Part shown: positions 1 through 64,000 of the stretch, piece after piece
How the letters are laid out: every line of letters begins with the position of its first letter
How positions within the stretch are numbered: the first letter of the stretch is position 1
Source: Paracoccus jeotgali
GTDB lineage: Bacteria; Pseudomonadota; Alphaproteobacteria; Rhodobacterales; Rhodobacteraceae
NCBI RefSeq assembly: GCF_002865605.1
Contig: NZ_CP025583.1
Coordinates: forward strand, 1,344,501-1,408,500
Direction: 5' to 3'
DNA length: 64,000 nucleotides
Notes under the pieces: model-generated
What the model saw: the letters and a program-made list of their open reading frames with translations, nothing else
What the model was told of the DNA's origin: nothing
The model's database searches: none
Program-made: the position numbers and the translations under genes

Positions 1-71
1 AACGTGTTGTCAGCCACTCCATAAAACGTCTTGTGGCCCAGCTCGTTCCGCGCGGTGGCGCCTCGTGTCAT
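1..71 (-). CDS. possible 5' end of an unidentified gene leaving the window
   Basis: On the minus strand an ATG at 71 opens a frame that stays open to the window edge (23 codons, beginning MTRGATARNELG). The residue mix looks more like protein than chance translation, but no ribosome binding site stands out and I do not recognise a family. It may also be noise. Confidence 0.22.
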   Translation of the reverse strand, partial: MTRGATARNELGHKTFYGVADNT

Positions 72-551
72 GTGCCGCTGAAGACAGCATCGAGGCTTTG
101 CAGCACCCCCACAAGTGTCAGCCGAAACGGTGGTTCTTGAAACGCCTGCGCCCTGCGTCAGGTTCGCCATTTTCTCGTCAAAAATCCAAACCCGTGCACC
201 TGTGCGCTTTGTTTCTCAAAATTAACAACTGCATAGTCGGCTTTGAACGAGTGAATTCGCTATCGCTATAGGCTTAGAATGCGCGTCGACGCTCCAAACA
301 GTCGCTGGTCGTTGGCGGGGCGGATAGACATAATAGTTGAGCACTCCCTGAGCGGCACCAACTCGTCAGGCGGGTCTGTTTGGGGCGCTTGCCGCCCGGG
401 AGCGGATTCTGCGGGGTCAGTCCAACTCGCATCGGAAGTGAGGCAGACGCGGTTTCACCCACCTGCTTCCCGAGTGGCTCATATTTTCTATGTTTGTAAT
501 GATTTCTTTCTGCCGCTCCCGCCGTGCCCTTGACCCACATTTGCCGCGCAG
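72..551. other. no recognisable gene
   Basis: I see no gene I can support on either strand here. The frames present are short and have the composition of chance translations. The base composition is less GC-rich than the core half, as expected of degraded accessory DNA. Confidence 0.4.
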
Positions 552-642
552 ATGCAGCGCCTCGAGTTGACCCGTTCCACCCTTGCCCGGCAGAGCGGCA
601 TCTCAACTCCCACGCTGTGCAGGATAATGCGCGGCGGCGGCA
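552..642 (+). pseudogene. XRE-type helix-turn-helix fragment cut by an IS3-family element
   Basis: Starting at ATG 552 the frame reads as a helix-turn-helix of the Cro/CI type, with the typical segments LARQSGIS and PTLCRIMRG. It is open up to position 642, where the left inverted repeat of the IS3-family element begins. Nothing right of the element continues the domain, so the gene has lost its 3' part. Even the intact part covers little more than one HTH unit, so the original protein cannot be named. Confidence 0.45.
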
Positions 643-719
643 TGAGGTGCTCCCCGGAAACTGGACACTGACGTAAGCTCGAATTTTCTGTCTGCTGATC
701 TTCGCCACAAAGGAGATCG

Positions 720-1016
720 ATGATGACGAAACGAAAGCAGCATGCGCCTGCATTTAAGGCCAAGGTGGCACTTGAGGCGCTGAAAGGCGAAGAAACCGTG
801 TCGGAACTGGCGAGCCGGTTCGGCGTGCATCCGACAATGATCAATCAATGGAAGCGCGCGCTGTTGGATGGCGCGTCCGGTGTTTTCGAGCGCGGCAGCC
901 GCAAGGCACCGGTAATTGATGAAGATCAGGTCCGGGACCTGCACGCCAAGATCGGGGAGCTGGCGGTGGCCAATTCTTTTTTGGAAAGAAAGCTCAAGCC
1001 CTGGGGCGGGACGTGA
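720..1016 (+). CDS. IS3-family transposase OrfA
   Basis: A 98-residue protein of the IS3/IS911 OrfA type. Residues 8-60 form a helix-turn-helix that recognises the element ends (segments FKAKVALEALKG and SRFGVHPTMI), followed by a short leucine-rich stretch that normally lets OrfA pair with the OrfAB product. AGGAG at 711..715 precedes two adjacent ATG codons (720 and 723), either of which could be used. Its stop overlaps the GTG where the orfB frame begins, the usual place for the -1 frameshift that makes the fused transposase. OrfA looks intact, but orfB is broken, so the copy is probably not autonomous. Confidence 0.85.
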   Translation: MMTKRKQHAPAFKAKVALEALKGEETVSELASRFGVHPTMINQWKRALLDGASGVFERGSRKAPVIDEDQVRDLHAKIGELAVANSFLERKLKPWGGT

Positions 1017-1877
1017 GGCGCGGCATGATCGAGCGCGACCATCCGGACCTGTCGATCGGTCAGCAATGCGCGCTGCTGTCGATTCCGCGGTCGTCGTTCT
1101 ACTACGCACCCCAGGGTGAGACGGAGCAGAACTTGGCGCTGATGCGGTTGATCGATGGACAGTTCCTTGAAACGCCGTTCTTCGGCGTTCGCTAGATGAC
1201 GTGGCACCTGCGCAATCAGGGTCATGCCGTGAACGAAAAGCGCATCCGCCGGCTCATGCGCCTGATGGGGCTGATGCCAATCTATCAGAAGCCCAGCACC
1301 AGCAGGCCGGCGAAGGGGGCACAAGACCTATCCTTATCTGCTGCGCGGGCTGCGTGTGGGCAGACCAAACCAGGTCTGGTGCGTGGATATCACCTACCTG
1401 CCAATGCGCCGCGGCTTTCTCTATCTGGTGGCGATCATGGACTGGCACACCCGGATGGTGCTGTCCTGGCGGATCTCGAACACGCTGGACGCCGACTTCT
1501 GCGTCGAGGCGCTGAACGAGGCTATCTATCGGTTCGGACCGCCGGACATCATGAACAGCGATCAAGGATCTCAGTTCACGTCGTTTGCTTGGATAGACCG
1601 CTTGCGCCGGTCGGGTATCCGCATCTCGATGGATGGCAAGGGGCGCTACCTGGACAACATCTTTATTGAACGCCTCTGGCGCACGCTAAAATACGAGTGC
1701 GTCTATCTGCATGCCTGGGAGACCGGGTCCCACGCCCGCGCCGGCGTCCGCAAATGGATCGAGTTTTACAATCACCGCCGCCCGCACAAAGCCCTTGGCG
1801 GCCGACCACCAGCAGTGGTCTACTCACTGCAAATCGAAGCAACCCAACCCGATCAGCAGGAGCAAATCAGAGCTTAA
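1013..1877 (+). pseudogene. IS3-family transposase OrfB, interrupted twice
   Basis: This is the catalytic half of the IS3-family transposase, with an rve-type DDE domain: WCVDITYLPM carries the first Asp, NSDQGSQF the second, and the C-terminal FYNHRRPHKAL is characteristic. A TAG at 1193..1195 sits where relatives have Gln or another residue just before MTWHLR. Further on, the frame is lost at a run of five G (1315..1319); with four G the reading joins smoothly into KTYPYLLRGL. The rest is intact to the stop at 1877. The change at the G-run is of the kind sequencing errors produce; the TAG is harder to explain that way. Confidence 0.85.
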
Positions 1878-1920
1878 AAAGCGCCAGATACTGTCCAAGC
1901 AATGGGGAGCACCTCAGACC

Positions 1921-2199
1921 ATGCGAACTCGATTTGCGGTTTTTATCACTCTCATGGCCCTCGCCGGATGCGCAGTCGGCTCGGGGGCGGTGGTCAAGGG
2001 CGTCGGATCAGACGATCTCTTGAAACTGCGGGAAGGGCCTGGTCTGAACCACAAGATTATCGTCGGCTTGCCAAATGACACGCGCCTGACGCGCGAGAAC
2101 TGCGTCACAAACAACGGCAAAGTCTGGTGCAAAGTCTCGCTCGCCGGCAGGCCAAGTGTTTCAGGCTACGTTTCGGCAGACTATCTGGCGCATCGCTGA
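1921..2199 (+). CDS. small SH3-domain lipoprotein
   Basis: A 92-residue protein with a short basic N-terminus, a hydrophobic stretch and the lipobox LAGC (Cys17), so it should be exported and lipid-anchored. Residues 30-92 form a bacterial SH3 domain (LKLREGPG near the start, GYVSADYL at the end), a fold that commonly binds cell-wall peptides. It starts at ATG 1921, only 4 bp beyond the IS3 right end. The only good Shine-Dalgarno-like sequence, GGGGAG at 1904..1909, is part of the IS inverted repeat, so its translation signals seem to come from the element. Its function is unknown. Confidence 0.7.
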   Translation: MRTRFAVFITLMALAGCAVGSGAVVKGVGSDDLLKLREGPGLNHKIIVGLPNDTRLTRENCVTNNGKVWCKVSLAGRPSVSGYVSADYLAHR

Positions 2200-2428
2200 C
2201 CGCAGCCCCGAGTCTTCTGCGCCAGTTCAACGCGCCGATTGTATGGTCGCGATTCCGGCCCGCCGTTCGGTGATGCCTTCCAGTCTGCGGGCATTTCTCA
2301 TGTAGTTATATTTTCTCTGATGTGTGAACGAGGTGCATTGTTGACGCCGTGGTGGGGTGATCAGCTTCCAAATTTCGCCATAGAGGATGTCCCTGAACAT
2401 AGGGCACAGTAAGCGTCCGGCCTGACCG

Positions 2429-3928
2429 CTACCCGCGCCATTTCCAAGGCAGCAGGTCATCGACCTTTGTGATCTTGTAATCAGGGATACGGGCCAGGGT
2501 GTCGGCGAGCCAGGCATGGGGATCGATGGCGTTGAGCTTGGCTGTTTCGATCAGGGTGTAGGCGATGGCGGCGGCCTTTCCACCTGCCTCGGAACCGACG
2601 AATAGGTAGTTTTTCCGCCCGAGGGCGATGGCGCGCATGCCGCGTTCGGCGGCGTTGTTGTCGAGCTCGAGGATGCCGTTGTCGAGGTAGGGGCGCAGGC
2701 GTTCCATCCTGGTGAGGGCGTATCGGATGGCGGCCGCTAGCGGGGATTTCCCCGAGATCGTGGTGAGTTGCATGGCCAGCCAGACTTCCAGGTCATCGAA
2801 GACCGGGGCGGCATGTGCCTTACGGAGTTCGGCGCGGCGGTCCGGTGGCGAACCTCGGGCTTCCTTCTCGACGGCATAGAGCCGGGCGATGCGGCCGATG
2901 GCCTCCTCAGCGATCGGCGAACCTTGCGATCGGTGGATGTCCACGAACTTGCGCCTGACATGGGCCATGCAGGCGACCTCGCGGATGGCGCCGGAACGGT
3001 AGAGATCCTCGAACCCGGCATAGCCGTCGGCATGCATCCAGCCGCGGAAACGGGCCAGATGATCCTTGGGGTGCTGACCCTTGCGGTCGCCCGAGAAGCG
3101 ATACCATGCGGCAGGCGGAGCATCGCCATCCCATGGGCGCTCATCGCGGGCATAGGTCCAGAGCCGGGCCGTCTGGGTCTTGCCGGTGCCGGGCGCCAGC
3201 ATCCGCACCGGCGTATCGTCGGCGAAGATCGCCTCGGCCGACAGGACATGGCGCCCGATGGCCTCGGCCAGTGGCTCCAGAAGGGTGGTGGTCTTGCCGA
3301 CCCAGTCGGCCAGGGTCGATCGGTCGAGATCGAGCCCTTCGCGGCCGAAGATCTGGCTCTGGCGATAGAGGGGGAGATGGTCGGCATACTTGCTGACCAG
3401 CACATGGGCCAGCAGACCCGGCCCGGGGCGACCGCGCTCGATCGGGCGCGACGGCAGCGGGGCCTGGACGAAGCGTTCGCAGCAAGCGCAGGTCAGCCGG
3501 GGGCGGACAATCCGGTTCACGATGAAGCGCCCAGGAACATACTCCAGCTCTTCCGTGACGTCCTCGCCGATCCGGCGCAGGCGACCGCCGCAATCGGCAC
3601 AGGCATCGGCGCCGGGCATCAGTTCCACCTCCATCCGGGGGATATGATCCGGGATCGGACGGCGCTTGGGTTTGCCCTTCTCCTCGATGTCCGGCAGACG
3701 CATCCGCGCCGTCATCGCGGCGGCCGCGATCTCGCTGGCCTCAAGAGCCAACTGAAGCTGTTCTGCCGTCTCCGAGGACGCGCCGAACCGGTGTGCCCGG
3801 TGCCCGGCCAGTTGGTGCCGCAGCTTCTCGATCAGGATCGCCTGCGCCTTCACCTCGGCCAGAAGCCGCGCGGTGAAGCTGCGCAACTCCTCGGGATCTT
3901 CCGGCAGGGTCAGGGTCTGATCGAGCAT
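2429..3928 (-). CDS. tnpC: IS66-family transposase TnpC (intact)
   Basis: A 499-residue IS66 transposase. It has a leucine-rich coiled N-terminus (residues 1-45), a zinc-binding region with CADCGG near residue 112 and a CACCERF cysteine pair near residue 148, then the IS66 catalytic core (IFADDTPVRML, AGFEDLY) and the typical C-terminus with LDNNAAERGMR. The frame is complete, unlike that of copy 2. Translation starts 61 bp beyond the tnpB stop, with AAGGAG just upstream of the ATG. With tnpB broken in this copy, transposition could need a partner copy. Confidence 0.92.
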   Translation of the reverse strand: MLDQTLTLPEDPEELRSFTARLLAEVKAQAILIEKLRHQLAGHRAHRFGASSETAEQLQLALEASEIAAAAMTARMRLPDIEEKGKPKRRPIPDHIPRMEVELMPGADACADCGGRLRRIGEDVTEELEYVPGRFIVNRIVRPRLTCACCERFVQAPLPSRPIERGRPGPGLLAHVLVSKYADHLPLYRQSQIFGREGLDLDRSTLADWVGKTTTLLEPLAEAIGRHVLSAEAIFADDTPVRMLAPGTGKTQTARLWTYARDERPWDGDAPPAAWYRFSGDRKGQHPKDHLARFRGWMHADGYAGFEDLYRSGAIREVACMAHVRRKFVDIHRSQGSPIAEEAIGRIARLYAVEKEARGSPPDRRAELRKAHAAPVFDDLEVWLAMQLTTISGKSPLAAAIRYALTRMERLRPYLDNGILELDNNAAERGMRAIALGRKNYLFVGSEAGGKAAAIAYTLIETAKLNAIDPHAWLADTLARIPDYKITKVDDLLPWKWRG

Positions 3929-3988
3929 GCAAGGAGTTTATCCCACGGGATTCCTTATGGGAATCATTCTCTTGTGGCCCCCCCCTGA

Positions 3989-4335
3989 TTATCCCGCTGC
4001 CAAGGGCCGCCACGTTCGCTCCGGGGCACGCCAGTCGATCCCTTCCAGGAGCATCGACAACTGCGCCGGTGTCAGCGCCACCTTCCCTCCTTGGCCGAGG
4101 GCCAGACGAACCGGCCCCGCTCCAGCCGCTTCATGAACATGCAGGCCCCCTGGCCATCCCACCAGATGACCTTCACCAGATCACCGCGACGGCCGCGGAA
4201 GACGAAGAGATGCCCGCCGAAAGGATCCTGCTTCAGCACCGCCTCGGCCTGCGCCGCCAAGGAAGCAAAGCCCTTGCGCATGTCGGTGACCCCGGCAGCC
4301 AGCCAGACCCGCGTGTTGGCCGGAACCGGGATCAC
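3989..4335 (-). pseudogene. tnpB: IS66 accessory protein TnpB, frameshifted near the end
   Basis: The frame starts at ATG 4335, overlapping the tnpA stop by 4 bp, and matches IS66 Orf2 proteins ([13 protein letters not shown], then [12 protein letters not shown]). It stops early at 4072 after 87 residues because a G-run near 4084 is one base short. With the extra G found in copy 2 the frame continues through [12 protein letters not shown] to a stop at 3989, the normal end of about 115 residues. Copy 2 is correct here but broken at another G-run, which makes a sequencing cause plausible. Confidence 0.85.
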
Positions 4336-4727
4336 GCCGAAAGTCCCCGGATCAGCCGCGCCAGCGCCTCAGGATCATAGCTGCCGCTGATCCGCATCCG
4401 GTGACCGCCCGCCAGCTCGATCTCGATGTGGTTCTCGGCGGCAGGTGCCGCCGGAGTAGACCTGGTCTCCGCGACGATCTCTACGGGCAGAAACCGCGCC
4501 TCCTCTGCTGGGGGCGCAACCGAGGTGGGGTCCGGCGCATAACGGGGATCGCGCAGCCACTTGAAGATCAGGTTCGCGTTCACCGCGTAGCGCCGCGCCA
4601 CCTGAGCCACGGAAACGCCCGGCGCCGCCGTCTGGAAACAGATCGAACGCTTCTCCTCATCCGTCCAAAGTCGCTTCGTCCGACGCGCCACGCCATCACC
4701 ATAGTGTCCACTATCAATGGTGGACAC
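4332..4727 (-). CDS. tnpA: IS66-family accessory protein TnpA
   Basis: A 131-residue protein with an N-terminal helix-turn-helix of the IS66 Orf1/transposase_8 type (residues 15-60: [30 protein letters not shown]). It is one of three proteins IS66 elements need for transposition. The start used here is a GTG inside the palindrome upstream of the operon; a slightly later start is possible. The protein is identical to that of the copy at 14926..15321. Confidence 0.85.
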
Positions 4728-4880
4728 TATCCGCCTCTTTCACCACGCGGCAGGGCGGTCAGGCCGGACGCTTACAGGGCACAAGCCTTACCCTCAATCG
4801 CTGGTGTTCAACTGTGAGGGCGCAAGTATACGATCAAGAGCAACAGAGCTTCGACACCCCGTCCACATAAGGCCTTCCGT

Positions 4881-6134
4881 ATGAACGCCGAGCCGTTCTT
4901 CAGCTTCTCCGGCTACCACCTAGCATTGGCAGCCGTAGGTGGTGCCATCATCCTTTCGTATTGGCTGCCGCGGTGGGTCAGTCGGCGGGAACCGGCGGCC
5001 TCGGGCCTGCTCATCCTGCTCGGCATGCTAGCCTTTGCCGTGGTGCCAGGTGTGCCGGACGTGCCGGACCCACGCATCATCCCTTACCCTTGGGAGATCC
5101 TGGCAGAGATCACTGTCATCATCGCCCTCTTCGGAACCGGCCTGAGGATCGACAACCTGTCAAGCTTCACGCGTTGGAAACCGACGATCCGCCTCCTCGC
5201 AATCGCCATGCCCCTGACGATCCTTTCCGTCGCTGCCATGGGTCATGTCATCGCCGGTATGACGGTGGCCGGCGCGATCCTGTTGGGCGCCGTGTTGGCC
5301 CCGACCGACCCTGTTCTGGCTGGCGACGTTCAGGTTGGCCCACCGCTTGAAGGCGGCGAGCATACGGTCCGCTTTGCACTGACAACCGAGGCTGCGTTGA
5401 ATGATGGGCTTGCCTTTCCCTTCGTCTATCTCGGCCTCACGGTGGCCGCGCAGGGTCTGGCAGTGGGCAATTGGGGGCTCAGTTGGCTCGCGCAGGACGG
5501 TTTCTGGCGCATTACGGCAGGCGCCGCGATAGGAGCGGCGGGAGGCTGGGCACTGGGCCAGGTGCTGTTCGTGCTGCCTCGTGGCGCAACGCTGGCCGAC
5601 ACAGCGTCCGGGGTGGTGGCACTTGCCGGGGTCCTTTTGTGTTACGGCACCACCGAGCTGGCCGAGGGCTATGGCTTCATCGCGGTCGCGGTGATGGGCC
5701 TCGTGCTCCGTCGGGTTGAGCCCCGCCACACATTCCACCGGCGCCTGCACGACTTCACCCTGGCTCTGGAACATTCGCTGACGGCGGTGCTACTTGTGGC
5801 GTTGGGTGCAGTGCTGCCGACGTTGCTGACCGGTCTGACACTCGCTGGCGCAGCAATCGCTGTCGCACTGATTTTCGTGCTGCGGCCAGCGGTGGGATGG
5901 CTGTCTCTCGCGGGATCGCAGCTCCGGGGTCGCGACCGCTGGGTGGTGGCGATCTACGGCGTGCGCGGCGTGGGTTCGATTTACTATCTTGCCTATGCTT
6001 CTGGAAAAATCGAGTTTTGGGACGAAGAACCGCTCTGGGCTCTGGTGAGCTTTGCTATTCTTCTGTCGACCCTGCTCCATGGATTCACTGCAGGGATTGC
6101 GATGGAAGGCCTTTCGCGCGAACCCCGCTCATGA
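4881..6134 (+). CDS. cation:proton antiporter (CPA1/NhaP type)
   Basis: A 417-residue inner-membrane protein with about eleven or twelve hydrophobic segments. It carries the CPA1 signatures LAPTDPVLA (about 139-147) and TTEAALNDG (168-176), whose Asn-Asp pair is the ion-binding site of this family. It should exchange protons for Na+ or K+. ATG 4881 is the first start after the IS66 copy, and the gene stands alone with no partner. The IS66 target duplication ends about 100 bp upstream, so its promoter may have been affected by the insertion. The ion cannot be told from sequence. Confidence 0.85.
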   Translation: MNAEPFFSFSGYHLALAAVGGAIILSYWLPRWVSRREPAASGLLILLGMLAFAVVPGVPDVPDPRIIPYPWEILAEITVIIALFGTGLRIDNLSSFTRWKPTIRLLAIAMPLTILSVAAMGHVIAGMTVAGAILLGAVLAPTDPVLAGDVQVGPPLEGGEHTVRFALTTEAALNDGLAFPFVYLGLTVAAQGLAVGNWGLSWLAQDGFWRITAGAAIGAAGGWALGQVLFVLPRGATLADTASGVVALAGVLLCYGTTELAEGYGFIAVAVMGLVLRRVEPRHTFHRRLHDFTLALEHSLTAVLLVALGAVLPTLLTGLTLAGAAIAVALIFVLRPAVGWLSLAGSQLRGRDRWVVAIYGVRGVGSIYYLAYASGKIEFWDEEPLWALVSFAILLSTLLHGFTAGIAMEGLSREPRS

Positions 6135-6365
6135 CTGTCCCGCCCCGATGACGCCGATCCCTGAGAGGTGGGAGAGGCGAAGGCGGCACTTCTCAGATGT
6201 CAGCTTGCGAGTGGCGAATTGGCCCCGTGTGCGGCCACGGCGCCAGAGGCCTTCAGAATTGACCCCCACACCCGCAAAGGTGTCGTGAAGTTAAGGACCC
6301 CTATGGCGTTGCCATCGAGCGCTGAATAGTGAGGCGCCAGCAGTTGTCTGAAGGAAGATCATAAA

Positions 6366-6869
6366 TTGACGCAGGAAATCTGGGCGACCATCGCAAGCGA
6401 ATTTGCCGACATCCCCGGAGATTTCAACCCTGACGCGGATCATACTGCGCCTCGGGCTCGCTTCGATCCTCGGCGGAATTCTTGGCAACGAGCGTGAGTT
6501 GAAGGCCAAGAGTGCAGGAATGCGGACCGATATGCGCGTTGCGGTGGGCGCGGCGCTGTTCGTCATAGGCCCACACTGAGTGGAATGCCGCTTTCCGACA
6601 TGTCCCGTGTGCTGCAGGGCATCGTCCAAGGGATCGGCTTTCTGGGCGCGGGCGCCATCATTGTCCGAGCCTCACAGCACCAGATCGAAGGCCTGACGAC
6701 AGCGGCGAGGATCTTGGCAACAGCCGGGATCGGCGTGGTCGCAGGATTGGGTCTGGAAGCCACAGCGGCTCTTGCGACCTTGATGGTGCTGGTGATCCTC
6801 TCGGTGATCCCCTTGATCATGCCCTCGAGCTCCAAGTGGCGGATCGATCAACGCGATCCCGAGGCATGA
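6366..6869 (+). pseudogene. mgtC: MgtC/SapB-family membrane protein, two frameshifts
   Basis: Three frames together spell an MgtC protein: TQEIWATIASEF from TTG 6366, then LRLGLASILGGILGNERELK, then a segment from 6585 with GIGFLGAGAIIV and TAGIGVVAGLG. The first break is at a C-run (about 6428..6430, one base too many), the second near 6570..6576 (one base missing), followed by TGA. The usually conserved Trp of the AATIWATA motif is Leu here, so the gene may be truly decaying. MgtC proteins act in low-Mg2+ growth; no M-box-like leader is visible. Confidence 0.7.
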
Positions 6870-6905
6870 CCGGCAGGAGGTTCAAACTGTGCCTGCTGCG
6901 CTCCG

Positions 6906-7781
6906 TCAGATCCCGCGCATCAGGCTGGGTGTCTCGGCCGGCAGCTGCCGTGCCAGAAAGCCCATCGGGCCATGACGCTCGGCGAGCCTGCGGCCGGCCT
7001 CGCCGTGCAACCAGACGCCCCAGCAGGCGGCTTGCCAATTGTCCAATCCCCGCGCGCTAAGCCCGGCGATGATGCCGGTCAGCACGTCGCCGGAGCCGCC
7101 CGTGGCCAGCCCCACCCCGCCGCCACCGTAAACCGCCAGCTCGCCACCCGGGTTCGCCAGCATCGTCGTCTCGCCCTTGAGCATCACGACTGCGCCCAAC
7201 TCCTCGGCCAGGCGCAGCAGCACATGAGCCCGGTTCTCCGTCAGACTTTCAGGGTCGCGGCCCGTCAGCGCGGCCATCTCTCCGGCATGGGGGGTCAGGA
7301 TCAGGCGACCCCGCAACTCACGCAGCAAGTTCATCCGGTCGTGGCCTGCGGCCACGGCGGCCGCATCAAGAATGACGCTGCAGGCGGTCGCGCGGGGCAG
7401 TAGGTCGTCGAGTATGCGTCCTGCCGCAGCGACCGATCCCATCGCCGGACCAATGGCAAGGCAGTCGCAGCGCGAAATCAACTCCATGACCGGACCCGTT
7501 CCCGCGATCTCGCCGTCCTCATCGGCAGGAAGCGCAAGCATTCCCGCCTCGGGCAGCAGCACCCCCAGCGGGATGGCCAGCATCTCGGGCAGCGCCAGCT
7601 GCACCTTTCCGGCTCCGGACTGAAGTGCCGCCTCGGCCGTCAGGCGCAGCCCTCCGGGCACGAGCGTCGAACCCCCGACCAGAACCACCCGGCCGCGGCT
7701 GTTCTTGTCCACATCCGCATGGACCGGAAGCGGGTGATCGCGCAGCCATGCCGCGTCGAGCGTGGTCGGAGCATCGCTCAT
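6906..7781 (-). CDS. nnrD: ADP-dependent NAD(P)H-hydrate dehydratase
   Basis: A 291-residue ribokinase-fold enzyme that repairs hydrated NADH/NADPH. It shows the family signatures TPHAGE (163-168) and ATGGSGDVLTG (226-236) with the catalytic Asp at 232. The N-terminal epimerase domain found in bifunctional Nnr proteins is missing, so this is a stand-alone dehydratase. Its ATG overlaps the stop of the upstream histidine phosphatase (ATGA at 7778..7781), so the two are translationally coupled. A carbohydrate kinase role was considered, but the ATGGSGD motif fits NnrD better. Confidence 0.88.
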   Translation of the reverse strand: MSDAPTTLDAAWLRDHPLPVHADVDKNSRGRVVLVGGSTLVPGGLRLTAEAALQSGAGKVQLALPEMLAIPLGVLLPEAGMLALPADEDGEIAGTGPVMELISRCDCLAIGPAMGSVAAAGRILDDLLPRATACSVILDAAAVAAGHDRMNLLRELRGRLILTPHAGEMAALTGRDPESLTENRAHVLLRLAEELGAVVMLKGETTMLANPGGELAVYGGGGVGLATGGSGDVLTGIIAGLSARGLDNWQAACWGVWLHGEAGRRLAERHGPMGFLARQLPAETPSLMRGI

Positions 7782-8563
7782 CCCCGGCTCCCCGCAATGG
7801 CGTCGGGGTTGGAGGTGACCGGGGTCTCATCGACATCCATAGGTGCAGTGACGTTATAGCGGACGAGGTGCATTTCACCGTCCCCTTCGTCGGTTTTGAC
7901 GAAGCCATATTCGGTGATCGAACAATTCGCCACATCCTGCCGCGCGTCGATGGCCAGAATCTCCTCCTCGGTCAGGCCTTCGATGATATAGCGCAGGCAC
8001 AGGACCACGACCTGATGGGCGACGATCATGACTCGGCATCCACCATGGTGAAGCCCGACCGTATCCAGCAGTGAGCGCAGGCGAAAGATCACATCGCACC
8101 AGCTTTCCCCACCGGGCGGGCGGTGATAGAACTTGCCGAGAATACGGCGCAGCTCCGCCTGCTGTGGCTCCTCGGTGCGCACACCGAGCGTCGTCAGGCC
8201 GTCGAGGATACCGAACTCCTTCTCGCGCAACCGCTCGTCCAGTCGCAGGGGCAGTGTGCTGCGGCAGCCGCCGGCGTCGCGGAACAGTTCGGCCGTCTGC
8301 CGCGCGCGAAGATAGGGCGAACACAACAGCACGTTGGGCCGGGCACCTTCTTCGCCTTGCGCGAACCACCGCCCTAGCGCCTGCGACTGCGCGCGCCCGA
8401 GATCCGAGAGCGGAATATCCACGTCCCGGGCGCTAAGGTCGATACGTCCCTGCCCCGCCTCATGGGCCGCGTCGCGGGCAACATTGCCCGCGCTTTGCCC
8501 GTGCCGCACCAGCCAGAGCCGCTCGGGCCAACGTGGCGTCATGGTCATAGCTGTCCCTTTCAC
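7778..8563 (-). CDS. histidine phosphatase (phosphoglycerate mutase-like)
   Basis: A 261-residue histidine-phosphatase-superfamily protein with the catalytic motif LVRHGQ (His at position 21) and a late conserved region with a second His (MIVAHQ). Enzymes of this fold dephosphorylate sugars, nucleotides or proteins through a phospho-His; the substrate cannot be inferred. A second start five codons later (MTMTPRW) is also preceded by a plausible AAAGGG site. It forms an operon with nnrD. The HGQSAGNV region and an insert after it resemble the broad-specificity branch rather than glycolytic GpmA. Confidence 0.8.
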   Translation of the reverse strand: MKGTAMTMTPRWPERLWLVRHGQSAGNVARDAAHEAGQGRIDLSARDVDIPLSDLGRAQSQALGRWFAQGEEGARPNVLLCSPYLRARQTAELFRDAGGCRSTLPLRLDERLREKEFGILDGLTTLGVRTEEPQQAELRRILGKFYHRPPGGESWCDVIFRLRSLLDTVGLHHGGCRVMIVAHQVVVLCLRYIIEGLTEEEILAIDARQDVANCSITEYGFVKTDEGDGEMHLVRYNVTAPMDVDETPVTSNPDAIAGSRG

Positions 8564-8691
8564 ATGAACTCGAGGACCAACGATCGAACCGCCGCCGGGT
8601 TTCTGGTGCAGGGCAGATCGTCAGAAAGACCCGGTAACTCATGGACGATCCGCCCCCGGACCGACGAACGGAAATGCGGCTGCAATGGGCG

Positions 8692-9707
8692 TCAGCCCCG
8701 TTCCCTCGCCGCGCGACTTTCGGCGAACCCTCGTTCCACGATGTTGGCGGCGTGGCTGACCCTCGCGATTGCCGACACCACCGAGTTGGTCTCTGTCTGG
8801 TGGATCATGTGGCCGGCGCCCGGGAGCCGCTCGAAGCTACTTTGCCTGATCTGGGTGTGCAGCCGCGCGGACTGCTGATCAATGTCGACGATGCGGTCGT
8901 CGCTGCCGGCAATGATCGCGACCGGCATCTTCAGCCGGGCATAAGTGTTACGCGCGGCAAGGGCGCCGGGTATCATGAGGCCGCTTTCCGCGGCGCTGGC
9001 CCGGATCTGCGAAGGGCGGATCGCCATGCCCCGCGGGAAGGCGGCGAACTTCCCGGGGACCTTCTGCGGACCGAAGATCTTTTTCAGCAGAAGCGGCCAG
9101 ATCAGCCGACTCAGTGGCGGGGCTACGGCATACCGAACGATATCCCCGACCATCGGAACGGCAGGCGTCGCCATTGCGACCACATCCACGCGGGCCATGG
9201 GAAAGAAGCGTCCCGACGCGAGCACCAGCCCCCGCACCAGATCCGGGTGCCGATCGGCCAGCGCGACGGCCACTAGACACCCCCAGGAGTGTCCCATGAT
9301 GATGGCACGCCTTACCCCCATTTCAGAGAGCGCGGCTTTGATCAGGTCCGCTTGCGCACCGGGGCTCAGATCTTGTTGCGCGGTCGACTGGTATGCCCAT
9401 AGCCGGGGCGATCAAAGACGATGACGCGCCGGTTGCGCGCCACCATGTCAATTAATCCGCTGAACTCGAAGTCCTGGATCATACTGCCGTTGCCGTGGAG
9501 CATCACAACAACATCCCCATCACTGGGACCTTGATCGACAAAATGCAGCGGCACTCCGGCAATCTCAAGAAAGCGTCCGGTCGGTGGATTCTCGCGCTCG
9601 GCCTTGCGCGCCAGGCGCTGGTTGACGAGAGCCGAGACCCCTAGCGCGGCGACCGCGACAAAAATGGCCCCCCGCCGCGCGCTTTGCGGTCGGTGACGCG
9701 AAGGCAC
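8692..9707 (-). pseudogene. alpha/beta hydrolase, single frameshift
   Basis: The first part (9366..9707) has an N-terminal membrane or signal segment and the oxyanion motif MLHGNGSM, then FDRPGYGHTSRP. The second part (8692 to about 9330) has the nucleophile elbow GHSWG, the acid IIAGSDD and the His region LPGAGHM. They are joined by a missing base at about 9366..9371: TGGAGC would give IWSPGAQADL, but TGAGC gives a stop. All catalytic residues are present, so the intact gene would encode about 338 residues. A sequencing error here is as likely as true loss. Confidence 0.8.
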
Positions 9708-10029
9708 GCCTCGCGCTGAACTGTCTCGCGGATGTTGTCATCATTCTGATCTCCGGTGCCATGCACGGCTACCGGGACCATCCCGCCGCCCATACCGCGC
9801 TGCAGCATCTACGCGGGGACAGCCAGAATGTTCCGTCCTGGGCGGCCCTCCCCGACAGGGAAGGGGTCAATCTTCCAAAGTCGCTCTGTGTCTTAGCCAT
9901 ATTAGTGCCGGCCCGCTCAGAGTGTTGTGACGCGAGTGGGGCAAGAGCTTCGACTGGGACGATTCTGGCCGAGCTCCTTAAGCGGCAATGCGACCACCGG
10001 GTGCCATTTAGCCGGCCGGACCTGATCGA
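9708..10029. other. no recognisable gene
   Basis: The stretch between the hydrolase start and the small gene at 10030 holds no frame with a recognisable protein. A 90-codon open frame on the plus strand (9761..10033) has no ribosome binding site and a chance-like composition. Confidence 0.4.
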
Positions 10030-10188
10030 CTAATCCTGACTAAGAAAGAGCACGAGCTCAGCGACCTCGTCCCCGGTCATGTCGCGTCGATGCTCGACCA
10101 TGATCGTGGTGGCCCTGCAGAGCAGTTCGTAGATCTTTCCCGCTCTGCCACAAATGCCTTGGGTCTGGGTCAACTCAGAAAAACTCAT
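10030..10188 (-). CDS. small hypothetical protein
   Basis: A 52-residue protein starting at ATG 10188, preceded by GGAAGGACGAG, a convincing ribosome binding site. It begins MSFSELTQTQGI and ends with an acidic helix (MTGDEVAELVLFLSQD). I do not recognise a family. It lies between the hydrolase and the RTX gene, both also on the minus strand, but more than 150 bp from each, so an operon is not evident. Confidence 0.5.
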   Translation of the reverse strand: MSFSELTQTQGICGRAGKIYELLCRATTIMVEHRRDMTGDEVAELVLFLSQD

Positions 10189-10350
10189 TGGCTCTCGTCC
10201 TTCCTTGAAAACAGTTAGCTTGGATCTGCATGATTGGATTAATGACTGCAGGTGCTCTCGCCTCATGCCGAGACGGAGAGGCCCTTCACTCGTCGGCTCT
10301 AAGTCTTTGAGCTCCGGCGCTCCGGCCGCAGTGGCAGACCTCTTTCGAAG

Positions 10351-12276
10351 TCAATACACCCACCGCCTCTGCAGCCGCCTCACCATCCGGGACAGCAGGA
10401 ACCGCGAAATCCGCCCCGGCCGGTTGCGCGGCGTGAACCAGCGGGCGAGTTTGGGGCCGATCCACCAGTAGAAGGCGATGAAGGCGCGCCCTGACCTGTA
10501 GTTGCGCAGCGTGTTGTCGCGAAAGGCGCGCAGGTAGCAGACGTCGGGGTGCATCGGGTCGCCGTAAGTGGCGGTGGCGACGAAGCACGAGCCGCCGCTG
10601 TCGGGGGTGGAGGCGGGGTCGTCCTCGGGCGGGACGCGGTCGGGGTCGGCGGGAGCCTCGCCGTCCATGACGTCGCGGGTGAAGTCCTCGACGCTCATGT
10701 GGCCGAGACCCTTGAACAGCGTCGTGGTGCCGTCGCTGTAGGTGACCTTCATGTCCATGCGGTCGCTGCCGTCGGAGGCGGGTTCGGGCTCGCAGGCGTA
10801 TTCGGACCCGGCCGAGAAGGCGCGCGCACCGGTGGTCATGTTGAACTCGTAGAAATCCACGCCGACCTGGAAATCGGTGATGGTGGTCACCGAATTGCTG
10901 ACGATGACAAAGGTGTCGCTGCCGGCGCCGCCGGTCATGATCACCTCGCCGCCATCGGCGCCGATCAGCGTGTCGTTGCCATTGCCGCCGATCAGGATGT
11001 CGACGTCGCCCTCGTCGGCGCGGCCGTATTCGTCGCCCGCCTGCAGCCGGTCATCGCCGTCGCCGCCGATCAGCGTGTCACTGCCCTTGCCGCCGATCAG
11101 AACGTCGTTGCCCGCGCCGCCGTCGAGCTTGTCGTGGCCCTCCCGCCAAGCAGCCGGTCCGCGCCCTCCCGCCTTCCAGCAGGTCATTCCGGCGCCGCCG
11201 TTCAGGATGTCATTGCCCGGCCCGCCCTTGATGGTGTCGTTGCCGGCGCCGCCGAGCAGCGTGTCATTGCCGCGCCCGCCCGAGATCAAATCGTCGCCGA
11301 AGCCGCCCTCGATCCGGTCATCGCCGCCGTTGCCGTAAAGCGTGTCATTGCCGGCGCCGCCATAGATCGTGTCGTTGCCGCTGCCGCCATAGATGATGTC
11401 ATCGCCCTCGCCGCCGTCGATCCAGTCGTCGTCGAGCCCGCCGGCGATGCTGTCATCGCCCTTGCCGCCATGGATCACGTCGGTCGATTTGCCGCCATCG
11501 ATCCAGTCGCCGCCATCGCCGCCATAGATGGTGTCGGCACCCATTCCGCCGTCGATATGCACGCCGTCGTCATTGTCGGCGTGGATTTCCTCGGCGTCGC
11601 GGCCGCCGCGCTGGTGGTGAAACTCGCTCTCGTCGCGGTCCAGATCGAAGGCGGGGAAGGTGTCGACATAATCCTCGTATGCGATGTCGGCGCTGGCCGG
11701 GACGCCGTGCGCCCAGTCCTTCGGCCATTCGATGAAATGCGGTTCCTGATTGCCCCGGATCGCCTCTTCGGGCGGCACCTCGCGCGCGCCTTCCAACGCA
11801 TAGAGGATGTTCCCGTTGATCAAGATCCAAGGCTGCTCGTTATGTTCGACAATGCGGACATGCGAGGGCAGGTTGGCGAAGTCGATCTCTTTGCCGTCCA
11901 CCGCAATCTTGTCGCGCGAGGCGTCGAAATCATCGAGCCGGCCGACGATCTTCTTCGTCGAGCCTTCGGTGATGAAGTTGAAGGTGTCGCTGCCCTCGCC
12001 GCCAAAGACGTGCGAGCCATGCGGGGCGATCTTGTCGCCGCTGTGGATGTGGATGACGTCGTCGCCGTCAAGCGCGTAGACATGAGCTTGCGAGGCACCG
12101 ATCGGCGCGGAATAGATGACATCGTCGCCATGAGTGCCGACCACCATGCCGCCATCGCTGGAATGGCTGGGCGCGTGGATGGTGCCACCCGCGGTGCCGG
12201 CGTTGTGAAGGAGATGATCGGGGAGCCCAGCTGGGTCATGATGCTGACTCGGTTCTACGTTGCCTGCGGTCTTCAT
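10351..12276 (-). CDS. RTX calcium-binding repeat protein with CFI-box-like C-terminus
   Basis: A protein of about 641 residues. The middle carries at least a dozen nonapeptide repeats of the GGxGxDxLx type ([20 protein letters not shown]), which fold into a calcium-loaded beta roll in type I-secreted proteins. The last 80 residues start CFVATATYG and continue to a basic end, resembling the CFI-box C-terminal domain. Start MKTAGN at 12276 is preferred to an open extension to 12318. Around 11138..11197 three single bases appear to be missing: each alone breaks the repeat, together they restore the frame, leaving a garbled insert. No type I secretion genes are adjacent. Confidence 0.75.
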
Positions 12277-12600
12277 GGTCGCCTTCGCCCTGCCTAAGTT
12301 GAATCTGCGCACGAACAATCTGACCCAATTACAATCATACGTTGATTAAGTCGGAGTTAATGAGCCGCTCGCTAACAGGCAGAGATTGAGCGGATCGCGA
12401 ATTTGACCGAAGGGACGGAGGTCGATGCAAAACCGAGTAGAGGCCGCTCCACAGCGCTTTTCCTCGGCGCGGCGGCGCGGGTGCTCGAGTCGATGCGTGG
12501 CACACAGGCAGAAATTCGGTGTGGGTGGTAGCGGAGCTAAAATAACCTCGCGAGCATCGACACCGCGGCGCACGTCGGCCTGGCCCCACCGCCTATAACG
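12277..12600. other. no recognisable gene
   Basis: This stretch lies upstream of the RTX gene and before the IS30 relic. It must hold the RTX promoter, but I see no convincing -35/-10 pair and no protein-like frame. Confidence 0.35.
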
Positions 12601-13115
12601 GCGACGGCTGCCAAGTCTCGGGACAGCAAGACCTCCATCTGGACCACGCCGGGCGAACTGATGCTCCTGCACTTGCCGCGCATGGACGGGCACGGACAAG
12701 AAAATCCGTCAACAACGGACCAGCTCTCGCCGGTCACCGTGCCGAAGCCGACCGGAATGCCGTCGCGGGGACTGTGCGCAGCTTGCCTGGCAACTGGGAA
12801 CGGTCACAGACGTGGAACGATGAGCCGCGATGGCACAAGGCGCCCAGCTTCGGAACGACACTGGTCCCGAGATCTATTTTTGCGATGCTCAGAACCCTTG
12901 GCAGCGCGGCAGCAACGAGAACACCAACGGCCTGCTCCGCCAATACTTTGCGAAAGTGATGGACCTCAGCCAACACGGCGTCGAGGAGCTGAGCGCCGTT
13001 GCCTATGCGCTCAACACGCGACGGCGAAAGACCTTGGGTTGGCAGATACGGGCAGAGGCTCTCGTCCGGATGCTCAAACAGGATATGATCAAAGGTGTTG
13101 CGAAGACCGGTGGAA
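12600..13115 (+). pseudogene. IS30-family transposase relic
   Basis: Pieces in three frames line up with the C-terminal half of IS30 transposases. First comes LMLLHLPRMDGHG from about 12660, then NNGPALAGHRAEAD and LPGNWERSQTW, then from 12830 DTGPEIYFCD, PWQRGSNENTNGLLRQYF and LNTRRRKTLGW. At least two frameshifts separate them and the N-terminal half is missing. The segment runs directly into an IS3-family relic on the other strand, so this is a junction of old elements. It cannot encode a working enzyme. Confidence 0.8.
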
Positions 13116-13290
13116 TCCGCCTTGCGACCCGCAACCAGCGTGGTGGATGCAATCCGGTGGCCGTTTGGGCAAGGCTCATGGCATGTTCATCGCCCTGCTC
13201 GCCAGATCCTTTTTCACGCAATTACCGATGTCCTGTCTGATCGCACGCCGTGAAAGGAGGTCGAGGACAACCGCCAGGTAGAGCTCGCCG
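13116..13290 (-). pseudogene. IS3-family OrfB relic (DDE domain fragment)
   Basis: Read on the minus strand from about 13290, the frame gives LYLAVVLDLLSRRAI, then KKDLASRAMNM, a stop, and CIHHAGCGSQ. This matches the middle of IS3-group OrfB. The conserved HHADRGSQ motif has become HHAGCGSQ, so the second catalytic Asp is gone. Both ends are truncated. It abuts the IS30 relic tail to tail. Confidence 0.7.
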
Positions 13291-13386
13291 AACTTCACCG
13301 TTACCGCTTAAGTCTGAACGCGGAGAGAGGTGTCGTCGCTATTGACGCGAAAAGGAATAAGACCATGTCCTTGACGATGCGGCCGG

Positions 13387-13397
13387 CCCCCCCCCCC
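13387..13397. repeat. run of eleven C
   Basis: An uninterrupted stretch of eleven C residues in a gene-free spacer between the IS3 relic and the ribbon-helix-helix gene. It is not inside a coding frame I can support, so phase variation of a gene is not indicated, and its length may be uncertain. Confidence 0.6.
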
Positions 13398-13466
13398 GCT
13401 TCTGATCAGGTCTGACCGTGGCCGTGTAATTATGATTAGCTGGAGAAGTGCTGAGCTTGATGACGC

Positions 13467-13676
13467 TCAAAGGCCGATGATTTCCGTCTGCATTATCCGG
13501 GTCTCCGGCTCAACCAGGCCAAGCGTCAAGCCACGGCTCTTGCCCTCTTGGGCGGCCAGGAACAGCTGCAGGGCCTTCCTGATAATCTCACTTTTGCTCG
13601 TATGACCCCTAGAAGCCATCTGCTCGATCTCATTATTCAGATCCTCAGACAACAGCAGATTAAGTCGAACAGTCAT
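13467..13676 (-). CDS. ribbon-helix-helix (CopG-like) DNA-binding protein
   Basis: A 69-residue protein. Residues 1-45 form a ribbon-helix-helix: a short strand MTVRLNLLL, then helices with KSEIIRKALQLFL. It should bind DNA as a dimer. The C-terminal tail ending ETRIMQTEIIGL is shared by small RHH proteins I have seen near mobile DNA. Start ATG 13676 follows GGGAGCGCTGGAG. No toxin gene is adjacent, so calling it an antitoxin is not justified. Confidence 0.65.
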   Translation of the reverse strand: MTVRLNLLLSEDLNNEIEQMASRGHTSKSEIIRKALQLFLAAQEGKSRGLTLGLVEPETRIMQTEIIGL

Positions 13677-13846
13677 CTCCAGCGCTCCCTGATTTTGAGC
13701 ATGCCGATTTAATGAACTCTGTTTATGTCGCTCAGCTGGAAACAGCAAATTTTGGATAGCATGGCAGCGTCCTGTTTCTGAAACAGTAGCCCGATGGACG
13801 AACTTCGTCACTGCGGGCAGAATGGCAAAAAGTCACGAGGGCAGAG

Positions 13847-14017
13847 ATGATCACCGGTGAACTGAAGTCCAAGGTCGACGCGATCTGGAACGCGATGTGG
13901 ACGGGCGGGCTATCGAACCCGCAGACGGTCAAGGAGCAGTTGACCCTTCTGCTCTTTCTCTAGGGCCTTGACGACGCGCAGACTCTGGCGGAGCGGCAGG
14001 CCCGGGCGCGAAGCCTA
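13847..14017 (+). pseudogene. hsdM: type I restriction methylase HsdM, N-terminal remnant
   Basis: From ATG 13847 the frame starts MITGELKSKVDAIWNAMW and continues LSNPQTVKEQLTLLLFL, the N-terminus of HsdM, the methylase subunit of type I restriction systems. TAG at 13961 stands where HsdM has an Arg or Lys; beyond it the same frame goes on as LDDAQTLAERQA. The gene is then cut by the IS5-family element at 14018. The SAM-binding domain is absent, and no hsdS or hsdR is present in the window. Confidence 0.75.
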
Positions 14018-14867
14018 GCGTCAGGACTCGTTCTCGCGTCATAGCCAGAACACGACGGTTGCGGCGAGGGCTACGGCCGAAAGAAAGGCCTTTGGGCACC
14101 TGTCGTAGCGGGTGGCGATCCTGCGCCAGTCTTTCAAGCGACCGAACATGATTTCGATCCTGTTGCGTCGTTTGGAGCGGCGCTTGTTATGCTTGATGGT
14201 TTTGCCGCGCGACTTCTGACCTGGGATACAGGGCTTTCTCCCCTTGTCTTTCAACGCTTCTCTGAACCAGTCGGCGTCATAGCCCCGGCCGGCCAGCAAC
14301 CACTCCGCCGCGGGCAGACTGCCCAGCAGGCTGCCGCGCCGGTGTAGTCGCTGACCTGGCCTGCGGTGATGAAGAACCGTATCGGGCGGCCATCGGCGTC
14401 GGTGACGGCATGTAGCTAGGTATTCATGCCACCCTTGGTTCGACCAGTCAGACGGCCCCTCTGGTCGCCCGACCCCCTTTTTTGACCGGAGACTGGTGCC
14501 GTGCGGTGCGCCTTGAGATAGGTCGCGTCGATCATCACCGTCTTCGGAACGGCGGCTTCGGCAGCCAGACCATCCATCATCCGGGCGAAGACACCTTTGT
14601 CGCTCCACCGCTTCCATCGATTGTAGAGGGTCTTCGGCGGGCCGTATTCCTTCGGCGCATCGCACCACCGCAACCCATTGCGATTGATGAAGATAATGCC
14701 GCTCAGCACACGCCTGTCATCGACGCGCGGCTTACCGTGGCTCTTGGGAAAGAAGGGCTGCAAACGGGCCATCTGCGCCTCGGTCAGCCAGAAAAGGTTG
14801 CTCATGATCCGGTCTCCTTGCGGAGCTTGAACCAGGCCGCGTCAGCAAGATCAATGGGTCCTGACCC
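14018..14867 (-). mobile_element. IS5-family element (IS427-like), 850 bp
   Basis: Imperfect terminal inverted repeats (GCGTCAGGAC at 14018, and GTCCTGACCC ending at 14867) are each flanked by TA (14016..14017 and 14868..14869), the target duplication usual for the IS427 group. The single transposase region on the minus strand is broken. The element cuts hsdM on its left. On its right, 2 bp beyond its TA repeat, begins the target duplication of the second IS66 copy. Confidence 0.8.
14039..14805 (-). pseudogene. IS5-family transposase, nonsense and frameshift
   Basis: The frame from ATG 14805 gives MSNLFWLTEAQMARL, then RRVLSGIIFINRNGLRW and MIDATYLKAHRTA, typical of IS427-group transposases. 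After GGMNT comes TAG (about 14416) where relatives have Lys. The same frame then continues to DYTGAAA, where one C is missing; the adjusted frame runs on as LLAGRGYDADWF and RNRIEIMFGRLKDWRR to the stop at 14039. Two ORFs with a programmed shift are known in this group, but the TAG plus the missing base indicate decay or error. Confidence 0.8.
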
Positions 14868-14925
14868 TAGTTTATTTGTAAGCGTCCGGCCTGACCGCCC
14901 TGCCGCGTGGTGAAAGAGGCGGATA

Positions 14926-15321
14926 GTGTCCACCATTGATAGTGGACACTATGGTGATGGCGTGGCGCGTCGGACGAAGCGACTTTGGACGGATGAGGAG
15001 AAGCGTTCGATCTGTTTCCAGACGGCGGCGCCGGGCGTTTCCGTGGCTCAGGTGGCGCGGCGCTACGCGGTGAACGCGAACCTGATCTTCAAGTGGCTGC
15101 GCGATCCCCGTTATGCGCCGGACCCCACCTCGGTTGCGCCCCCAGCAGAGGAGGCGCGGTTTCTGCCCGTAGAGATCGTCGCGGAGACCAGGTCTACTCC
15201 GGCGGCACCTGCCGCCGAGAACCACATCGAGATCGAGCTGGCGGGCGGTCACCGGATGCGGATCAGCGGCAGCTATGATCCTGAGGCGCTGGCGCGGCTG
15301 ATCCGGGGACTTTCGGCGTGA
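14926..15321 (+). CDS. tnpA: IS66-family accessory protein TnpA (copy 2)
   Basis: A 131-residue helix-turn-helix protein identical to that of copy 1. It begins with GTG inside the palindrome GTGTCCAC/GTGGACAC, so binding of a protein there could also control translation initiation. Its stop overlaps the tnpB start. Confidence 0.85.
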
Positions 15322-15664
15322 TCCCGGTTCCGGCCAACACGCGGGTCTGGCTGGCTGCCGGGGTCACCGACATGCGCAAGGGCTTTGCTTCCTTGGCGGC
15401 GCAGGCCGAGGCGGTGCTGAAGCAGGATCCTTTCGGCGGGCATCTCTTCGTCTTCCGCGGCCGTCGCGGTGATCTGGTGAAGGTCATCTGGTGGGATGGC
15501 CAGGGGCCTGCATGTTCATGAAGCGGCTGGAGCGGGGCCGGTTCGTCTGGCCCTCGGCCAAGGAGGGGAAGGTGGCGCTGACACCGGCGCAGTTGTCGAT
15601 GCTCCTGGAAGGGATCGACTGGCGTGCCCCGGAGCGAACGTGGCGGCCCTTGGCAGCGGGATAA
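15318..15664 (+). pseudogene. tnpB: IS66 accessory protein TnpB (copy 2), frameshifted
   Basis: The frame is the same as in copy 1 as far as IWWDGQG. At about 15502..15506 the G-run is one base short, and the frame ends after 67 residues at 15521. With the base restored it would read through [15 protein letters not shown] to [12 protein letters not shown] and the stop at 15664. The copy 1 gene is intact at this site but broken downstream, so a composite of the two would be fully intact. Confidence 0.85.
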
Positions 15665-15724
15665 TCAGGGGGGGGCCACAAGAGAATGATTCCCATAAGG
15701 AATCCCGTGGGATAAACTCCTTGC

Positions 15725-17223
15725 ATGCTCGATCAGACCCTGACCCTGCCGGAAGATCCCGAGGAGTTGCGCAGCTTCACCGCGCGGCTTCTGGCCGAGG
15801 TGAAGGCGCAGGCGATCCTGATCGAGAAGCTGCGGCACCAACTGGCCGGGCACCGGGCACACCGGTTCGGCGCGTCCTCGGAGACGGCAGAACAGCTTCA
15901 GTTGGCTCTTGAGGCCAGCGAGATCGCGGCCGCCGCGATGACGGCGCGGATGCGTCTGCCGGACATCGAGGAGAAGGGCAAACCCAAGCGCCGTCCGATC
16001 CCGGATCATATCCCCCGGATGGAGGTGGAACTGATGCCCGGCGCCGATGCCTGTGCCGATTGCGGCGGTCGCCTGCGCCGGATCGGCGAGGACGTCACGG
16101 AAGAGCTGGAGTATGTTCCTGGGCGCTTCATCGTGAACCGGATTGTCCGCCCCGGCTGACCTGCGCTTGCTGCGAACGCTTCGTCCAGGCCCCGCTGCCG
16201 TCGCGCCCGATCGAGCGCGGTCGCCCCGGGCCGGGTCTGCTGGCCCATGTGCTGGTCAGCAAGTATGCCGACCATCTCCCCTCTATCGCCAGAGCCAGAT
16301 CTTCGGCCGCGAAGGGCTCGATCTCGACCGATCGACCCTGGCCGACTGGGTCGGCAAGACCACCACCCTTCTGGAGCCACTGGCCGAGGCCATCGGGCGC
16401 CATGTCCTGTCGGCCGAGGCGATCTTCGCCGACGATACGCCGGTGCGGATGCTGGCGCCCGGCACCGGCAAGACCCAGACGGCCCGGCTCTGGACCTATG
16501 CCCGCGATGAGCGCCCATGGGATGGCGATGCTCCGCCTGCCGCATGGTATCGCTTCTCGGGCGACCGCAAGGGTCAGCACCCCAAGGATCATCTGGCCCG
16601 TTTCCGCGGCTGGATGCATGCCGACGGCTATGCCGGGTTCGAGGATCTCTACCGTTCCGGCGCCATCCGCGAGGTCGCCTGCATGGCCCATGTCAGGCGC
16701 AAGTTCGTGGACATCCACCGATCGCAAGGTTCGCCGATCGCTGAGGAGGCCATCGGCCGCATCGCCCGGCTCTATGCCGTCGAGAAGGAAGCCCGAGGTT
16801 CGCCACCGGACCGCCGCGCCGAACTCCGTAAGGCACATGCCGCCCCGGTCTTCGATGACCTGGAAGTCTGGCTGGCCATGCAACTCACCACGATCTCGGG
16901 GAAATCCCCCGCTAGCGGCCGCCATCCGATACGCCCTCACCAGGATGGAACGCCTGCGCCCCTACCTCGACAACGGCATCCTCGAGCTCGACAACAACGC
17001 CGCCGAACGCGGCATGCGCGCCATCGCCCTCGGGCGGAAAAACTACCTATTCGTCGGTTCCGAGGCAGGTGGAAAGGCCGCCGCCATCGCCTACACCCTG
17101 ATCGAAACAGCCAAGCTCAACGCCATCGATCCCCATGCCTGGCTCGCCGACACCCTGGCCCGTATCCCTGATTACAAGATCACAAAGGTCGATGACCTGC
17201 TGCCTTGGAAATGGCGCGGGTAG
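15725..17223 (+). pseudogene. tnpC: IS66-family transposase TnpC (copy 2), three indels
   Basis: The start to INRIVRP-like residue 143 matches copy 1. Three single-base changes follow: a C-run one short at about 16149..16153, another one short at about 16278..16282, and one long at about 16907..16911. Coding continues in another frame between and after them, ending with LDNNAAERGMR and the normal C-terminus at 17223. Apart from these sites I see no difference from the intact copy 1. The pattern suggests run-length miscalls as strongly as real decay. Confidence 0.85.
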
Positions 17224-17251
17224 CGGTCAGGCCGGACGCTTACGTTTATTT

Positions 17252-17566
17252 TGAAGTAGAGAAACACGCGAAAGTTGGTGATCTCGCCATTCTCGTTCAG
17301 GATCATCTGCCCGTCCTCCTTGTAGAGCGGGCCGGCGGGCATGCGCGAACCTCCGGCAAACGAGCGTGGGTGCGATTGGCGAAGGAGGGGAGTGACAGCA
17401 TCACCGGGACCTCGACCAGCACAACGACCACGGTGGCCAGCGCGGCGCCCGAATTCAGGCCAACGAGGCTGATCGCGACCGCGACGGCCCCTTCGAAGAC
17501 GTTCGAGGTGCCGATCATCGTGCAGGGCGCCGCGATCCAGTGGGTCACGGCAGCACCCGGGGGGTT
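17252..17566 (-). pseudogene. arsenite exporter (ACR3-type) C-terminal fragment plus start of next frame
   Basis: Read on the minus strand from about 17566 the frame gives [17 protein letters not shown], then [16 protein letters not shown] and [10 protein letters not shown], then FANRT. This is the last two membrane segments of ACR3-type arsenical exporters. Nothing upstream of 17566 continues the protein. Near its end an overlapping ATG (17342) opens a second frame starting [13 protein letters not shown], which is cut by the IS66 copy at 17251; I do not recognise it. The arrangement suggests the debris of an ars operon. Confidence 0.6.
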
Positions 17567-17671
17567 GAGGGCACCCCGGCGGCGGGTTATTTCGAGCGTC
17601 CTGCGGCGCAACCCGCGTGCGGCCCGAAGATCCTTACTAGAATTCCAAACCCAGCAGCAAAAGCCGAAACT

Positions 17672-17998
17672 ATGACTCCAGAACAATGCAGAGCCGCCCG
17701 GACCGTGGCCGGGCTCTCGAAGTATGGCCTAGCCATGGCAGCCAAGCTCGCACCCGCAACTATAGCCCTCTTCGAGCTGGGGAAGCGGCAACCTTACCCA
17801 CGCACTCTGGCAAGACTGCAAGCTGCTCTGGAAGCCCGAGGCGTAGAAGTCACCCCGGAGGGGGTGCGTAAAGTCGCTGACGCCAGGTGGGATCGGCGAC
17901 CGACGCTGACACCTGACCTAAAAGTTTGGAACCGATGTCCTCGAACGCCGATAGATACATCGAAAAGGCCTGCCCGAGAAACGCGCGAAAGTCGGTAA
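17672..17998 (+). CDS. XRE-family helix-turn-helix regulator
   Basis: A 108-residue protein. Residues 1-60 form a Cro/CI helix-turn-helix ([16 protein letters not shown], then [17 protein letters not shown] and [12 protein letters not shown]). Related alphaproteobacterial regulators usually end soon after VEF or VEV, about 75-80 residues in. Here a longer basic tail follows, possibly from a lost stop. The start ATG 17672 has no strong ribosome binding site. A short GC hairpin (18011..18029) lies just past the stop but lacks a T-run. Target genes are unknown. Confidence 0.6.
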
Positions 17999-18181
17999 AG
18001 CTTTGAGGGGCGGCGGTGTTCAGCCGCCGTCAACTCTCTGCCGAGAAAGGGATGTGTCACATGTCAGAGTTGCCATGACCCAGCTGCCCGATCCATCGAG
18101 ATTTGGTCGTGTCCGCCTTGTGTCCCCAGAGACGGAAGTTGCTGAAACAAGACACGTTTCGCGCTAGGATGGGCCCGCAGT

Positions 18182-18412
18182 TTGTCCGGAGGTGCAGCGA
18201 CCAAGAAAGCTAATCTTGCCAAGGCAGAAGCCAAGCTGCCTTAACTCCTGACGGCAGTCGTTGCGGGGCAGGAAGTGGTCATTGCATAATACGGCGTTCC
18301 GGTGGTCCGCCTTGTCTCTTTTGCAGGTTTCACCCTCCGTTCGGGCACCCTGGACGGCGTTATGGACGCAGAAACTGTCCCCGACCTCCTGGAGCCGATT
18401 AGCATGAGCTAA
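18182..18412 (+). pseudogene. Phd/YefM-type antitoxin relic with two stops
   Basis: A single frame of 77 codons reads like a type II antitoxin of the Phd/YefM family: KKANLAKAEAKLP, stop, LLTAVVAGQEVVIA, stop, YGVPVVRLV, then RSGTLDGVMDAET. The stops are TAA at 18242 (Glu in relatives) and TAA at 18287 (Arg or Lys). No frameshift is needed, so these are substitutions rather than run-length errors. A PIN-type toxin would be expected downstream. MSRL at 18417 could be its start, but the frame ends after about a dozen codons. Confidence 0.55.
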
Positions 18413-18718
18413 ACGAATGAGCCGCCTGACCTTATGCGTCCATCGGGCCTGACTGCTTCTCAGCACACTCCACCTGCGGCTTGATGGATAATTGTCGGGC
18501 ATTGACCCGCCTCCTATATCCAGCAAGCATATCCCCATGAACCTGAACCTCACGATACGCGCGATACGCTGACCTGCCGCCCGTTTGGGCGGGCACGGGA
18601 TGCTGCGCGGAGTGAGGTGGAACTTCCTCTGACATTGGTGATGCTTCTTCGCGCCTGGCGCGAAGGTATCTGCGGCCTCCCGGCACCTTCACACCTGTCG
18701 CACATCGGGAGACCCCAG
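18413..18718. other. gene-free spacer before the AAA ATPase
   Basis: No protein-like frame is visible beyond the possible toxin stub at 18417. The stretch contains the leader of the AAA ATPase, with GGGAGA at 18708..18713 as its ribosome binding site. Confidence 0.35.
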
Positions 18719-19831
18719 ATGGACCTGTTCCAGATCATGCATGTCAAATCGCCGGCGCTGAGCCCGGACCAGATCGCCGACCGGCTGTCGGCGTTTCTGC
18801 TCAGGCTGCGCCAGCAGAAGGCGCGGGCGAAAGCCGCCGCCGCAGACCTAGCTTCGCCTCAACATCATGGCGACGGGTTCTTCGGTCAGGAGGACGGGGA
18901 TGACCCCGAGCTTTCCTGGCGCGACGGGCGCCGGATCCAGCGGCGGGCGAAAAGCCTTTACGACCGACAGCTGGCGCGTTCCGGGCTCGCCCATCTGAAG
19001 CGGGAGGACCGGGACCGGTTGAAGCCGCTCGAGCCGGGGGTCCGTCTGGCGCGGATCCCCCACGAACATCGGGCGGATGAATGGGCGGCGGCGCTGCATG
19101 CCGAGATGCCGTGGATGGCGCCGGCGACGGATTTTGCCTGGAGGGCGATGCGCCGCTCGGCGCGGGCGGGCGACCGGGCGTTCCGGCTGCCGCCGGTGAT
19201 CCTTGATGGCCCGCCCGGCATCGGCAAGACGCATTGGGCGGCCCGGCTGGGGCAGCTGACCGGAACCGAAAGCACCGTCGTCGATGCGACCGGCGAGGCG
19301 GCAAGCTTTTCCGTGGTGGGCTGTCAGCGGGGCTGGTCGAACGCCCAACCGGGTCGGCTGCTGGAGCTGGTGCTTGCAAAGCGGGTCGGCAATCCGGTCA
19401 TGGTCATCGATGAACTGGACAAGGTGGGCACCCCGACGTCCAACCGCGGCGTCGCCTTTTCGCTGGCCGAGGCACTGTTGCCGCTGTTCGAGACGGCCAC
19501 GGCCGCGGTCTGGACCTGCCCGTTCTATCGGGTCCGCTTCGACATGTCCTTCGTCTCCTGGGTGCTGCTGACCAACGATGTTGCCCGGCTACCGGCGCCC
19601 CTGCTCAGCCGCTGCAGCGTGATCCGCCTGCAGGAGGTCGGGCTCGAGGACCTGCTGGGCTTTGCGGAGCGTCAGGGCGTGGCGGCGGGGTTGAGCGAGA
19701 TCTCCATCGCCGCGATCCTCGAGGCGCTGACCAGGTCGGGGGCCAAGGGCGGCGCCAGACCGAGCCTGCGCACGGTGCAGCGCATGCTGCTGCTGGCTGC
19801 GGATCTGGAGGCCCGGCCGCAGGCCATGTGA
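18719..19831 (+). CDS. AAA+ family ATPase
   Basis: A 370-residue protein. Residues 1-155 are charged and helical with no recognised domain. Then comes an AAA+ module with Walker A GPPGIGKT (164-171), Walker B VMVIDE (227-232), a sensor-1 Asn in LLTNDVARLP and an arginine-bearing stretch PLLSRCSV. The WxNAQPGRLL segment between Walker A and B recalls Lon-like ATPases, but no protease domain follows, so it probably remodels a protein or DNA partner. ATG 18719 is chosen because GGGAGA lies 6 bp upstream; the frame is open farther upstream. The gene is convergent with the SRAP gene. Confidence 0.75.
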   Translation: MDLFQIMHVKSPALSPDQIADRLSAFLLRLRQQKARAKAAAADLASPQHHGDGFFGQEDGDDPELSWRDGRRIQRRAKSLYDRQLARSGLAHLKREDRDRLKPLEPGVRLARIPHEHRADEWAAALHAEMPWMAPATDFAWRAMRRSARAGDRAFRLPPVILDGPPGIGKTHWAARLGQLTGTESTVVDATGEAASFSVVGCQRGWSNAQPGRLLELVLAKRVGNPVMVIDELDKVGTPTSNRGVAFSLAEALLPLFETATAAVWTCPFYRVRFDMSFVSWVLLTNDVARLPAPLLSRCSVIRLQEVGLEDLLGFAERQGVAAGLSEISIAAILEALTRSGAKGGARPSLRTVQRMLLLAADLEARPQAM

Positions 19832-19944
19832 GCGCGGCGGGGCGGAATGAACACAGGGACCGAGTGGCTAAATGTTTCGCTGCAATGAGCGGATAGGGCA
19901 TGGCCTTGGGGGCGCGAAGCTGCGCCATCGCTGTCGGCAAACAG

Positions 19945-19974
19945 CCAGACCCCGCGCCGCCCGGTGGGGTCTGG
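19945..19974. terminator. inverted repeat between convergent genes
   Basis: A perfect 9-bp inverted repeat, CCAGACCCC at 19945..19953 and GGGGTCTGG at 19966..19974, with a 12-nt loop. It lies between the stops of the AAA ATPase (19831) and the SRAP gene (19993). The T-richness after the stem is poor on both strands, so it is only a probable bidirectional terminator. Confidence 0.5.
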
Positions 19975-19992
19975 TTACCTTTGGATCGCTCT

Positions 19993-20634
19993 TCAGCCCG
20001 GGTCTGCCGGCTCGTCCACCTGGACCAATGCCTCATCCGGCAGCGGCCGCTGCAGCTGGCTGGCGATCTCGATGGGTGCCGACAGCCAGGTCTCCCAGTC
20101 GCGGGGATCGGTGAGGATGACCGGCATCGCCTTGGGATGCACCGCCTTCACCTCGGCGTTGGGGGCGCAGGTCAGGAAGGCATAGAGGTCATCCGTGGTT
20201 TCGCCATCCTTCACCTTGCGCAGCGAGGTCCAGTTCCGCAGTTCGATCCCGGCGAAGAACATCGACACGCCCGTCCCGGCTGCTGCGAACCACTGGTTGC
20301 CCCGGCCGCCGCCCCGCGGTTCGGCGAAAGCCGTGACCGGCACCAGGCAGCGATGCGCCGGGCCGAGCCACCGGCGCCAATGGGGGGAGGTCAGGTTGCG
20401 GACATTGGTGACGCCGGGATCGCGGGCGGTCTTCAGGACCGAGGGCGGCGACGGCATCCCCCACCGCGCCATTGCCATCTCGATCGCTTCGCCGTCATGG
20501 CGGATGATCGGGGCCGTCTGGTCTGGATAGACCTTGCCCGGTGCCAAATTGCCGAGCCGATCGGTCACGCTCAGGCCCTGGAAGAGCTGCCGCATCGCTT
20601 CCTGCGTGGTGGTCTGGCTGTAAAGATTGCACAT
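19993..20634 (-). CDS. SRAP-domain protein (abasic-site DNA-protein crosslinker)
   Basis: A 213-residue protein starting MCNLYSQTT. In this family (YedK/HMCES) Cys2 becomes the N-terminal residue and forms a covalent bond with abasic sites in single-stranded DNA. Other marks are MARWGMPSPP, NVRNLTSPHWRRWL with the conserved Asn, CLVPVTAFAEP and HPKAMPVILT with the active-site His. ATG 20634 is chosen because Cys must be residue 2; the frame is open upstream into a neighbouring small gene. SRAP genes are widespread on plasmids and islands, where they guard against damage during DNA transfer or replication. Confidence 0.85.
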   Translation of the reverse strand: MCNLYSQTTTQEAMRQLFQGLSVTDRLGNLAPGKVYPDQTAPIIRHDGEAIEMAMARWGMPSPPSVLKTARDPGVTNVRNLTSPHWRRWLGPAHRCLVPVTAFAEPRGGGRGNQWFAAAGTGVSMFFAGIELRNWTSLRKVKDGETTDDLYAFLTCAPNAEVKAVHPKAMPVILTDPRDWETWLSAPIEIASQLQRPLPDEALVQVDEPADPG

Positions 20635-20961
20635 GTTGTCTTCGTCCTCGCAGCGGCCGAACGGCAGGTAAGGGGAGGTATAGCCTGGCAGGCAGGTGCC
20701 GTCTGCCAGTTCCAGCTCGGGGAAGGCGCTCAGACAGGCACGGGCTGCCTCAGCGGCCCGGAAATAAAGCGCCACCCGGTCCCGGGTTCCACTGCGCCCG
20801 CCGCCATGCTAGGCATACTGACCGCGACCGAGTTGTGCCTCCAGCCAACGGCGCAAATCATCGCCGAGGCTGCCGAAGCCCAGCTCGGGCACGCAGATGA
20901 GCACCCGAACCGGAAAGGCCTGATCGTCCAGGCGAGACTGAGGGATGCTCCGGCGTGTCAT
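20635..20961 (-). pseudogene. small conserved-looking protein, TAG-interrupted and running into SRAP
   Basis: From ATG 20961 the frame gives MTRRSIPQSRLDDQAFPVRV, then DDLRRWLEAQLGRGQYA, and stops at TAG (20809..20811). The same frame continues sensibly as HGGGRSGTRDRVALYFR, FPELELADGT and LPFGR, and then passes without a stop into the SRAP start. A small protein of about 105 residues was probably encoded here, separate from SRAP. The TAG could derive from TGG. Its function is unknown; I have the impression of similar short proteins beside SRAP genes in related bacteria, which I cannot verify here. Confidence 0.45.
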
Positions 20962-21135
20962 GACCCGGAACGAATACAGAACCGATCGCCTGTTTCAAGA
21001 GGCTTCTGGGGAGCGCTGCCGCCTCAAGCCATATTCCTGCCATGAGGCAGCTTGGGCTTCAGCAGCATGAGCCGGCTGAGTGGCCACCTCACGCCCACGC
21101 TGCACGAGGTCACGTAGCGACGGCACCTCGCCCCT

Positions 21136-22359
21136 TCACTCCAGCGCTGCCACGACCGCGTCGAAGAACACCATCGGATCGATGGGCTCCTTCCCCTCCG
21201 GCTTCGGCTGGGCCATGTGGGTGGCGATGACGACGTTTTGGGTCGGGTTGATGTAGATGTTCTGGCCCTCGATGCCGATGGCGGCGAAAGCCTTGTCGGC
21301 GATCGAGGCTTCTGTCCATCCCGGCCACCACATCAGGCCATAGTCGATCTCGGTCCCGTCGCTCAGCGTCTGCGGCCGGCCGGCCTCTTCGGTCCAGCCC
21401 TCGGGAAGGACGCGGTTGCCGTCGATCTCGCCGCCTTCCAGGAAGAACTGCCCGAACCGCGCGAAGTCCCGCAACGTGGCGGAAAGCCCGCTGCCGCCGA
21501 TCTCGACCCCGTCCGGCGAGTCGAGCCACCAGTTGGCGTCGGCCTCCATGCCATAAGGCTTCCAGATCTTCTCAGAGAGATACTCGGCCAGGGGCTTGCC
21601 CACCGCACCGCGCACGATCTCGCCCAGCACCTGGGTTTCGCCGGTCGAGTAGGTGTGCGCCGATCCCGGCTCGCTGGCCCGCGGCAGGGCCGCCATCACC
21701 TTCATCGCCGCGCCCGGCTGTTGCGCGATCTGGGCGCGCAGCAGGTCGCGACGGTCCGACTGCGGGTCGGTGTAGGTCTCGTTCCATTGCACACCGGACG
21801 CCATCAGCAGGATGTCGTGGATGCTGACCCCGTCATAGGCGCTGCCCTTCAGGCTGGGGACGTAGTCGACGACCATGTCATCGAGACTGGCAATGTGGCC
21901 GTCCTGGACCGCGGCACCGACAAGCGTGGAGGTGATGGATTTCGCCACGGACATCGACATCCATCGGGTCTCGGGCCGGTTGCCGCGCTGGTAGGTCTCG
22001 TAGACGACCTCACCGTCCTTGAGCACGATCAGGCCGGCTACATTGTCGAGGGCGAGGAAGTCGTAAAGATCGTAGCCTTTGCCGTCGATCTCGAAGGAGA
22101 CCATCGACGGCAGGTCCTGCGGCGCCTCGGGCAGCGGGCTCGGGTTGTCGCCCGCCTCGATGACGCGCACCGGAAACAGCCGGTCGATGTTGCGGAAGGT
22201 GCTGACCGCGAGATCCGGCGTCAGATGCCCATCATAGATCTGCTCGACCGTGCCGATCGGCTCGTCGGCATGCGGATAATCCTGCGCCCTCGCCAGCCCC
22301 GGCACCGTCAGCGCCAGCAGCGACACCGCCAGCAACTGCGCTTTTCCCGATTTCAGCAT
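21136..22359 (-). CDS. serine hydrolase, class C beta-lactamase fold (NylB-like)
   Basis: A 407-residue secreted protein with a signal peptide ending LARAQ (about residue 26). The catalytic SxxK is SVAK (137-140), preceded by RWMSM as in 6-aminohexanoate-dimer hydrolases. TYSTGE near residue 240 fits the second motif. Members cleave amides or esters and include esterases and oligomer hydrolases; antibiotic hydrolysis is not implied. No partner genes are adjacent. ATG 22359 is preceded by AGGGAGAT. Confidence 0.85.
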   Translation of the reverse strand: MLKSGKAQLLAVSLLALTVPGLARAQDYPHADEPIGTVEQIYDGHLTPDLAVSTFRNIDRLFPVRVIEAGDNPSPLPEAPQDLPSMVSFEIDGKGYDLYDFLALDNVAGLIVLKDGEVVYETYQRGNRPETRWMSMSVAKSITSTLVGAAVQDGHIASLDDMVVDYVPSLKGSAYDGVSIHDILLMASGVQWNETYTDPQSDRRDLLRAQIAQQPGAAMKVMAALPRASEPGSAHTYSTGETQVLGEIVRGAVGKPLAEYLSEKIWKPYGMEADANWWLDSPDGVEIGGSGLSATLRDFARFGQFFLEGGEIDGNRVLPEGWTEEAGRPQTLSDGTEIDYGLMWWPGWTEASIADKAFAAIGIEGQNIYINPTQNVVIATHMAQPKPEGKEPIDPMVFFDAVVAALE

Positions 22360-22488
22360 TCCGATCTCCCTCTCGCATTTCCTTGCCCCGCATGGTCGCC
22401 TTCACAGCGCCGATCTGCCGCGGAGATGACTTCCAAGGCAGGATAGCCCCCGTCGGTGAAAGTCGGAATAGCTACCGGTGCGAGAATT

Positions 22489-22497
22489 GTGGATAAC
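22489..22497 (-). promoter_or_regulatory. perfect DnaA-box consensus
   Basis: On the minus strand this reads TTATCCACA, the high-affinity DnaA-box sequence. Extended to GGGTTATCCACA (22489..22500) it recurs on the plus strand at 29401..29412. It stands 29 bp left of the GTTAC repeat array, which makes a replication role worth testing. Confidence 0.5.
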
Positions 22498-22525
22498 CCG
22501 AGTTTCAATCGCATTCTTCACGGCT

Positions 22526-22768
22526 GTTACAGGCTGTTACGGGGGCTGTAACGTTTTTTACTAGTGAAATCAACGATGTTACAGGTGTTACGCCTGTTAC
22601 GCGAAAATGAGTGTATATGTGTGCCTGCATGCCTGCATGTGCGCGCGCGTATACGTGCATGTGATATATGCGCAAATATGCGTAACAGCGTAACATCTGC
22701 AAAAATTATCATCTAGATCAGTGCATTAGACTGTTACAGCTCCTGTAACACCACTGTAACGCTGTAAC
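22526..22768. repeat. array of twelve GTTAC/GTAAC motifs in near-mirror order
   Basis: GTTAC occurs at 22526, 22536, 22578, 22587, 22596 and 22733; the complement GTAAC at 22548, 22682, 22690, 22745, 22756 and 22764. Left of the middle five of six are forward; right of it five of six are reversed. On each side one forward and one reversed copy are separated by exactly 7 bp (22536..22552 and 22733..22749). Most are part of a longer TGTTAC(A/G). No gene fits the stretch. It looks like binding sites for a dimeric protein, as in an origin, a partition site or a strongly controlled promoter. Confidence 0.7.
22634..22663. repeat. 30-nt alternating purine-pyrimidine tract
   Basis: Thirty bases alternate strictly between pyrimidine and purine, including a CGCGCGCG core and TATACGTGCA. 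Such tracts can adopt left-handed DNA under negative supercoiling. It sits at the centre of the GTTAC array, between the mostly forward and mostly reversed halves. Confidence 0.6.
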
Positions 22769-22961
22769 AGCCCGAAAAGCCGTTGACAGACTAGGTCGCC
22801 GTCCCGCTGCGGCGCTTTCGGCGGTCTCTTTGGACTTCAATGAGAACCTCTCATGGGCAGGCGTGAGAGCCTCTCTCCAGCGCAAGATCCTCAAGAATAA
22901 GTTTCGCCGCCAAGATCTTGCAAAAACTTTGCGTAATACCCGAATCACCTCGGATCGGCGG

Positions 22962-23005
22962 TTGACAGTGGTTTTTAGGAATGTCAAGATGTCCACACTT
23001 TGGAC
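22962..23005 (+). promoter_or_regulatory. candidate promoter with overlapping operator
   Basis: TTGACA at 22962..22967 is followed after 17 bp by CAAGAT, a weak -10 element. Directly after it stands a perfect inverted repeat, GTCCA (22991..22995) and TGGAC (23001..23005), around the start point. It would drive the small gene at 23073. Confidence 0.4.
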
Positions 23006-23072
23006 GAGCCCGGCAGGAGTTTGCACCTCCCACCAGGCTCTGACCACAAATCGATCTGTTAGGAGACCGATC

Positions 23073-23591
23073 ATGGCTGATGCCACGCTTACCACGCATT
23101 CTTGCGTGACGAAAACCCTGCCGTTTGCGCAGACCCCCATCACCTTTCTTTTTTCGCACATGCTTGCGGCGCTGACCACGCATCTGGTGGCCGAGCGCGG
23201 GTGCCCGACTGACCTGGAGGTTGGTGAGCAGCAGGCCTGGCAGCAGGAGGCCATCCTCGCCCACGCCCGCTTGCTCGGGCTGCTGGCCGAGATCGCGCGG
23301 ACGGCGCCGGCCTCGGCCCACGAGATCCTGCTCCAGCGCATGGCGGCGGTTCTGGAGGGGCTGATCTCCTCGGAGGAGCCGGGCTGTGATGCGGAAGATG
23401 CCCTGTTGTTTTGTGTGCCTCCGTCCGGCGCGGGAATGGCGGGCGTGGCGGCACTGCCCCGTCGTGCCGCGCGCGGCATCGACCTGATGGCCGCACTGCC
23501 CTGCTACCGGCAGCGCGTCGCGCGCCTGCGGGCCGTGGCAAGCGCTGACATCGCCGCCGCGTCCGGCCCGGTGTCGGCGGAAGCCGCCTGA
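23073..23591 (+). CDS. hypothetical protein of the island
   Basis: A 172-residue protein starting at ATG 23073, with AGGAGA 7 bp upstream. The frame is open farther upstream, but that part overlaps the promoter-like sequence. It is mostly helical: a central stretch (HMLAALTTHLVAERG, QQEAILAHARLLGLLAEIAR) and a C-terminal part with RRAARGIDLMAALP. I do not recognise a family. Its place just after the GTTAC array and before a nuclease-like gene suggests a role in the same module, but that is inference. Confidence 0.6.
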   Translation: MADATLTTHSCVTKTLPFAQTPITFLFSHMLAALTTHLVAERGCPTDLEVGEQQAWQQEAILAHARLLGLLAEIARTAPASAHEILLQRMAAVLEGLISSEEPGCDAEDALLFCVPPSGAGMAGVAALPRRAARGIDLMAALPCYRQRVARLRAVASADIAAASGPVSAEAA

Positions 23592-23826
23592 TCCTCCCCT
23601 GACAGCATCGCCGATCTGCCCGGGCGCTTCCTCGGGCTGATCCCGCATGTCCCGTGCCCCGGTCTCCGCTCTGACCGGACGTCCAGTCCTGTGGGATCGG
23701 GGATCGGCACGGGACGCTGTCGCCTGTCCTGCGAGGGGGCGCCATGTTCTGCCACCATTCCAGCCGCACATCGCGGCCCGCATCTCGTCCGCGTGCCGGC
23801 GTTGCCGCACTTGGGCTCCTGCGCTG

Positions 23827-24345
23827 ATGGGCCGCCAGTTGACCCTGCCGGGCTCTCACCTGTGGGACGGCGGTCCCGACACCGGGCATGACCCGCTCAG
23901 GGCCTATCCCGAGGTCGAGCCGAACGTGATATCCAAACGCGCAAGGGAGATCGGACTGTCCGGAGAACTCCTGGTCATGTCGAAGCTGATCCGCATCGGC
24001 TTCACCGTCCTGCAGCCGCCCGATCATCTGCACCATGATCTGATGATGGTCTGGCAGAACCGTTTGCTGCGCGTGCAGGTCAAGGCCACGACCCGGCCCT
24101 ATAAGGGCGCCTATCGCTTCACCATGTCCAAGGGCTACCGCAACAACCCCCTGGGCACCCGCCCTTACGAGAGATGCGACTACGACCTCGCGGCTCTCGT
24201 CATCCTGCCCGAGGAATGCGTCTTCTTCACCGCAGAGCGCCGCGAGCGGCACTGTCTTCCTGTCAGTGTGATCGCGCAGCTGCGGGCGCATCCCACTCAC
24301 AGCCTCTTCGAAGCACTCTCGGAGCTTCGCCAGACCCCGTCGTGA
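23827..24345 (+). CDS. PD-(D/E)XK nuclease-like protein
   Basis: A 172-residue protein with the order of residues expected of a PD-(D/E)XK fold: GLSGELLVMSKLIRIGF with Glu47, HHDLM with Asp71, then LRVQVKATT with a Q-x-K pair (84-86), and DYDLAALVIL after it. Stand-alone proteins of this type include intron-associated and resolvase-like endonucleases. ATG 23827 is used because the upstream open part is chance-like. No methylase or specificity gene is adjacent, so this is not evidently a restriction enzyme. It lies just left of the ATCAATGCATC array. Confidence 0.6.
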   Translation: MGRQLTLPGSHLWDGGPDTGHDPLRAYPEVEPNVISKRAREIGLSGELLVMSKLIRIGFTVLQPPDHLHHDLMMVWQNRLLRVQVKATTRPYKGAYRFTMSKGYRNNPLGTRPYERCDYDLAALVILPEECVFFTAERRERHCLPVSVIAQLRAHPTHSLFEALSELRQTPS

Positions 24346-24493
24346 GGCAGACGGCCTGCCTCACGCCCGCCCGCACCAATCCTGCGGACCATCTGTGGGG
24401 ACCGCAGGGGGGCCAGGAACGGCACCTGCCGGGCTCGGCGAAGGCCTGCGATGGGGCGGGCGCGATGGCTCTCCCGGTGGTATTGGTGATACC

Positions 24494-24628
24494 ATCAATG
24501 CATCGGTAATTAATCGGGAATGCATCATCAATGCATCATCAATGCATCGTTAATATTTCACGTATCGTAAACAAATCAGATTTATTTACGATACCATCAA
24601 TGCATCAAAAACGTATCGGCAATGTATC
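24494..24628. repeat. ATCAATGCATC iteron-like array with inverted repeat
   Basis: The 11-mer ATCAATGCATC is exact at 24494, 24527, 24538 and 24596. Near copies occur at 24518 (GAATGCATC) and 24619 (CAATGTATC). Between them lies a perfect 10-bp inverted repeat, GTATCGTAAA at 24562..24571 and TTTACGATAC at 24585..24594, with a 13-nt spacer. The stretch is far richer in A+T than its surroundings. Such layouts occur in plasmid origins and partition sites; no replication protein gene is adjacent. Confidence 0.7.
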
Positions 24629-25020
24629 AGACGCCGGCCCTCCTCCACGCGCTCGTGCCGGCATCGGCAGGCGCGAATGACCCGCTCATGGGGGGGGATC
24701 AGCCGGGCGTTGAGGAGACGATCTTAGGGCGGGATGGGGCCGCAAGGACCCTCAGTGGTCGCCTGATCCGGGCGGGGACTGCCCCCAAGAAGCGGCTCCG
24801 GTCCGCCTTCCGACAGGAGGCGAGGATGCTGGTCACCCTTCCGAGACGCTTGCTCAGGGAGACTGGCGGGACCTCAGAGATGCGGTCGTCATCGCCACGA
24901 TGGCGGCCGGCCCACACGTTCTTTCTGCGGCAAGAACCCCGACGTTCAGGAGCCTCCCCCGCCGCTTGAACCGGTGCCGCGGGCGGGACGCAGAGGCACT
25001 ATACCTTCATCGGAAATCGC

Positions 25021-25051
25021 TCCGCTGCAACTTGAGATTCAGCGGATTTTT
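25021..25051 (+). terminator. intrinsic terminator without an obvious gene
   Basis: TCCGCTG (25021..25027) and CAGCGGA (25040..25046) form a perfect 7-bp stem followed at once by TTTTT. A second small hairpin, CTCGGG/CCCGAG, follows at 25052..25070. No recognised gene on the plus strand ends just before it; the nearest is the nuclease-like gene 675 bp upstream. Confidence 0.6.
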
Positions 25052-25427
25052 CTCGGGTTTCTTCCCCGAGCTTAAAACAGTTGCCGCAAAATTTCCGGAA
25101 CAACTACTATCCTTCTATCGGAATGGACGGCTCCATCTCCAGGGTCGGCGCGGTCGAGAGGCACGGCGACCGGCGGAGCCCGACGCCCTCGAGCCGTCTG
25201 CGGCGGGCCGGTCCGAGAAGGAAAAAAGCGCATAGTCGGACGTCAGGGGCGCGGCTGGCGCGGCCCGGTGAAAGCCGCCCTCCAGTGGCACGGCCATCAT
25301 GTCTTGCCTCCCGCGGACAACTGGTCAAGACTTGCCGCATGCCGGAGACCAAGCCGGCGCGTTCGACCATGCCACCGACTTTACGGCGGCGGCCGCCATG
25401 TCCACACCAACCGTGAGGTTCATCAAC

Positions 25428-26414
25428 GTGACACGCACCATTTCCGCCGCCCTCATCGCTCTGTTGTCATCGGGCGTTAGCGTCAGCGCTCTGACCGTCT
25501 ACACCAGCGTGGACGAGGAGAACGCCAAGCACATCCTCGACGCCTTTACCGGCGAGACCGGTGTCAAAGTGGATATGGTCTTCCTTTCTTCCGGGCCGGC
25601 GCTGTCGCGGATCGAGGCGGAGGCTGGGAACCCGCAGGCCGATGTCTGGTTCGGCGCCCCGAGCGAGAACCATGTCCTCGCGCATGAGCGCGACCTGACG
25701 CAGGCTTATACGCCCGAGGGCGCGGCGGCGCTGCCCGAGGCGTTCAAAAGCGCCGACGGGTTCTGGCATGCGATCTATACCAATCCGCTGGCTGTGGGAG
25801 TTCGGACCGACCTGCTGAATGAGCGCGGCGCCCCTCTGCCAGCGTCCTGGGAGGACCTGAAGGATCCGGCCTACAAAGGTCTCATCCAGATGCCCTCGCC
25901 CCAGTCTTCGGGCACTGGCTATGCCTTCGTTCTGACCATGCGCGAAATTCTGGGCGAGGACAGTGCGATAGATTATCTCAAGGCGCTGAACCCGAATGTG
26001 CAAACCTACACTCAGTCGGGCACCGCCCCAAGCGGCGCGCTGGGCCTTGGCGAGACCCCGGTTGCCATCCAGTTCAGCCCTGGCTTTCTCAAGCTGAAGG
26101 ACGAGGGTTACCCGGTCGATGTCGTGTTCCCGTCCGAAGGCGGGGGCTATGAAGTTGCGGCAATGTCGATCCTCAAAGGAGCATCCAACCTAGACGATGC
26201 CAAGAAGCTTGCGGACTGGATCACCTCGAAGCAGGGGCAGGAGGCGCTGACCACCGCCAAGACGTATTTCCTGCCAGTGCGTAGCGATGTGAGCGCCGGC
26301 GAGGGTGTTCCGTCGCTGGACAGTATCGAACTGATCTCCTACGACCCGGCATTCGCCTCCGAGAATCGCGAGCGCTTGGTCGATCGCTGGGCGGAGGAGG
26401 TTCTGGGCCAGTAA
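25428..26414 (+). CDS. Fe(3+)-type ABC transporter, periplasmic binding protein
   Basis: A 328-residue secreted binding protein of the FbpA/FutA-like class. A signal peptide (ISAALIALLSSGVSVSA) is followed by LTVYTSVDEENAKHI, the usual first strand. The LDSIELISYD segment near the end also fits the class. I prefer GTG 25428, which has a GAGG 8-12 bp upstream; ATG 25398 is possible but has no such site. It is first in a three-gene operon. Related binders carry ferric iron, but some carry 2-aminoethylphosphonate, and I cannot separate these by eye. Confidence 0.82.
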   Translation: MTRTISAALIALLSSGVSVSALTVYTSVDEENAKHILDAFTGETGVKVDMVFLSSGPALSRIEAEAGNPQADVWFGAPSENHVLAHERDLTQAYTPEGAAALPEAFKSADGFWHAIYTNPLAVGVRTDLLNERGAPLPASWEDLKDPAYKGLIQMPSPQSSGTGYAFVLTMREILGEDSAIDYLKALNPNVQTYTQSGTAPSGALGLGETPVAIQFSPGFLKLKDEGYPVDVVFPSEGGGYEVAAMSILKGASNLDDAKKLADWITSKQGQEALTTAKTYFLPVRSDVSAGEGVPSLDSIELISYDPAFASENRERLVDRWAEEVLGQ

Positions 26415-26432
26415 TCGGACGGAGTAGCAAGG

Positions 26433-28121
26433 ATGGCCTTGGCGCGGACAAGGGGCGCGGCCCGCCGCGACATCGGGAGGCTGGCGCGTGACCCCGTGTT
26501 GGCCGTTCTGGTGTTGGCCATCTTCGCCGCAATCGCGATATTCGTCGTTTATCCGCTGGCGATGGTCTTCGTTGCCAGCCTCCAGTCCCGCACCGGCTGG
26601 ACCGCGGAAAACTATGAGCTTTTCCTGACCCGCCGTGCCTATCGAGCGGCGCTGGTGAACTCACTGACGGTCGCCACGGTCGTGGGAATTGCCAGCACAG
26701 CCATCGGTTACCTTGCTGCATTCGTCATGACGCGGCTGCGCGTCCCGGCCAAAGGGCCCTTGCATTACCTGATGATGCTGCCCATCATCTCGCCACCTTT
26801 CGTGTCGGCCGTCGCGATCCTGTTCTTGTTCGGCTTTAACGGGCTCGTCACGAAAAAGCTGCTCGGCCTGCAGGATTTCAGCATCTACGGCTTTAGGGGC
26901 GTTGTGCTGTCGCAGATCTTCACCTTCGCGCCTATTGCCTACCTATCCCTGCGCGGTGTTCTGGCGGGCATCAGCCCCGTGTTGGAGGATGCGGCGCTGA
27001 ACGTGGGCGCGTCGCGATGGCAGGCATTTCGAAAGGTCACGCTGCCCTTGTCCATGCCAGGGATACTCGGCGCGTTCCTCGTCGTCTTCATCGAGAGCAT
27101 GGCAGACTTCGGCAACCCGCTGGTGCTCGCCGGGGCGGCCTTTCCAATGCTGGCGCCGCAAGCCTATCTGGAGATCACTGGCTCGTTCAACCTTGGACGG
27201 GGCGCGGCGCTGGCGGTGGTCCTGCTCATCCCGTCGATGACTGCATTCGCGATACAGCGCTACTGGTTGTCCCGGCGCAACTATGTCACCGTCACGGGCA
27301 AGCCCTCGTCCTCGACCTCGAAGATCGTCTCGCCCGGCGCAAAGTGGACGCTCTACGGCGTTCTTCTGGCGTTCGCCGCGCTTGTTCTGGCCTTCTATAC
27401 CATCATCGTGCTGGGCGCGCTGACCGTGGTCTGGGGCTTTGACTACACCCCAACTCTGCGTCATTTCGCCTATGTCTTCGACGTCGGTGCCAAGACCGTC
27501 ATGGATACGTTGACGGTCGCGCTTATCACGACGCCCGTATCCGGCATCCTGGGCATGTTGATCGCTTTTCTCGTGGTGCGGCGTCGCTTTCCGGGCAAGG
27601 GCTTGATGGAGTTCGGCGCGATCCTTAACTTTGCCGTGCCAGGCACAGTCGTCGGTATTGGCTATATCCTCGCCTTCAACGGACAGCCTTTGCCCTTGAC
27701 CGGGACACTGACCATCCTCGTGCTGTGCTTTGTCTTCCGTTACATGCCTGTGGGCATCCAATCAGGCATCGCGGTGCTGCGCCAGATCGATCCTTCAATC
27801 GAGGAGGCGGCGCAAAACCTCGGCGCGTCCAGCCTTACAACCTTCCGCAAGGTCACGCTTCCGCTGATCGCGCCAGCCTTTTTCACCGCGTTGGTCTATG
27901 CCGTCGTGCGCGCCATGACTGCCATCAGCGCAGCAATTTTCCTGGTGTCGGCCAAGTGGAACCTGATGACGGTTCAGATCCTCAATCAGGTCGGCTCGGG
28001 CCGGTTGGGGGTGGCTGCGGCTTATTCGGTGGTCGTCATCCTCATCGTTCTGATCGCCACCGGGGTCATCAGCCTTATCGTCGCGCGCATGTCGCGCCAC
28101 AACAAGATGGTCCGTTTCTAA
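26433..28121 (+). CDS. Fe(3+)-type ABC transporter, fused permease
   Basis: A 562-residue inner-membrane protein made of two similar halves of about six membrane segments, as in FbpB/ThiP-type permeases. Each half has the ABC-coupling EAA motif: LEDAALNVGASRWQAFRKVTLP (first half, written in part) and IEEAAQNLGASSLTTFRK (second half). It starts 19 bp after the binding protein and ends overlapping the ATPase start (TAATG at 28119..28123). One gene therefore provides the whole channel. Confidence 0.9.
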   Translation: MALARTRGAARRDIGRLARDPVLAVLVLAIFAAIAIFVVYPLAMVFVASLQSRTGWTAENYELFLTRRAYRAALVNSLTVATVVGIASTAIGYLAAFVMTRLRVPAKGPLHYLMMLPIISPPFVSAVAILFLFGFNGLVTKKLLGLQDFSIYGFRGVVLSQIFTFAPIAYLSLRGVLAGISPVLEDAALNVGASRWQAFRKVTLPLSMPGILGAFLVVFIESMADFGNPLVLAGAAFPMLAPQAYLEITGSFNLGRGAALAVVLLIPSMTAFAIQRYWLSRRNYVTVTGKPSSSTSKIVSPGAKWTLYGVLLAFAALVLAFYTIIVLGALTVVWGFDYTPTLRHFAYVFDVGAKTVMDTLTVALITTPVSGILGMLIAFLVVRRRFPGKGLMEFGAILNFAVPGTVVGIGYILAFNGQPLPLTGTLTILVLCFVFRYMPVGIQSGIAVLRQIDPSIEEAAQNLGASSLTTFRKVTLPLIAPAFFTALVYAVVRAMTAISAAIFLVSAKWNLMTVQILNQVGSGRLGVAAAYSVVVILIVLIATGVISLIVARMSRHNKMVRF

Positions 28122-29206
28122 TGCCCGTTTCCGTCCGCACTGACCACCTGCGCAAAAGCTTTGCTAGCCCAGACGATACAGCCCGCACGATCGATGCGGT
28201 CCGCGGCGCCACGCTGGACATCGCGCCGGGAGAACTGGTGACGCTGCTTGGCCCTTCGGGCTGCGGGAAGACCACGCTGCTGCGCCTGATCGCGGGCTTC
28301 GAGGAGGCGACCTCGGGCGACATCTTCTTTGGGAACCGCCGCATGAACGACGTGCCGCCAAACAAGCGCGGCGCCACCATGGTATTCCAGTCCTATGCAA
28401 TCTTTCCACATCTCAACGTGACCGAAAACGTAGCCTTTGGTCTGAGACTGGCAAAGCTACCCCGTGCCGCTGTCGAGGAGCGCGTCGCGGCCGCTCTCGC
28501 GCAGGCCGGCCTGACACCCATGGCTCGGCGCGCGCCAAGTCAACTGTCTGGCGGGCAACAGCAGCGCGTGGCCCTTGCGCGCGCCTTGGTGATGGAGCCC
28601 GCGGTGCTGCTGTTCGACGAGCCACTGTCTAACCTCGATGCCAAGCTGCGCGACCAGATGCGCATCGAGATCCGCGATCTGCAGAAGCGCGCCGGCATCA
28701 CCGCCCTCTACGTGACGCACGACCAGATCGAGGCGATGAGCATCTCCGACCGGATCGTGGTCATGAATGGCGGCGCGATCGAGCAGATCGGCACCCCGTC
28801 AGAGATCTACGCCCGCCCCGCGACACGGTTTGTCGCGGACTTCGTCGGCAAAGCGAATTTCTTGCCCGCGCAGGTCGTGGGCGACCTGGTCATGATCGGA
28901 GAGCACGCGATCGCGGGCGTTGAACCCGAACCGACGCTAGAAGGGCAACTAACAGCCATGATCCGCCCTGAAGCGGTCGAGGTCATCTCCCCACAGGCGG
29001 ACGCCTCTGCTTACCGGCAAGTATTTCAGGCGCAACTGCGGCGGATCGTGTTCATGGGCAGCACTGCCGAATGCCTGCTGGACGTGCCTGGGATGGGGGA
29101 ATTGACGGTGGATGTTCCAAACCCGGCGGCTCGCTTGGCCGAGGGTGTCGGTGACGCCGTCCAGATCGGTTTTGCACCCGATGCGGTCCGGCTGCTGAAA
29201 AGGTGA
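28121..29206 (+). CDS. Fe(3+)-type ABC transporter, ATPase
   Basis: A 361-residue ABC ATPase. Walker A GPSGCGKT (44-51), Q-loop VFQSYAIFPH, signature LSGGQ (142-146), Walker B LLFDEP (163-168) and H-loop His200 are all present. A C-terminal TOBE domain with MIRPEAVEV follows, as in FbpC/PotA-type subunits. It energises import through the fused permease encoded just upstream, to which it is coupled by a TAATG overlap. A hairpin GCTCCCC/GGGGAGC (29290..29309) lies downstream but has no T-run. Confidence 0.92.
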   Translation: MPVSVRTDHLRKSFASPDDTARTIDAVRGATLDIAPGELVTLLGPSGCGKTTLLRLIAGFEEATSGDIFFGNRRMNDVPPNKRGATMVFQSYAIFPHLNVTENVAFGLRLAKLPRAAVEERVAAALAQAGLTPMARRAPSQLSGGQQQRVALARALVMEPAVLLFDEPLSNLDAKLRDQMRIEIRDLQKRAGITALYVTHDQIEAMSISDRIVVMNGGAIEQIGTPSEIYARPATRFVADFVGKANFLPAQVVGDLVMIGEHAIAGVEPEPTLEGQLTAMIRPEAVEVISPQADASAYRQVFQAQLRRIVFMGSTAECLLDVPGMGELTVDVPNPAARLAEGVGDAVQIGFAPDAVRLLKR

Positions 29207-29596
29207 TCGAGCCGGCCGGAGTGACAATCAGGCTGGTGCGCAAGCTGTCGAGGGGCGCACCAAGACTTCCGCCAACCCATCTCTTCCTCGCTCCCCAGAA
29301 GCGGGGAGCTCGAAACTGCCGTCGAAGTCGCACTCTCCCGCCGCTCGATCTTCCGGCGCTGCAACAGGCTGCCAAAGCTGCTAATTTCCTGGCTAGCCAG
29401 GGGTTATCCACATAAACGATGCGGATCTGACCAAATAGGTCTAGGCGAGGCGAGGCGACACCGGATAATCTGTGTTTGCCGCTAAAGCCCACGCGGCAGC
29501 CCGGAAGGCGCCGCGCAGGAAGTAGTCTGACATCTCTTCTCTGCACGTCGGATGGGCGGAAGTCAACGGCAGAACGAAGAGAAAGGGACAGTGTCC
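29207..29596. other. intergenic stretch with a DnaA-box consensus
   Basis: No gene is supported. It contains a perfect DnaA-box consensus TTATCCACA (29404..29412), extended to GGGTTATCCACA that matches the one at 22489..22500 in inverted orientation. The end of the stretch carries GAAAGGGAC, the ribosome binding site of the AlpA-like gene. Confidence 0.5.
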
Positions 29597-29890
29597 ATGA
29601 CGAAGCAGACGACGGCTGCGGCCGATCTCTGCCTGATGGTGAAGCGCGATGTCTGCAAGGTCTTCGCGGTCAGCGAGGCGACGATCGACCGCTGGCTGCG
29701 GTCGGACCCGGACTTCCCGCAGCCGCGCAGGCTCGGGCCGAATTCCATCAGGTGGATCAAGAGCGAGGTGATGGCCTACATGTTGAGCCTGCCCCGCGTC
29801 GCCTATGACGACCATGCCTTCGATCCGAACGCGGCCGAGGCGGCGGATGAGGACGCAGGGGCTGGCCTCTGCGGCAGTGGGAACCACTAG
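29597..29890 (+). CDS. AlpA-like helix-turn-helix regulator
   Basis: A 97-residue protein. Residues 13-65 are a winged helix-turn-helix of the AlpA/MerR-like type (VSEATIDRWLRSDPDFPQPRRLG, written in part; then IRWIKSEVMAYM). Such proteins act as excision or transfer regulators on prophages and integrative elements. ATG 29597 follows GAAAGGGAC. The next gene starts 3 bp after its stop, so it leads the mobilisation operon. The C-terminal tail is acidic and unlike typical AlpA. Confidence 0.75.
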   Translation: MTKQTTAAADLCLMVKRDVCKVFAVSEATIDRWLRSDPDFPQPRRLGPNSIRWIKSEVMAYMLSLPRVAYDDHAFDPNAAEAADEDAGAGLCGSGNH

Positions 29891-29892
29891 CC

Positions 29893-30201
29893 ATGAAGAT
29901 GGAGCGTTTCGACGTCCGCCTGTCGGCGGAGGATGCCGCGCGCGTCGGCGCCGACATGCGCCGCCGCGGCATCACCAGCAAGGCCGAGCAGCTGCGCGAC
30001 AGCTTGCGCGGGGGCTGGGCCGAGATGGCCGACGGCATCGCCACCGGCATCGGTGAACTTGTCCTGCTGCTGAACGACCTCGTGATCCTCGTCGATGACA
30101 CCGCCGCAGTCGCGCCGGAGACGCTGGCGGCACTGATCGACCAGGTTATGAAGATGCTGCGCGCACTGCTGAGGATGATCAACGAAAGGGGGCGCGCATG
30201 A
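29893..30201 (+). CDS. small RHH-like protein, probable mobilisation accessory
   Basis: A 102-residue protein. Its start, MKMERFDVRLSAEDAARV, then RRGITSKAEQLRDSLR, fits a ribbon-helix-helix: one strand and two helices. The rest is a long hydrophobic helical region (IGELVLLLNDLVIL and MKMLRALLRMI). It lies between the AlpA-like gene and the relaxase, overlapping the latter by 4 bp (ATGA). Relaxases commonly have such a DNA-binding partner (MobC-like) that helps them find oriT; that role is inferred from position. Confidence 0.6.
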   Translation: MKMERFDVRLSAEDAARVGADMRRRGITSKAEQLRDSLRGGWAEMADGIATGIGELVLLLNDLVILVDDTAAVAPETLAALIDQVMKMLRALLRMINERGRA

Positions 30202-32321
30202 CGCGCCCCTTTCTGTCCTTCATGTCGGACCTCGAGGCGATCCTGCGCTACCTGGCGCGGTTGCGGAGCCTCGACGCATCCCCACCTCAGGCCGATCTTG
30301 TTGCCGGCACGGTCCCCTGGCTCGGGCTGCGGCCCACCATGTCCTTCATCCGGACGCTGCAGAAGCCGGCCGACGTGAAGAAGAACCTGATCCTCATCAC
30401 CGTCTCGCTGCCCGACGGCCGGACGCTGCCGCGCCGGCAGTGGCGGCAGGCGCTGAAGACGGTCTTCCTCAGCCTCGGCCTGCCAGAGCATCAGGTTCCG
30501 TGGCTGGCCTTCCGCCACCACGACAGCCGCTGCGAGCACGTCCACATCATGGCCATTGCCATGACCTTCGCCGGCCGACGCCTGCCTCTGACCGCACTCA
30601 AGCAGCGATGCGACGCCGCCGATCTCTGGCTCTGCCGCGATCTCGGGATCGTGCCGCCGGATTATCACCTTGCGGGAATGGGGCCACGGATGGGCATCTT
30701 CGTGCCCGCGCGCCGCATCGCCGCCTCGGATGCCCTGGAAAAGGACAGGTTCCGCAAGACCGCCGCAGAGATGACGGCGCAGCGCGCCGCCGCGACCGCC
30801 CTCAATGCCCCCATTGCGAAGGCAGTCCGCGAGGTGCTGCTGACCTGCCAGCCGGAGAACCCGGAGAGCCTGGCCGCCGCGCTTCGGCAGCGCGATCCGG
30901 CCACCACAGTTACCCGCGAGCCGGTGCCAGGCCAGCCGGATGACTGGATCTTCGCCCAAGCCGGTCACCGCATCAAGGGTTGGCAGTTGAGCCCGGAGCT
31001 CATCGACAGCCCGATGCAGCAGCGCTTCATCCGGGCCGGCCAGCTGCGCCGCCTGCGCAAGGTCCTGGACCTGCACCGTCTGCTGGTCGCGCTCGAGACT
31101 GGCCGCACCTCCCTCACCACAACCTGCAAGGAGATGATTCATGGCAAAAGCACCCCGGACCTCGACCGCTGGCGAGACGGAGCGCAGACCGCAGATGACG
31201 CCGAACGGCAGCCCGGCACCCGACACGGCGATCCCCAGCACCGCGACGCTCGCCCAGACCCGGGCGCTGCAGCTGCTCGACCGGTTGATCGACCAGCAAC
31301 TGGAGACCCGGGAGATCTCGTCCGAGACCCTCGCGACATTGCGGCCGCTGACGTCCCTGTTGGATCTGCTGGCGCGCCCGCAGGACCAGTCGACGGAACT
31401 GGGCCGGCAGCTGGCCGAGTCGCTGAGCCAGCTGGCCTTCAGCGCGAGCGAGACCGCGCATCAGGTGAAGGACCTGCGCGCGGAGATCAGGAGCATGACG
31501 GCCGTGCTGGACGGGCTGACAAAGGCCGTCACCCAGCTGCAGGATGGGCAGAAGAAATTGGCCGCCAAGCTGGGCCGCCTGGACCAGAAGCTGGACCAGC
31601 TCACCCGCGACCTGTTCGAGGACCCGCCAGCCTCGGACAACAGCTGAGCCAAGTCCGTGCGGTGCTGCGCCGGACCGGCCTGCAGGCGCGGCCGCTCCTG
31701 CGCCGCCGCGACCGCAGCATCGCTGTCCGCTTCGCCGACGGCAGCGCCGCGCGGGTGAGGACGGATGAGGTCATTATCGAGCAGGCAGCAGCTGCCCAGA
31801 GTGGCATGGCCCGTCTGTTTGCGAAGGTGTGGGCCAAGATCTGCAACTGGCTCGACAACACCGATGGCAGCGCCTGGCCGTTCCCGGCGCCGCAGCGCCC
31901 CGGCATGCCGCTGGCGGCGACTAGGGCCGCCCTGCGCCGACAGATTGCCGCGCGCCTCCGGAAGGCGGAGCTGATCTGTCTTCACGATAAAACGGAACAT
32001 CGCCAAGCGATGCAGAACATGCTGCGCGCGGAGTTCGGCCTGCCAGAGCCGCTTGCCCGCAAGGCGCCGCAACAGTCGCGTGTTCTCGTTCTCACGCCGC
32101 ACTGCGTGGCCGATCTTGCCAGCGAGCCGGTGTGGTATCTGGACAGGCTGATGGCCATGCAGGCTGCGCATCCGGATCTGGGTGTGATCACGCTTGCGCC
32201 CGATCCCGGGGCGCCGCAGTTCAGCAACATCGCGGGTCTCGTGGAAGAGATCGAGGCGGCCGGACGGCATGCGGAGGCGGAGCCAGAAGATCCGGAGGAG
32301 GCACCGGCACCAAATTGGTAG
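30198..32321 (+). CDS. relaxase / mobilisation nuclease, unusual long frame
   Basis: The 707-codon frame has three parts. Residues 1-315 are a relaxase: LILITVSLPDG, then HHDSRCEHVHIM with the His cluster (H107, H108, H114, H116) that binds metal at the oriT nick site. Residues 316-480 are rich in R, P, A, D and G and overlap a convincing separate gene in another frame (31141..31647), so they may be chance translation. Residues 485-707 again look like protein (IAVRFADGSAARV, KVWAKICNWLDN, APDPGAPQFSNIAGL). It may be one protein, or a relaxase that lost its stop plus a third gene from GTG 31662. Confidence 0.6.
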   Translation: MTRPFLSFMSDLEAILRYLARLRSLDASPPQADLVAGTVPWLGLRPTMSFIRTLQKPADVKKNLILITVSLPDGRTLPRRQWRQALKTVFLSLGLPEHQVPWLAFRHHDSRCEHVHIMAIAMTFAGRRLPLTALKQRCDAADLWLCRDLGIVPPDYHLAGMGPRMGIFVPARRIAASDALEKDRFRKTAAEMTAQRAAATALNAPIAKAVREVLLTCQPENPESLAAALRQRDPATTVTREPVPGQPDDWIFAQAGHRIKGWQLSPELIDSPMQQRFIRAGQLRRLRKVLDLHRLLVALETGRTSLTTTCKEMIHGKSTPDLDRWRDGAQTADDAERQPGTRHGDPQHRDARPDPGAAAARPVDRPATGDPGDLVRDPRDIAAADVPVGSAGAPAGPVDGTGPAAGRVAEPAGLQRERDRASGEGPARGDQEHDGRAGRADKGRHPAAGWAEEIGRQAGPPGPEAGPAHPRPVRGPASLGQQLSQVRAVLRRTGLQARPLLRRRDRSIAVRFADGSAARVRTDEVIIEQAAAAQSGMARLFAKVWAKICNWLDNTDGSAWPFPAPQRPGMPLAATRAALRRQIAARLRKAELICLHDKTEHRQAMQNMLRAEFGLPEPLARKAPQQSRVLVLTPHCVADLASEPVWYLDRLMAMQAAHPDLGVITLAPDPGAPQFSNIAGLVEEIEAAGRHAEAEPEDPEEAPAPNW
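31141..31647 (+). CDS. coiled-coil protein nested in the relaxase frame
   Basis: A 168-residue protein in another frame from the relaxase. ATG 31141 is preceded by AAGGAG at 31128..31133, the best ribosome binding site of the whole module. It is Thr/Pro-rich for 35 residues, then helical with heptad-like repeats (LQLLDRLIDQQLETREI, LAESLSQLAFSASETAHQV and LGRLDQKLDQLTRDLF). The composition is far more protein-like than that of the overlapping relaxase frame. A relaxosome or coupling accessory (MobB-like) is plausible from position; no family is recognised. Confidence 0.6.
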   Translation: MAKAPRTSTAGETERRPQMTPNGSPAPDTAIPSTATLAQTRALQLLDRLIDQQLETREISSETLATLRPLTSLLDLLARPQDQSTELGRQLAESLSQLAFSASETAHQVKDLRAEIRSMTAVLDGLTKAVTQLQDGQKKLAAKLGRLDQKLDQLTRDLFEDPPASDNS

Positions 32322-32336
32322 AAGGAGATATCGGCC

Positions 32337-32522
32337 GTGGCCCGTCAGACATGGCCGTTAGCACATCTGAACACGACACGCCCCACATCGCCCCGAGCGG
32401 TGCCTCGGCTCTTCCCTTCGGCGGGGGCGATTCCTATGTTGCCACTGAGGCGCTCCCAAAGGGGTGCCTCCGGCGGAGTGCTACCTCGTTTGCTACCCGC
32501 CGAAGAACGAGAGCAACAATAG
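32337..32522 (+). CDS. possible small protein after the relaxase
   Basis: A GTG at 32337 opens 61 codons (starting MARQTWPLAHLN) and is preceded by AAGGAG at 32322..32327, only one base after the relaxase stop. The product is basic and Pro/Arg-rich and resembles nothing I know. A hairpin (32447..32470) lies inside the frame. The strong ribosome binding site is the only real support. Confidence 0.28.
   Translation: MARQTWPLAHLNTTRPTSPRAVPRLFPSAGAIPMLPLRRSQRGASGGVLPRLLPAEEREQQ
32447..32470. terminator. hairpin downstream of the relaxase
   Basis: GAGGCGCTCC and GGGGTGCCTC can pair over ten positions with two G-U wobbles and a 4-nt loop. No T-run follows on either strand, so it is a weak terminator candidate at the end of the mobilisation operon. 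Confidence 0.3.
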
Positions 32523-32553
32523 CGAAAGAAATCAACCTGATGTAGGTAGGTCG

Positions 32554-32643
32554 TGGCGGACGGTGAGGGATTCGAACCCTCGAGACGGTTCCCCGCCTAC
32601 ACACTTTCCAGGCGTGCGCCTTCGACCACTCGGCCAACCGTCC
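32554..32643 (-). tRNA. tRNA-Ser, anticodon GGA
   Basis: Read on the minus strand: acceptor GGACGGT pairs with ACCGTCC, the D arm has GGCCGAGTGGTC, the anticodon loop is CTGGAAA with anticodon GGA, and a long variable arm and GGTTCGAATCC T-loop follow. Length is 90 nt with encoded CCA. The long variable arm is proper for serine. Its 3' end faces the accessory half and the mobilisation genes. tRNA 3' ends are common integration sites, so this is the probable attachment site of the island; no second copy of the 3' end is seen in the window. Confidence 0.95.
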
Positions 32644-32683
32644 TTGGCGGGCTAGTTAGCCGGTGTCGCGGGGGATCGCAAGA

Positions 32684-33244
32684 TCACAAGCGGGAAATCC
32701 GCTTCTGCAATTCGGCCAGTTCGCGGCGGATCTCAGCCATGTCGTTCTCCGAGCCTTTGGCGGGTTTTTCCTCGGCCGGTTCGCTTCCGGGGACGTTGGT
32801 CCAGCCGCCCATCATCGCCTTCAGGAAGGCCTGTTGCTGGCGCTGAAGCTGCTCGAAGCCCGGCATGCGCGACATCGGGCTGGGGATGACGGCCATCTTT
32901 TCCATGATCTTCGACTGGCCCTCGCGCAGCATCTCGAAGCTGGCGGCGAGGAATTGCGGCACCACGCTTTGCGCCTGGGTGGTGTAGCTGCGCACGAGGT
33001 CGGTCAGCACGTCGACGGGCAGCACGTTCTCGCCCCGGCTTTCATGTTCGGCGATGATCTGCAGCAGATATTGACGGGTCAGATCGTCACCGGATTTCAG
33101 GTCCACGATCCGCACCTCGCGCCCGTCGCGGATGAAGGACGAGATGTCGTCGAGCGTGACATAATCGCTGGTTTCGGTGTTATACAGCCGCCGGCTGGCA
33201 TAGCGTTTGATCAGAAGCGGTGACGCGGCATCTGGCTGAACCAT
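32684..33244 (-). CDS. phaR: polyhydroxyalkanoate synthesis repressor
   Basis: A 186-residue PhaR. The N-terminal PHB_acc domain is clear (KRYASRRLYNTETSDYVTL), followed by DVLTDLVRSYTTQAQ and the FLAASFEMLREGQ helices. PhaR binds DNA upstream of phasin genes and leaves it to bind PHA granules, so phasin is made only when polymer accumulates. It lies downstream of phaP on the same strand. The TGC-rich sequence at 33261..33280 upstream may be its own operator. Confidence 0.93.
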   Translation of the reverse strand: MVQPDAASPLLIKRYASRRLYNTETSDYVTLDDISSFIRDGREVRIVDLKSGDDLTRQYLLQIIAEHESRGENVLPVDVLTDLVRSYTTQAQSVVPQFLAASFEMLREGQSKIMEKMAVIPSPMSRMPGFEQLQRQQQAFLKAMMGGWTNVPGSEPAEEKPAKGSENDMAEIRRELAELQKRISRL

Positions 33245-33260
33245 CGGCTGACCTCATTTG

Positions 33261-33280
33261 TGCATTTGCAGCATATTGCG
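33261..33280 (-). promoter_or_regulatory. TGC-rich sequence upstream of phaR
   Basis: Three TGC triplets and a GCA in 20 bp directly upstream of phaR. It does not match CTGC-N3-GCAG exactly. Autoregulation of phaR is known in Paracoccus, so this is a candidate weak site. Confidence 0.3.
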
Positions 33281-33305
33281 GTCCGGCACCGCGAAATGCA
33301 AAGGG

Positions 33306-33334
33306 AAAAGGGGCCGCCCGATGGGCCGCCCCTT
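33306..33334 (-). terminator. phaP intrinsic terminator
   Basis: GGGGCCGCCC (33310..33319) and GGGCCGCCCC (33323..33332) pair with one internal mismatch around a 3-nt loop. On the minus strand the stem is followed by TTTTCCCTTT. It lies just after the phaP stop, separating phaP from phaR. Confidence 0.7.
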
Positions 33335-33359
33335 GCAGATCACGTCCAAAAGAGGGTGA

Positions 33360-33821
33360 TCAGACTTTCGGGTTCATGCTCGAGGTCGACGACTTCATCA
33401 CCGCGTCCTGGGCCTGACGGCCGGCTTTCTCGGTGGCTTTCTGCGCGTCGTCAGCCATGTCCTTGCCAGCGGCCATCAGCAGGTCGACGGTTTCCATCTG
33501 CAGCTTCTTGGCGACTTCGGCAAAGGCCGACATGTGCTCGGCAGCGGTCTCGGCCGACTGGTTGGCGAAATCGGTGAACGCTTTGGCATAGGCGCCGGCG
33601 TCGTCTTTTTTCGCGGTCAGTTCACCAACGCGGGCGATGGTGTCCTTGGCCCACTGGGCGGAAATCTCGGTCGAACGCTCGGCAGCCGACAGCGCAACGC
33701 GCGACAGCTTTTCATTCAGCGCCGACTGGCTTTTGAAGGCGTCCTGCATCGACGAGGTGTCGACGGGGAAATTCGCCATCATGTCTTGCATGGTTTTGGT
33801 AAAATCGGGGGTCTTGGCCAT
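33360..33821 (-). CDS. phaP: phasin (PHA granule coat protein)
   Basis: A 153-residue amphipathic, helical protein (SMQDAFKSQSALNEKLS, then ERSTEISAQWAKDTIARV and DFANQSAETAAEHM) without membrane segments. Phasins coat polyhydroxyalkanoate granules and control their number and size. Start ATG 33821 follows CAGGAGAT. Two PhaR-type operators lie 70-108 bp upstream, so expression should follow polymer accumulation. Confidence 0.9.
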   Translation of the reverse strand: MAKTPDFTKTMQDMMANFPVDTSSMQDAFKSQSALNEKLSRVALSAAERSTEISAQWAKDTIARVGELTAKKDDAGAYAKAFTDFANQSAETAAEHMSAFAEVAKKLQMETVDLLMAAGKDMADDAQKATEKAGRQAQDAVMKSSTSSMNPKV

Positions 33822-33890
33822 TTCAATCTCCTGTCTGGGCGGGCTCTCGATGCTGCCGCCTGTCTTAATTCGGTAAACACAAGATAGATG

Positions 33891-33929
33891 CTGCAGCGCA
33901 GCATTTCAAGCCTTATTTCTGCGCTGCAG
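33891..33929 (-). promoter_or_regulatory. two PhaR operator sites upstream of phaP
   Basis: CTGCAGCGCAG (33891..33901) and CTGCGCTGCAG (33919..33929) both fit CTGC-N3-GCAG, the form reported for PhaR binding in Paracoccus denitrificans. Their centres are 28 bp apart, nearly three helical turns. They lie in the spacer between phaC (ends 33956) and phaP (starts 33821). Confidence 0.75.
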
Positions 33930-33955
33930 CGTGAATCGGCGAATTCCACGCCGGA

Positions 33956-36109
33956 TCAAGCCCTTTCATGGACATAGGTGCCCGGCGCGGGGCCAAGACC
34001 GTCCTCGGGCTCTCGGGCGGGGACCATCTGGCCCGAATGCTTCGACAGCCATTCCTGCCATGTGGGCCACCAGCTTCCGGGGGTCAAGCTGGCCGATTCG
34101 CGCCAAGCCTCGGGGCCGTGGTCGAAATCGGCGCCGCCGGTATAGTGGCCGTATTTCTTCTTGGAGGGCGGGTTCACGATGCCGGCGATATGGCCCGACT
34201 CGGACAGGATGAAGCGCTTGTCCTTTGTTCCCATCTGGGCCACGCCCTTCCAGCTATGCTTCCACGGCGCGATGTGGTCGGTCTCGCAGCCGATGGCGCA
34301 GACGGGCAAGGTGATGTCGCGCAGGTGCAGGGCGTGGCCATCCATCGGATAGCCGTCCCCGACCAGCAGGTTCTGCTGACACAGCCCGCGCAGGTAATCC
34401 AGCGCCATGCGCCCCGGCAGGTTCGTCCCGTCGCCGTTCCAGTAGAGCAGATCGAAGGCCGGCGGCGATTCCCCCATCAGATAGGACCGGATCGCCGGGC
34501 CCCAGACCAGATCGTTGGCGCGCAGAAAGCTCATCGTGCGGGTCATCAGATGCGAGGCGAGGATCCCTGCCCGCGCCACCTCGGCGGCGATGCCGTCGAC
34601 GAAATCATCCTGCAGGAAGGGCGTGAACTCTCCCTGTTCGGCAAAATCGGTCAGCGTGGTGAAGAAGGTGGCCGAAGCCACGCGGTCGTCGCCCCGCTCT
34701 GCCATCAGCGCCAGCGCCAGCGACAGGGTGGTGCCGCCGATGCAATAGCCGACGGCGTTCAGGCGCGGTTGGGCGGTGATCTCCTCGATGGCGTCCATGA
34801 CCGCCAGATAGGCGTGAACGTAATCCTCCAGCCCGATATCGGCAAAGCTGGGATCGGGGTTCTTCCAGGACACGACGAACAGGGTATAGCCCTGATCCAC
34901 GATCCAGCGGATCAGGCTGTTTTCCGGCTTGAGGTCCAGAACGTAGTATTTGTTGATCCAGGGCGGAAAGAGCACCAGCGGCAGCGCGTGGACCTGTTCG
35001 GTCGAGGGGCTGAACTGGATCAGCTCATACATCTTCTCGCGCCGGACGACCTTGCCGGGGGCGGTGCCGATGTTCTCGCCCACCGAAAAGGCGTCGCGGT
35101 CGGCCAGCGAGACGATCATCTCGCCGCCATGCGCCTCGATGTCGCTGACCAGGTTCTCCAGCCCGCGCACCAGGCTTTCGCCCTCGGTTTCCAGCGCCCG
35201 CTGGATCGCGTCCGGGTTGGTCGGCAGAAAGTTCGTCGGCGCGAACATGTCGATGATCTGGTTGGTCAGCCAGTTCAGCCGGTGGCGGTCGGTCTCGCTC
35301 GGCATTTCCAGGTTCTCGGCGGCCTCGCGCATGGCGCGGGCGTTGATCTGGTACTGCGTCTTGACCGCGTTGAAATAGGGGTGCGACTGCCATAGCGGGT
35401 TACGAAAGCGCTTGTCGGTCTCGACCTCGTCGCCCTCGGGGACGGTCAGCTGACCGCGGGCGAACTGGCCCTGCAGATCGGCATAAAGCGACAGGGTCTG
35501 GCCCCAGTATTTCACCTGCTGCTCAAGCAGGCGGGCCGGCTGTTCGGACCACATCCGCGCCATGGCAAGGCCGGCATTGACCACCAGATCGGTGCCCGGC
35601 CGCTCGACGCCCGGATCGCGCATCGGGCGCTGCGACAGCGCGGCGGCCAGACGCTGGGTCAGCGCCTCGATCCGCTCCATGTTCTCGGCCAGCTGCGAGC
35701 CTGCGGGGGCGGCGGGGCGGTCGTCGGTGTCTGCGCTCTGCTGTGGGGCCGTGGCGGGGGGCTGGTTCGGGGGTTGTGGCGCGGCGGAAAAACCGGTGTC
35801 GGGCCGATCCCTGGTCGTGGTTTCGGCGCCCTGCCCGGCTTGGGTCGGCGTCTGATTGTCGCTGCGGCGGGTGTCATCCTGGCCGGATTTCGCCTCGGCG
35901 GGCTGGCGCGCGGGTTTCGCGGCGGGCTTCGACGCCTTGCTTGATGTCATTTTTGCCGATGTGTCGGATTGCTCGGCGGCACGCGCCCGGACCGGCTTGT
36001 CGTCTGTAGTTGCTGATTTTTCAACACCTTGACGCGGCGTCAACTTGCGCGTTTTTGACGCATTGCCCTGCCCGGAACCGCTATTTTTCCGCGTGTCGTT
36101 GCTTGCCAT
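33956..36109 (-). CDS. phaC: class I polyhydroxyalkanoate synthase
   Basis: A 717-residue PHA polymerase. The lipase-like box GYCIGG has the nucleophile Cys456; Asp and His of the triad fit the DHIAPWKHS and SGHIAGIV regions. PhaC_N lies about 230-400. The first 135 residues are Lys/Ala/Pro/Gln-rich and disordered; class I enzymes usually total about 570-600 residues, so this is a real extension. It polymerises (R)-3-hydroxyacyl-CoA at the granule surface. The gene is divergent from phaZ. Confidence 0.95.
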   Translation of the reverse strand: MASNDTRKNSGSGQGNASKTRKLTPRQGVEKSATTDDKPVRARAAEQSDTSAKMTSSKASKPAAKPARQPAEAKSGQDDTRRSDNQTPTQAGQGAETTTRDRPDTGFSAAPQPPNQPPATAPQQSADTDDRPAAPAGSQLAENMERIEALTQRLAAALSQRPMRDPGVERPGTDLVVNAGLAMARMWSEQPARLLEQQVKYWGQTLSLYADLQGQFARGQLTVPEGDEVETDKRFRNPLWQSHPYFNAVKTQYQINARAMREAAENLEMPSETDRHRLNWLTNQIIDMFAPTNFLPTNPDAIQRALETEGESLVRGLENLVSDIEAHGGEMIVSLADRDAFSVGENIGTAPGKVVRREKMYELIQFSPSTEQVHALPLVLFPPWINKYYVLDLKPENSLIRWIVDQGYTLFVVSWKNPDPSFADIGLEDYVHAYLAVMDAIEEITAQPRLNAVGYCIGGTTLSLALALMAERGDDRVASATFFTTLTDFAEQGEFTPFLQDDFVDGIAAEVARAGILASHLMTRTMSFLRANDLVWGPAIRSYLMGESPPAFDLLYWNGDGTNLPGRMALDYLRGLCQQNLLVGDGYPMDGHALHLRDITLPVCAIGCETDHIAPWKHSWKGVAQMGTKDKRFILSESGHIAGIVNPPSKKKYGHYTGGADFDHGPEAWRESASLTPGSWWPTWQEWLSKHSGQMVPAREPEDGLGPAPGTYVHERA

Positions 36110-36238
36110 GACCTGCCATCCCCCCTAATCTGACACCAAGTCTAACCGGCCCGGCGTCAATGAAAAAGGGGCAAGGGTCGGTCAAGAGGCAGAAAGAGCG
36201 GCAACCAGCCAGGCCGAAACCCAAGGACAGACGCAACC

Positions 36239-37573
36239 ATGCCCAAACAACCCCCCCAGGGTCTGATCTCTTATGATGTGATGGAGACGGTCCGAAATAC
36301 CAATGAATGGCTCGGCGCTTCGGCCCGCGCCATGGCATCCTATCCCGCCTTCGCGATGATCCCGCACCCGTTCTTTCGGGTGATGAGCGCGTGGGGCCGG
36401 GTGACCGAGCGCAGTTTCGCGCGCATGGTCATCAAGCCCGACTGGAACATCCCGCCGATTCTCGGCCCGGACGGGCAGGACCACATCGTCTATGTCGACC
36501 GGGTGCTGAAACGCGACTTCGGCGACCTTCTGCATTTCCGCGTCGCCCGGCGCGAACCCATCGACCGCAAGATCCTGCTGATCGCGCCGATGTCGGGTCA
36601 CTATGCGACTCTGCTGCGCTCGACCGTGAACTCGCTGCTGCCCGATGCCGAGGTCTATGTCACCGACTGGCACAATGCGCGCAACATCCCGGTATCCAAG
36701 GGCAAGTTCGATATCGAGGATTACACCCTCTATGTCATGGACTTCATGCGCCATCTGGGCCCCGATCTGAACGTGATCGCGGTCTGCCAGCCGGCGCCGC
36801 TGGCGCTGGCCGCGACCGCCCTGCTGGCCGAGGAAGAGCCAGAGGCGCAGCCGCGCACGCTGACCCTGATCGGCGGGCCGATCAACCCCGACGCCGCACC
36901 GACCGAGGTGACCGATTTCGGCCGCCGTCATACCATGGGCGAGCTGGAATATCTGGCCATCCAGCAGGTCGGGTTCAAATATGCGGGCGCCGGCCGGATG
37001 GTCTATCCGGGGCTGGCGCAGCTGACCTCGTTCATCTCGATGAACGCCGACACCCATACCCGCGCCTTTGTCGACAAGATCTTCGCCGAGGCGCGTGGCG
37101 AGGGGTCGGAACGTGACCGGCACTACAAGTTCTATGACGAATATCTGGCGGTCATGGACATGACGGCGGAGTTCTACCTCTCGACGGTGCAGCGCATCTT
37201 CAAGGGTCTGGAAATCGCCGAGAACCGCTTCGAAGTGGCCGGGCGCATGGCAGACATGACCAAGATCCGCGATGTCGCCGTCTTTACGGTCGAAGGCGCG
37301 AATGACGACATCTCGGCCCCCGGCCAATGCGTCGCGGCGCTGGATATCTGCTCCAACCTGGATGCGTCGAAGAAAAAGCAGCATCTCGAGGAAGGCGCGG
37401 GCCATTACGGCATCTTTGCCGGCAAAAGCTGGCGGCTGAACATCCGCCCGATCGTGCTCGACTTCATCGACGATCACTCGGGCAAGGGCCTGCCCGACCG
37501 CCGCCGCCGCGCCGTGGGCGACCGGGTGCCGGTGCAGCCGGGCAAGATCAACAGCAGCCGCATGGCCGTCTGA
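36239..37573 (+). CDS. phaZ: intracellular polyhydroxyalkanoate depolymerase
   Basis: A 444-residue intracellular PHA depolymerase. VCQPAPLAL holds the nucleophile Cys183 in place of a Ser lipase box, as in this family; TLIGGPINPDAAPT and EEGAGHYGIFAGKSWR, with the catalytic His, are also typical. It degrades native granules to hydroxybutyrate for reuse. It is transcribed away from phaC, with about 130 bp between starts, and is followed by a bidirectional terminator. Confidence 0.93.
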   Translation: MPKQPPQGLISYDVMETVRNTNEWLGASARAMASYPAFAMIPHPFFRVMSAWGRVTERSFARMVIKPDWNIPPILGPDGQDHIVYVDRVLKRDFGDLLHFRVARREPIDRKILLIAPMSGHYATLLRSTVNSLLPDAEVYVTDWHNARNIPVSKGKFDIEDYTLYVMDFMRHLGPDLNVIAVCQPAPLALAATALLAEEEPEAQPRTLTLIGGPINPDAAPTEVTDFGRRHTMGELEYLAIQQVGFKYAGAGRMVYPGLAQLTSFISMNADTHTRAFVDKIFAEARGEGSERDRHYKFYDEYLAVMDMTAEFYLSTVQRIFKGLEIAENRFEVAGRMADMTKIRDVAVFTVEGANDDISAPGQCVAALDICSNLDASKKKQHLEEGAGHYGIFAGKSWRLNIRPIVLDFIDDHSGKGLPDRRRRAVGDRVPVQPGKINSSRMAV

Positions 37574-37614
37574 CGCAGCTTGTGCCCCGCGCCACAAGGC
37601 GCGGGCTTGCAAAT

Positions 37615-37653
37615 AAAACGCCCTGCCCGACGCGTGTCGTGGCAGGGCGTTTT
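37615..37653. terminator. bidirectional terminator between phaZ and purU
   Basis: AAAACGCCCTGCC (37615..37627) is exactly complementary to GGCAGGGCGTTTT (37641..37653), with a 13-nt loop. Both strands give a GC stem followed by TTTT, so it serves the two convergent genes phaZ and purU. Confidence 0.9.
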
Positions 37654-37674
37654 CGTTTTGCCGATGGGGCGACG

Positions 37675-38559
37675 TCAGCCCATCCGTTCCGAGGCATAGC
37701 TGCCGGGCGAGGCCGGAAACACCACCGTCCGCGTCCCGTTCACGAACACCCGGTGGTGGATATGGGCGTGGATCGCACGGGCCAGCACCTGCGCCTCGAC
37801 ATCGCGGCCAAGGCTGACGTAGTCGGCGGGCGACTGGGCGTGGGTGACGCGCACCGTCTCTTGCTCGATGATCGGACCCTCATCCAGATCCTTGGTGACG
37901 TAATGCGCGGTCGCCCCGATCAGCTTCACCCCGCGCTCATAAGCCTGCTTGTAGGGATTCGCCCCTTTGAAGCTGGGCAGGAACGAGTGGTGGATGTTGA
38001 TGATCCGGCCCGACATCGTCTCGCACAGCCGGTCCGACAGAATCTGCATATAGCGCGCCAGCACCACCAGTTCGGTCTGCGTCTCGGCCATCAGATCGCT
38101 CAGCCGGGCCTCGGCCTCAGCGCGGGTCTCGCGCGTGATGCGGATGTGGTGAAAGGGGATGTCATGGTTCACCACCAGCTTCTGATAGGTCAGATGGTTC
38201 GAGACCACGCCGACGATGTCGATGGGCAGCGCCCCGATCCGCCAGCGATAGAGGATGTCGTTCAGGCAATGCCCAAAGCTCGACACCATCAGCAGCACGC
38301 GCATCCGGTGGCTGGCATCATGGATCGCGGCCTGCATCTGCAGATCCTCGGCAATCGGGCGCAGCGCCGATTGCAGCGCGGCGATGCCGTGGCCGTCGAG
38401 GTCGGAAAAGCTGATCCGCATGAAGAACCGGCCCGCTTCCAGATCGTCGAACTGCGCCGAGTCGGTGATGTTGCAGCCATGCTGCGCCAGAAAGCTCGAG
38501 ATCGCGGCGACGATGCCGCGCCGTGTCGGGCAGGTGACGGTCAGGACCAGATCGGACAT
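37675..38559 (-). CDS. purU: formyltetrahydrofolate deformylase
   Basis: A 294-residue protein. An N-terminal ACT domain (LVLTVTCPTRRGIVAAIS) is followed by a formyltransferase fold with VVSNHL, then INIHHSFLPSF and GATAHYVTKDLDEGPII, which carry the catalytic Asn, His and Asp. PurU splits 10-formyl-THF into formate and THF, balancing one-carbon units. It is followed on the same strand by the phaZ/purU terminator. Confidence 0.95.
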   Translation of the reverse strand: MSDLVLTVTCPTRRGIVAAISSFLAQHGCNITDSAQFDDLEAGRFFMRISFSDLDGHGIAALQSALRPIAEDLQMQAAIHDASHRMRVLLMVSSFGHCLNDILYRWRIGALPIDIVGVVSNHLTYQKLVVNHDIPFHHIRITRETRAEAEARLSDLMAETQTELVVLARYMQILSDRLCETMSGRIINIHHSFLPSFKGANPYKQAYERGVKLIGATAHYVTKDLDEGPIIEQETVRVTHAQSPADYVSLGRDVEAQVLARAIHAHIHHRVFVNGTRTVVFPASPGSYASERMG

Positions 38560-38635
38560 GCGGGGAATTTCCTGTCAGAACGCATCAGGCCCCGACCGGC
38601 ACCGGCCGGGGTACAGGCGGGACGGCGCGGATTTT

Positions 38636-40599
<1,964 letters not shown>

Positions 40600-40763
40600 C
40601 GAAAGTCCTTTCCATCTTGGCGCCGGACGGAACCCGGCGCCCGGCCTTCGGGGCCGGTTGTGCGAAGCAGCAAACGGCAGATGGGCAGCCGTTGCAAATA
40701 AATCACGCTCCGCCCCGATGAACTCATTGTGACGAATCCGATACTGGCCCGTCAGCCGCGCAA

Positions 40764-40793
40764 AGAAAAGGGCGGCCAAGGCCGCCCGTTTTC
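40764..40793 (-). terminator. hflC terminator
   Basis: GGGCGGCC (40770..40777) and GGCCGCCC (40780..40787) are a perfect stem with a 2-base loop, flanked by AAAA and TTTT. On the minus strand the stem is followed by TTTTCTTT, just past the hflC stop. Confidence 0.8.
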
Positions 40794-40811
40794 CCGGATT
40801 TTGTCGCCGCC

Positions 40812-42071
40812 TCAGTTCAGCGGCACCACGACATCACCCTCGGTCGGCGCGGTCGCGGCCGGGTCGGCGGAAGCGGTTTCGTCGGGTTCCGGCGCGGCCG
40901 GCGCATCCTGCGGTGCGGCATCCTGCGACGTGCTGTCCAGCGCATCGACATCCGGCAGCGGCGCGTCATCGACCGGCGGGACCGGCGATTGCTGGTCGGG
41001 CAAGGCGGAATCGCCCATGGCCGCGCCCGGCTCCTCGTCCCACGGCATTTCCAGCGGCTGCGGCGTCACCGCGCTGCCGGCCCGGATCGGGGCCTTGCCG
41101 TCATCCTGACCGTTGTCCTTGTCGGGCAAGGTGGACAGGTTCTCCTCCTCGGGCAGCGCCTCGGCCGGGGTGGCGGGGCGGGCATTGGCCGCGCCGTCGC
41201 TGCGCAGATAGCTGAAGAAATCCCCATCCGGCTGCAGCACAAGCTGCGAGTTGCCGCCTTGCAGCGCGCGTTCATATGCCGTCATCGAGCGGGTGAAGGC
41301 GAAGAATTCCGGATCGCGGCCAAAGGCGTCGGCATAGATCGCGTTCCGCGAGGCGTCGGCCTCACCCCGAATGATCTCGGCGTTCCGGCGCGCTTCCGAG
41401 GTGAGTTCGACCACGGTCCGGTCGGCGGCGGCGCGAACCCGGCGGGCGGCTTCGTTACCGCGCGCGATCTCGTCGGCGGCCTCGCGTTCCCGCTCAGCCC
41501 GCATCCGCTCGTAGGTGGCGGAGAGGTTCTGCTCGGGCAGGTCGGTGCGGGTCAGGCGGACGTCGATGATCTCGACCCCCAGCCCGGCCGAGTTCCGGCG
41601 CGCCTCGTCGCGGATCTGGTTCATCATCGCGGTCCGGTCGTCCGACAGCACCGTGGTCGAGGGAACCGAGCCCAGCACCTCGCGGATGGCGGTCCGCACG
41701 ATGGGGTCGAGACGACCCAGCGCGGCCTCGATCCCGCCGGTGCCGACGGCCTGACGGAAGCGGACGACATCGGTGATCCGCCAGCGCGCGAAGGCGTCGA
41801 CGATCAGGCGGCGGTCATCCAGCGGGGTGATTTCCAACGGCGTCGTGGACAGCCCCAGAATGCGGTCGTCATACTGCACGACCTCGTCCAGAAACGGGAT
41901 CTTCATCCCCAGACCGGGGCTTTCCTTGACGTTCACCACCCGGCCCAGCCGCAGGACCAGCGCCTTTTCACGCTCGTCCACGATGAACAGCGCCGAGGCG
42001 GCGACGATGGCCACGACGATCAGCGCCGGGATCGCCAGTGTGCCCAGCAGTCTTGTGCGTGCCTTGGCCAT
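40812..42071 (-). CDS. hflC: HflC, FtsH-regulating SPFH protein
   Basis: A 419-residue inner-membrane protein with one N-terminal membrane segment (LAIPALIVVAIVAASALFIV) and an SPFH/band-7 domain (VDEREKALVLRLGRVV to about 290). With HflK it forms a cage around FtsH and restrains its proteolysis. HflC is usually about 290-330 residues. Here residues from about 295 on form an acidic, Pro/Ala-rich disordered tail of over 100 residues. The start overlaps the hflK stop (TGATG), so they are coupled. Confidence 0.92.
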   Translation of the reverse strand: MAKARTRLLGTLAIPALIVVAIVAASALFIVDEREKALVLRLGRVVNVKESPGLGMKIPFLDEVVQYDDRILGLSTTPLEITPLDDRRLIVDAFARWRITDVVRFRQAVGTGGIEAALGRLDPIVRTAIREVLGSVPSTTVLSDDRTAMMNQIRDEARRNSAGLGVEIIDVRLTRTDLPEQNLSATYERMRAEREREAADEIARGNEAARRVRAAADRTVVELTSEARRNAEIIRGEADASRNAIYADAFGRDPEFFAFTRSMTAYERALQGGNSQLVLQPDGDFFSYLRSDGAANARPATPAEALPEEENLSTLPDKDNGQDDGKAPIRAGSAVTPQPLEMPWDEEPGAAMGDSALPDQQSPVPPVDDAPLPDVDALDSTSQDAAPQDAPAAPEPDETASADPAATAPTEGDVVVPLN

Positions 42072-43384
42072 CAGTTGCCCCCCTGCTGCGTGTTGCCGGG
42101 CCCGGCGGTCGTGCTTGCGCCCGCGCCAGAGCCGGTGTTGCTGATCGTGGCGGTCCCGCTGCCGGGCGCGCGGCCCTGATCGGTGCCGCGCAACCGGTCG
42201 AGCGGCAGATAGGGCACGACCCCTTGGGCGGCATCTTCGCCCAGCAGGATCTTGTCCACGTTACCCAATACTTTTTCCATCGTTTCCAGATACATCCGCT
42301 TGCGCGTGACCTCGGGCGCCTTGGCATATTCGGCATAGACCGAGTTGAACCGCGCCGATTCACCCTGCGCGTCGTTGACGGCCTGGGCGCGGTAGGCCTC
42401 GGCCTCTTCGACCAGCGCTGCGGCCTCACCCCGTGCGGCGGCGAGGACGCGGTTGGCATAGGCGTCGGCTTCCTTTTCCAGCGCGTCGCGGCGCTGCTGC
42501 GCGGCCTGCACTTCGCGGAAGCTGTCGATGACCTCGTTCGGCGGGTCGGCGCGGTCAAGGTTGACCCGGACCACGTTGATCCCGGACTGATAGCTGTCCA
42601 GCGTCTGCTGCACGGCCAGTTTCAGATCCTCGGCAATGGCGCCACGGTCGCGGTTCAGGATCGGCGCCAGTTCCGACCGCGCGATGATGTCGCGCATGGC
42701 GGATTCGGCGACGGCCCGGATGGTGCCAGAGGCATCGGCGAGGTTGAACAGGAATTTTTCGGGGTCCGAGATGTTCCAGACCACCTGATATTCCATGTCC
42801 ACGATGTTCTGGTCGCGGGTCAGCATCAGCCCGCTATCGGGCGTGCTGATCGTGCCGGGGCGCGAGCGCGCCTCGACCTGACCGGTGCCGATCTCGGTCA
42901 CGCGTTCGCCGGTGACCTGCACCACCTCGCGGGTCACGACCGGCCAGGGCGCAAAGTTCAGACCCGGCTCGCCGGTGCCGATGGCGCGGCCGAACAGGAA
43001 CTCGACGGCGCGTTCTTCGGGCTTGACGGTATAAAAACTCGCCGCGGCCCACAGGCCCACGACCAGCAGCGCACCCAGACCCAAGGTCCGGCGGTCAAAG
43101 CTGAAATTCGGCGTGCGCGGCCCCTTGGGACCGCCCGTGCCGCCGGACCCGCCGCGCCCGCCCATCAGGACGCGCAGCCGGTCCTGGCCCTTGCGCATCA
43201 ATTCCTCGATCTCGGGGGCGCCCGGACGCTCGCCGGGGCGACGGGGCGGTTCGGGGCGTTGTCCGCCCTGCCCGCCCGGCTGTCCCCATGGCCGCTGAGG
43301 CCCGCGCGGCGGCTGCTTGCCGTCCCCGTTGCCGCCCTTGTCGTCCGATCCGCCGCTACCGCCGCCCCAAGGGCCCTGTGCCAT
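42071..43384 (-). CDS. hflK: HflK, FtsH-regulating SPFH protein
   Basis: A 437-residue partner of HflC. Gly/Pro-rich residues 1-85 are typical of HflK. A membrane segment (LGLGALLVVGLWAAASFY) and an SPFH domain (TVKPEERAVEFLFGRAI on) follow, then a helical stretch with AQQRRDALEKEADAYANRV. It sits upstream of hflC with overlapping stop and start. The C-terminus is Gly/Thr-rich. Confidence 0.93.
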   Translation of the reverse strand: MAQGPWGGGSGGSDDKGGNGDGKQPPRGPQRPWGQPGGQGGQRPEPPRRPGERPGAPEIEELMRKGQDRLRVLMGGRGGSGGTGGPKGPRTPNFSFDRRTLGLGALLVVGLWAAASFYTVKPEERAVEFLFGRAIGTGEPGLNFAPWPVVTREVVQVTGERVTEIGTGQVEARSRPGTISTPDSGLMLTRDQNIVDMEYQVVWNISDPEKFLFNLADASGTIRAVAESAMRDIIARSELAPILNRDRGAIAEDLKLAVQQTLDSYQSGINVVRVNLDRADPPNEVIDSFREVQAAQQRRDALEKEADAYANRVLAAARGEAAALVEEAEAYRAQAVNDAQGESARFNSVYAEYAKAPEVTRKRMYLETMEKVLGNVDKILLGEDAAQGVVPYLPLDRLRGTDQGRAPGSGTATISNTGSGAGASTTAGPGNTQQGGN

Positions 43385-43446
43385 ATGTCTGCCTCGTTGT
43401 TCTTCGGTTGTGCCTGAACTAGGGGTGAGACCCAGAAATTCAAGGC

Positions 43447-44838
43447 TTAAGCGCCGATTGCCCTATCCTTGACAGCGTCGATCACGCGCGCCGGCTGGCG
43501 CAGAGTGACCAGTTCCTCGGCCATTGTCGGGTGAACGGCGACGGTGCGGTCGAAATCCCGCTTGGTCGCGCCCATGGTCACGGCGATGGCGGCAAGCTGA
43601 ATCATCTCGCCCGCGTCGGGGCCGAAGATGTGGCAGCCCAGCACGCGGTCGCTTTGCCGGTCCACCACCAGCTTCATCATCACCCGCGCGTCGGAGCCCG
43701 CGAACATGCTGCGCATCGGCCGGAAACGGGTTTCATAGATCAGCACATCGCCGCGAAGTTCCGCCTCGTCCTCGGTCATGCCGATGGTCGCGGCCTCGTG
43801 GGGACGGGTATAGACGGCGCTGGCGACCAGGCTGTGATCCAGCTTGTCGGGCTTGTTGCCGAAGACGGTGTCGGCAAAGGCATGGCCCTCGCGGATGGCG
43901 ACCGGGGTCAGGTTGATGCGGTCGGTCACGTCGCCCACGGCGAAGATCGAGGGGATGTTGGTCTGCGACCATTCATCGACCAGGATCTCGCCCCATTTGC
44001 CGGTCTTGACCCCGGCCTCTTCCAGTCCCAGACCCTTGGTATAGGGCACGCGACCCGTCGCGAACATGACCGCGTCGTAATATTCGGTCGTCCCGTCATT
44101 CATGCTGACCCGGATGCGCTCGCCATCCGCTTCCAGTTTTTCGGGCGAGGCGTTCAGCCGCAGGCTGACCCCGGATTCGGCGATCTGTTCGGTCATCAGA
44201 TCGCGCAGGCCGGAATCGAAGCCGCGCAGCACCTTGTCGCCGCGATAGACCTGCACGGTGGGCACGCCCAGCCCGTTCAGGATGCCGGCGAATTCGCAGG
44301 CGATGAAGCCGCCGCCCACGACCAGCGCACGGGTCGGCAGACGCTTCATCAGGAACAGATCGTCCGAGATCATGCCCAGTTCCGCCCCCGGCAGGTCGGG
44401 CAGATAGGGCCGCCCGCCGGCGGCGATCAGGATATGCTTGGCGGTGAACACCTCGCCGCCGGCCAGTTCGACCTCATGCGGGCCGCGCAGCCGGGCGCGC
44501 TGCTTGTGGATCGTCACCCCCGCGGCTTCCAGACCCGCGGAATAGGCGCGTTCAAGCCGGTCCAGCTCCTCGTCCAGCTTGGGCCGGAAGGCGGGCCAGG
44601 AAAAATCGCCGGCCTCGGCGTCAAGCCAGCCATAGCCGCGCGATTCGGCGGCCGCTTCGGGCGCGCCCGAGGCATAGACCATCAGCTTTTTCGGCACGCA
44701 GCCCCGGATGACGCAGGTGCCGCCCATGCGGCTTTCCTCTGCCAGCGCCACACGCGCGCCGTAGCCGGCCGAGATGCGCGCCGCGCGGACTCCGCCAGAG
44801 CCGCCGCCGATGACGAAAAGATCATAGTCAAAGCTCAT
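43447..44838 (-). CDS. gor: glutathione-disulfide reductase
   Basis: A 463-residue FAD flavoprotein. FAD-binding GGGSGGVRAARIS (11-23), the redox-active pair Cys42 and Cys47 in GGTCVIRGCVPKK, NADPH-site VVGGGFIACEFAG, and the C-terminal HPTMAEE with the catalytic His are all present. It regenerates reduced glutathione with NADPH. The start overlaps the rpiA stop, so rpiA and gor form one operon; both belong to NADPH and pentose metabolism. Confidence 0.93.
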   Translation of the reverse strand: MSFDYDLFVIGGGSGGVRAARISAGYGARVALAEESRMGGTCVIRGCVPKKLMVYASGAPEAAAESRGYGWLDAEAGDFSWPAFRPKLDEELDRLERAYSAGLEAAGVTIHKQRARLRGPHEVELAGGEVFTAKHILIAAGGRPYLPDLPGAELGMISDDLFLMKRLPTRALVVGGGFIACEFAGILNGLGVPTVQVYRGDKVLRGFDSGLRDLMTEQIAESGVSLRLNASPEKLEADGERIRVSMNDGTTEYYDAVMFATGRVPYTKGLGLEEAGVKTGKWGEILVDEWSQTNIPSIFAVGDVTDRINLTPVAIREGHAFADTVFGNKPDKLDHSLVASAVYTRPHEAATIGMTEDEAELRGDVLIYETRFRPMRSMFAGSDARVMMKLVVDRQSDRVLGCHIFGPDAGEMIQLAAIAVTMGATKRDFDRTVAVHPTMAEELVTLRQPARVIDAVKDRAIGA

Positions 44839-45566
44839 TCCAAGCCCTCCTGGATGGCTTCAAGCTCGGTCACATTGCCATCCGGCTGCCCGATCAGGGC
44901 CAGATCGCACAGGTTCAGGAACAGGCCGTTTTCGACCACACCCGGGATCTCGTTCAGCGCCTGCGACAGGGCGTGGGGGTCGGGGATCGCCTCCAGCGCG
45001 AGATCGAGGATATAGTTCCCCTCATCGGTCAGCAGCGGCTGGTCGTCATGCTTGCGCAGCAGGATCGGCCGTTCCGTCAGGTCGAGCCGCGCCAGCGCCC
45101 GGCAGATCAGCTCGCGCGTGGTCTGCCAGCCAAAGGCGATCACCTCGACCGGCAGGTGGAACGCGCCAAGCCGGTCCACGACCTTGGTCCCGTCAGCCAT
45201 CACCACCATGCGATCCGACGCGCAGGCGACGATCTTTTCGCGCAGCAGCGCCGCGCCGCCGCCCTTGATCAGGTTCAGATCCGGGTCCAGCTCGTCCGCG
45301 CCGTCCAGCGTCAGGTCCAGCCAGCCGATCTCGTCCAGCCCCTCGATTCTGATGCCCAGCCGGGTCGCCAGATCGGCGGTCGCCTGCGAGGTCGCGGCGC
45401 AGCGCAGTTGCAGCCCCTCGGCCTCGACCCGCTCGGCCAGGCGCCGGACCATGAAGGCGGCGGTCGAGCCGCTGCCCAACCCCAGCCGCATCCCGTCGCG
45501 CACCAGCGCGACAGCGGCGATGGCGGCGGCGTTCTTGGCCGTGTCGGCGGGCGAAAGCTGGGTCAT
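44835..45566 (-). CDS. rpiA: ribose-5-phosphate isomerase A
   Basis: A 243-residue RpiA with GLGSGSTAAFMV (phosphate-binding), DGADELDPDLNLIKGGG (catalytic Asp and neighbours) and LLREKIV. It interconverts ribose 5-phosphate and ribulose 5-phosphate in the pentose pathway. The next gene, gor, starts within its stop codon. It is divergent from ispDF. Confidence 0.95.
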   Translation of the reverse strand: MTQLSPADTAKNAAAIAAVALVRDGMRLGLGSGSTAAFMVRRLAERVEAEGLQLRCAATSQATADLATRLGIRIEGLDEIGWLDLTLDGADELDPDLNLIKGGGAALLREKIVACASDRMVVMADGTKVVDRLGAFHLPVEVIAFGWQTTRELICRALARLDLTERPILLRKHDDQPLLTDEGNYILDLALEAIPDPHALSQALNEIPGVVENGLFLNLCDLALIGQPDGNVTELEAIQEGLE

Positions 45567-45679
45567 GACGGGTTCCTTTGCGCTGACGCTGGCTTATTAG
45601 CCCGATGCGGCGGCAAGAGACAATGCACCCCGGTCCGGTTGCGATTGCGCGCGCCCGGCCTCTGGCCTAGACCCGCGCC

Positions 45680-46819
45680 ATGCAGGATCTGGACCAGTTC
45701 GCCGTCATCATCACCGCCGCCGGGCGCGGCACCCGTCTGGGGGGCGAGCCGAAGCAGTGGCGCGACCTGGGCGGCGACAGCGTGTTGGCGCGCAGCATCG
45801 CGGCATTTGACGGCTTTTCGCGCATCATCGTGGTGCTGCACCCGGACGACATCGCGCGCGGCGTGGCCGAGCTTTCGGGGCGGGTGACGCTGATCGCCGG
45901 GGGGGCCACGCGGTCCGACAGCGTGCGCGCGGGGCTGCTGGCGCTGTCGGGCAGCGGCGTGCGCCATGTGCTGATCCATGACGGGGCGCGACCATTGGTC
46001 TCGGCCGCGGTCATTGCGGGCGTGGTCTCGGCGCTGCAGGCGGGCGCGCAGGCCGCCGCCCCTGCCCTTGCCGTCACCGATGCGCTGTGGCGCGGCGAAG
46101 ATGCCCGCGTCACCGGCACCCAGGCGCGCGAGGGGCTGTTTCGCGCCCAGACCCCGCAGGGTTTCGCGCTGGACGCCATCCTCGCCGCCCATCGCGCCTT
46201 CCCCGAGGGCGCGGCCGATGACGTGGAACTCGCCTTGCGCGCCGGGATCGAGGTTGCGATCACCCCGGGCGACGAGGACAATCTGAAACTGACCTATGGG
46301 CCGGATTTCGACCGCGCCCGGCGTATTCTGGGGGATGCGATGGATATTCGCTTGGGAAACGGCTTTGACGTCCACGCCTTTGCCGAGGGCGACCATGTCG
46401 TGCTGTGCGGCGTCCGCCTGCCGCATGAGCGCGGGCTGGCCGGCCATTCCGACGCCGATGTCGGCATGCACGCCCTGACCGACGCCATCTATGGTGCGCT
46501 GGCCGAAGGCGATATCGGCCGCCATTTCCCGCCCTCGGACCCGCAATGGCGCGGCGCCGACAGCGCGGTGTTCCTGCGTCACGCCGTGGCGCTGGCGGGC
46601 GAGCGCGGCTTTCGGATCAACAATGCCGATGTCACGCTGATCTGCGAATTTCCCAAGATCGGCCCCCATGCCCGCGCCATGCAGGACCGGCTGGCCGAGA
46701 TCACCGGGACGGATGCCGACCGCATCTCGGTCAAGGCCACCACGTCCGAGCGGCTGGGCTTCACCGGCCGGGGCGAGGGGATCGCCTGCATCGCCACCGT
46801 CACCTTGCTGAAGGATTAA
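45680..46819 (+). CDS. ispDF: bifunctional IspD/IspF
   Basis: A 379-residue fusion. IspD (about 1-220): [15 protein letters not shown] and the HDGARPLV motif. IspF (about 222-379): [11 protein letters not shown] with metal-binding Asp and His, [11 protein letters not shown], and the C-terminal [17 protein letters not shown]. It catalyses two MEP-pathway steps for isoprenoid precursors. Such fusions are common in alphaproteobacteria. pgpA follows after 3 bp and cinA overlaps pgpA, so the three are one operon. Confidence 0.95.
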
Positions 46820-46822
46820 CCC

Positions 46823-47314
46823 ATGCTGCGACTGATCGTCACATGGTTCGGGGCCGGCGACATGCGGCCCGCGCCGGGGACATGGGCCTCGGCCGTGGCG
46901 GTGGCGCTGGGGGTCGTGATCCACTGGCTGGGGCATTTCCCGGCGCTGCTGGCGGCGACCATCGCCGTGACCCTCCTCGGCTTCTGGTCGGTTGCGCGGT
47001 TTACCCGCGGCATGGCCGACCCGGACCGCTCGGAAATCGTCATCGACGAAATCGCCGGGCAATGGCTGGCGCTGTGCTTTCCGTCCTTCGGCTTCTGGAA
47101 TGCGGGGCTGGAGGCCACGAACTTCCCCTGGCCCGGCTGGGTCGCAGCGCTGCTGTTCTTCCGCCTGTTCGACATCTGGAAGCCTTGGCTTGTCGGTCGC
47201 GCCGACCGTCGCGGCGATGCGGCGGGGGTGATGATCGACGATCTGTGGGCGGGGCTATTCGCGGGGATCGCGGTGGTGATCGGCGCGGGGCTGTATCACG
47301 GGGTGCTGCAGTGA
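46823..47314 (+). CDS. pgpA: phosphatidylglycerophosphatase A
   Basis: A 163-residue membrane protein of the PgpA family (GAGDMRPAPGTWASA, then EIVIDEIAGQW with the acidic pair, and FRLFDIWKPW). It dephosphorylates phosphatidylglycerol phosphate to phosphatidylglycerol. Three or four membrane segments are visible. It starts 3 bp past ispDF, and the following cinA start overlaps its stop (GTGA). Confidence 0.93.
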   Translation: MLRLIVTWFGAGDMRPAPGTWASAVAVALGVVIHWLGHFPALLAATIAVTLLGFWSVARFTRGMADPDRSEIVIDEIAGQWLALCFPSFGFWNAGLEATNFPWPGWVAALLFFRLFDIWKPWLVGRADRRGDAAGVMIDDLWAGLFAGIAVVIGAGLYHGVLQ

Positions 47315-47796
47315 GCCACGCCGATCGGGCCGCGCGGCTGCTGGATCTGGCGCGGTCGCAGGGCGCGACCATCGCCACGGCGGAAAGCTGCACCGGCGGG
47401 ATGCTCGCGGCGGCGCTGACCGATCTGGCGGGGTCGTCGGCGGTGTTCGACCGGGGCTTCGTGACCTATTCCAACGCCGCCAAGCAGCAGATGCTGGGCG
47501 TCAGCGCCGCCACTCTGGCCCGCTTCGGCGCGGTCAGTGAAGAGGTCGCGGCGGAAATGGCCAGCGGCGCGCGCGCGCAGTCGGGCGTCAACCTGGCCGT
47601 TTCGGTCACCGGCATCGCAGGGCCGGGCGGGTCCGAGCACAAGCCCGAGGGGCGGGTCTGCTTTGGCCTCGCCACCGCAGACGGCGTGCACACCGAAACC
47701 GTCGATTTCGGCGCCATTGGCCGCGCCCGCGTCCGCGAAGCGACCACCGCCCATGCGCTCGACCTGATGATCGGGGCGCTGGCGGGAACCGGCTAA
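47311..47796 (+). CDS. CinA-family protein (C-terminal amidohydrolase domain)
   Basis: A 161-residue stand-alone CinA C-terminal domain. TAESCTGGMLAAALTD has the catalytic Ser, and VTGIAGPGGSEHKPEG is the family mark. The domain deamidates nicotinamide mononucleotide (PncC activity). GTG 47311 overlaps the pgpA stop; the frame is open far upstream but overlaps pgpA. Its end overlaps the convergent glycosyltransferase by 4 bp. Confidence 0.9.
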   Translation: MSHADRAARLLDLARSQGATIATAESCTGGMLAAALTDLAGSSAVFDRGFVTYSNAAKQQMLGVSAATLARFGAVSEEVAAEMASGARAQSGVNLAVSVTGIAGPGGSEHKPEGRVCFGLATADGVHTETVDFGAIGRARVREATTAHALDLMIGALAGTG

Positions 47797-49031
47797 CCCG
47801 CCTGCCCGCCCGCCGGCCCGTGGCTTTCCACCCAGTCGATCAGCCGGGGCAGGCTATGCCCGTGCAGATCATATCCGTTCAGGATCGTCTGCCGCGCCGC
47901 CCGGCGCAGATCATCCGCGCGGTCGTCCTGCAGCGCCAGACCCCGGATCAGCGCCGAAGACAGCGCGCCGGTGTCGAAGAACGGCACCAAGCGGCCATTC
48001 TCGCCATCGCGGATCACCTCGCGCACCGGCTCGGTGTCCGAGGCGACGATATAGGCGCCGGCGGACATCGCCTCGGTCAGCGACCATGACAGCACGAAGG
48101 GATAGGTCAGATAGCAATGCACCCGCCCGACCTGGATTACGCGGCGATAATCGGCATAGCTGGTCCGGCCCAGAAAATGGAGGCGGGACAGATCCAGCTG
48201 CCCGTCAAGCTCGGCCAGCATCTTGGCCTTCCAGCTTTCGGCGTCGGGCGGCTTGCCGCCATAGCTGACGCCGTCGCCGCCGATGATCAGCACCTGCGCG
48301 TCGGGCCGCGCCGCCAGCACCGCCGGCAGCGCGCGCATGAAAACGTGAAAACCGCGATAGGGCTCCAGCGAGCGGGCGACATAGGTCAGCACCTCGTCCC
48401 CCGCCGACAGCACGCCGCCATTTGGCAGGGTGACGCGCGCCTGCGGGTTTGGGCGCATGATCCGGCTGTCGATGCCGTCATGGATGGTGGTGATCCGCGA
48501 TTGCAGTTCCGGCGGGAAGCTGGCGGCCTGATAGCGCGTGGGCGCCAGCGCCGCGTCGCAATCGAGGATTCCCAGCGCCAGATGCGCGTTTCGGGCCACC
48601 GTCGCAAAGCGCGACAGATCGGCGTCGCGCGTCATCTCGGGGTCGAAACCCACATCCTGCCCGCGCGGCCGATACAGAAGCTCGGCATAGATCAGCAGCC
48701 GGGCCTGCGGCCAGATCTCGCGCAGAAACAGCGTCTCGCCCCAGCCGGAATGGCCGAAGATCACATCGGGGGTGAAGCCATGCCGGTCACGCAAGGCGCG
48801 GGCGGCGCGGGCGGCCAGATAGCCGCGCTCGACATGTTCGGCATAGGGCCGCGCGAGGGGCTGGCTGCAGTTGACCTCGGCCGGGTCGGGATAGCGGACA
48901 AACTTGACCGGGCCGGGGCGGTCGTTCGATTGCGTCGTCAGCGCCAGCACCCGATGGCCGCGCCGCTGCAGCGCCGGCGCCAGATGGGTGAACTGCGCCG
49001 GATAGTTCTGGTGGACGAACAGGATGTTCAT
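47793..49031 (-). CDS. glycosyltransferase family 4-like
   Basis: A 412-residue GT-B fold protein. [18 protein letters not shown] begins the N-terminal domain, HSGWGETLFLREIWP follows, and the C-terminal nucleotide-sugar domain has FVLSWSLTEAMSAGAYIVASD (given in part) with the conserved acidic residues. It probably adds a sugar to a cell-envelope glycan; donor and acceptor are unknown. It overlaps the stop of the ABC ATPase gene upstream by 4 bp, so it may be last in that operon. Confidence 0.85.
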   Translation of the reverse strand: MNILFVHQNYPAQFTHLAPALQRRGHRVLALTTQSNDRPGPVKFVRYPDPAEVNCSQPLARPYAEHVERGYLAARAARALRDRHGFTPDVIFGHSGWGETLFLREIWPQARLLIYAELLYRPRGQDVGFDPEMTRDADLSRFATVARNAHLALGILDCDAALAPTRYQAASFPPELQSRITTIHDGIDSRIMRPNPQARVTLPNGGVLSAGDEVLTYVARSLEPYRGFHVFMRALPAVLAARPDAQVLIIGGDGVSYGGKPPDAESWKAKMLAELDGQLDLSRLHFLGRTSYADYRRVIQVGRVHCYLTYPFVLSWSLTEAMSAGAYIVASDTEPVREVIRDGENGRLVPFFDTGALSSALIRGLALQDDRADDLRRAARQTILNGYDLHGHSLPRLIDWVESHGPAGGQAG

Positions 49032-50647
49032 GGCACGGGCTGGCCGGCGCGATCCTGAAAGGCGGCCCGCATCAGCGCCGCGGTATAGTCGGTCGCGGGC
49101 GCGTCGAAGACCTGGGCCGTGCTGCCCTGTTCCACCACCTCGCCCGCGCGCATGACCATGATCTGATGGGCCATGGCGCGGATGACGCGCAGATCGTGGC
49201 TGATGAACAGGAAGGCGAGGCCATATCGTTCCTGCAGGCCGCGCAGCAGATCGACGATCTGGACCTGCACCGTCATGTCCAGCGCCGAGGTCGGCTCGTC
49301 CAGCACCACCACGCGCGGGCGCAGGATCATCGCCCGCGCAATGGCGATCCGCTGCCGCTGCCCGCCCGAGAACTCGTGCGGATAGCGGTGCATCATGGCG
49401 GGGTCGAGCCCGACCTCGGCCATGATCTCGGCCACCATCTCGCGCCGGTTGCGGCCCGGCTCGACGCCATGGACGCCCAGGCCCTCGGCGATGATCTGCT
49501 CGATCGTCATGCGCGGCGACAGGCTGCCGAAGGGGTCCTGAAACACGATCTGCATGTCGCGCCGCAGCCGCCGCAGCTGCCGCGCCTTCCAGCCGCCGAT
49601 GTCCTGACCCAGATAGAGGATCGGACCGTCGCTTTCGATCAGCCGCATGATCGCCAGCGCCAGCGTCGTCTTGCCGGACCCGGATTCGCCCACGATCCCC
49701 AGCGTCTCGCCCTGCCTGACCACGACGCTGGCGCCGTTCACGGCCTTGATATGGCCGACGACGCGGCGCAGAAAGCCGCGCTTGATCGGAAACCAGACCT
49801 TCAGATCGCGGGTCTCGACAAGAACCTCGGCCCCGTCCGGGACCGGGCGCGCCTGCCCCTTCGGCTCTGCCGCCAGCAGCTTGCGGGTATAGGGGTGCTG
49901 CGGGTCGGCGAAGAGCTGCTCGGCCGGGCCCTGCTCGACGATCTCGCCGTCCTTCATCACGCAGACCCAGTCCGCGATCCGCCGCACCAGCCCCAGATCA
50001 TGGCTGATGAACAGCATCGACAGCCCCTCATCGCGCTTCAGCTCGGCCAGCAGGTCCATGATCTGCGCCTGGATGGTGACGTCGAGCGCGGTGGTCGGCT
50101 CGTCCGCGATCAGCAGTTCCGGACCATTGGCCAGCGCCATCGCGATCATCACCCGCTGCCGCTGCCCGCCCGAGAGCTGGTGCGGATAGTCCTGCAGGCG
50201 GCTTTCCGGCTCGCGGATGCCGACGCGGGTCAGCAGCTCGATAATCCGCGCGCGGGCCGCCGCCCCGCGCAGACCCTGATGCAGCGCGAGGCTTTCCGAC
50301 AGCTGCCGTTCCAGCGTGTGCAGCGGGTTCAGCGAGGTCATCGGCTCTTGAAAGATGAAGCTGATGTCATTGCCGCGGACCTGACGCAGCCTCGCCTCGG
50401 ACGCGCCCAGCATCTGCTGGCCGCGCCATGTCACGCTGCCAGACAGCTCGGCCGAATCGCCCAGAAGCTGCACCGTCGACAGCGCCGTGACCGATTTCCC
50501 CGACCCCGATTCGCCCACCAGCGCGACGGTCTGGCCGCGCGGGACCGAAAAGCTGACGCCGCGCACGGCCTCGATCCGGCGTCCGTCCTGATGAAAGCCG
50601 ATCCTCAGGTCGCGGACGTCCAGCAGCGGCGCATCGTCTTCGGTCAT
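49028..50647 (-). CDS. yejF: peptide ABC transporter, double ATPase (YejF-like)
   Basis: A 539-residue protein with two ABC ATPase modules. First: [17 protein letters not shown] and LLIADEP. Second: [23 protein letters not shown] and VVLDEP. Each is followed by the oligopeptide-transporter C-terminal extension. ATG 50647 overlaps the stop of the permease upstream by 4 bp. It powers a peptide or microcin-type importer. Translation could start elsewhere in a long open frame, but only this start fits the domains. Confidence 0.92.
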
Positions 50648-51747
50648 TTGAACGTCTTTCGCGGATCGAAGGCGTCGCGCACGCCTTCGAAGATGAAGAC
50701 CAGCAGCGACAGCATGATGGCGAAGGTGAAAAAGGCGGTGAAGGCCAGCCACGGCGCGCGCAGATGCTGCTTGCCCTGCAAGGCCAACTCCCCCAGCGAG
50801 GGCGCCGAGGCCGGCAGGCCGTAACCCAGATAATCCAGCGCCGCGAGGCCCGAGATGGTGCCGGTGACGATAAAGGGCAGCATGGTCAGCGTGGCGACCA
50901 TCGCGTTGGGCAGGATGTGGCGGAACATGATGACCCGGTCGCTGACCCCCAGGGCGCGGGCGGCGCGGACATATTCGAAATTGCGGGCGCGCAGGAACTC
51001 GGCCCGGACCACGCCGACCAGCGCCGGCCAGCCGAACAGGATGGTGATGAAGACCAGCAGCCAGAAGCTGCGGCCAAGGATCGCGAACAGGATGATGATG
51101 ACGTAAAGCGAGGGCGTGTTCTGCCAGATCTCCATGATCCGCTGCAGCACGATGTCGGTGCGGCCGCCGAAATAGCCCTGAATCGCGCCCATCGCGATGC
51201 CGATGGTCGAGGCGATGACGGTGACGATCAGCGTGAACATGATCGAGGTGCGGAACCCGTAGATGACGCGCGCCGCCACGTCGCGGGCGGTGTTGTCGGT
51301 GCCCAGCCAATGCGTCGCGTCGGGCGCGCTTGGCGCCTGCCCGACATTGTTGATGGTGCGGTAGCTGAACGGGATCGGCGGCCAGATCATCCACCCCTGC
51401 TCGGCCTTGGGCACGTCCGAGGTGCCGGCGCGGATCGCGTCGATCATGCCTTCGGGGTCGTCCCAGCAATCCTCGCGCCCGCCCGACAGGATCAGGCATT
51501 GCACCGCCGGGTCGGTATAGATCGCCTCGGTCTGGAAATCGCCGCCAAAGGCGGTCTCGGGGTAGAAGCGATAGACCGGCAGGTGGATCTCGCCGCGATA
51601 GCTGACAAGGATAGGCTTGTCATTCGCCACCAGTTCCGCGCAGGCCGCGACCACGAACATGACCGAGAACAGGATCAGCGACCAGAAGGCCCGCCGGTTG
51701 CGACGAAAGCTGCGCCAGCGGCGGCGGTTCAGTTCGGACATGGCCAT
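50644..51747 (-). CDS. yejE: peptide ABC transporter permease (YejE-like)
   Basis: A 367-residue permease. One membrane segment near the start (FWSLILFSVMFVVAACAEL) is followed by a long periplasmic loop with WMIWPPIPFSY, as in YejE, and then five segments with the coupling motif YVRAARALGVSDRVIMFRHI (given in part). It forms the channel with YejB. Stop and start codons overlap those of the neighbours on both sides. Confidence 0.93.
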   Translation of the reverse strand: MAMSELNRRRWRSFRRNRRAFWSLILFSVMFVVAACAELVANDKPILVSYRGEIHLPVYRFYPETAFGGDFQTEAIYTDPAVQCLILSGGREDCWDDPEGMIDAIRAGTSDVPKAEQGWMIWPPIPFSYRTINNVGQAPSAPDATHWLGTDNTARDVAARVIYGFRTSIMFTLIVTVIASTIGIAMGAIQGYFGGRTDIVLQRIMEIWQNTPSLYVIIILFAILGRSFWLLVFITILFGWPALVGVVRAEFLRARNFEYVRAARALGVSDRVIMFRHILPNAMVATLTMLPFIVTGTISGLAALDYLGYGLPASAPSLGELALQGKQHLRAPWLAFTAFFTFAIMLSLLVFIFEGVRDAFDPRKTFK

Positions 51748-52817
51748 CAGCCCGACCTCTTTTCGAAATCAATGCGGGGATCGACCAGCACATACATCAG
51801 GTCGGACAGGATGCCGACCAGCAGCCCGATCAGGCCAAAGACATAAAGCGTGCCGAAGATCACCGGATAGTTGCGCTTGACGGCGGCCTCGAACCCCAGC
51901 CGGCCCAGACCGTCCAGCGAAAAGATCGTCTCAATCAGGATCGACGATCCGAACAGCATCCCGATGAACATGGCTGGAAAGCCCGCGATCACGATCAGCA
52001 TGGCGTTGCGGAAGACATGTCCGTACAGCACCCGGTTCTCGGCCAGACCCTTGGCGCGGGCGGTCATCACATATTGCTTGTTGATCTCGTCCAGAAAGCT
52101 GTTCTTGGTCAGCAGGGTCAGCGTCGCAAAGCCGGAAATCGAGGTCGCCAGCACCGGCAGCGTGATGTGCCACAGGTAGTCCTTGATCTTGCCAAATGTC
52201 GACAGCGTGTCGAAATCGCTGCTGACCAGCCCGCGCAGCGGAAAGATCCGCCAATAGGTGCCGCCCGCGAACAGGACCAGCAGGATCACGGCAAACAGGA
52301 ACGCCGGGATCGCATAGGCGATGATGATCGCGGTCGAGGTCCAGGTGTCATAGGGCGTGCCGTCGCGCACCGCCTTCTTGATGCCCAAGGGGATCGAGAT
52401 GACATAGGCCAGCAGCGTCGACCACAGCCCCAGCGTGATCGAGACCGGCAGCTTGTCGATTATCAGATCGACCACGCTCTCGGAATGAAACCAGCTTTCG
52501 CCGAAGTCAAAGCGCAGGTAATTGCCCATCATCGTCAGGAAGCGTTCCAGCGGCGGGCGGTCAAAGCCGAACTCTTTTTCCAGCTCGGCGATGAATTCCG
52601 GCGGCAGGCCCTGCGCGCCGGCATACTCGACCCCGCCCCCGCCCGCGTCCGAGCCGCCGGCGATGTTGGCGAAGACATCGCCCTCGCCCCGGACCTGCGC
52701 GATCACCTGCTCGATCGGGCCGCCGGGGACGAACTGGGTCAGCGTGAAATTGACGATCATGATCCCGAGCAAGGTCGGGATGATCAGCAGCAAACGCCGC
52801 AGAAGATAAGCTGCCAT
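51747..52817 (-). CDS. yejB: peptide ABC transporter permease (YejB-like)
   Basis: A 356-residue permease. The start [19 protein letters not shown] and [11 protein letters not shown] are typical of DppB/YejB. The long insert before the second segment ([18 protein letters not shown]) also matches YejB. EAA-like motif: [19 protein letters not shown]. It is translationally coupled to yejE. Confidence 0.93.
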
Positions 52818-52867
52818 GAACTGCCCTTGCCTGTCGCTGTCCTCTGGCGTCCGGTTTGCGACGCGCC

Positions 52868-54712
52868 TTAGCGCAGCGCCCCGGCCGCTTTCAGCTTTTC
52901 GGCCTTTTCTGCGTTATACCACCAGAAATCAAGCTCACCCAGCATCAGCGGCGGCAATTCGGCGGGATGTTCGTATTGCTCGTAATAGGCGACGGTGTGG
53001 CTGGGCTTGTACCAGTTGGGCACCCAGATCCGCAGCGCGCGCAGCGCCCGGTCCAGCGCATGGACGGCGACGGTCATCTCTTCCTGCGTCTGAGCGGCGA
53101 CTGCGTGCCCGATCAGCGTGTCGATGGCCGGGTTGGCGAGACCGGCGGGGTTAAAGACGTCATCGGCGCCTTGCGAGCCGAAATTCTGATACAGCCCGTC
53201 GCCCGCGATCATGTCGGTCAGCGAATGGCCGACCATCAGATCATATTCGAAACGGTAACGCCGCGTCTCGTATTCCGCGTCATCGACCCGCGCCATGCGG
53301 GCATCGATCCCCAACGCCCGCAGATTCTCGACATAAGGATTGATGATGCGGTCGAAGGCTTGGGAATCGTTCATGAATTCGACCTGCAGGGTCTGCCCCT
53401 GCGCGTTCCGGCGCACGCCGTCCTTGCCGACCTGCCAGCCGGCCTCGTTCAGCAGATCGGCGGCCTTGCGCAGCGCCCCCCGGTCAAGCTGGCGCGGCCC
53501 GCCATGGGGCGGCACAAAGGCGGGCTCGGTCAGGATGCCATTGGGCAGATCGGCGGCGACGGGGGTCAGCAGCGCCAGCTCTGCCTCGCTTGGCGGGCCA
53601 TTTGCGCGCAGCGGGCTGTTGTCCCAGAAGGATTCGATGCGGGTATAGAGGTCATAGAACAGCGCCGTGTTGGCCCAGTCGAAATTGAACATCAGCCCGA
53701 TCGCCTCGCGGACGCGGATGTCCTGAAACTTCTCGCGCCGCAGGTTGAAGAAGAAGCCTTGCGCGGGCGCCTTGGTGCCGTTGGGCAGCTCGGTCTTGAT
53801 GACATGGCCACGCTCGACACCGGGGAAATCATAGCCGGTCGCCCATGAAATGGACGAGTTTTCGTTGCGGAAGGTGTATTCGCCGGCCTTGAACGCCTCG
53901 AACGCGGCATCGGAATCAGCGAAATACTCGATTCGGATGCGGTCGAAATTGTGCCGCCCGCGCTTCAGCGGCAGATCGCGGGCCCAATAGTCCGGGTTGC
54001 GCCGCCAGACCACGGTGCGGCCCATATCGGCGCTGTCGAACATATAGGGGCCCGAGCCGACAAAGGGCGTGCTGCTGGCCGCCTCCAGATCGCGGTCATT
54101 GTCGCGGAAATCGGCCTGCGAAAACACCGGCAGCCCGCCCGCCGCCTGGATCACGTCGCGGCGCGGATAGCCGGGCACGAAATCAAAGCGGATGCGCCGG
54201 TCGTCCAGCACCGTGGCCCCGGCAATCGACTGCGCGATGACGGCACGAAACGAGTTCAGCCCCTTGTCGCGCAGCACCTCATAGGTGAACAGCACGTCCT
54301 GCGCAGTCACCGGGCTGCCGTCCGAAAACTTTGCCTCTGGGCGCAGAGTAAAGATCACCCAGTCGCGGCTTTCGGGGTATTCTATGGTCTCGCACAGCAG
54401 GCAATAGGCGGCGCCGATCTCGTCCGCCGTGCCCTCCATCAGGGATTCGTGCATCACCGTGGACAGCGCCGCACCGCGGCCGCGGACGGTATAGGGGTTG
54501 AAGCTGTCAAAGCCCCCGGTCAGCGCCATCGAAAACTCGCCCCCCTTGGGCGCGTCCGGGTTGACATAGCGCAGATGCTCGAACCCCTCCGGCAGCTCGG
54601 GCGGACCAAAAACGCCGATGCCGCTGGCGATGGTGGTCGGCGCCTCTTGCGCGGCAAGCGGCAGGGTCAGGATCGGCAGGATCAGGGCGGCAAGGCGGGC
54701 GATCTGGCGCAT
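52868..54712 (-). CDS. yejA: peptide ABC transporter, periplasmic binding protein (YejA-like)
   Basis: A 614-residue secreted binding protein (SBP family 5). The signal peptide ends at about LPLAAQ, then [19 protein letters not shown] and [12 protein letters not shown] are characteristic of YejA. It captures peptides and hands them to YejB/E. It is first of the operon yejA-yejB-yejE-yejF, with 50 bp to yejB. No promoter is evident. Confidence 0.93.
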
Positions 54713-54815
54713 GTCGGTCCTTTGCTAGTGCTTTGCCCGACAGGCTAGGGGCCGCCCGCCCCCGGATCAATCCGCGATTTCGTGAACGACCGGGCGGGCC
54801 GGTCGACGCCACGCA

Positions 54816-54840
54816 AAACGCCCGGCGGTGAGGCCGGGCG
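54816..54840 (-). terminator. terminator of the cytochrome c gene
   Basis: CGCCCGGC (54819..54826) and GCCGGGCG (54833..54840) form a perfect 8-bp stem with a 6-nt loop. On the minus strand TTTT follows. It ends the cytochrome gene before yejA. Confidence 0.75.
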
Positions 54841-54864
54841 TTGGATGGTGACGAAAAGCGGCTG

Positions 54865-55401
54865 TTACTCGCTGGCCGCCAGATAGGCGATCACGTCGGC
54901 CCGGTCCTCGGGCTTGGGCAGACCGGCAAAGCTCATCTTGGTGCCGGGCACTTCGGCCTTGGGGTTCAGCAGATAGGCCTGCAGCGCTTCCGGCGTCCAT
55001 TCCGGGTCTTCGGTGGCATGTTCGACCATCGCATCGGAATAGTTGAAGCCCGCGACGGACGCCACCGCCCGACCCACGACGCCGTTCAGATGCGGCCCGG
55101 TGCCGTCGGTGCCGTCCAGCTTGTGGCAGGCCTTGCACTTGCCGAACACCTTCTCGCCCTTGGTCGCGTCAGCCGATTCCATCAGGACGGCGAAATCAAG
55201 CTCTTCCTCGGGTTCTTCCTCGGCACCGCCATCGGCATCCTCGACCTCGATCGAATAGGCCTGCGCCACCTCGCCATCCTCGGCGTGACCCGAGGGGCCG
55301 ATGTGGAACAGGGCGCCGCCCGCCCAGAACAGCAGCAGCAACGCCAGAAGCGAGCCGATCAGCGCGCCCGCCGCCTTCGTGATGGTCATGGTGTTGAACA
55401 T
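54865..55401 (-). CDS. membrane-anchored cytochrome c (c552/CycM-like)
   Basis: A 178-residue protein. A membrane anchor at residues 11-35 is followed by an acidic linker ([15 protein letters not shown]), then a class I cytochrome c with CKACH (heme Cys89, Cys92, His93) and distal Met in GTKMSFAG. This layout is that of cytochrome c552 of Paracoccus, which carries electrons from the bc1 complex to the aa3 oxidase. The start is close to the divergent pheA. Confidence 0.92.
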
Positions 55402-55521
55402 GTGCCGTCCCCGCTAGGTAGTGTTCAAAATCTGGGCGTATCTATCCGCTTTCGCTCCACCGGTTCAAGGTATAGTTGACGCCCCAGATGTCAAAGCGCC
55501 CATCGACGAGGTGAGAGGACC

Positions 55522-56391
55522 ATGACGACCAACCGCATCGCCTTTCAGGGCGAGCCGGGTGCCTATAGCCATCAGGCCTGCCGCGACGCCCGCCCCGACA
55601 TGGAAGCCCTGCCCTGCCGCACCTTCGAGGATGTGATCGACGCGGTCCGCGCGGGCGAGGCCGATCTGGCGATGCTGCCGGTCGAGAACTCGACCTATGG
55701 CCGGGTCGCTGACATCCACCACCTGCTGCCCGAATCCGGCCTGCATATCGTGGACGAGGCCTTCGTGCGCGTCCATATCAGCCTGCTGGCGCTGCCCGGC
55801 ACGCCGCTGTCCGAGATCACCGACGCGATGAGCCACACCGTCTTGCTGGGCCAGTGCCGCGGCTTCATGCGCCAGCACGGCATCCGCGGGATCACCGGCG
55901 CCGACACCGCCGGCTCGGCCCGGATCGTGGCGGATCGCGGACAGCGGCACATCGCCGCACTCGCATCGCCGCTGGCGGGCGAGATCTACGGGCTGGACCG
56001 TCTCGCGGACGAGATCGAGGACCGGCAGAACAACACCACACGATTTCTGGTCATGTCCCGCCAGCCCGACCACCGCCGCCGCCCCAACCGCGCGGGCGAG
56101 GACGGGATGATCACCAGCTTCGTCTTCCGCGTCCGCAACATCCCGGCGGCGTTGTACAAGGCGATGGGCGGGTTTGCGACGAACGGCGTGAACATGACGA
56201 AGCTGGAAAGCTACATGGTCGACGGCGTCTTCACCGCAACGCAGTTCTACGCCGATATCGAGGGCCACCCGGACGACGCCAATGTCCGCCTGGCGCTGGA
56301 GGAGCTGTCCTATTTCACCTCGATGATGAACATCCTCGGCGTCTACCCCGCCGACCCCCTGCGCGCGATGCAGCGCATGGCGCAGGGGTGA
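55522..56391 (+). CDS. pheA: prephenate dehydratase
   Basis: A 289-residue enzyme for phenylalanine synthesis. FQGEPGAYSHQACRDA begins the catalytic domain; NNTTRFLVM holds the essential Thr. From about 195 an ACT domain follows, with MTKLESYMV where others have ESRP; it would bind Phe for feedback control. No chorismate mutase domain is fused; a separate one starts at 63905. Start ATG 55522 follows GAGGTGAGAGG. Confidence 0.95.
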   Translation: MTTNRIAFQGEPGAYSHQACRDARPDMEALPCRTFEDVIDAVRAGEADLAMLPVENSTYGRVADIHHLLPESGLHIVDEAFVRVHISLLALPGTPLSEITDAMSHTVLLGQCRGFMRQHGIRGITGADTAGSARIVADRGQRHIAALASPLAGEIYGLDRLADEIEDRQNNTTRFLVMSRQPDHRRRPNRAGEDGMITSFVFRVRNIPAALYKAMGGFATNGVNMTKLESYMVDGVFTATQFYADIEGHPDDANVRLALEELSYFTSMMNILGVYPADPLRAMQRMAQG

Positions 56392-56647
56392 GGGCGGCGA
56401 GTAAGATCGTCCGTCGAGTTGTGGTCGGCTGAGGGCTTGGAGAATAGTCGCGACGAGCCACTCCGCTGAAGCTGGTTTGCGTTAGCGGAAGCCCACAGAC
56501 TGTCAGCCGTCGGCCACCAAAGGCAGGGCGCCGCGCCCGAGCCGGGTGAGGTCGCCAAATTAAGCAGGCCCGGCGCCACGGGCCACTGCCCCCGGATGGC
56601 ATCGAGACGCGATGCAAAACGAAGTCGCACCCCTTCCAGCGCCCTCT

Positions 56648-57091
56648 TCAACTCAAGACGTCATCCACGAACGCCTTCACCTTCTTCGCGATCTTCCGGT
56701 CCAGCTGCCCCTTGCCCAGCTTGGCCGTCTGCAAGGCCAGCCGGGCGCGCATGTTCCGGGGCCGAACGTCGAGTTCAAAGATCAGCCGCGTCTTTTGCCG
56801 CGACATCGCGATGACGCTCAGGTCCAGCCGCAAATCGAAAGGCGTTGACACGCCCGTCAGGCCCAGCCGCTCGGGCCGGTCGAACTGCACCAGCGCCAGT
56901 TGCAACTCGCGCCGCTGCCCGCGCCAGTCGAAGGCCAGATTCCACACCCTCGCCCCGATCGAGATGTCGTTGACCGGCGTCACCGCCACCCCGCGGCGCA
57001 GCAGCATGCGTTCGAGCCGGTCAAAGTCGGCGAGCGCATCGAAAAGCTCGGTCGCCGCCACCTGTCTGTCGATTCTGGTCGAGAACTTCAT
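56648..57091 (-). CDS. SRPBCC-fold protein
   Basis: A 147-residue protein with the START/SRPBCC layout: MKFSTRIDRQVAATELFDAL, then WNLAFDWRGQRRELQL and LTGVSTPFDLRLDLSV. The fold forms a hydrophobic pocket for lipids or aromatics. The C-terminus has a basic amphipathic helix (KIAKKVKAFVDDVLS). The function is unknown. The 256 bp between it and pheA show no gene. Confidence 0.8.
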   Translation of the reverse strand: MKFSTRIDRQVAATELFDALADFDRLERMLLRRGVAVTPVNDISIGARVWNLAFDWRGQRRELQLALVQFDRPERLGLTGVSTPFDLRLDLSVIAMSRQKTRLIFELDVRPRNMRARLALQTAKLGKGQLDRKIAKKVKAFVDDVLS

Positions 57092-57234
57092 CCGAACATC
57101 TTACCCGCAAAATCACATGCCGTGTCGATACTTGCCCGCATAAGCTGTTGCAACCCGGCTTCCCCTCCCGCCGCTGAAAAGGTTTCTGCCACAATCTCTG
57201 GTTGCATTTGATTGACCCCGCGTTCTAATTCCTG

Positions 57235-59103
57235 ATGTGTCGCGTGCCGCTTCATGCGCGTCACATGCCCCTTCCGAGGTTCCAGTTCTTGCCCGACGGC
57301 TCGTCCCCCGATGCAGGTGATGCCCGCCCCGCCAGAGTTAAGGCGGCCGCCAGCACCATCACGCTGCGCATCCTCGCCACGACGGATCTGCACATGAACC
57401 TGGGCGCCGAGCGGTCGTCGGGCGGTCTCGCGCGGCTGGCAAGCGTCATCGAAACCCAGCGCCGGGTGTTTCAGAACGTGCTGCTCTTCGAAAATGGCGA
57501 TCTGATCGAAGGCACGCCTCTGGGAGAGGAAATCGCCCGCAGCGGCCTCGGCGCGGGCGAGGTTCACCCGGCCGTCGCGGCGCTGAACGCGCTCGGCTAT
57601 GACGCGGCGACGCTGGGCAATCACGACTTCACCCATGGCACCGCCTTTCTGCGACGCGCCCTGCGTGACGCGGCCTATAAGGTGACCGTCGCCAACGCCG
57701 CCCTGCTGGACGGCCCCCCGATCTGGACCGACAGCGTGCTGCTGGACCGCCGGTTCCACGATGGCGAGGGCCGCAGCCATCCGATTCGCGTCGGCGTCTT
57801 CGGCGTGCTGCCGCCCCAGACGGTCCGATGGGAGGCGGGGCTGGCCGGCCGGATGAGGACTGAGGATGTCACCCTCGCCGCCGCCCGTGCTGCCACCGCG
57901 CTGCGCGGTGCGGGGGCGCAGGTGGTCGTCGCGCTCAGCCATGGCGGTGTCGGCATGCAGGGCGTTTCCAACCCCGAAAACGCGGCGGGCGAGATCGCGT
58001 GCCTGCCCGGGATCGATGCAGTCATCGCCGGTCACACCCATGAATTGTCGGTGATGCCCTCTGCCCCCGGACAGGCTCCGATCGTGACTGCCGGCTGCGG
58101 CGGTTCTCACCTCGCCGCGATCACGCTGCGCTTTGACCCAGACGAGGCTAGCGGTCCCCGCAACTGGCGGATCACCTGCATTGGGGTCGACGCCTTGCCT
58201 GCCGCCGATCAGCCCTCGCCGCGCGTGATCGCATTGATGAAACGCGTCCCGGCCAGTGTGATCCGCCGGCTGAACAGCCCGGTAGGGGAATGCGATCAGC
58301 GATTGAGCAGCCATTTCTCGCTGCTGGGCAGGGACAGCGGCTTGCGGCTTGTCGATGCGGCGGCGCGGCACTGGCTGCAGCAGGTGGCGCCGGAGGGGCC
58401 GCCAATCCTTGGCGCCTATGCGCCGTTTCACACCGGCGGACGCGGCGGGCCGGGCAACTTTATCGATATTCGCGCCGGTGCGCTTCGGCGGCAGGACGTG
58501 TGCACCCTCTATCCGTTCAGCAATCGCATCGGCCTGATCGAGATATCCGGCGACGAGCTTCTGGACTGGCTTGAACGCGCGGGATCGATCTTCCACCGGA
58601 TCGATGGCGGCAGCGAAGACACCCCCCTGGTCGATCCCGCTTTTGCGGGGTTCCAGTTCGATGTCGCGACGGGGATCGACTATAGTCTCGACTTGGCACA
58701 ATCGGCGGCTTTCGATCCCAGCGGGCGGCACATCTTCAACACTCGGCGGCTGACCGAGGCGCGCCATCAGGGGCGCAGCATCCGCCCGGCGGACCGGTTC
58801 CGGCTGATCGTCAACAGCTATCGGCTGGGCGGCGGCCCGCTCTATGGTGCGCTGACGCAGGGGAAACGCTGCCTGCTGCCGGATTCGGCACGGCTGCACA
58901 TGCGAGAGATCCTGACCCGCTTCCTCGCCCTCGGCCCGGTGGCGAAACTGCCGGAAACGCCGCTGTTCACCCTGACCGCCCCGCCCGGCAGCACCGCGAG
59001 TTTCGACACCGCGCCCGAGGCGGACCCGGCCTGCAGCCCCATCCCGGTCGCCGCCGATTCGATCACGCCGCAGGGCTTTCGGCGGCTCGTTTTGCGGTTC
59101 TGA
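57235..59103 (+). CDS. bifunctional 5'-nucleotidase / 2',3'-cyclic phosphodiesterase-like
   Basis: A 622-residue metallophosphatase. Metal-binding motifs are ATTDLHMNL, ENGDLIEG, LGNHDF, and VIAGHTHEL; the C-terminal nucleotidase domain has YPFSNRIGLIEISGDELLDWLE (given in part) and VNSYRLGGG. Relatives (CpdB) are periplasmic, but no signal peptide is evident here, so it might be cytoplasmic. ATG 57235 or ATG 57265 could be the start. It sits alone before the SRP RNA. Confidence 0.87.
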   Translation: MCRVPLHARHMPLPRFQFLPDGSSPDAGDARPARVKAAASTITLRILATTDLHMNLGAERSSGGLARLASVIETQRRVFQNVLLFENGDLIEGTPLGEEIARSGLGAGEVHPAVAALNALGYDAATLGNHDFTHGTAFLRRALRDAAYKVTVANAALLDGPPIWTDSVLLDRRFHDGEGRSHPIRVGVFGVLPPQTVRWEAGLAGRMRTEDVTLAAARAATALRGAGAQVVVALSHGGVGMQGVSNPENAAGEIACLPGIDAVIAGHTHELSVMPSAPGQAPIVTAGCGGSHLAAITLRFDPDEASGPRNWRITCIGVDALPAADQPSPRVIALMKRVPASVIRRLNSPVGECDQRLSSHFSLLGRDSGLRLVDAAARHWLQQVAPEGPPILGAYAPFHTGGRGGPGNFIDIRAGALRRQDVCTLYPFSNRIGLIEISGDELLDWLERAGSIFHRIDGGSEDTPLVDPAFAGFQFDVATGIDYSLDLAQSAAFDPSGRHIFNTRRLTEARHQGRSIRPADRFRLIVNSYRLGGGPLYGALTQGKRCLLPDSARLHMREILTRFLALGPVAKLPETPLFTLTAPPGSTASFDTAPEADPACSPIPVAADSITPQGFRRLVLRF

Positions 59104-59142
59104 TCGGGGTTGCATCGCGGCGCGGGCTTGCCTATCTAGGCG

Positions 59143-59241
59143 CTGAGAGGCTGGCGCGGGCGAACGCTTCGCCAAACCGGTCAGGTCCGGAAGGAAGCAG
59201 CCGTAACGAATTTCGTTCGGGTCGCTGTCCAGTCTCTCACC
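59143..59241 (+). ncRNA. ffs: signal recognition particle RNA (small bacterial type)
   Basis: The conserved apical motif GTCAGGTCCGGAAGGAAGCA is at about 59180..59199. The ends pair: GAGAGGCTGG (about 59145) with CCAGTCTCTC (about 59229..59238). Length is about 99 nt. It binds Ffh (62415..63908) to target membrane proteins during translation. Position before dnaX is as in related bacteria. Ends are given to within a few bases. Confidence 0.93.
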
Positions 59242-59355
59242 CCTCCCCGATTGCTCGACCCAGCGCCCTGCATCTGGCGCCGTCGCCCCCGCCCATCTGC
59301 GCGGTTGTCGCCACTTGGCGCCGGGGCTAATGTGCCGCGAGCAGGAAAAGGCCCC

Positions 59356-61167
59356 ATGATCGCAAGCGAACAGAATTATCAGGTGCTGGCGCGGAAATAC
59401 CGGCCCGAGACGTTTTCCGACCTCGTCGGTCAGGATGCGATGGTGCGCACGCTGAAAAACGCGTTCGCCTCGTCCCGGATCGCGCAGGCCTTCGTGATGA
59501 CCGGCATCCGCGGCACCGGCAAGACGACCACCGCGCGGATCATCGCCAAGGGGCTGAACTGCACCGGGCCGGATGGCACGGGCGGGCCGACGGTCGAGCC
59601 GTGCGGGCAGTGCGAGCACTGCGTCGCGATCTCGCAAGGGCGTCACGTCGATGTGATGGAAATGGACGCGGCCAGCCGGACGGGCGTCGGCGACATCCGC
59701 GAGATCATTGAATCCGTTCACTATCATGCTGCCTCGGCGCGCTTCAAGATCTACATCATCGACGAGGTGCACATGCTCTCGACCAGTGCGTTCAACGCGC
59801 TGCTCAAGACGCTGGAAGAGCCGCCGCCGCATGTGAAGTTCATTTTCGCCACCACCGAGATCCGCAAGGTGCCGGTCACGGTGCTGTCGCGCTGCCAGCG
59901 CTTCGACCTGCGCCGGATCGAGCCAGAGGTGATGATCGCGCTGCTGCGCCGGATCGCCGATGCCGAGGGCGCGCAGATCAGCGACGAGGCGCTGGCGCTG
60001 ATCACGCGGGCGGCCGAAGGCTCGGCGCGCGATGCGACCTCGATCCTCGATCAGGCGATCAGCCATGGCGCGGGCGAGACGACTGCGATGCAGGTGCGCG
60101 CGCTGCTGGGGCTGGCCGATGGCGGCCGCATCCTCGATCTGTTCGAGATGATCCTGCGCGGCGATGCGGCGCAGGCGCTGGCGGAACTGCAGGCGCAATA
60201 TGCCGACGGGGCCGATCCGGTGGCGGTGCTGCGCGATCTGGCCGAGGTGACGCATTGGATCTCGATCGTGAAGATCACGCCCGAGGCCAGTGACGATCCC
60301 ACCGTCTCGCCCGATGAGCGCGAGCGCGGGGCGGCGCTGGCCGAGCGGATCCCGATGCGGGTGCTGACGCGGATGTGGCAGATGCTGCTGAAAGCGCTCG
60401 AAGAGGTCTCGACCGCGCCCAATGCGATGATGGCGGCCGAAATGGCGGTGATCCGCCTGACCCATGCCGCGGATCTGCCCGACCCCGAGGCGCTGATCCG
60501 CAAGATCCAGTCCGCTCAGGCGGCGGGCGAGTTCAGCCGGCCCACCGGCAACGGCTCGGGTGGCACGACAGCTTCCCCGCAGGCAACCGCGCGCTCCGCA
60601 CCCGTCGCGGCGACGCGCGTGACGCAGGCTGGGCATGGTGGAAGCGTGATGGCCGCGCAGGCGCTGGCGCCGTCGGCGGTGCCCGAGAGTTTGATCGCCG
60701 CCTATCCCGATTTCGAAGCGGTTCTGGACCTCATCCGGCGGATGCGAGACATGCCGCTGCTGATCCTGGTCGAGAACCATCTGCGGCTGGCCCGCTACAG
60801 CCCCGGCCGGATCGAGTTCCAGCCCACGCCCGACGCCCCGCGCGATCTGGCGTCGCGGCTGGCCGAACGGCTGCGGGGCTGGACCGGCGGGCAGCGTTGG
60901 GCGGTGACCGTGGTCAACGAGGGCGGCGCGCCGACCCTGGCCGAACGCCGCGCCGAGGCCGAGGCCGAGGCATTGGCGCGGGCGCGGGCGAACCCGCTGG
61001 TTCAGGCGACGCTGGCGGCCTTCCCCGAGGCGCGGCTGCTGGCCGCCCGCCCTGCCCCCAGCGAAAGTGACAGCACCCCGGAACCCGTCGAGGCGGACCG
61101 GCATGATGACGGGGTCGGGCCGGTTGGCGCGGCCGAGGAATGGGACCCGTTCGAGGACGAGGAGTAG
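59356..61167 (+). CDS. dnaX: DNA polymerase III subunit gamma/tau
   Basis: A 603-residue clamp-loader subunit. Walker A GIRGTGKTTTA (50-60), zinc-binding NCTGPDG...CGQCEHC, IIDEVHMLS (Walker B), and SRC in VLSRCQRFD, with its Arg finger. Residues from about 370 on are the tau-like C-terminus. ATG 59356 is selected by the MIASEQNYQVLARKYRP start. ybaB follows 3 bp past the stop and recR 6 bp later, a conserved operon. Confidence 0.95.
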   Translation: MIASEQNYQVLARKYRPETFSDLVGQDAMVRTLKNAFASSRIAQAFVMTGIRGTGKTTTARIIAKGLNCTGPDGTGGPTVEPCGQCEHCVAISQGRHVDVMEMDAASRTGVGDIREIIESVHYHAASARFKIYIIDEVHMLSTSAFNALLKTLEEPPPHVKFIFATTEIRKVPVTVLSRCQRFDLRRIEPEVMIALLRRIADAEGAQISDEALALITRAAEGSARDATSILDQAISHGAGETTAMQVRALLGLADGGRILDLFEMILRGDAAQALAELQAQYADGADPVAVLRDLAEVTHWISIVKITPEASDDPTVSPDERERGAALAERIPMRVLTRMWQMLLKALEEVSTAPNAMMAAEMAVIRLTHAADLPDPEALIRKIQSAQAAGEFSRPTGNGSGGTTASPQATARSAPVAATRVTQAGHGGSVMAAQALAPSAVPESLIAAYPDFEAVLDLIRRMRDMPLLILVENHLRLARYSPGRIEFQPTPDAPRDLASRLAERLRGWTGGQRWAVTVVNEGGAPTLAERRAEAEAEALARARANPLVQATLAAFPEARLLAARPAPSESDSTPEPVEADRHDDGVGPVGAAEEWDPFEDEE

Positions 61168-61170
61168 ACG

Positions 61171-61515
61171 ATGTTCAAGGGATTGGGCGGCATTGGCGAC
61201 ATGGCCAAGATGATGGCCGCCGCCAAGGATATGCAGGCCAAGATGGCCGAGATGCAGGAAAGCCTGGCCGGGATCACGGTCACCGGCGAGGCCGGGGCCG
61301 GGCTGGTCCGGGTCGAGGCGACGGCCAAGGGCGAGCTGACCGGGCTGGAGATCGATCCGTCGATCTTTGTCGCCTCGGAAAAGCAGGTGGTCGAGGATCT
61401 GATCCTCGCCGCCGTCAAGGACGCGCAGCGGCGCGCGCAGGAACGCGCGCAGTCGGAAATGGCGCGGATCACGCAGGAACTCGGCCTGCCGGCTGACATG
61501 AAGCTGCCCTTCTGA
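61171..61515 (+). CDS. YbaB/EbfC nucleoid-associated protein
   Basis: A 114-residue YbaB-family protein. It is Met/Lys-rich at the start (MAKMMAAAKDMQAKMAEMQ), followed by VEATAKGELTGLEIDPSI. These small dimeric proteins bind DNA and are almost always between dnaX and recR, as here. Confidence 0.93.
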   Translation: MFKGLGGIGDMAKMMAAAKDMQAKMAEMQESLAGITVTGEAGAGLVRVEATAKGELTGLEIDPSIFVASEKQVVEDLILAAVKDAQRRAQERAQSEMARITQELGLPADMKLPF

Positions 61516-61521
61516 CCGCTG

Positions 61522-62118
61522 ATGGCCGAAGGCAGCGATGACATTCAGGCGCTGATCGCGGCGATGGCGCGTCTGCCGGGTCTGGGGCCGCGCTCGGCCC
61601 GGCGGCTGGTCCTGTCGCTGCTGGCGCGGAACTCTGGCCAGATGAGCCAGCTTGCGACGCTGATGGCCAAGGTCGCGAGCACCGCGCAACCTTGCGCGCG
61701 CTGCAACAACCTGTCCGACCGCGAGATCTGCGCGATCTGTGCCGATCCGGCGCGGGCGACCGGGGAAATCTGCGTGGTCGAGGATGTGGCCGATCTGTGG
61801 GCACTGGAACGGGGGCGGGCCTTTCGCGGGCGCTATCATGTACTGGGCGGAACGCTGTCGGCGCTGGACGATGTGGGGCCGGCCGATCTGGGCATCCCGC
61901 GCCTGCTGTCGCGCATTGAGGACGAAGCCGTGACCGAGGTGATCCTGGCGCTGAACGCCACCATCGAAGGCCAGACCACCGCGCATTACATCGCCGACGC
62001 CCTGCCCGAGGCGCTGACCGTCACCGGGCTGGCGCAGGGCGTGCCCATCGGCGGGGAGCTCGACTATCTGGACGACGGCACCATCACCGCGGCCCTGCGC
62101 GCCCGGCGCCGGTTCTGA
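61522..62118 (+). CDS. recR: recombination mediator RecR
   Basis: A 198-residue RecR. Helix-hairpin-helix [14 protein letters not shown], zinc finger Cys58, Cys61, Cys70, Cys73, then a Toprim domain with [14 protein letters not shown]. With RecF/RecO it loads RecA on gapped DNA. Last gene of the dnaX operon. Confidence 0.95.
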
Positions 62119-62244
62119 CCCTCGCCCAACATCATCCGTTCCGATTCGCACCATCCACCCTCACCCCCGATCGCGCTCAGGCTAGGCTCACGCGGCTGAA
62201 GATCGGGTTAACGCGCGAATCCCGGCAAAAATCCCGCTTGGCGC

Positions 62245-62273
62245 TTGACTTTGGCGGCTGGCGGACGTATCTG
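62245..62273 (+). promoter_or_regulatory. candidate ffh promoter
   Basis: TTGACT (62245..62250) and TATCTG (62268..62273) are separated by 17 bp, in the 296-bp spacer between recR and ffh. It leaves a leader of about 135 nt. AGGAGG at 62405..62410 is the ribosome binding site. Confidence 0.45.
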
Positions 62274-62414
62274 CGGCGCGATTTACCCGGAAGCATGGCC
62301 TTCCGGTCCCCGACCAGCGAAGCGGGGATCGCCCCCCGTCAGCGCGTTGCGCCCACGGGGGCGATACTGCTTCCGTGACCGGCGACAACGCAACCGGACC
62401 CTTAGGAGGCCCGC

Positions 62415-63908
62415 ATGTTCGAGAACCTCTCCGACCGTCTTGGCGGCGTCTTCGACCGGCTGACCCGTCAGGGCGCCCTGACCGAGGATGACGTCACCGC
62501 CGCCATGCGCGAGGTCCGCACCGCGCTGCTCGAGGCCGACGTATCGCTGCCGGTGGCGCGCGGTTTCGTCAAATCGGTGACGCAGAAGGCGACCGGCGCC
62601 TCGGTCACGAAATCGGTGACGCCGGGGCAGCAGGTGGTCAAGATCGTCCATGACGAGCTGATCAAGGTGCTGCAGGGCGACGGGCCGGCCGACAGCCTGC
62701 GGATCGACAACCCGCCGGCGCCGATCCTGATGGTCGGGCTGCAGGGCTCGGGCAAGACCACGACCACGGCCAAGATTGCCAAGCGGCTGAAAGAGCGCGA
62801 GAAAAAGCGTGTTCTGCTGGCCTCGCTGGACACCAACCGGCCGGCGGCGATGGAGCAGCTGGCGATTCTGGGCAAGCAGGTCGGAGTCGATACGCTGCCC
62901 ATCGTTGCGGGCGAATCGGCCGTGCAGATCGCCCGCCGCGCCAAGCAGCAGGCCAGCCTTGGCGGCTATGACGTCTATATCCTGGACACCGCGGGCCGTC
63001 TGCATATCGATGCAGTGCTGATGGACGAGGTGCAGGCGGTCCGCGATATCGCCTCGCCCCGCGAGACGCTGCTGGTGGTCGACGGGCTGACCGGGCAGGA
63101 CGCGGTCAATGTGGCGACCGAATTCGACGACAAGGTCGGCATTACGGGCGTCGTGCTGACGCGGATGGATGGCGACGGGCGTGGCGGTGCGGCGCTGTCG
63201 ATGCGCGCCGTGACCGGCAAGCCGATCCGCTTTGTCGGTCTCGGCGAAAAGATGGACGCGCTGGAAAGCTTCGATGCCGAGCGGATCGCCGGTCGCATCC
63301 TCGGCATGGGCGACATCGTCGCGCTGGTCGAGAAGGCCCAGCAGGTGCTGGAGGTCGAGCAGGCCGAGCGCATGATGAAGCGCTTTCAGAAGGGCATGTT
63401 CAACATGAACGACCTGAAAGGCCAGCTGGAACAGATGCAGAAGATGGGCGGCATGGGCAGCATCATGCAGATGATGCCCGGCATGTCCAAGATGGCCAAG
63501 CAGGCCGAAGAAGCGGGCATGAACGACCAGATGATCCGGCGCCAGATCGCGCTGATCAACTCGATGACCCGCAAGGAACGCGCCAATCCCGAGCTGTTGC
63601 AGGCCAGCCGCAAGAAGCGGATCGCGGCCGGCGCCGGGCTTGAGGTGTCAGAGCTGAACCGGCTGCTGAAGATGCAGAAGCAGATGGCCGACACCATGAA
63701 GAAGCTGGGCAAGATGAAGGGCGGGATGCTGAAACAAGCCATGCGCGCCATGACCGGCAAGGGCGGCGGGCTGCCCGATATGGGTCAGGTCGATCCCAGC
63801 AAGATGGCCGAGGCAACCAAGATGCTGCAGGACCCGCGCGGTCTGGGCGGGCAGCTGGGCGGGATGAACCTGCCCGGCGGGCTGTCCGGCATGTTCGGCA
63901 AGAAATGA
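62415..63908 (+). CDS. ffh: signal recognition particle GTPase Ffh
   Basis: A 497-residue SRP54. N domain (FENLSDRLGGVFDRLT), G domain with GLQGSGKTTTTAK (108-120), DTAGRL and TRMDGDGRGGA, then the Met-rich M domain (MQKMGGMGSIMQMMPGMSKM) that binds signal peptides and SRP RNA. AGGAGG stands 4 bp upstream of ATG. The following gene starts within its stop (ATGA). The partner RNA is at 59143..59241. Confidence 0.97.
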   Translation: MFENLSDRLGGVFDRLTRQGALTEDDVTAAMREVRTALLEADVSLPVARGFVKSVTQKATGASVTKSVTPGQQVVKIVHDELIKVLQGDGPADSLRIDNPPAPILMVGLQGSGKTTTTAKIAKRLKEREKKRVLLASLDTNRPAAMEQLAILGKQVGVDTLPIVAGESAVQIARRAKQQASLGGYDVYILDTAGRLHIDAVLMDEVQAVRDIASPRETLLVVDGLTGQDAVNVATEFDDKVGITGVVLTRMDGDGRGGAALSMRAVTGKPIRFVGLGEKMDALESFDAERIAGRILGMGDIVALVEKAQQVLEVEQAERMMKRFQKGMFNMNDLKGQLEQMQKMGGMGSIMQMMPGMSKMAKQAEEAGMNDQMIRRQIALINSMTRKERANPELLQASRKKRIAAGAGLEVSELNRLLKMQKQMADTMKKLGKMKGGMLKQAMRAMTGKGGGLPDMGQVDPSKMAEATKMLQDPRGLGGQLGGMNLPGGLSGMFGKK

Positions 63909-64000
63909 CCCGTCCCGCCATGTCCGCCGACCCCGCCGCATCCGATGCCACGCAGGCCGCCTCGCGCGCGGCCGAGCTGCTGAAAGGGCACCGCGCCAGC
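63905..64000 (+). CDS. probable chorismate mutase, 5' end only
   Basis: ATG 63905 overlaps the ffh stop. Thirty-two codons are visible (MTRPAMSADPAASD, then ASRAAELLKGHRAS), ending at the window edge. The leucine-rich start ELLKGHRAS fits the first helix of AroQ-type chorismate mutases, which follow ffh in Paracoccus relatives. It would supply prephenate to PheA. The identification rests mainly on position. Confidence 0.5.
   Translation, partial: MTRPAMSADPAASDATQAASRAAELLKGHRAS

Follow-up and report, generated by a model that had tools for sequence, protein, structure and literature searches.

A candidate orphan replication origin of phage or satellite type in a relaxase-bearing island of Paracoccus jeotgali

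What is the role of the dense cluster of short repeats that occupies the gap between two gene starts, that of a serine-hydrolase-like gene (22359) and that of the gene at 23073, in Paracoccus jeotgali? The window, here and below, is the whole stretch of 64,000 nucleotides that was analysed, and positions without an accession or locus name refer to it. An earlier note on this DNA had counted twelve GTTAC/GTAAC motifs in 243 bp, and our recount found the same twelve (22526-22768), divided into two sets of six. The left iteron set (22526-22600) has sites starting at 22526, 22536, 22548 (minus), 22578, 22587 and 22596, with spacings of 10, 12, 30, 9 and 9 bp, and the right set (22682-22768) has sites starting at 22682 (minus), 22690 (minus), 22733, 22745 (minus), 22756 (minus) and 22764 (minus), with spacings of 8, 43, 12, 11 and 8 bp. 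The central tract separating them (22601-22681), the candidate melting region, carries a strictly alternating purine-pyrimidine run of 30 nt (22634-22663), the only such run of at least 20 nt in the window. The GC content of this tract is 49%, compared to 28% and 32% in AT-rich segments within the left set (22553-22577) and the right set (22695-22732), and about 61-66% in the surroundings; the central tract is not clearly AT-rich. A DnaA box with perfect consensus (22488-22496, minus strand; TTATCCACA on the minus strand, equal to TGTGGATAA) stands on the left, 29 bp from the first iteron, and each half of the array holds one converging pair (22536/22548 and 22733/22745) with exactly 7 bp between its members. 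The run, the box and the pairs are all as the earlier note had given them. Open reading frames of at least 80 aa that reach into the gap (21217-22446, plus; 22718-23479, minus; 22830-23591, plus; 22851-23810, minus) look in our judgement like shadows or extensions of the flanking genes, and the array appears to be free of genes, as had been claimed.

The two motif forms proved to be a single one. A pyrimidine before and a purine after the GTWAC core were observed at 12 of 12 window sites, and at 12 other Paracoccus array loci the 5' side fits in 125 of 126 sites and the 3' side in 122 of 126. GTTAC and GTAAC are therefore one odd palindrome, YGTWACR, with A or T at its centre, so that "forward" and "reversed" describe only the identity of the central base. 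The near-mirror order reported earlier (five of the six left sites forward, five of the six right sites reversed) stands as a count but not as an orientation of the sites. Such a palindrome may mean that the reader is symmetric, or that a ring helicase reads half-sites. Across the whole window GTTAC is only mildly in excess (28 observed, 20 expected), and the feature that departs from chance is the clustering of the sites rather than their total. None of 1073 control stretches of 280 bp, taken from 17 array-free loci, held more than two GTWAC, compared to 12 here, and of the 7 copies of CTGTWACAG in the 3.3-Mb genome, 3 are in the array. Clusters of this density are thus not common, which answers a check that the earlier note had proposed.

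To which neighbour the array belongs could be judged from related genomes. In other Paracoccus, 10 loci with a related serine hydrolase (68-87% identity) were free of such an array, while it is present beside some relatives of the 23073 product, which argues that it travels with the island side; the suggestion of a site of the island, with the 23073 gene as the place to look, was borne out to that extent, and conservation near the neighbours holds on one side only. The gene in question (23073-23591, plus strand; 172 aa), called c0 here, is the first of a c0-c1-c2 module, of which c1 and c2 are not beside it in the window. In P. aestuarii a 1.3-kb segment with the array and c0 occurs both on the chromosome and on plasmid p296221 (NZ_CP067170.1), with the two copies 92.7% identical, and the chromosomal copy has a tRNA-Ser, a phaC region and a relaxase-like stretch in common with the window. 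Read in the same direction, the site spacings are 10, 12, 30, 9, 9, 86, 8, 43, 12 in the window and 9, 12, 30, 8, 9, 82, 8, 54, 11 in the P. aestuarii chromosome, so the spacing is kept, as the earlier note had asked to see, despite letters between the iterons that mostly differ. Within NZ_CP067170.1 21176-31167, the plasmid copy adjoins a type I-E CRISPR-Cas operon.

A sequence-only model built from three arrays, with filters that lose weak arrays, matched in 17 of 125 Paracoccus genomes at E<=0.05, and 14 loci in 12 genomes scored below 1e-10 (strong arrays). The 28 rows returned were these 14, one second-strand match of the window array, and 13 weaker rows that we did not count, some of them second-strand and including G018, G076:C30 and G028:C70. 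The strong arrays contain 9-13 sites in 227-285 bp with a largest gap of 72-108 bp, and their alternating run is 24-69 nt long in 10 of the 14 and 14-22 nt in the other four. An 8-base box of DnaA type (TGTGGATA/TATCCACA) was found up to about 60 bp outside the array in seven of the 14, including the window. In a family sample of 295 genomes, five genomes besides the window's own matched at 1e-4, three of them with pieces of the c0-c1-c2 module within 6 kb of the array. A DNA similarity search with the array gave no plasmid match and only two chance-level matches in phages; relatives were reached through the sequence model and a triplet pattern (below) only. With sites defined in one reference array, that of the P. 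aestuarii chromosome, iterons were better conserved than spacers in G092 (57/63, 0.90, vs 130/199, 0.65), G028 (59/63, 0.94, vs 110/186, 0.59) and G022 (58/63, 0.92, vs 109/202, 0.54), and in two close copies (63/63 vs 193/202, 1.00/0.96; 62/63 vs 186/202, 0.98/0.92), and thus appear to be under selection. Loci with other iteron words were also observed: GTGACCC iterons on the same plan beside Prim-Pol/DUF5906, an integrase and tRNA-Leu (G018), GTTCC/GTTACC-like words adjoining a diverged c0-c1-c2 (G145), and GGTTACG-like iterons adjoining VapE, a helix-turn-helix gene and an integrase (G076:C30). These variants suggest, on their sequences, a class with exchangeable iterons. At one Paracoccus locus a phage primase stands beside a half-array.

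The same survey bears on a partition, nucleoid-organising or chromosome-terminus site. The parS-like sites, which we take to mark oriC, are 1.3 Mb from the array, and the array is therefore not in a chromosomal oriC context. By our arithmetic this distance is 42% of the chromosome in the window's genome, 35% in G064 and 40% in G092, as might be expected for a terminus-associated site, but the G080 array lies only 6% from parS, one copy is on a plasmid and such arrays are found in viral contigs. A terminus role was dropped because of G080 and the plasmid copy, and with the viral copies added the whole reading is close to refuted and very improbable indeed. Among the functions first proposed for the site the origin is the best supported, although of a phage or satellite kind with no initiator gene adjoining it, and nothing was found for a partition site or a silencing switch.

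Support for a phage or satellite kind came from viral contigs. Searching these with three sites spaced 9 and 8 bp, a pattern that the window's own triplet (9, 9) does not match, returned 118 stretches, compared to about three expected by our own estimate. Eighty of these were read; they were not made non-redundant and include many near-copies, and their triplet spacing follows from the pattern. The 80 loci hold 4-17 GTWAC in the densest 280 bp, and several have mirrored spacing, e.g. L194 (20, 12, 31, 8, 9, [56], 9, 8, 31, 12, 21). In 29 of the 80 the array has a gene of at least 350 aa no more than 350 bp away, and 24 of these genes have their 3' end toward it; 23 of the 24 belong to six primase-helicase clusters, and one (L193) has primase/helicase PHROG matches. 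The five adjoining long genes with their 5' end toward the array belong to none of the six clusters. Cluster members that were tested match VapE, DUF5906/D5_N, Prim-Pol+AAA, DUF927+HTH_56 or a primase zinc ribbon, with the exception of the L194 gene, for which no Pfam family match was found. The array thus stands 3' of primase-helicases in many phages. Fifty-one viral loci had no long gene within 350 bp: in 28 (L151, L169, L205 and 25 similar loci) the GTWAC array adjoins a terminase-small-subunit-like gene instead of a primase, a possible link of the origin with the start of packaging, and 23 had neither.

Named phages gave a similar picture. Searches with primases of array-bearing contigs supplied the 40 listed rows (657 records) from which ten were taken, and in all ten the primase-helicase gene is followed within about 400 bp by a repeated word, which is GTWAC in four phages and another word in six. 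Alternating CGCGCG-type tracts were observed, by our reading, in the middle of the arrays of Halomonas H4907, Pseudomonas Turba and PG1, whose words are not GTWAC. Taking the window site together with these arrays, we consider 22488-22768 very likely, by its architecture, to be an origin of phage or satellite type.

In the window the expected partner gene was not found. No primase-helicase was observed beside the array using Pfam on the scanned genes and locally built primase-helicase profiles, no plasmid rep gene was among the scanned neighbours, and a genome-wide search for VapE and DUF5906 found neither family. This genome has a DUF927 gene on contig C2 and a broken piece of one on the chromosome. 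On C2 (149 kb; region G000:C2 72494-76181) about 0.4 kb separates the end of the DUF927 gene from the c0-c1 pair that follows it, with a small repressor-like reading frame, by our reading, between DUF927 and c0; on Antarctobacter plasmid pSMS3-1 the DUF927 gene comes after c0-c1-c2 instead. DUF927 was within about 6 kb of c0 or c1 in four of seven genomes with a match (G000 contig C2, G022, G025, G074), and near strong arrays it was seen 2.6 kb away in G022 and about 11 kb away in G074:C77; local primase-helicase profiles found no other near the Paracoccus strong arrays. DUF927 was rejected as the partner of the array, with none of 10 Paracoccus DUF927 loci having such an array after the gene. 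One of the ten has five GTWAC and one (G025:C33) a GTTCCCC repeat after the gene, perhaps the same origin class with a different iteron. Elsewhere in Paracoccus, six DUF5906 genes are each followed by their own repeats, which stand out at some of these genes and are weak at the rest, and after an intact VapE gene (L320) no clear iterons were found.

Because no primase-helicase was found beside the array, we propose firing in trans. Our preferred reading, probable on the strength of the sequence comparisons, is an orphan origin of the SaPI/PICI type in a relaxase-bearing island, fired in trans by the initiator of another element. A self-loading primase-helicase would open the array as an origin, with helicase rings assembling on both iteron sets and melting the tract between them, possibly helped by DnaA at the adjoining box. 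The initiator would be supplied by an incoming or co-resident phage, satellite or related island, and the relaxase would serve transfer. Precedents for such steps are described in the parts available of two papers: E. coli PICIs have two short-iteron sets around a possible melting region, 3' of rep (PMC6092414); SaPIs have an origin directly downstream of the helicase gene, with iterons recognised by the C-terminal domain and two hexamers apparently binding (PMC7581432); and in SCCmec the iterons are likewise recognised by the C-terminal domain of the Cch2 helicase, for which two-hexamer loading has been proposed (PMC7581432).

The island around the array includes an AlpA-like regulator (29597-29890, plus strand; PF05930, 3.2e-8), a small protein (29893-30201, plus) in the place of a NikA/MobC-like mobilization protein, and a MobA/VirD2-like relaxase (30198-32321, plus; PF03432, 3e-6), with tRNA-Ser(GGA) (32554-32643, minus) at the right edge of the compared region and also near the arrays of L048 and L114. 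The small protein itself has no Pfam match and clusters with L048:5437-5745, which has a NikA-like match. Among the scanned window genes no integrase was found, and no duplicated tRNA end was seen; as for the features of a whole PICI, AlpA is present, while integrase, pri-rep and attachment-site duplication were not found among the scanned genes. Right after c0 is a PD-(D/E)XK endonuclease-like gene (23827-24345; PF11645, found with the reading frame 23647-24345) and behind it an ABC transporter operon, both standing where relatives carry c1 and c2. On the other side an SRAP (SOS response associated peptidase) gene was observed (19993-20775, minus); synteny through the reading frame 19900-21045 (plus) was misleading, as this frame overlaps the SRAP gene on the other strand and its homologs often contain stops. 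The array of G064 has to its left a DNA_pol3_alpha error-prone polymerase and an ImuB-like gene (L048:14157-19241), with clustered relatives in G076 (L109:12617-14819) followed by SRAP and an Hsp70-like gene; a third gene beside the polymerase/ImuB-like pair occupies what is presumably the imuA position.

Such an island could also hold what is left of an integrated satellite or phage origin, in decay and with no present function. The lack of any replicase or integrase found beside the array is consistent with decay, as are the PD-(D/E)XK and ABC-transporter genes in the place of c1 and c2, but YGTWACR still fits all 12 iterons and related arrays keep their iterons better than their spacers. 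Because of this iteron conservation we regard a relic as improbable.

Genes of the fetched loci come from our own ORF callers, and the neighbour counts that follow are therefore approximate. A c0 gene lies no more than 6.4 kb from the array in 10 of the 14 strong arrays. The remaining four are G127, with c2 at 1.0 kb, G028, whose contig is 7.7 kb long, G025, where the contig ends 0.8 kb away, and G080, with no module beyond a marginal c2 match (E 3.4e-4). Relaxases were found near the arrays of the window, G022, G028, G076 and G092 (the last three in one cluster, c8), with weaker evidence in G064 (similarity) and G033, where a 766-aa gene 0.5 kb from the array (L113:10619-12919) has an MbeA-type relaxase match under the NCBIfam cut-off and no Pfam or PHROG name. 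The array is thus mostly found in islands with the c0-c1-c2 module, commonly together with a relaxase. No Pfam, PHROG, PADLOC or NCBIfam match was found for c0, which usually heads the module, followed by a GIY-YIG-like nuclease (c1) and an AAA-M41 protease (c2). The c1 product has conserved Cys pairs and, by our reading, a GIY-YIG-like C-terminus, as well as a PHROG endonuclease match, and some relatives are named "GIY-YIG nuclease family protein" in plasmid records. The c2 product is an AAA ATPase with a peptidase M41 domain; its c2-like matches in phages (35 records) are partial and FtsH-like and do not represent the module.

One could then ask whether c0, c1 or c2 is itself the initiator, with the array as its origin or operator. 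In two cases c0 stays with the array where c1-c2 do not adjoin it, and, as in the window, c0 is preceded by the array at a distance of 0.3-0.6 kb in G076, G092, G022 and both the chromosome and the plasmid of G064. Against this, the array is missing from other lineages of the module, c0 could be assigned to no known family, and a viral scan that used one peptide pattern found c1 in a single contig only. In addition, a CopG-like gene precedes c0 at four plasmid loci, though the array-bearing G022 has one too. We consider an initiator from within the module quite unlikely.

The nuclease-protease module makes a different idea attractive, in which the array would be the bait of an antiphage module: an origin mimic by which phage initiators are titrated or sensed, with the c1 nuclease and c2 protease acting on them or on phage origins. 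The proximity of c0 to 10 of the 14 strong arrays and of c2 to an eleventh fits this idea, and array and c0 are kept together where c1-c2 are lacking, in the window and on the P. aestuarii plasmid. In a c1 tree of 27 proteins, which does not cover every c1 locus and leaves out non-Paracoccus pieces, seven of eight GTWAC-array-linked rows fall in one clade of eight (support 100/100). The ATPase part of c2 resembles the antiphage ATPase IetA/IteA, and phage ICP1, in the portion available of PMC8263062, encodes a nuclease directed at origins that carries a T5orf172 domain, of the GIY-YIG superfamily. Most c0-c1-c2 loci are nevertheless free of arrays: c1 matches occur in 41 of 125 Paracoccus genomes, and 14 other Paracoccus c0 loci have no such array within the 11-20 kb fetched. 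The window has neither c1 nor c2 beside c0, the array-linked L115 (G074) and the G145 variant fall outside the c1 clade in a tree for which the program warns of long branches meeting, and c2 scores 91.6 against IteA, far under the NCBI cut-off of 510. A bait or trap seems unlikely on this evidence. A broader form, in which a phage origin faithfully copied in bacterial islands serves, together with c0-c1-c2, as a trap or a parasitic origin, and initiators that read YGTWACR are captured, sensed or exploited, is doubtful yet conceivable.

With an orphan origin fired in trans as the preferred reading, the type of origin is already known and the setting is new. The YGTWACR iteron turns up in a common spacing scheme (8-9, 11-12 and 30-31 bp around a central tract) next to primase-helicases of several families, in viral contigs whose GC content spans 28-66%, and such origins can therefore be recognised by sequence alone. 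In the parts of the literature available to us no GTTAC/GTWAC iteron origin plan was found, and nothing closer than PMC6092414, PMC7581432, PMC8263062 and PMC7145576. New as far as this literature goes are the shared GTWAC plan across viral contigs of that GC range, the alternating central tract that most Paracoccus copies share with some GC-rich phages, and the orphan copies of the array in relaxase-bearing Paracoccus islands. A replicase-less copy, apparently under selection next to a nuclease-protease module, raises the question of whether the island borrows the replication machinery of phages or traps it; the site may be used by the enzymes of visiting phages or be a trap for them.

Several known systems share parts of this plan. 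Mobilizable integrative elements resemble the window in having a relaxase and a small mobilization-type protein near tRNA-Ser, and AlpA, and differ in the integrase and the tRNA-end duplication, neither found in the window. The PLE of Vibrio cholerae also has an island-borne iteron origin, but with a RepA_N initiator and iterons of about 30 bp, and the ICP1 nuclease Odn, which has been linked to origin recognition, is of the GIY-YIG superfamily like c1 (PMC8263062, PMC7145576, from the portions available). Odn differs from c1 in being encoded by a phage and in having a RepA-like N-terminus; c1 is found in islands and plasmids of bacteria and carries conserved Cys pairs. The putative origin of SCCmec Cch2 has short 5-base iterons downstream of the helicase gene (PMC7581432, in the part available); it has only three, AAGTG, and binding of Cch2 has been demonstrated, whereas the window array is known from its sequence. 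Nitratiruptor phage NrS-1 and THSA-485A are closer in their iterons, with 10 and 11 GTWAC in 280 bp just after the primase gene, although in such phages the putative origin is beside the replicase in the phage genome and the bases flanking the GTWAC core differ in some. The SaPI/PICI origin (PMC6092414, PMC7581432, as far as the available parts go) adjoins the 3' end of a primase-helicase gene, in common with the arrays of the phages, G018 and G076:C30, while the window array has no adjoining rep and is set apart by its YGTWACR iteron, its alternating central tract at 49% GC and its DnaA box. In both the window and the SaPI/PICI origin, two sets of short iterons flank a possible melting region.
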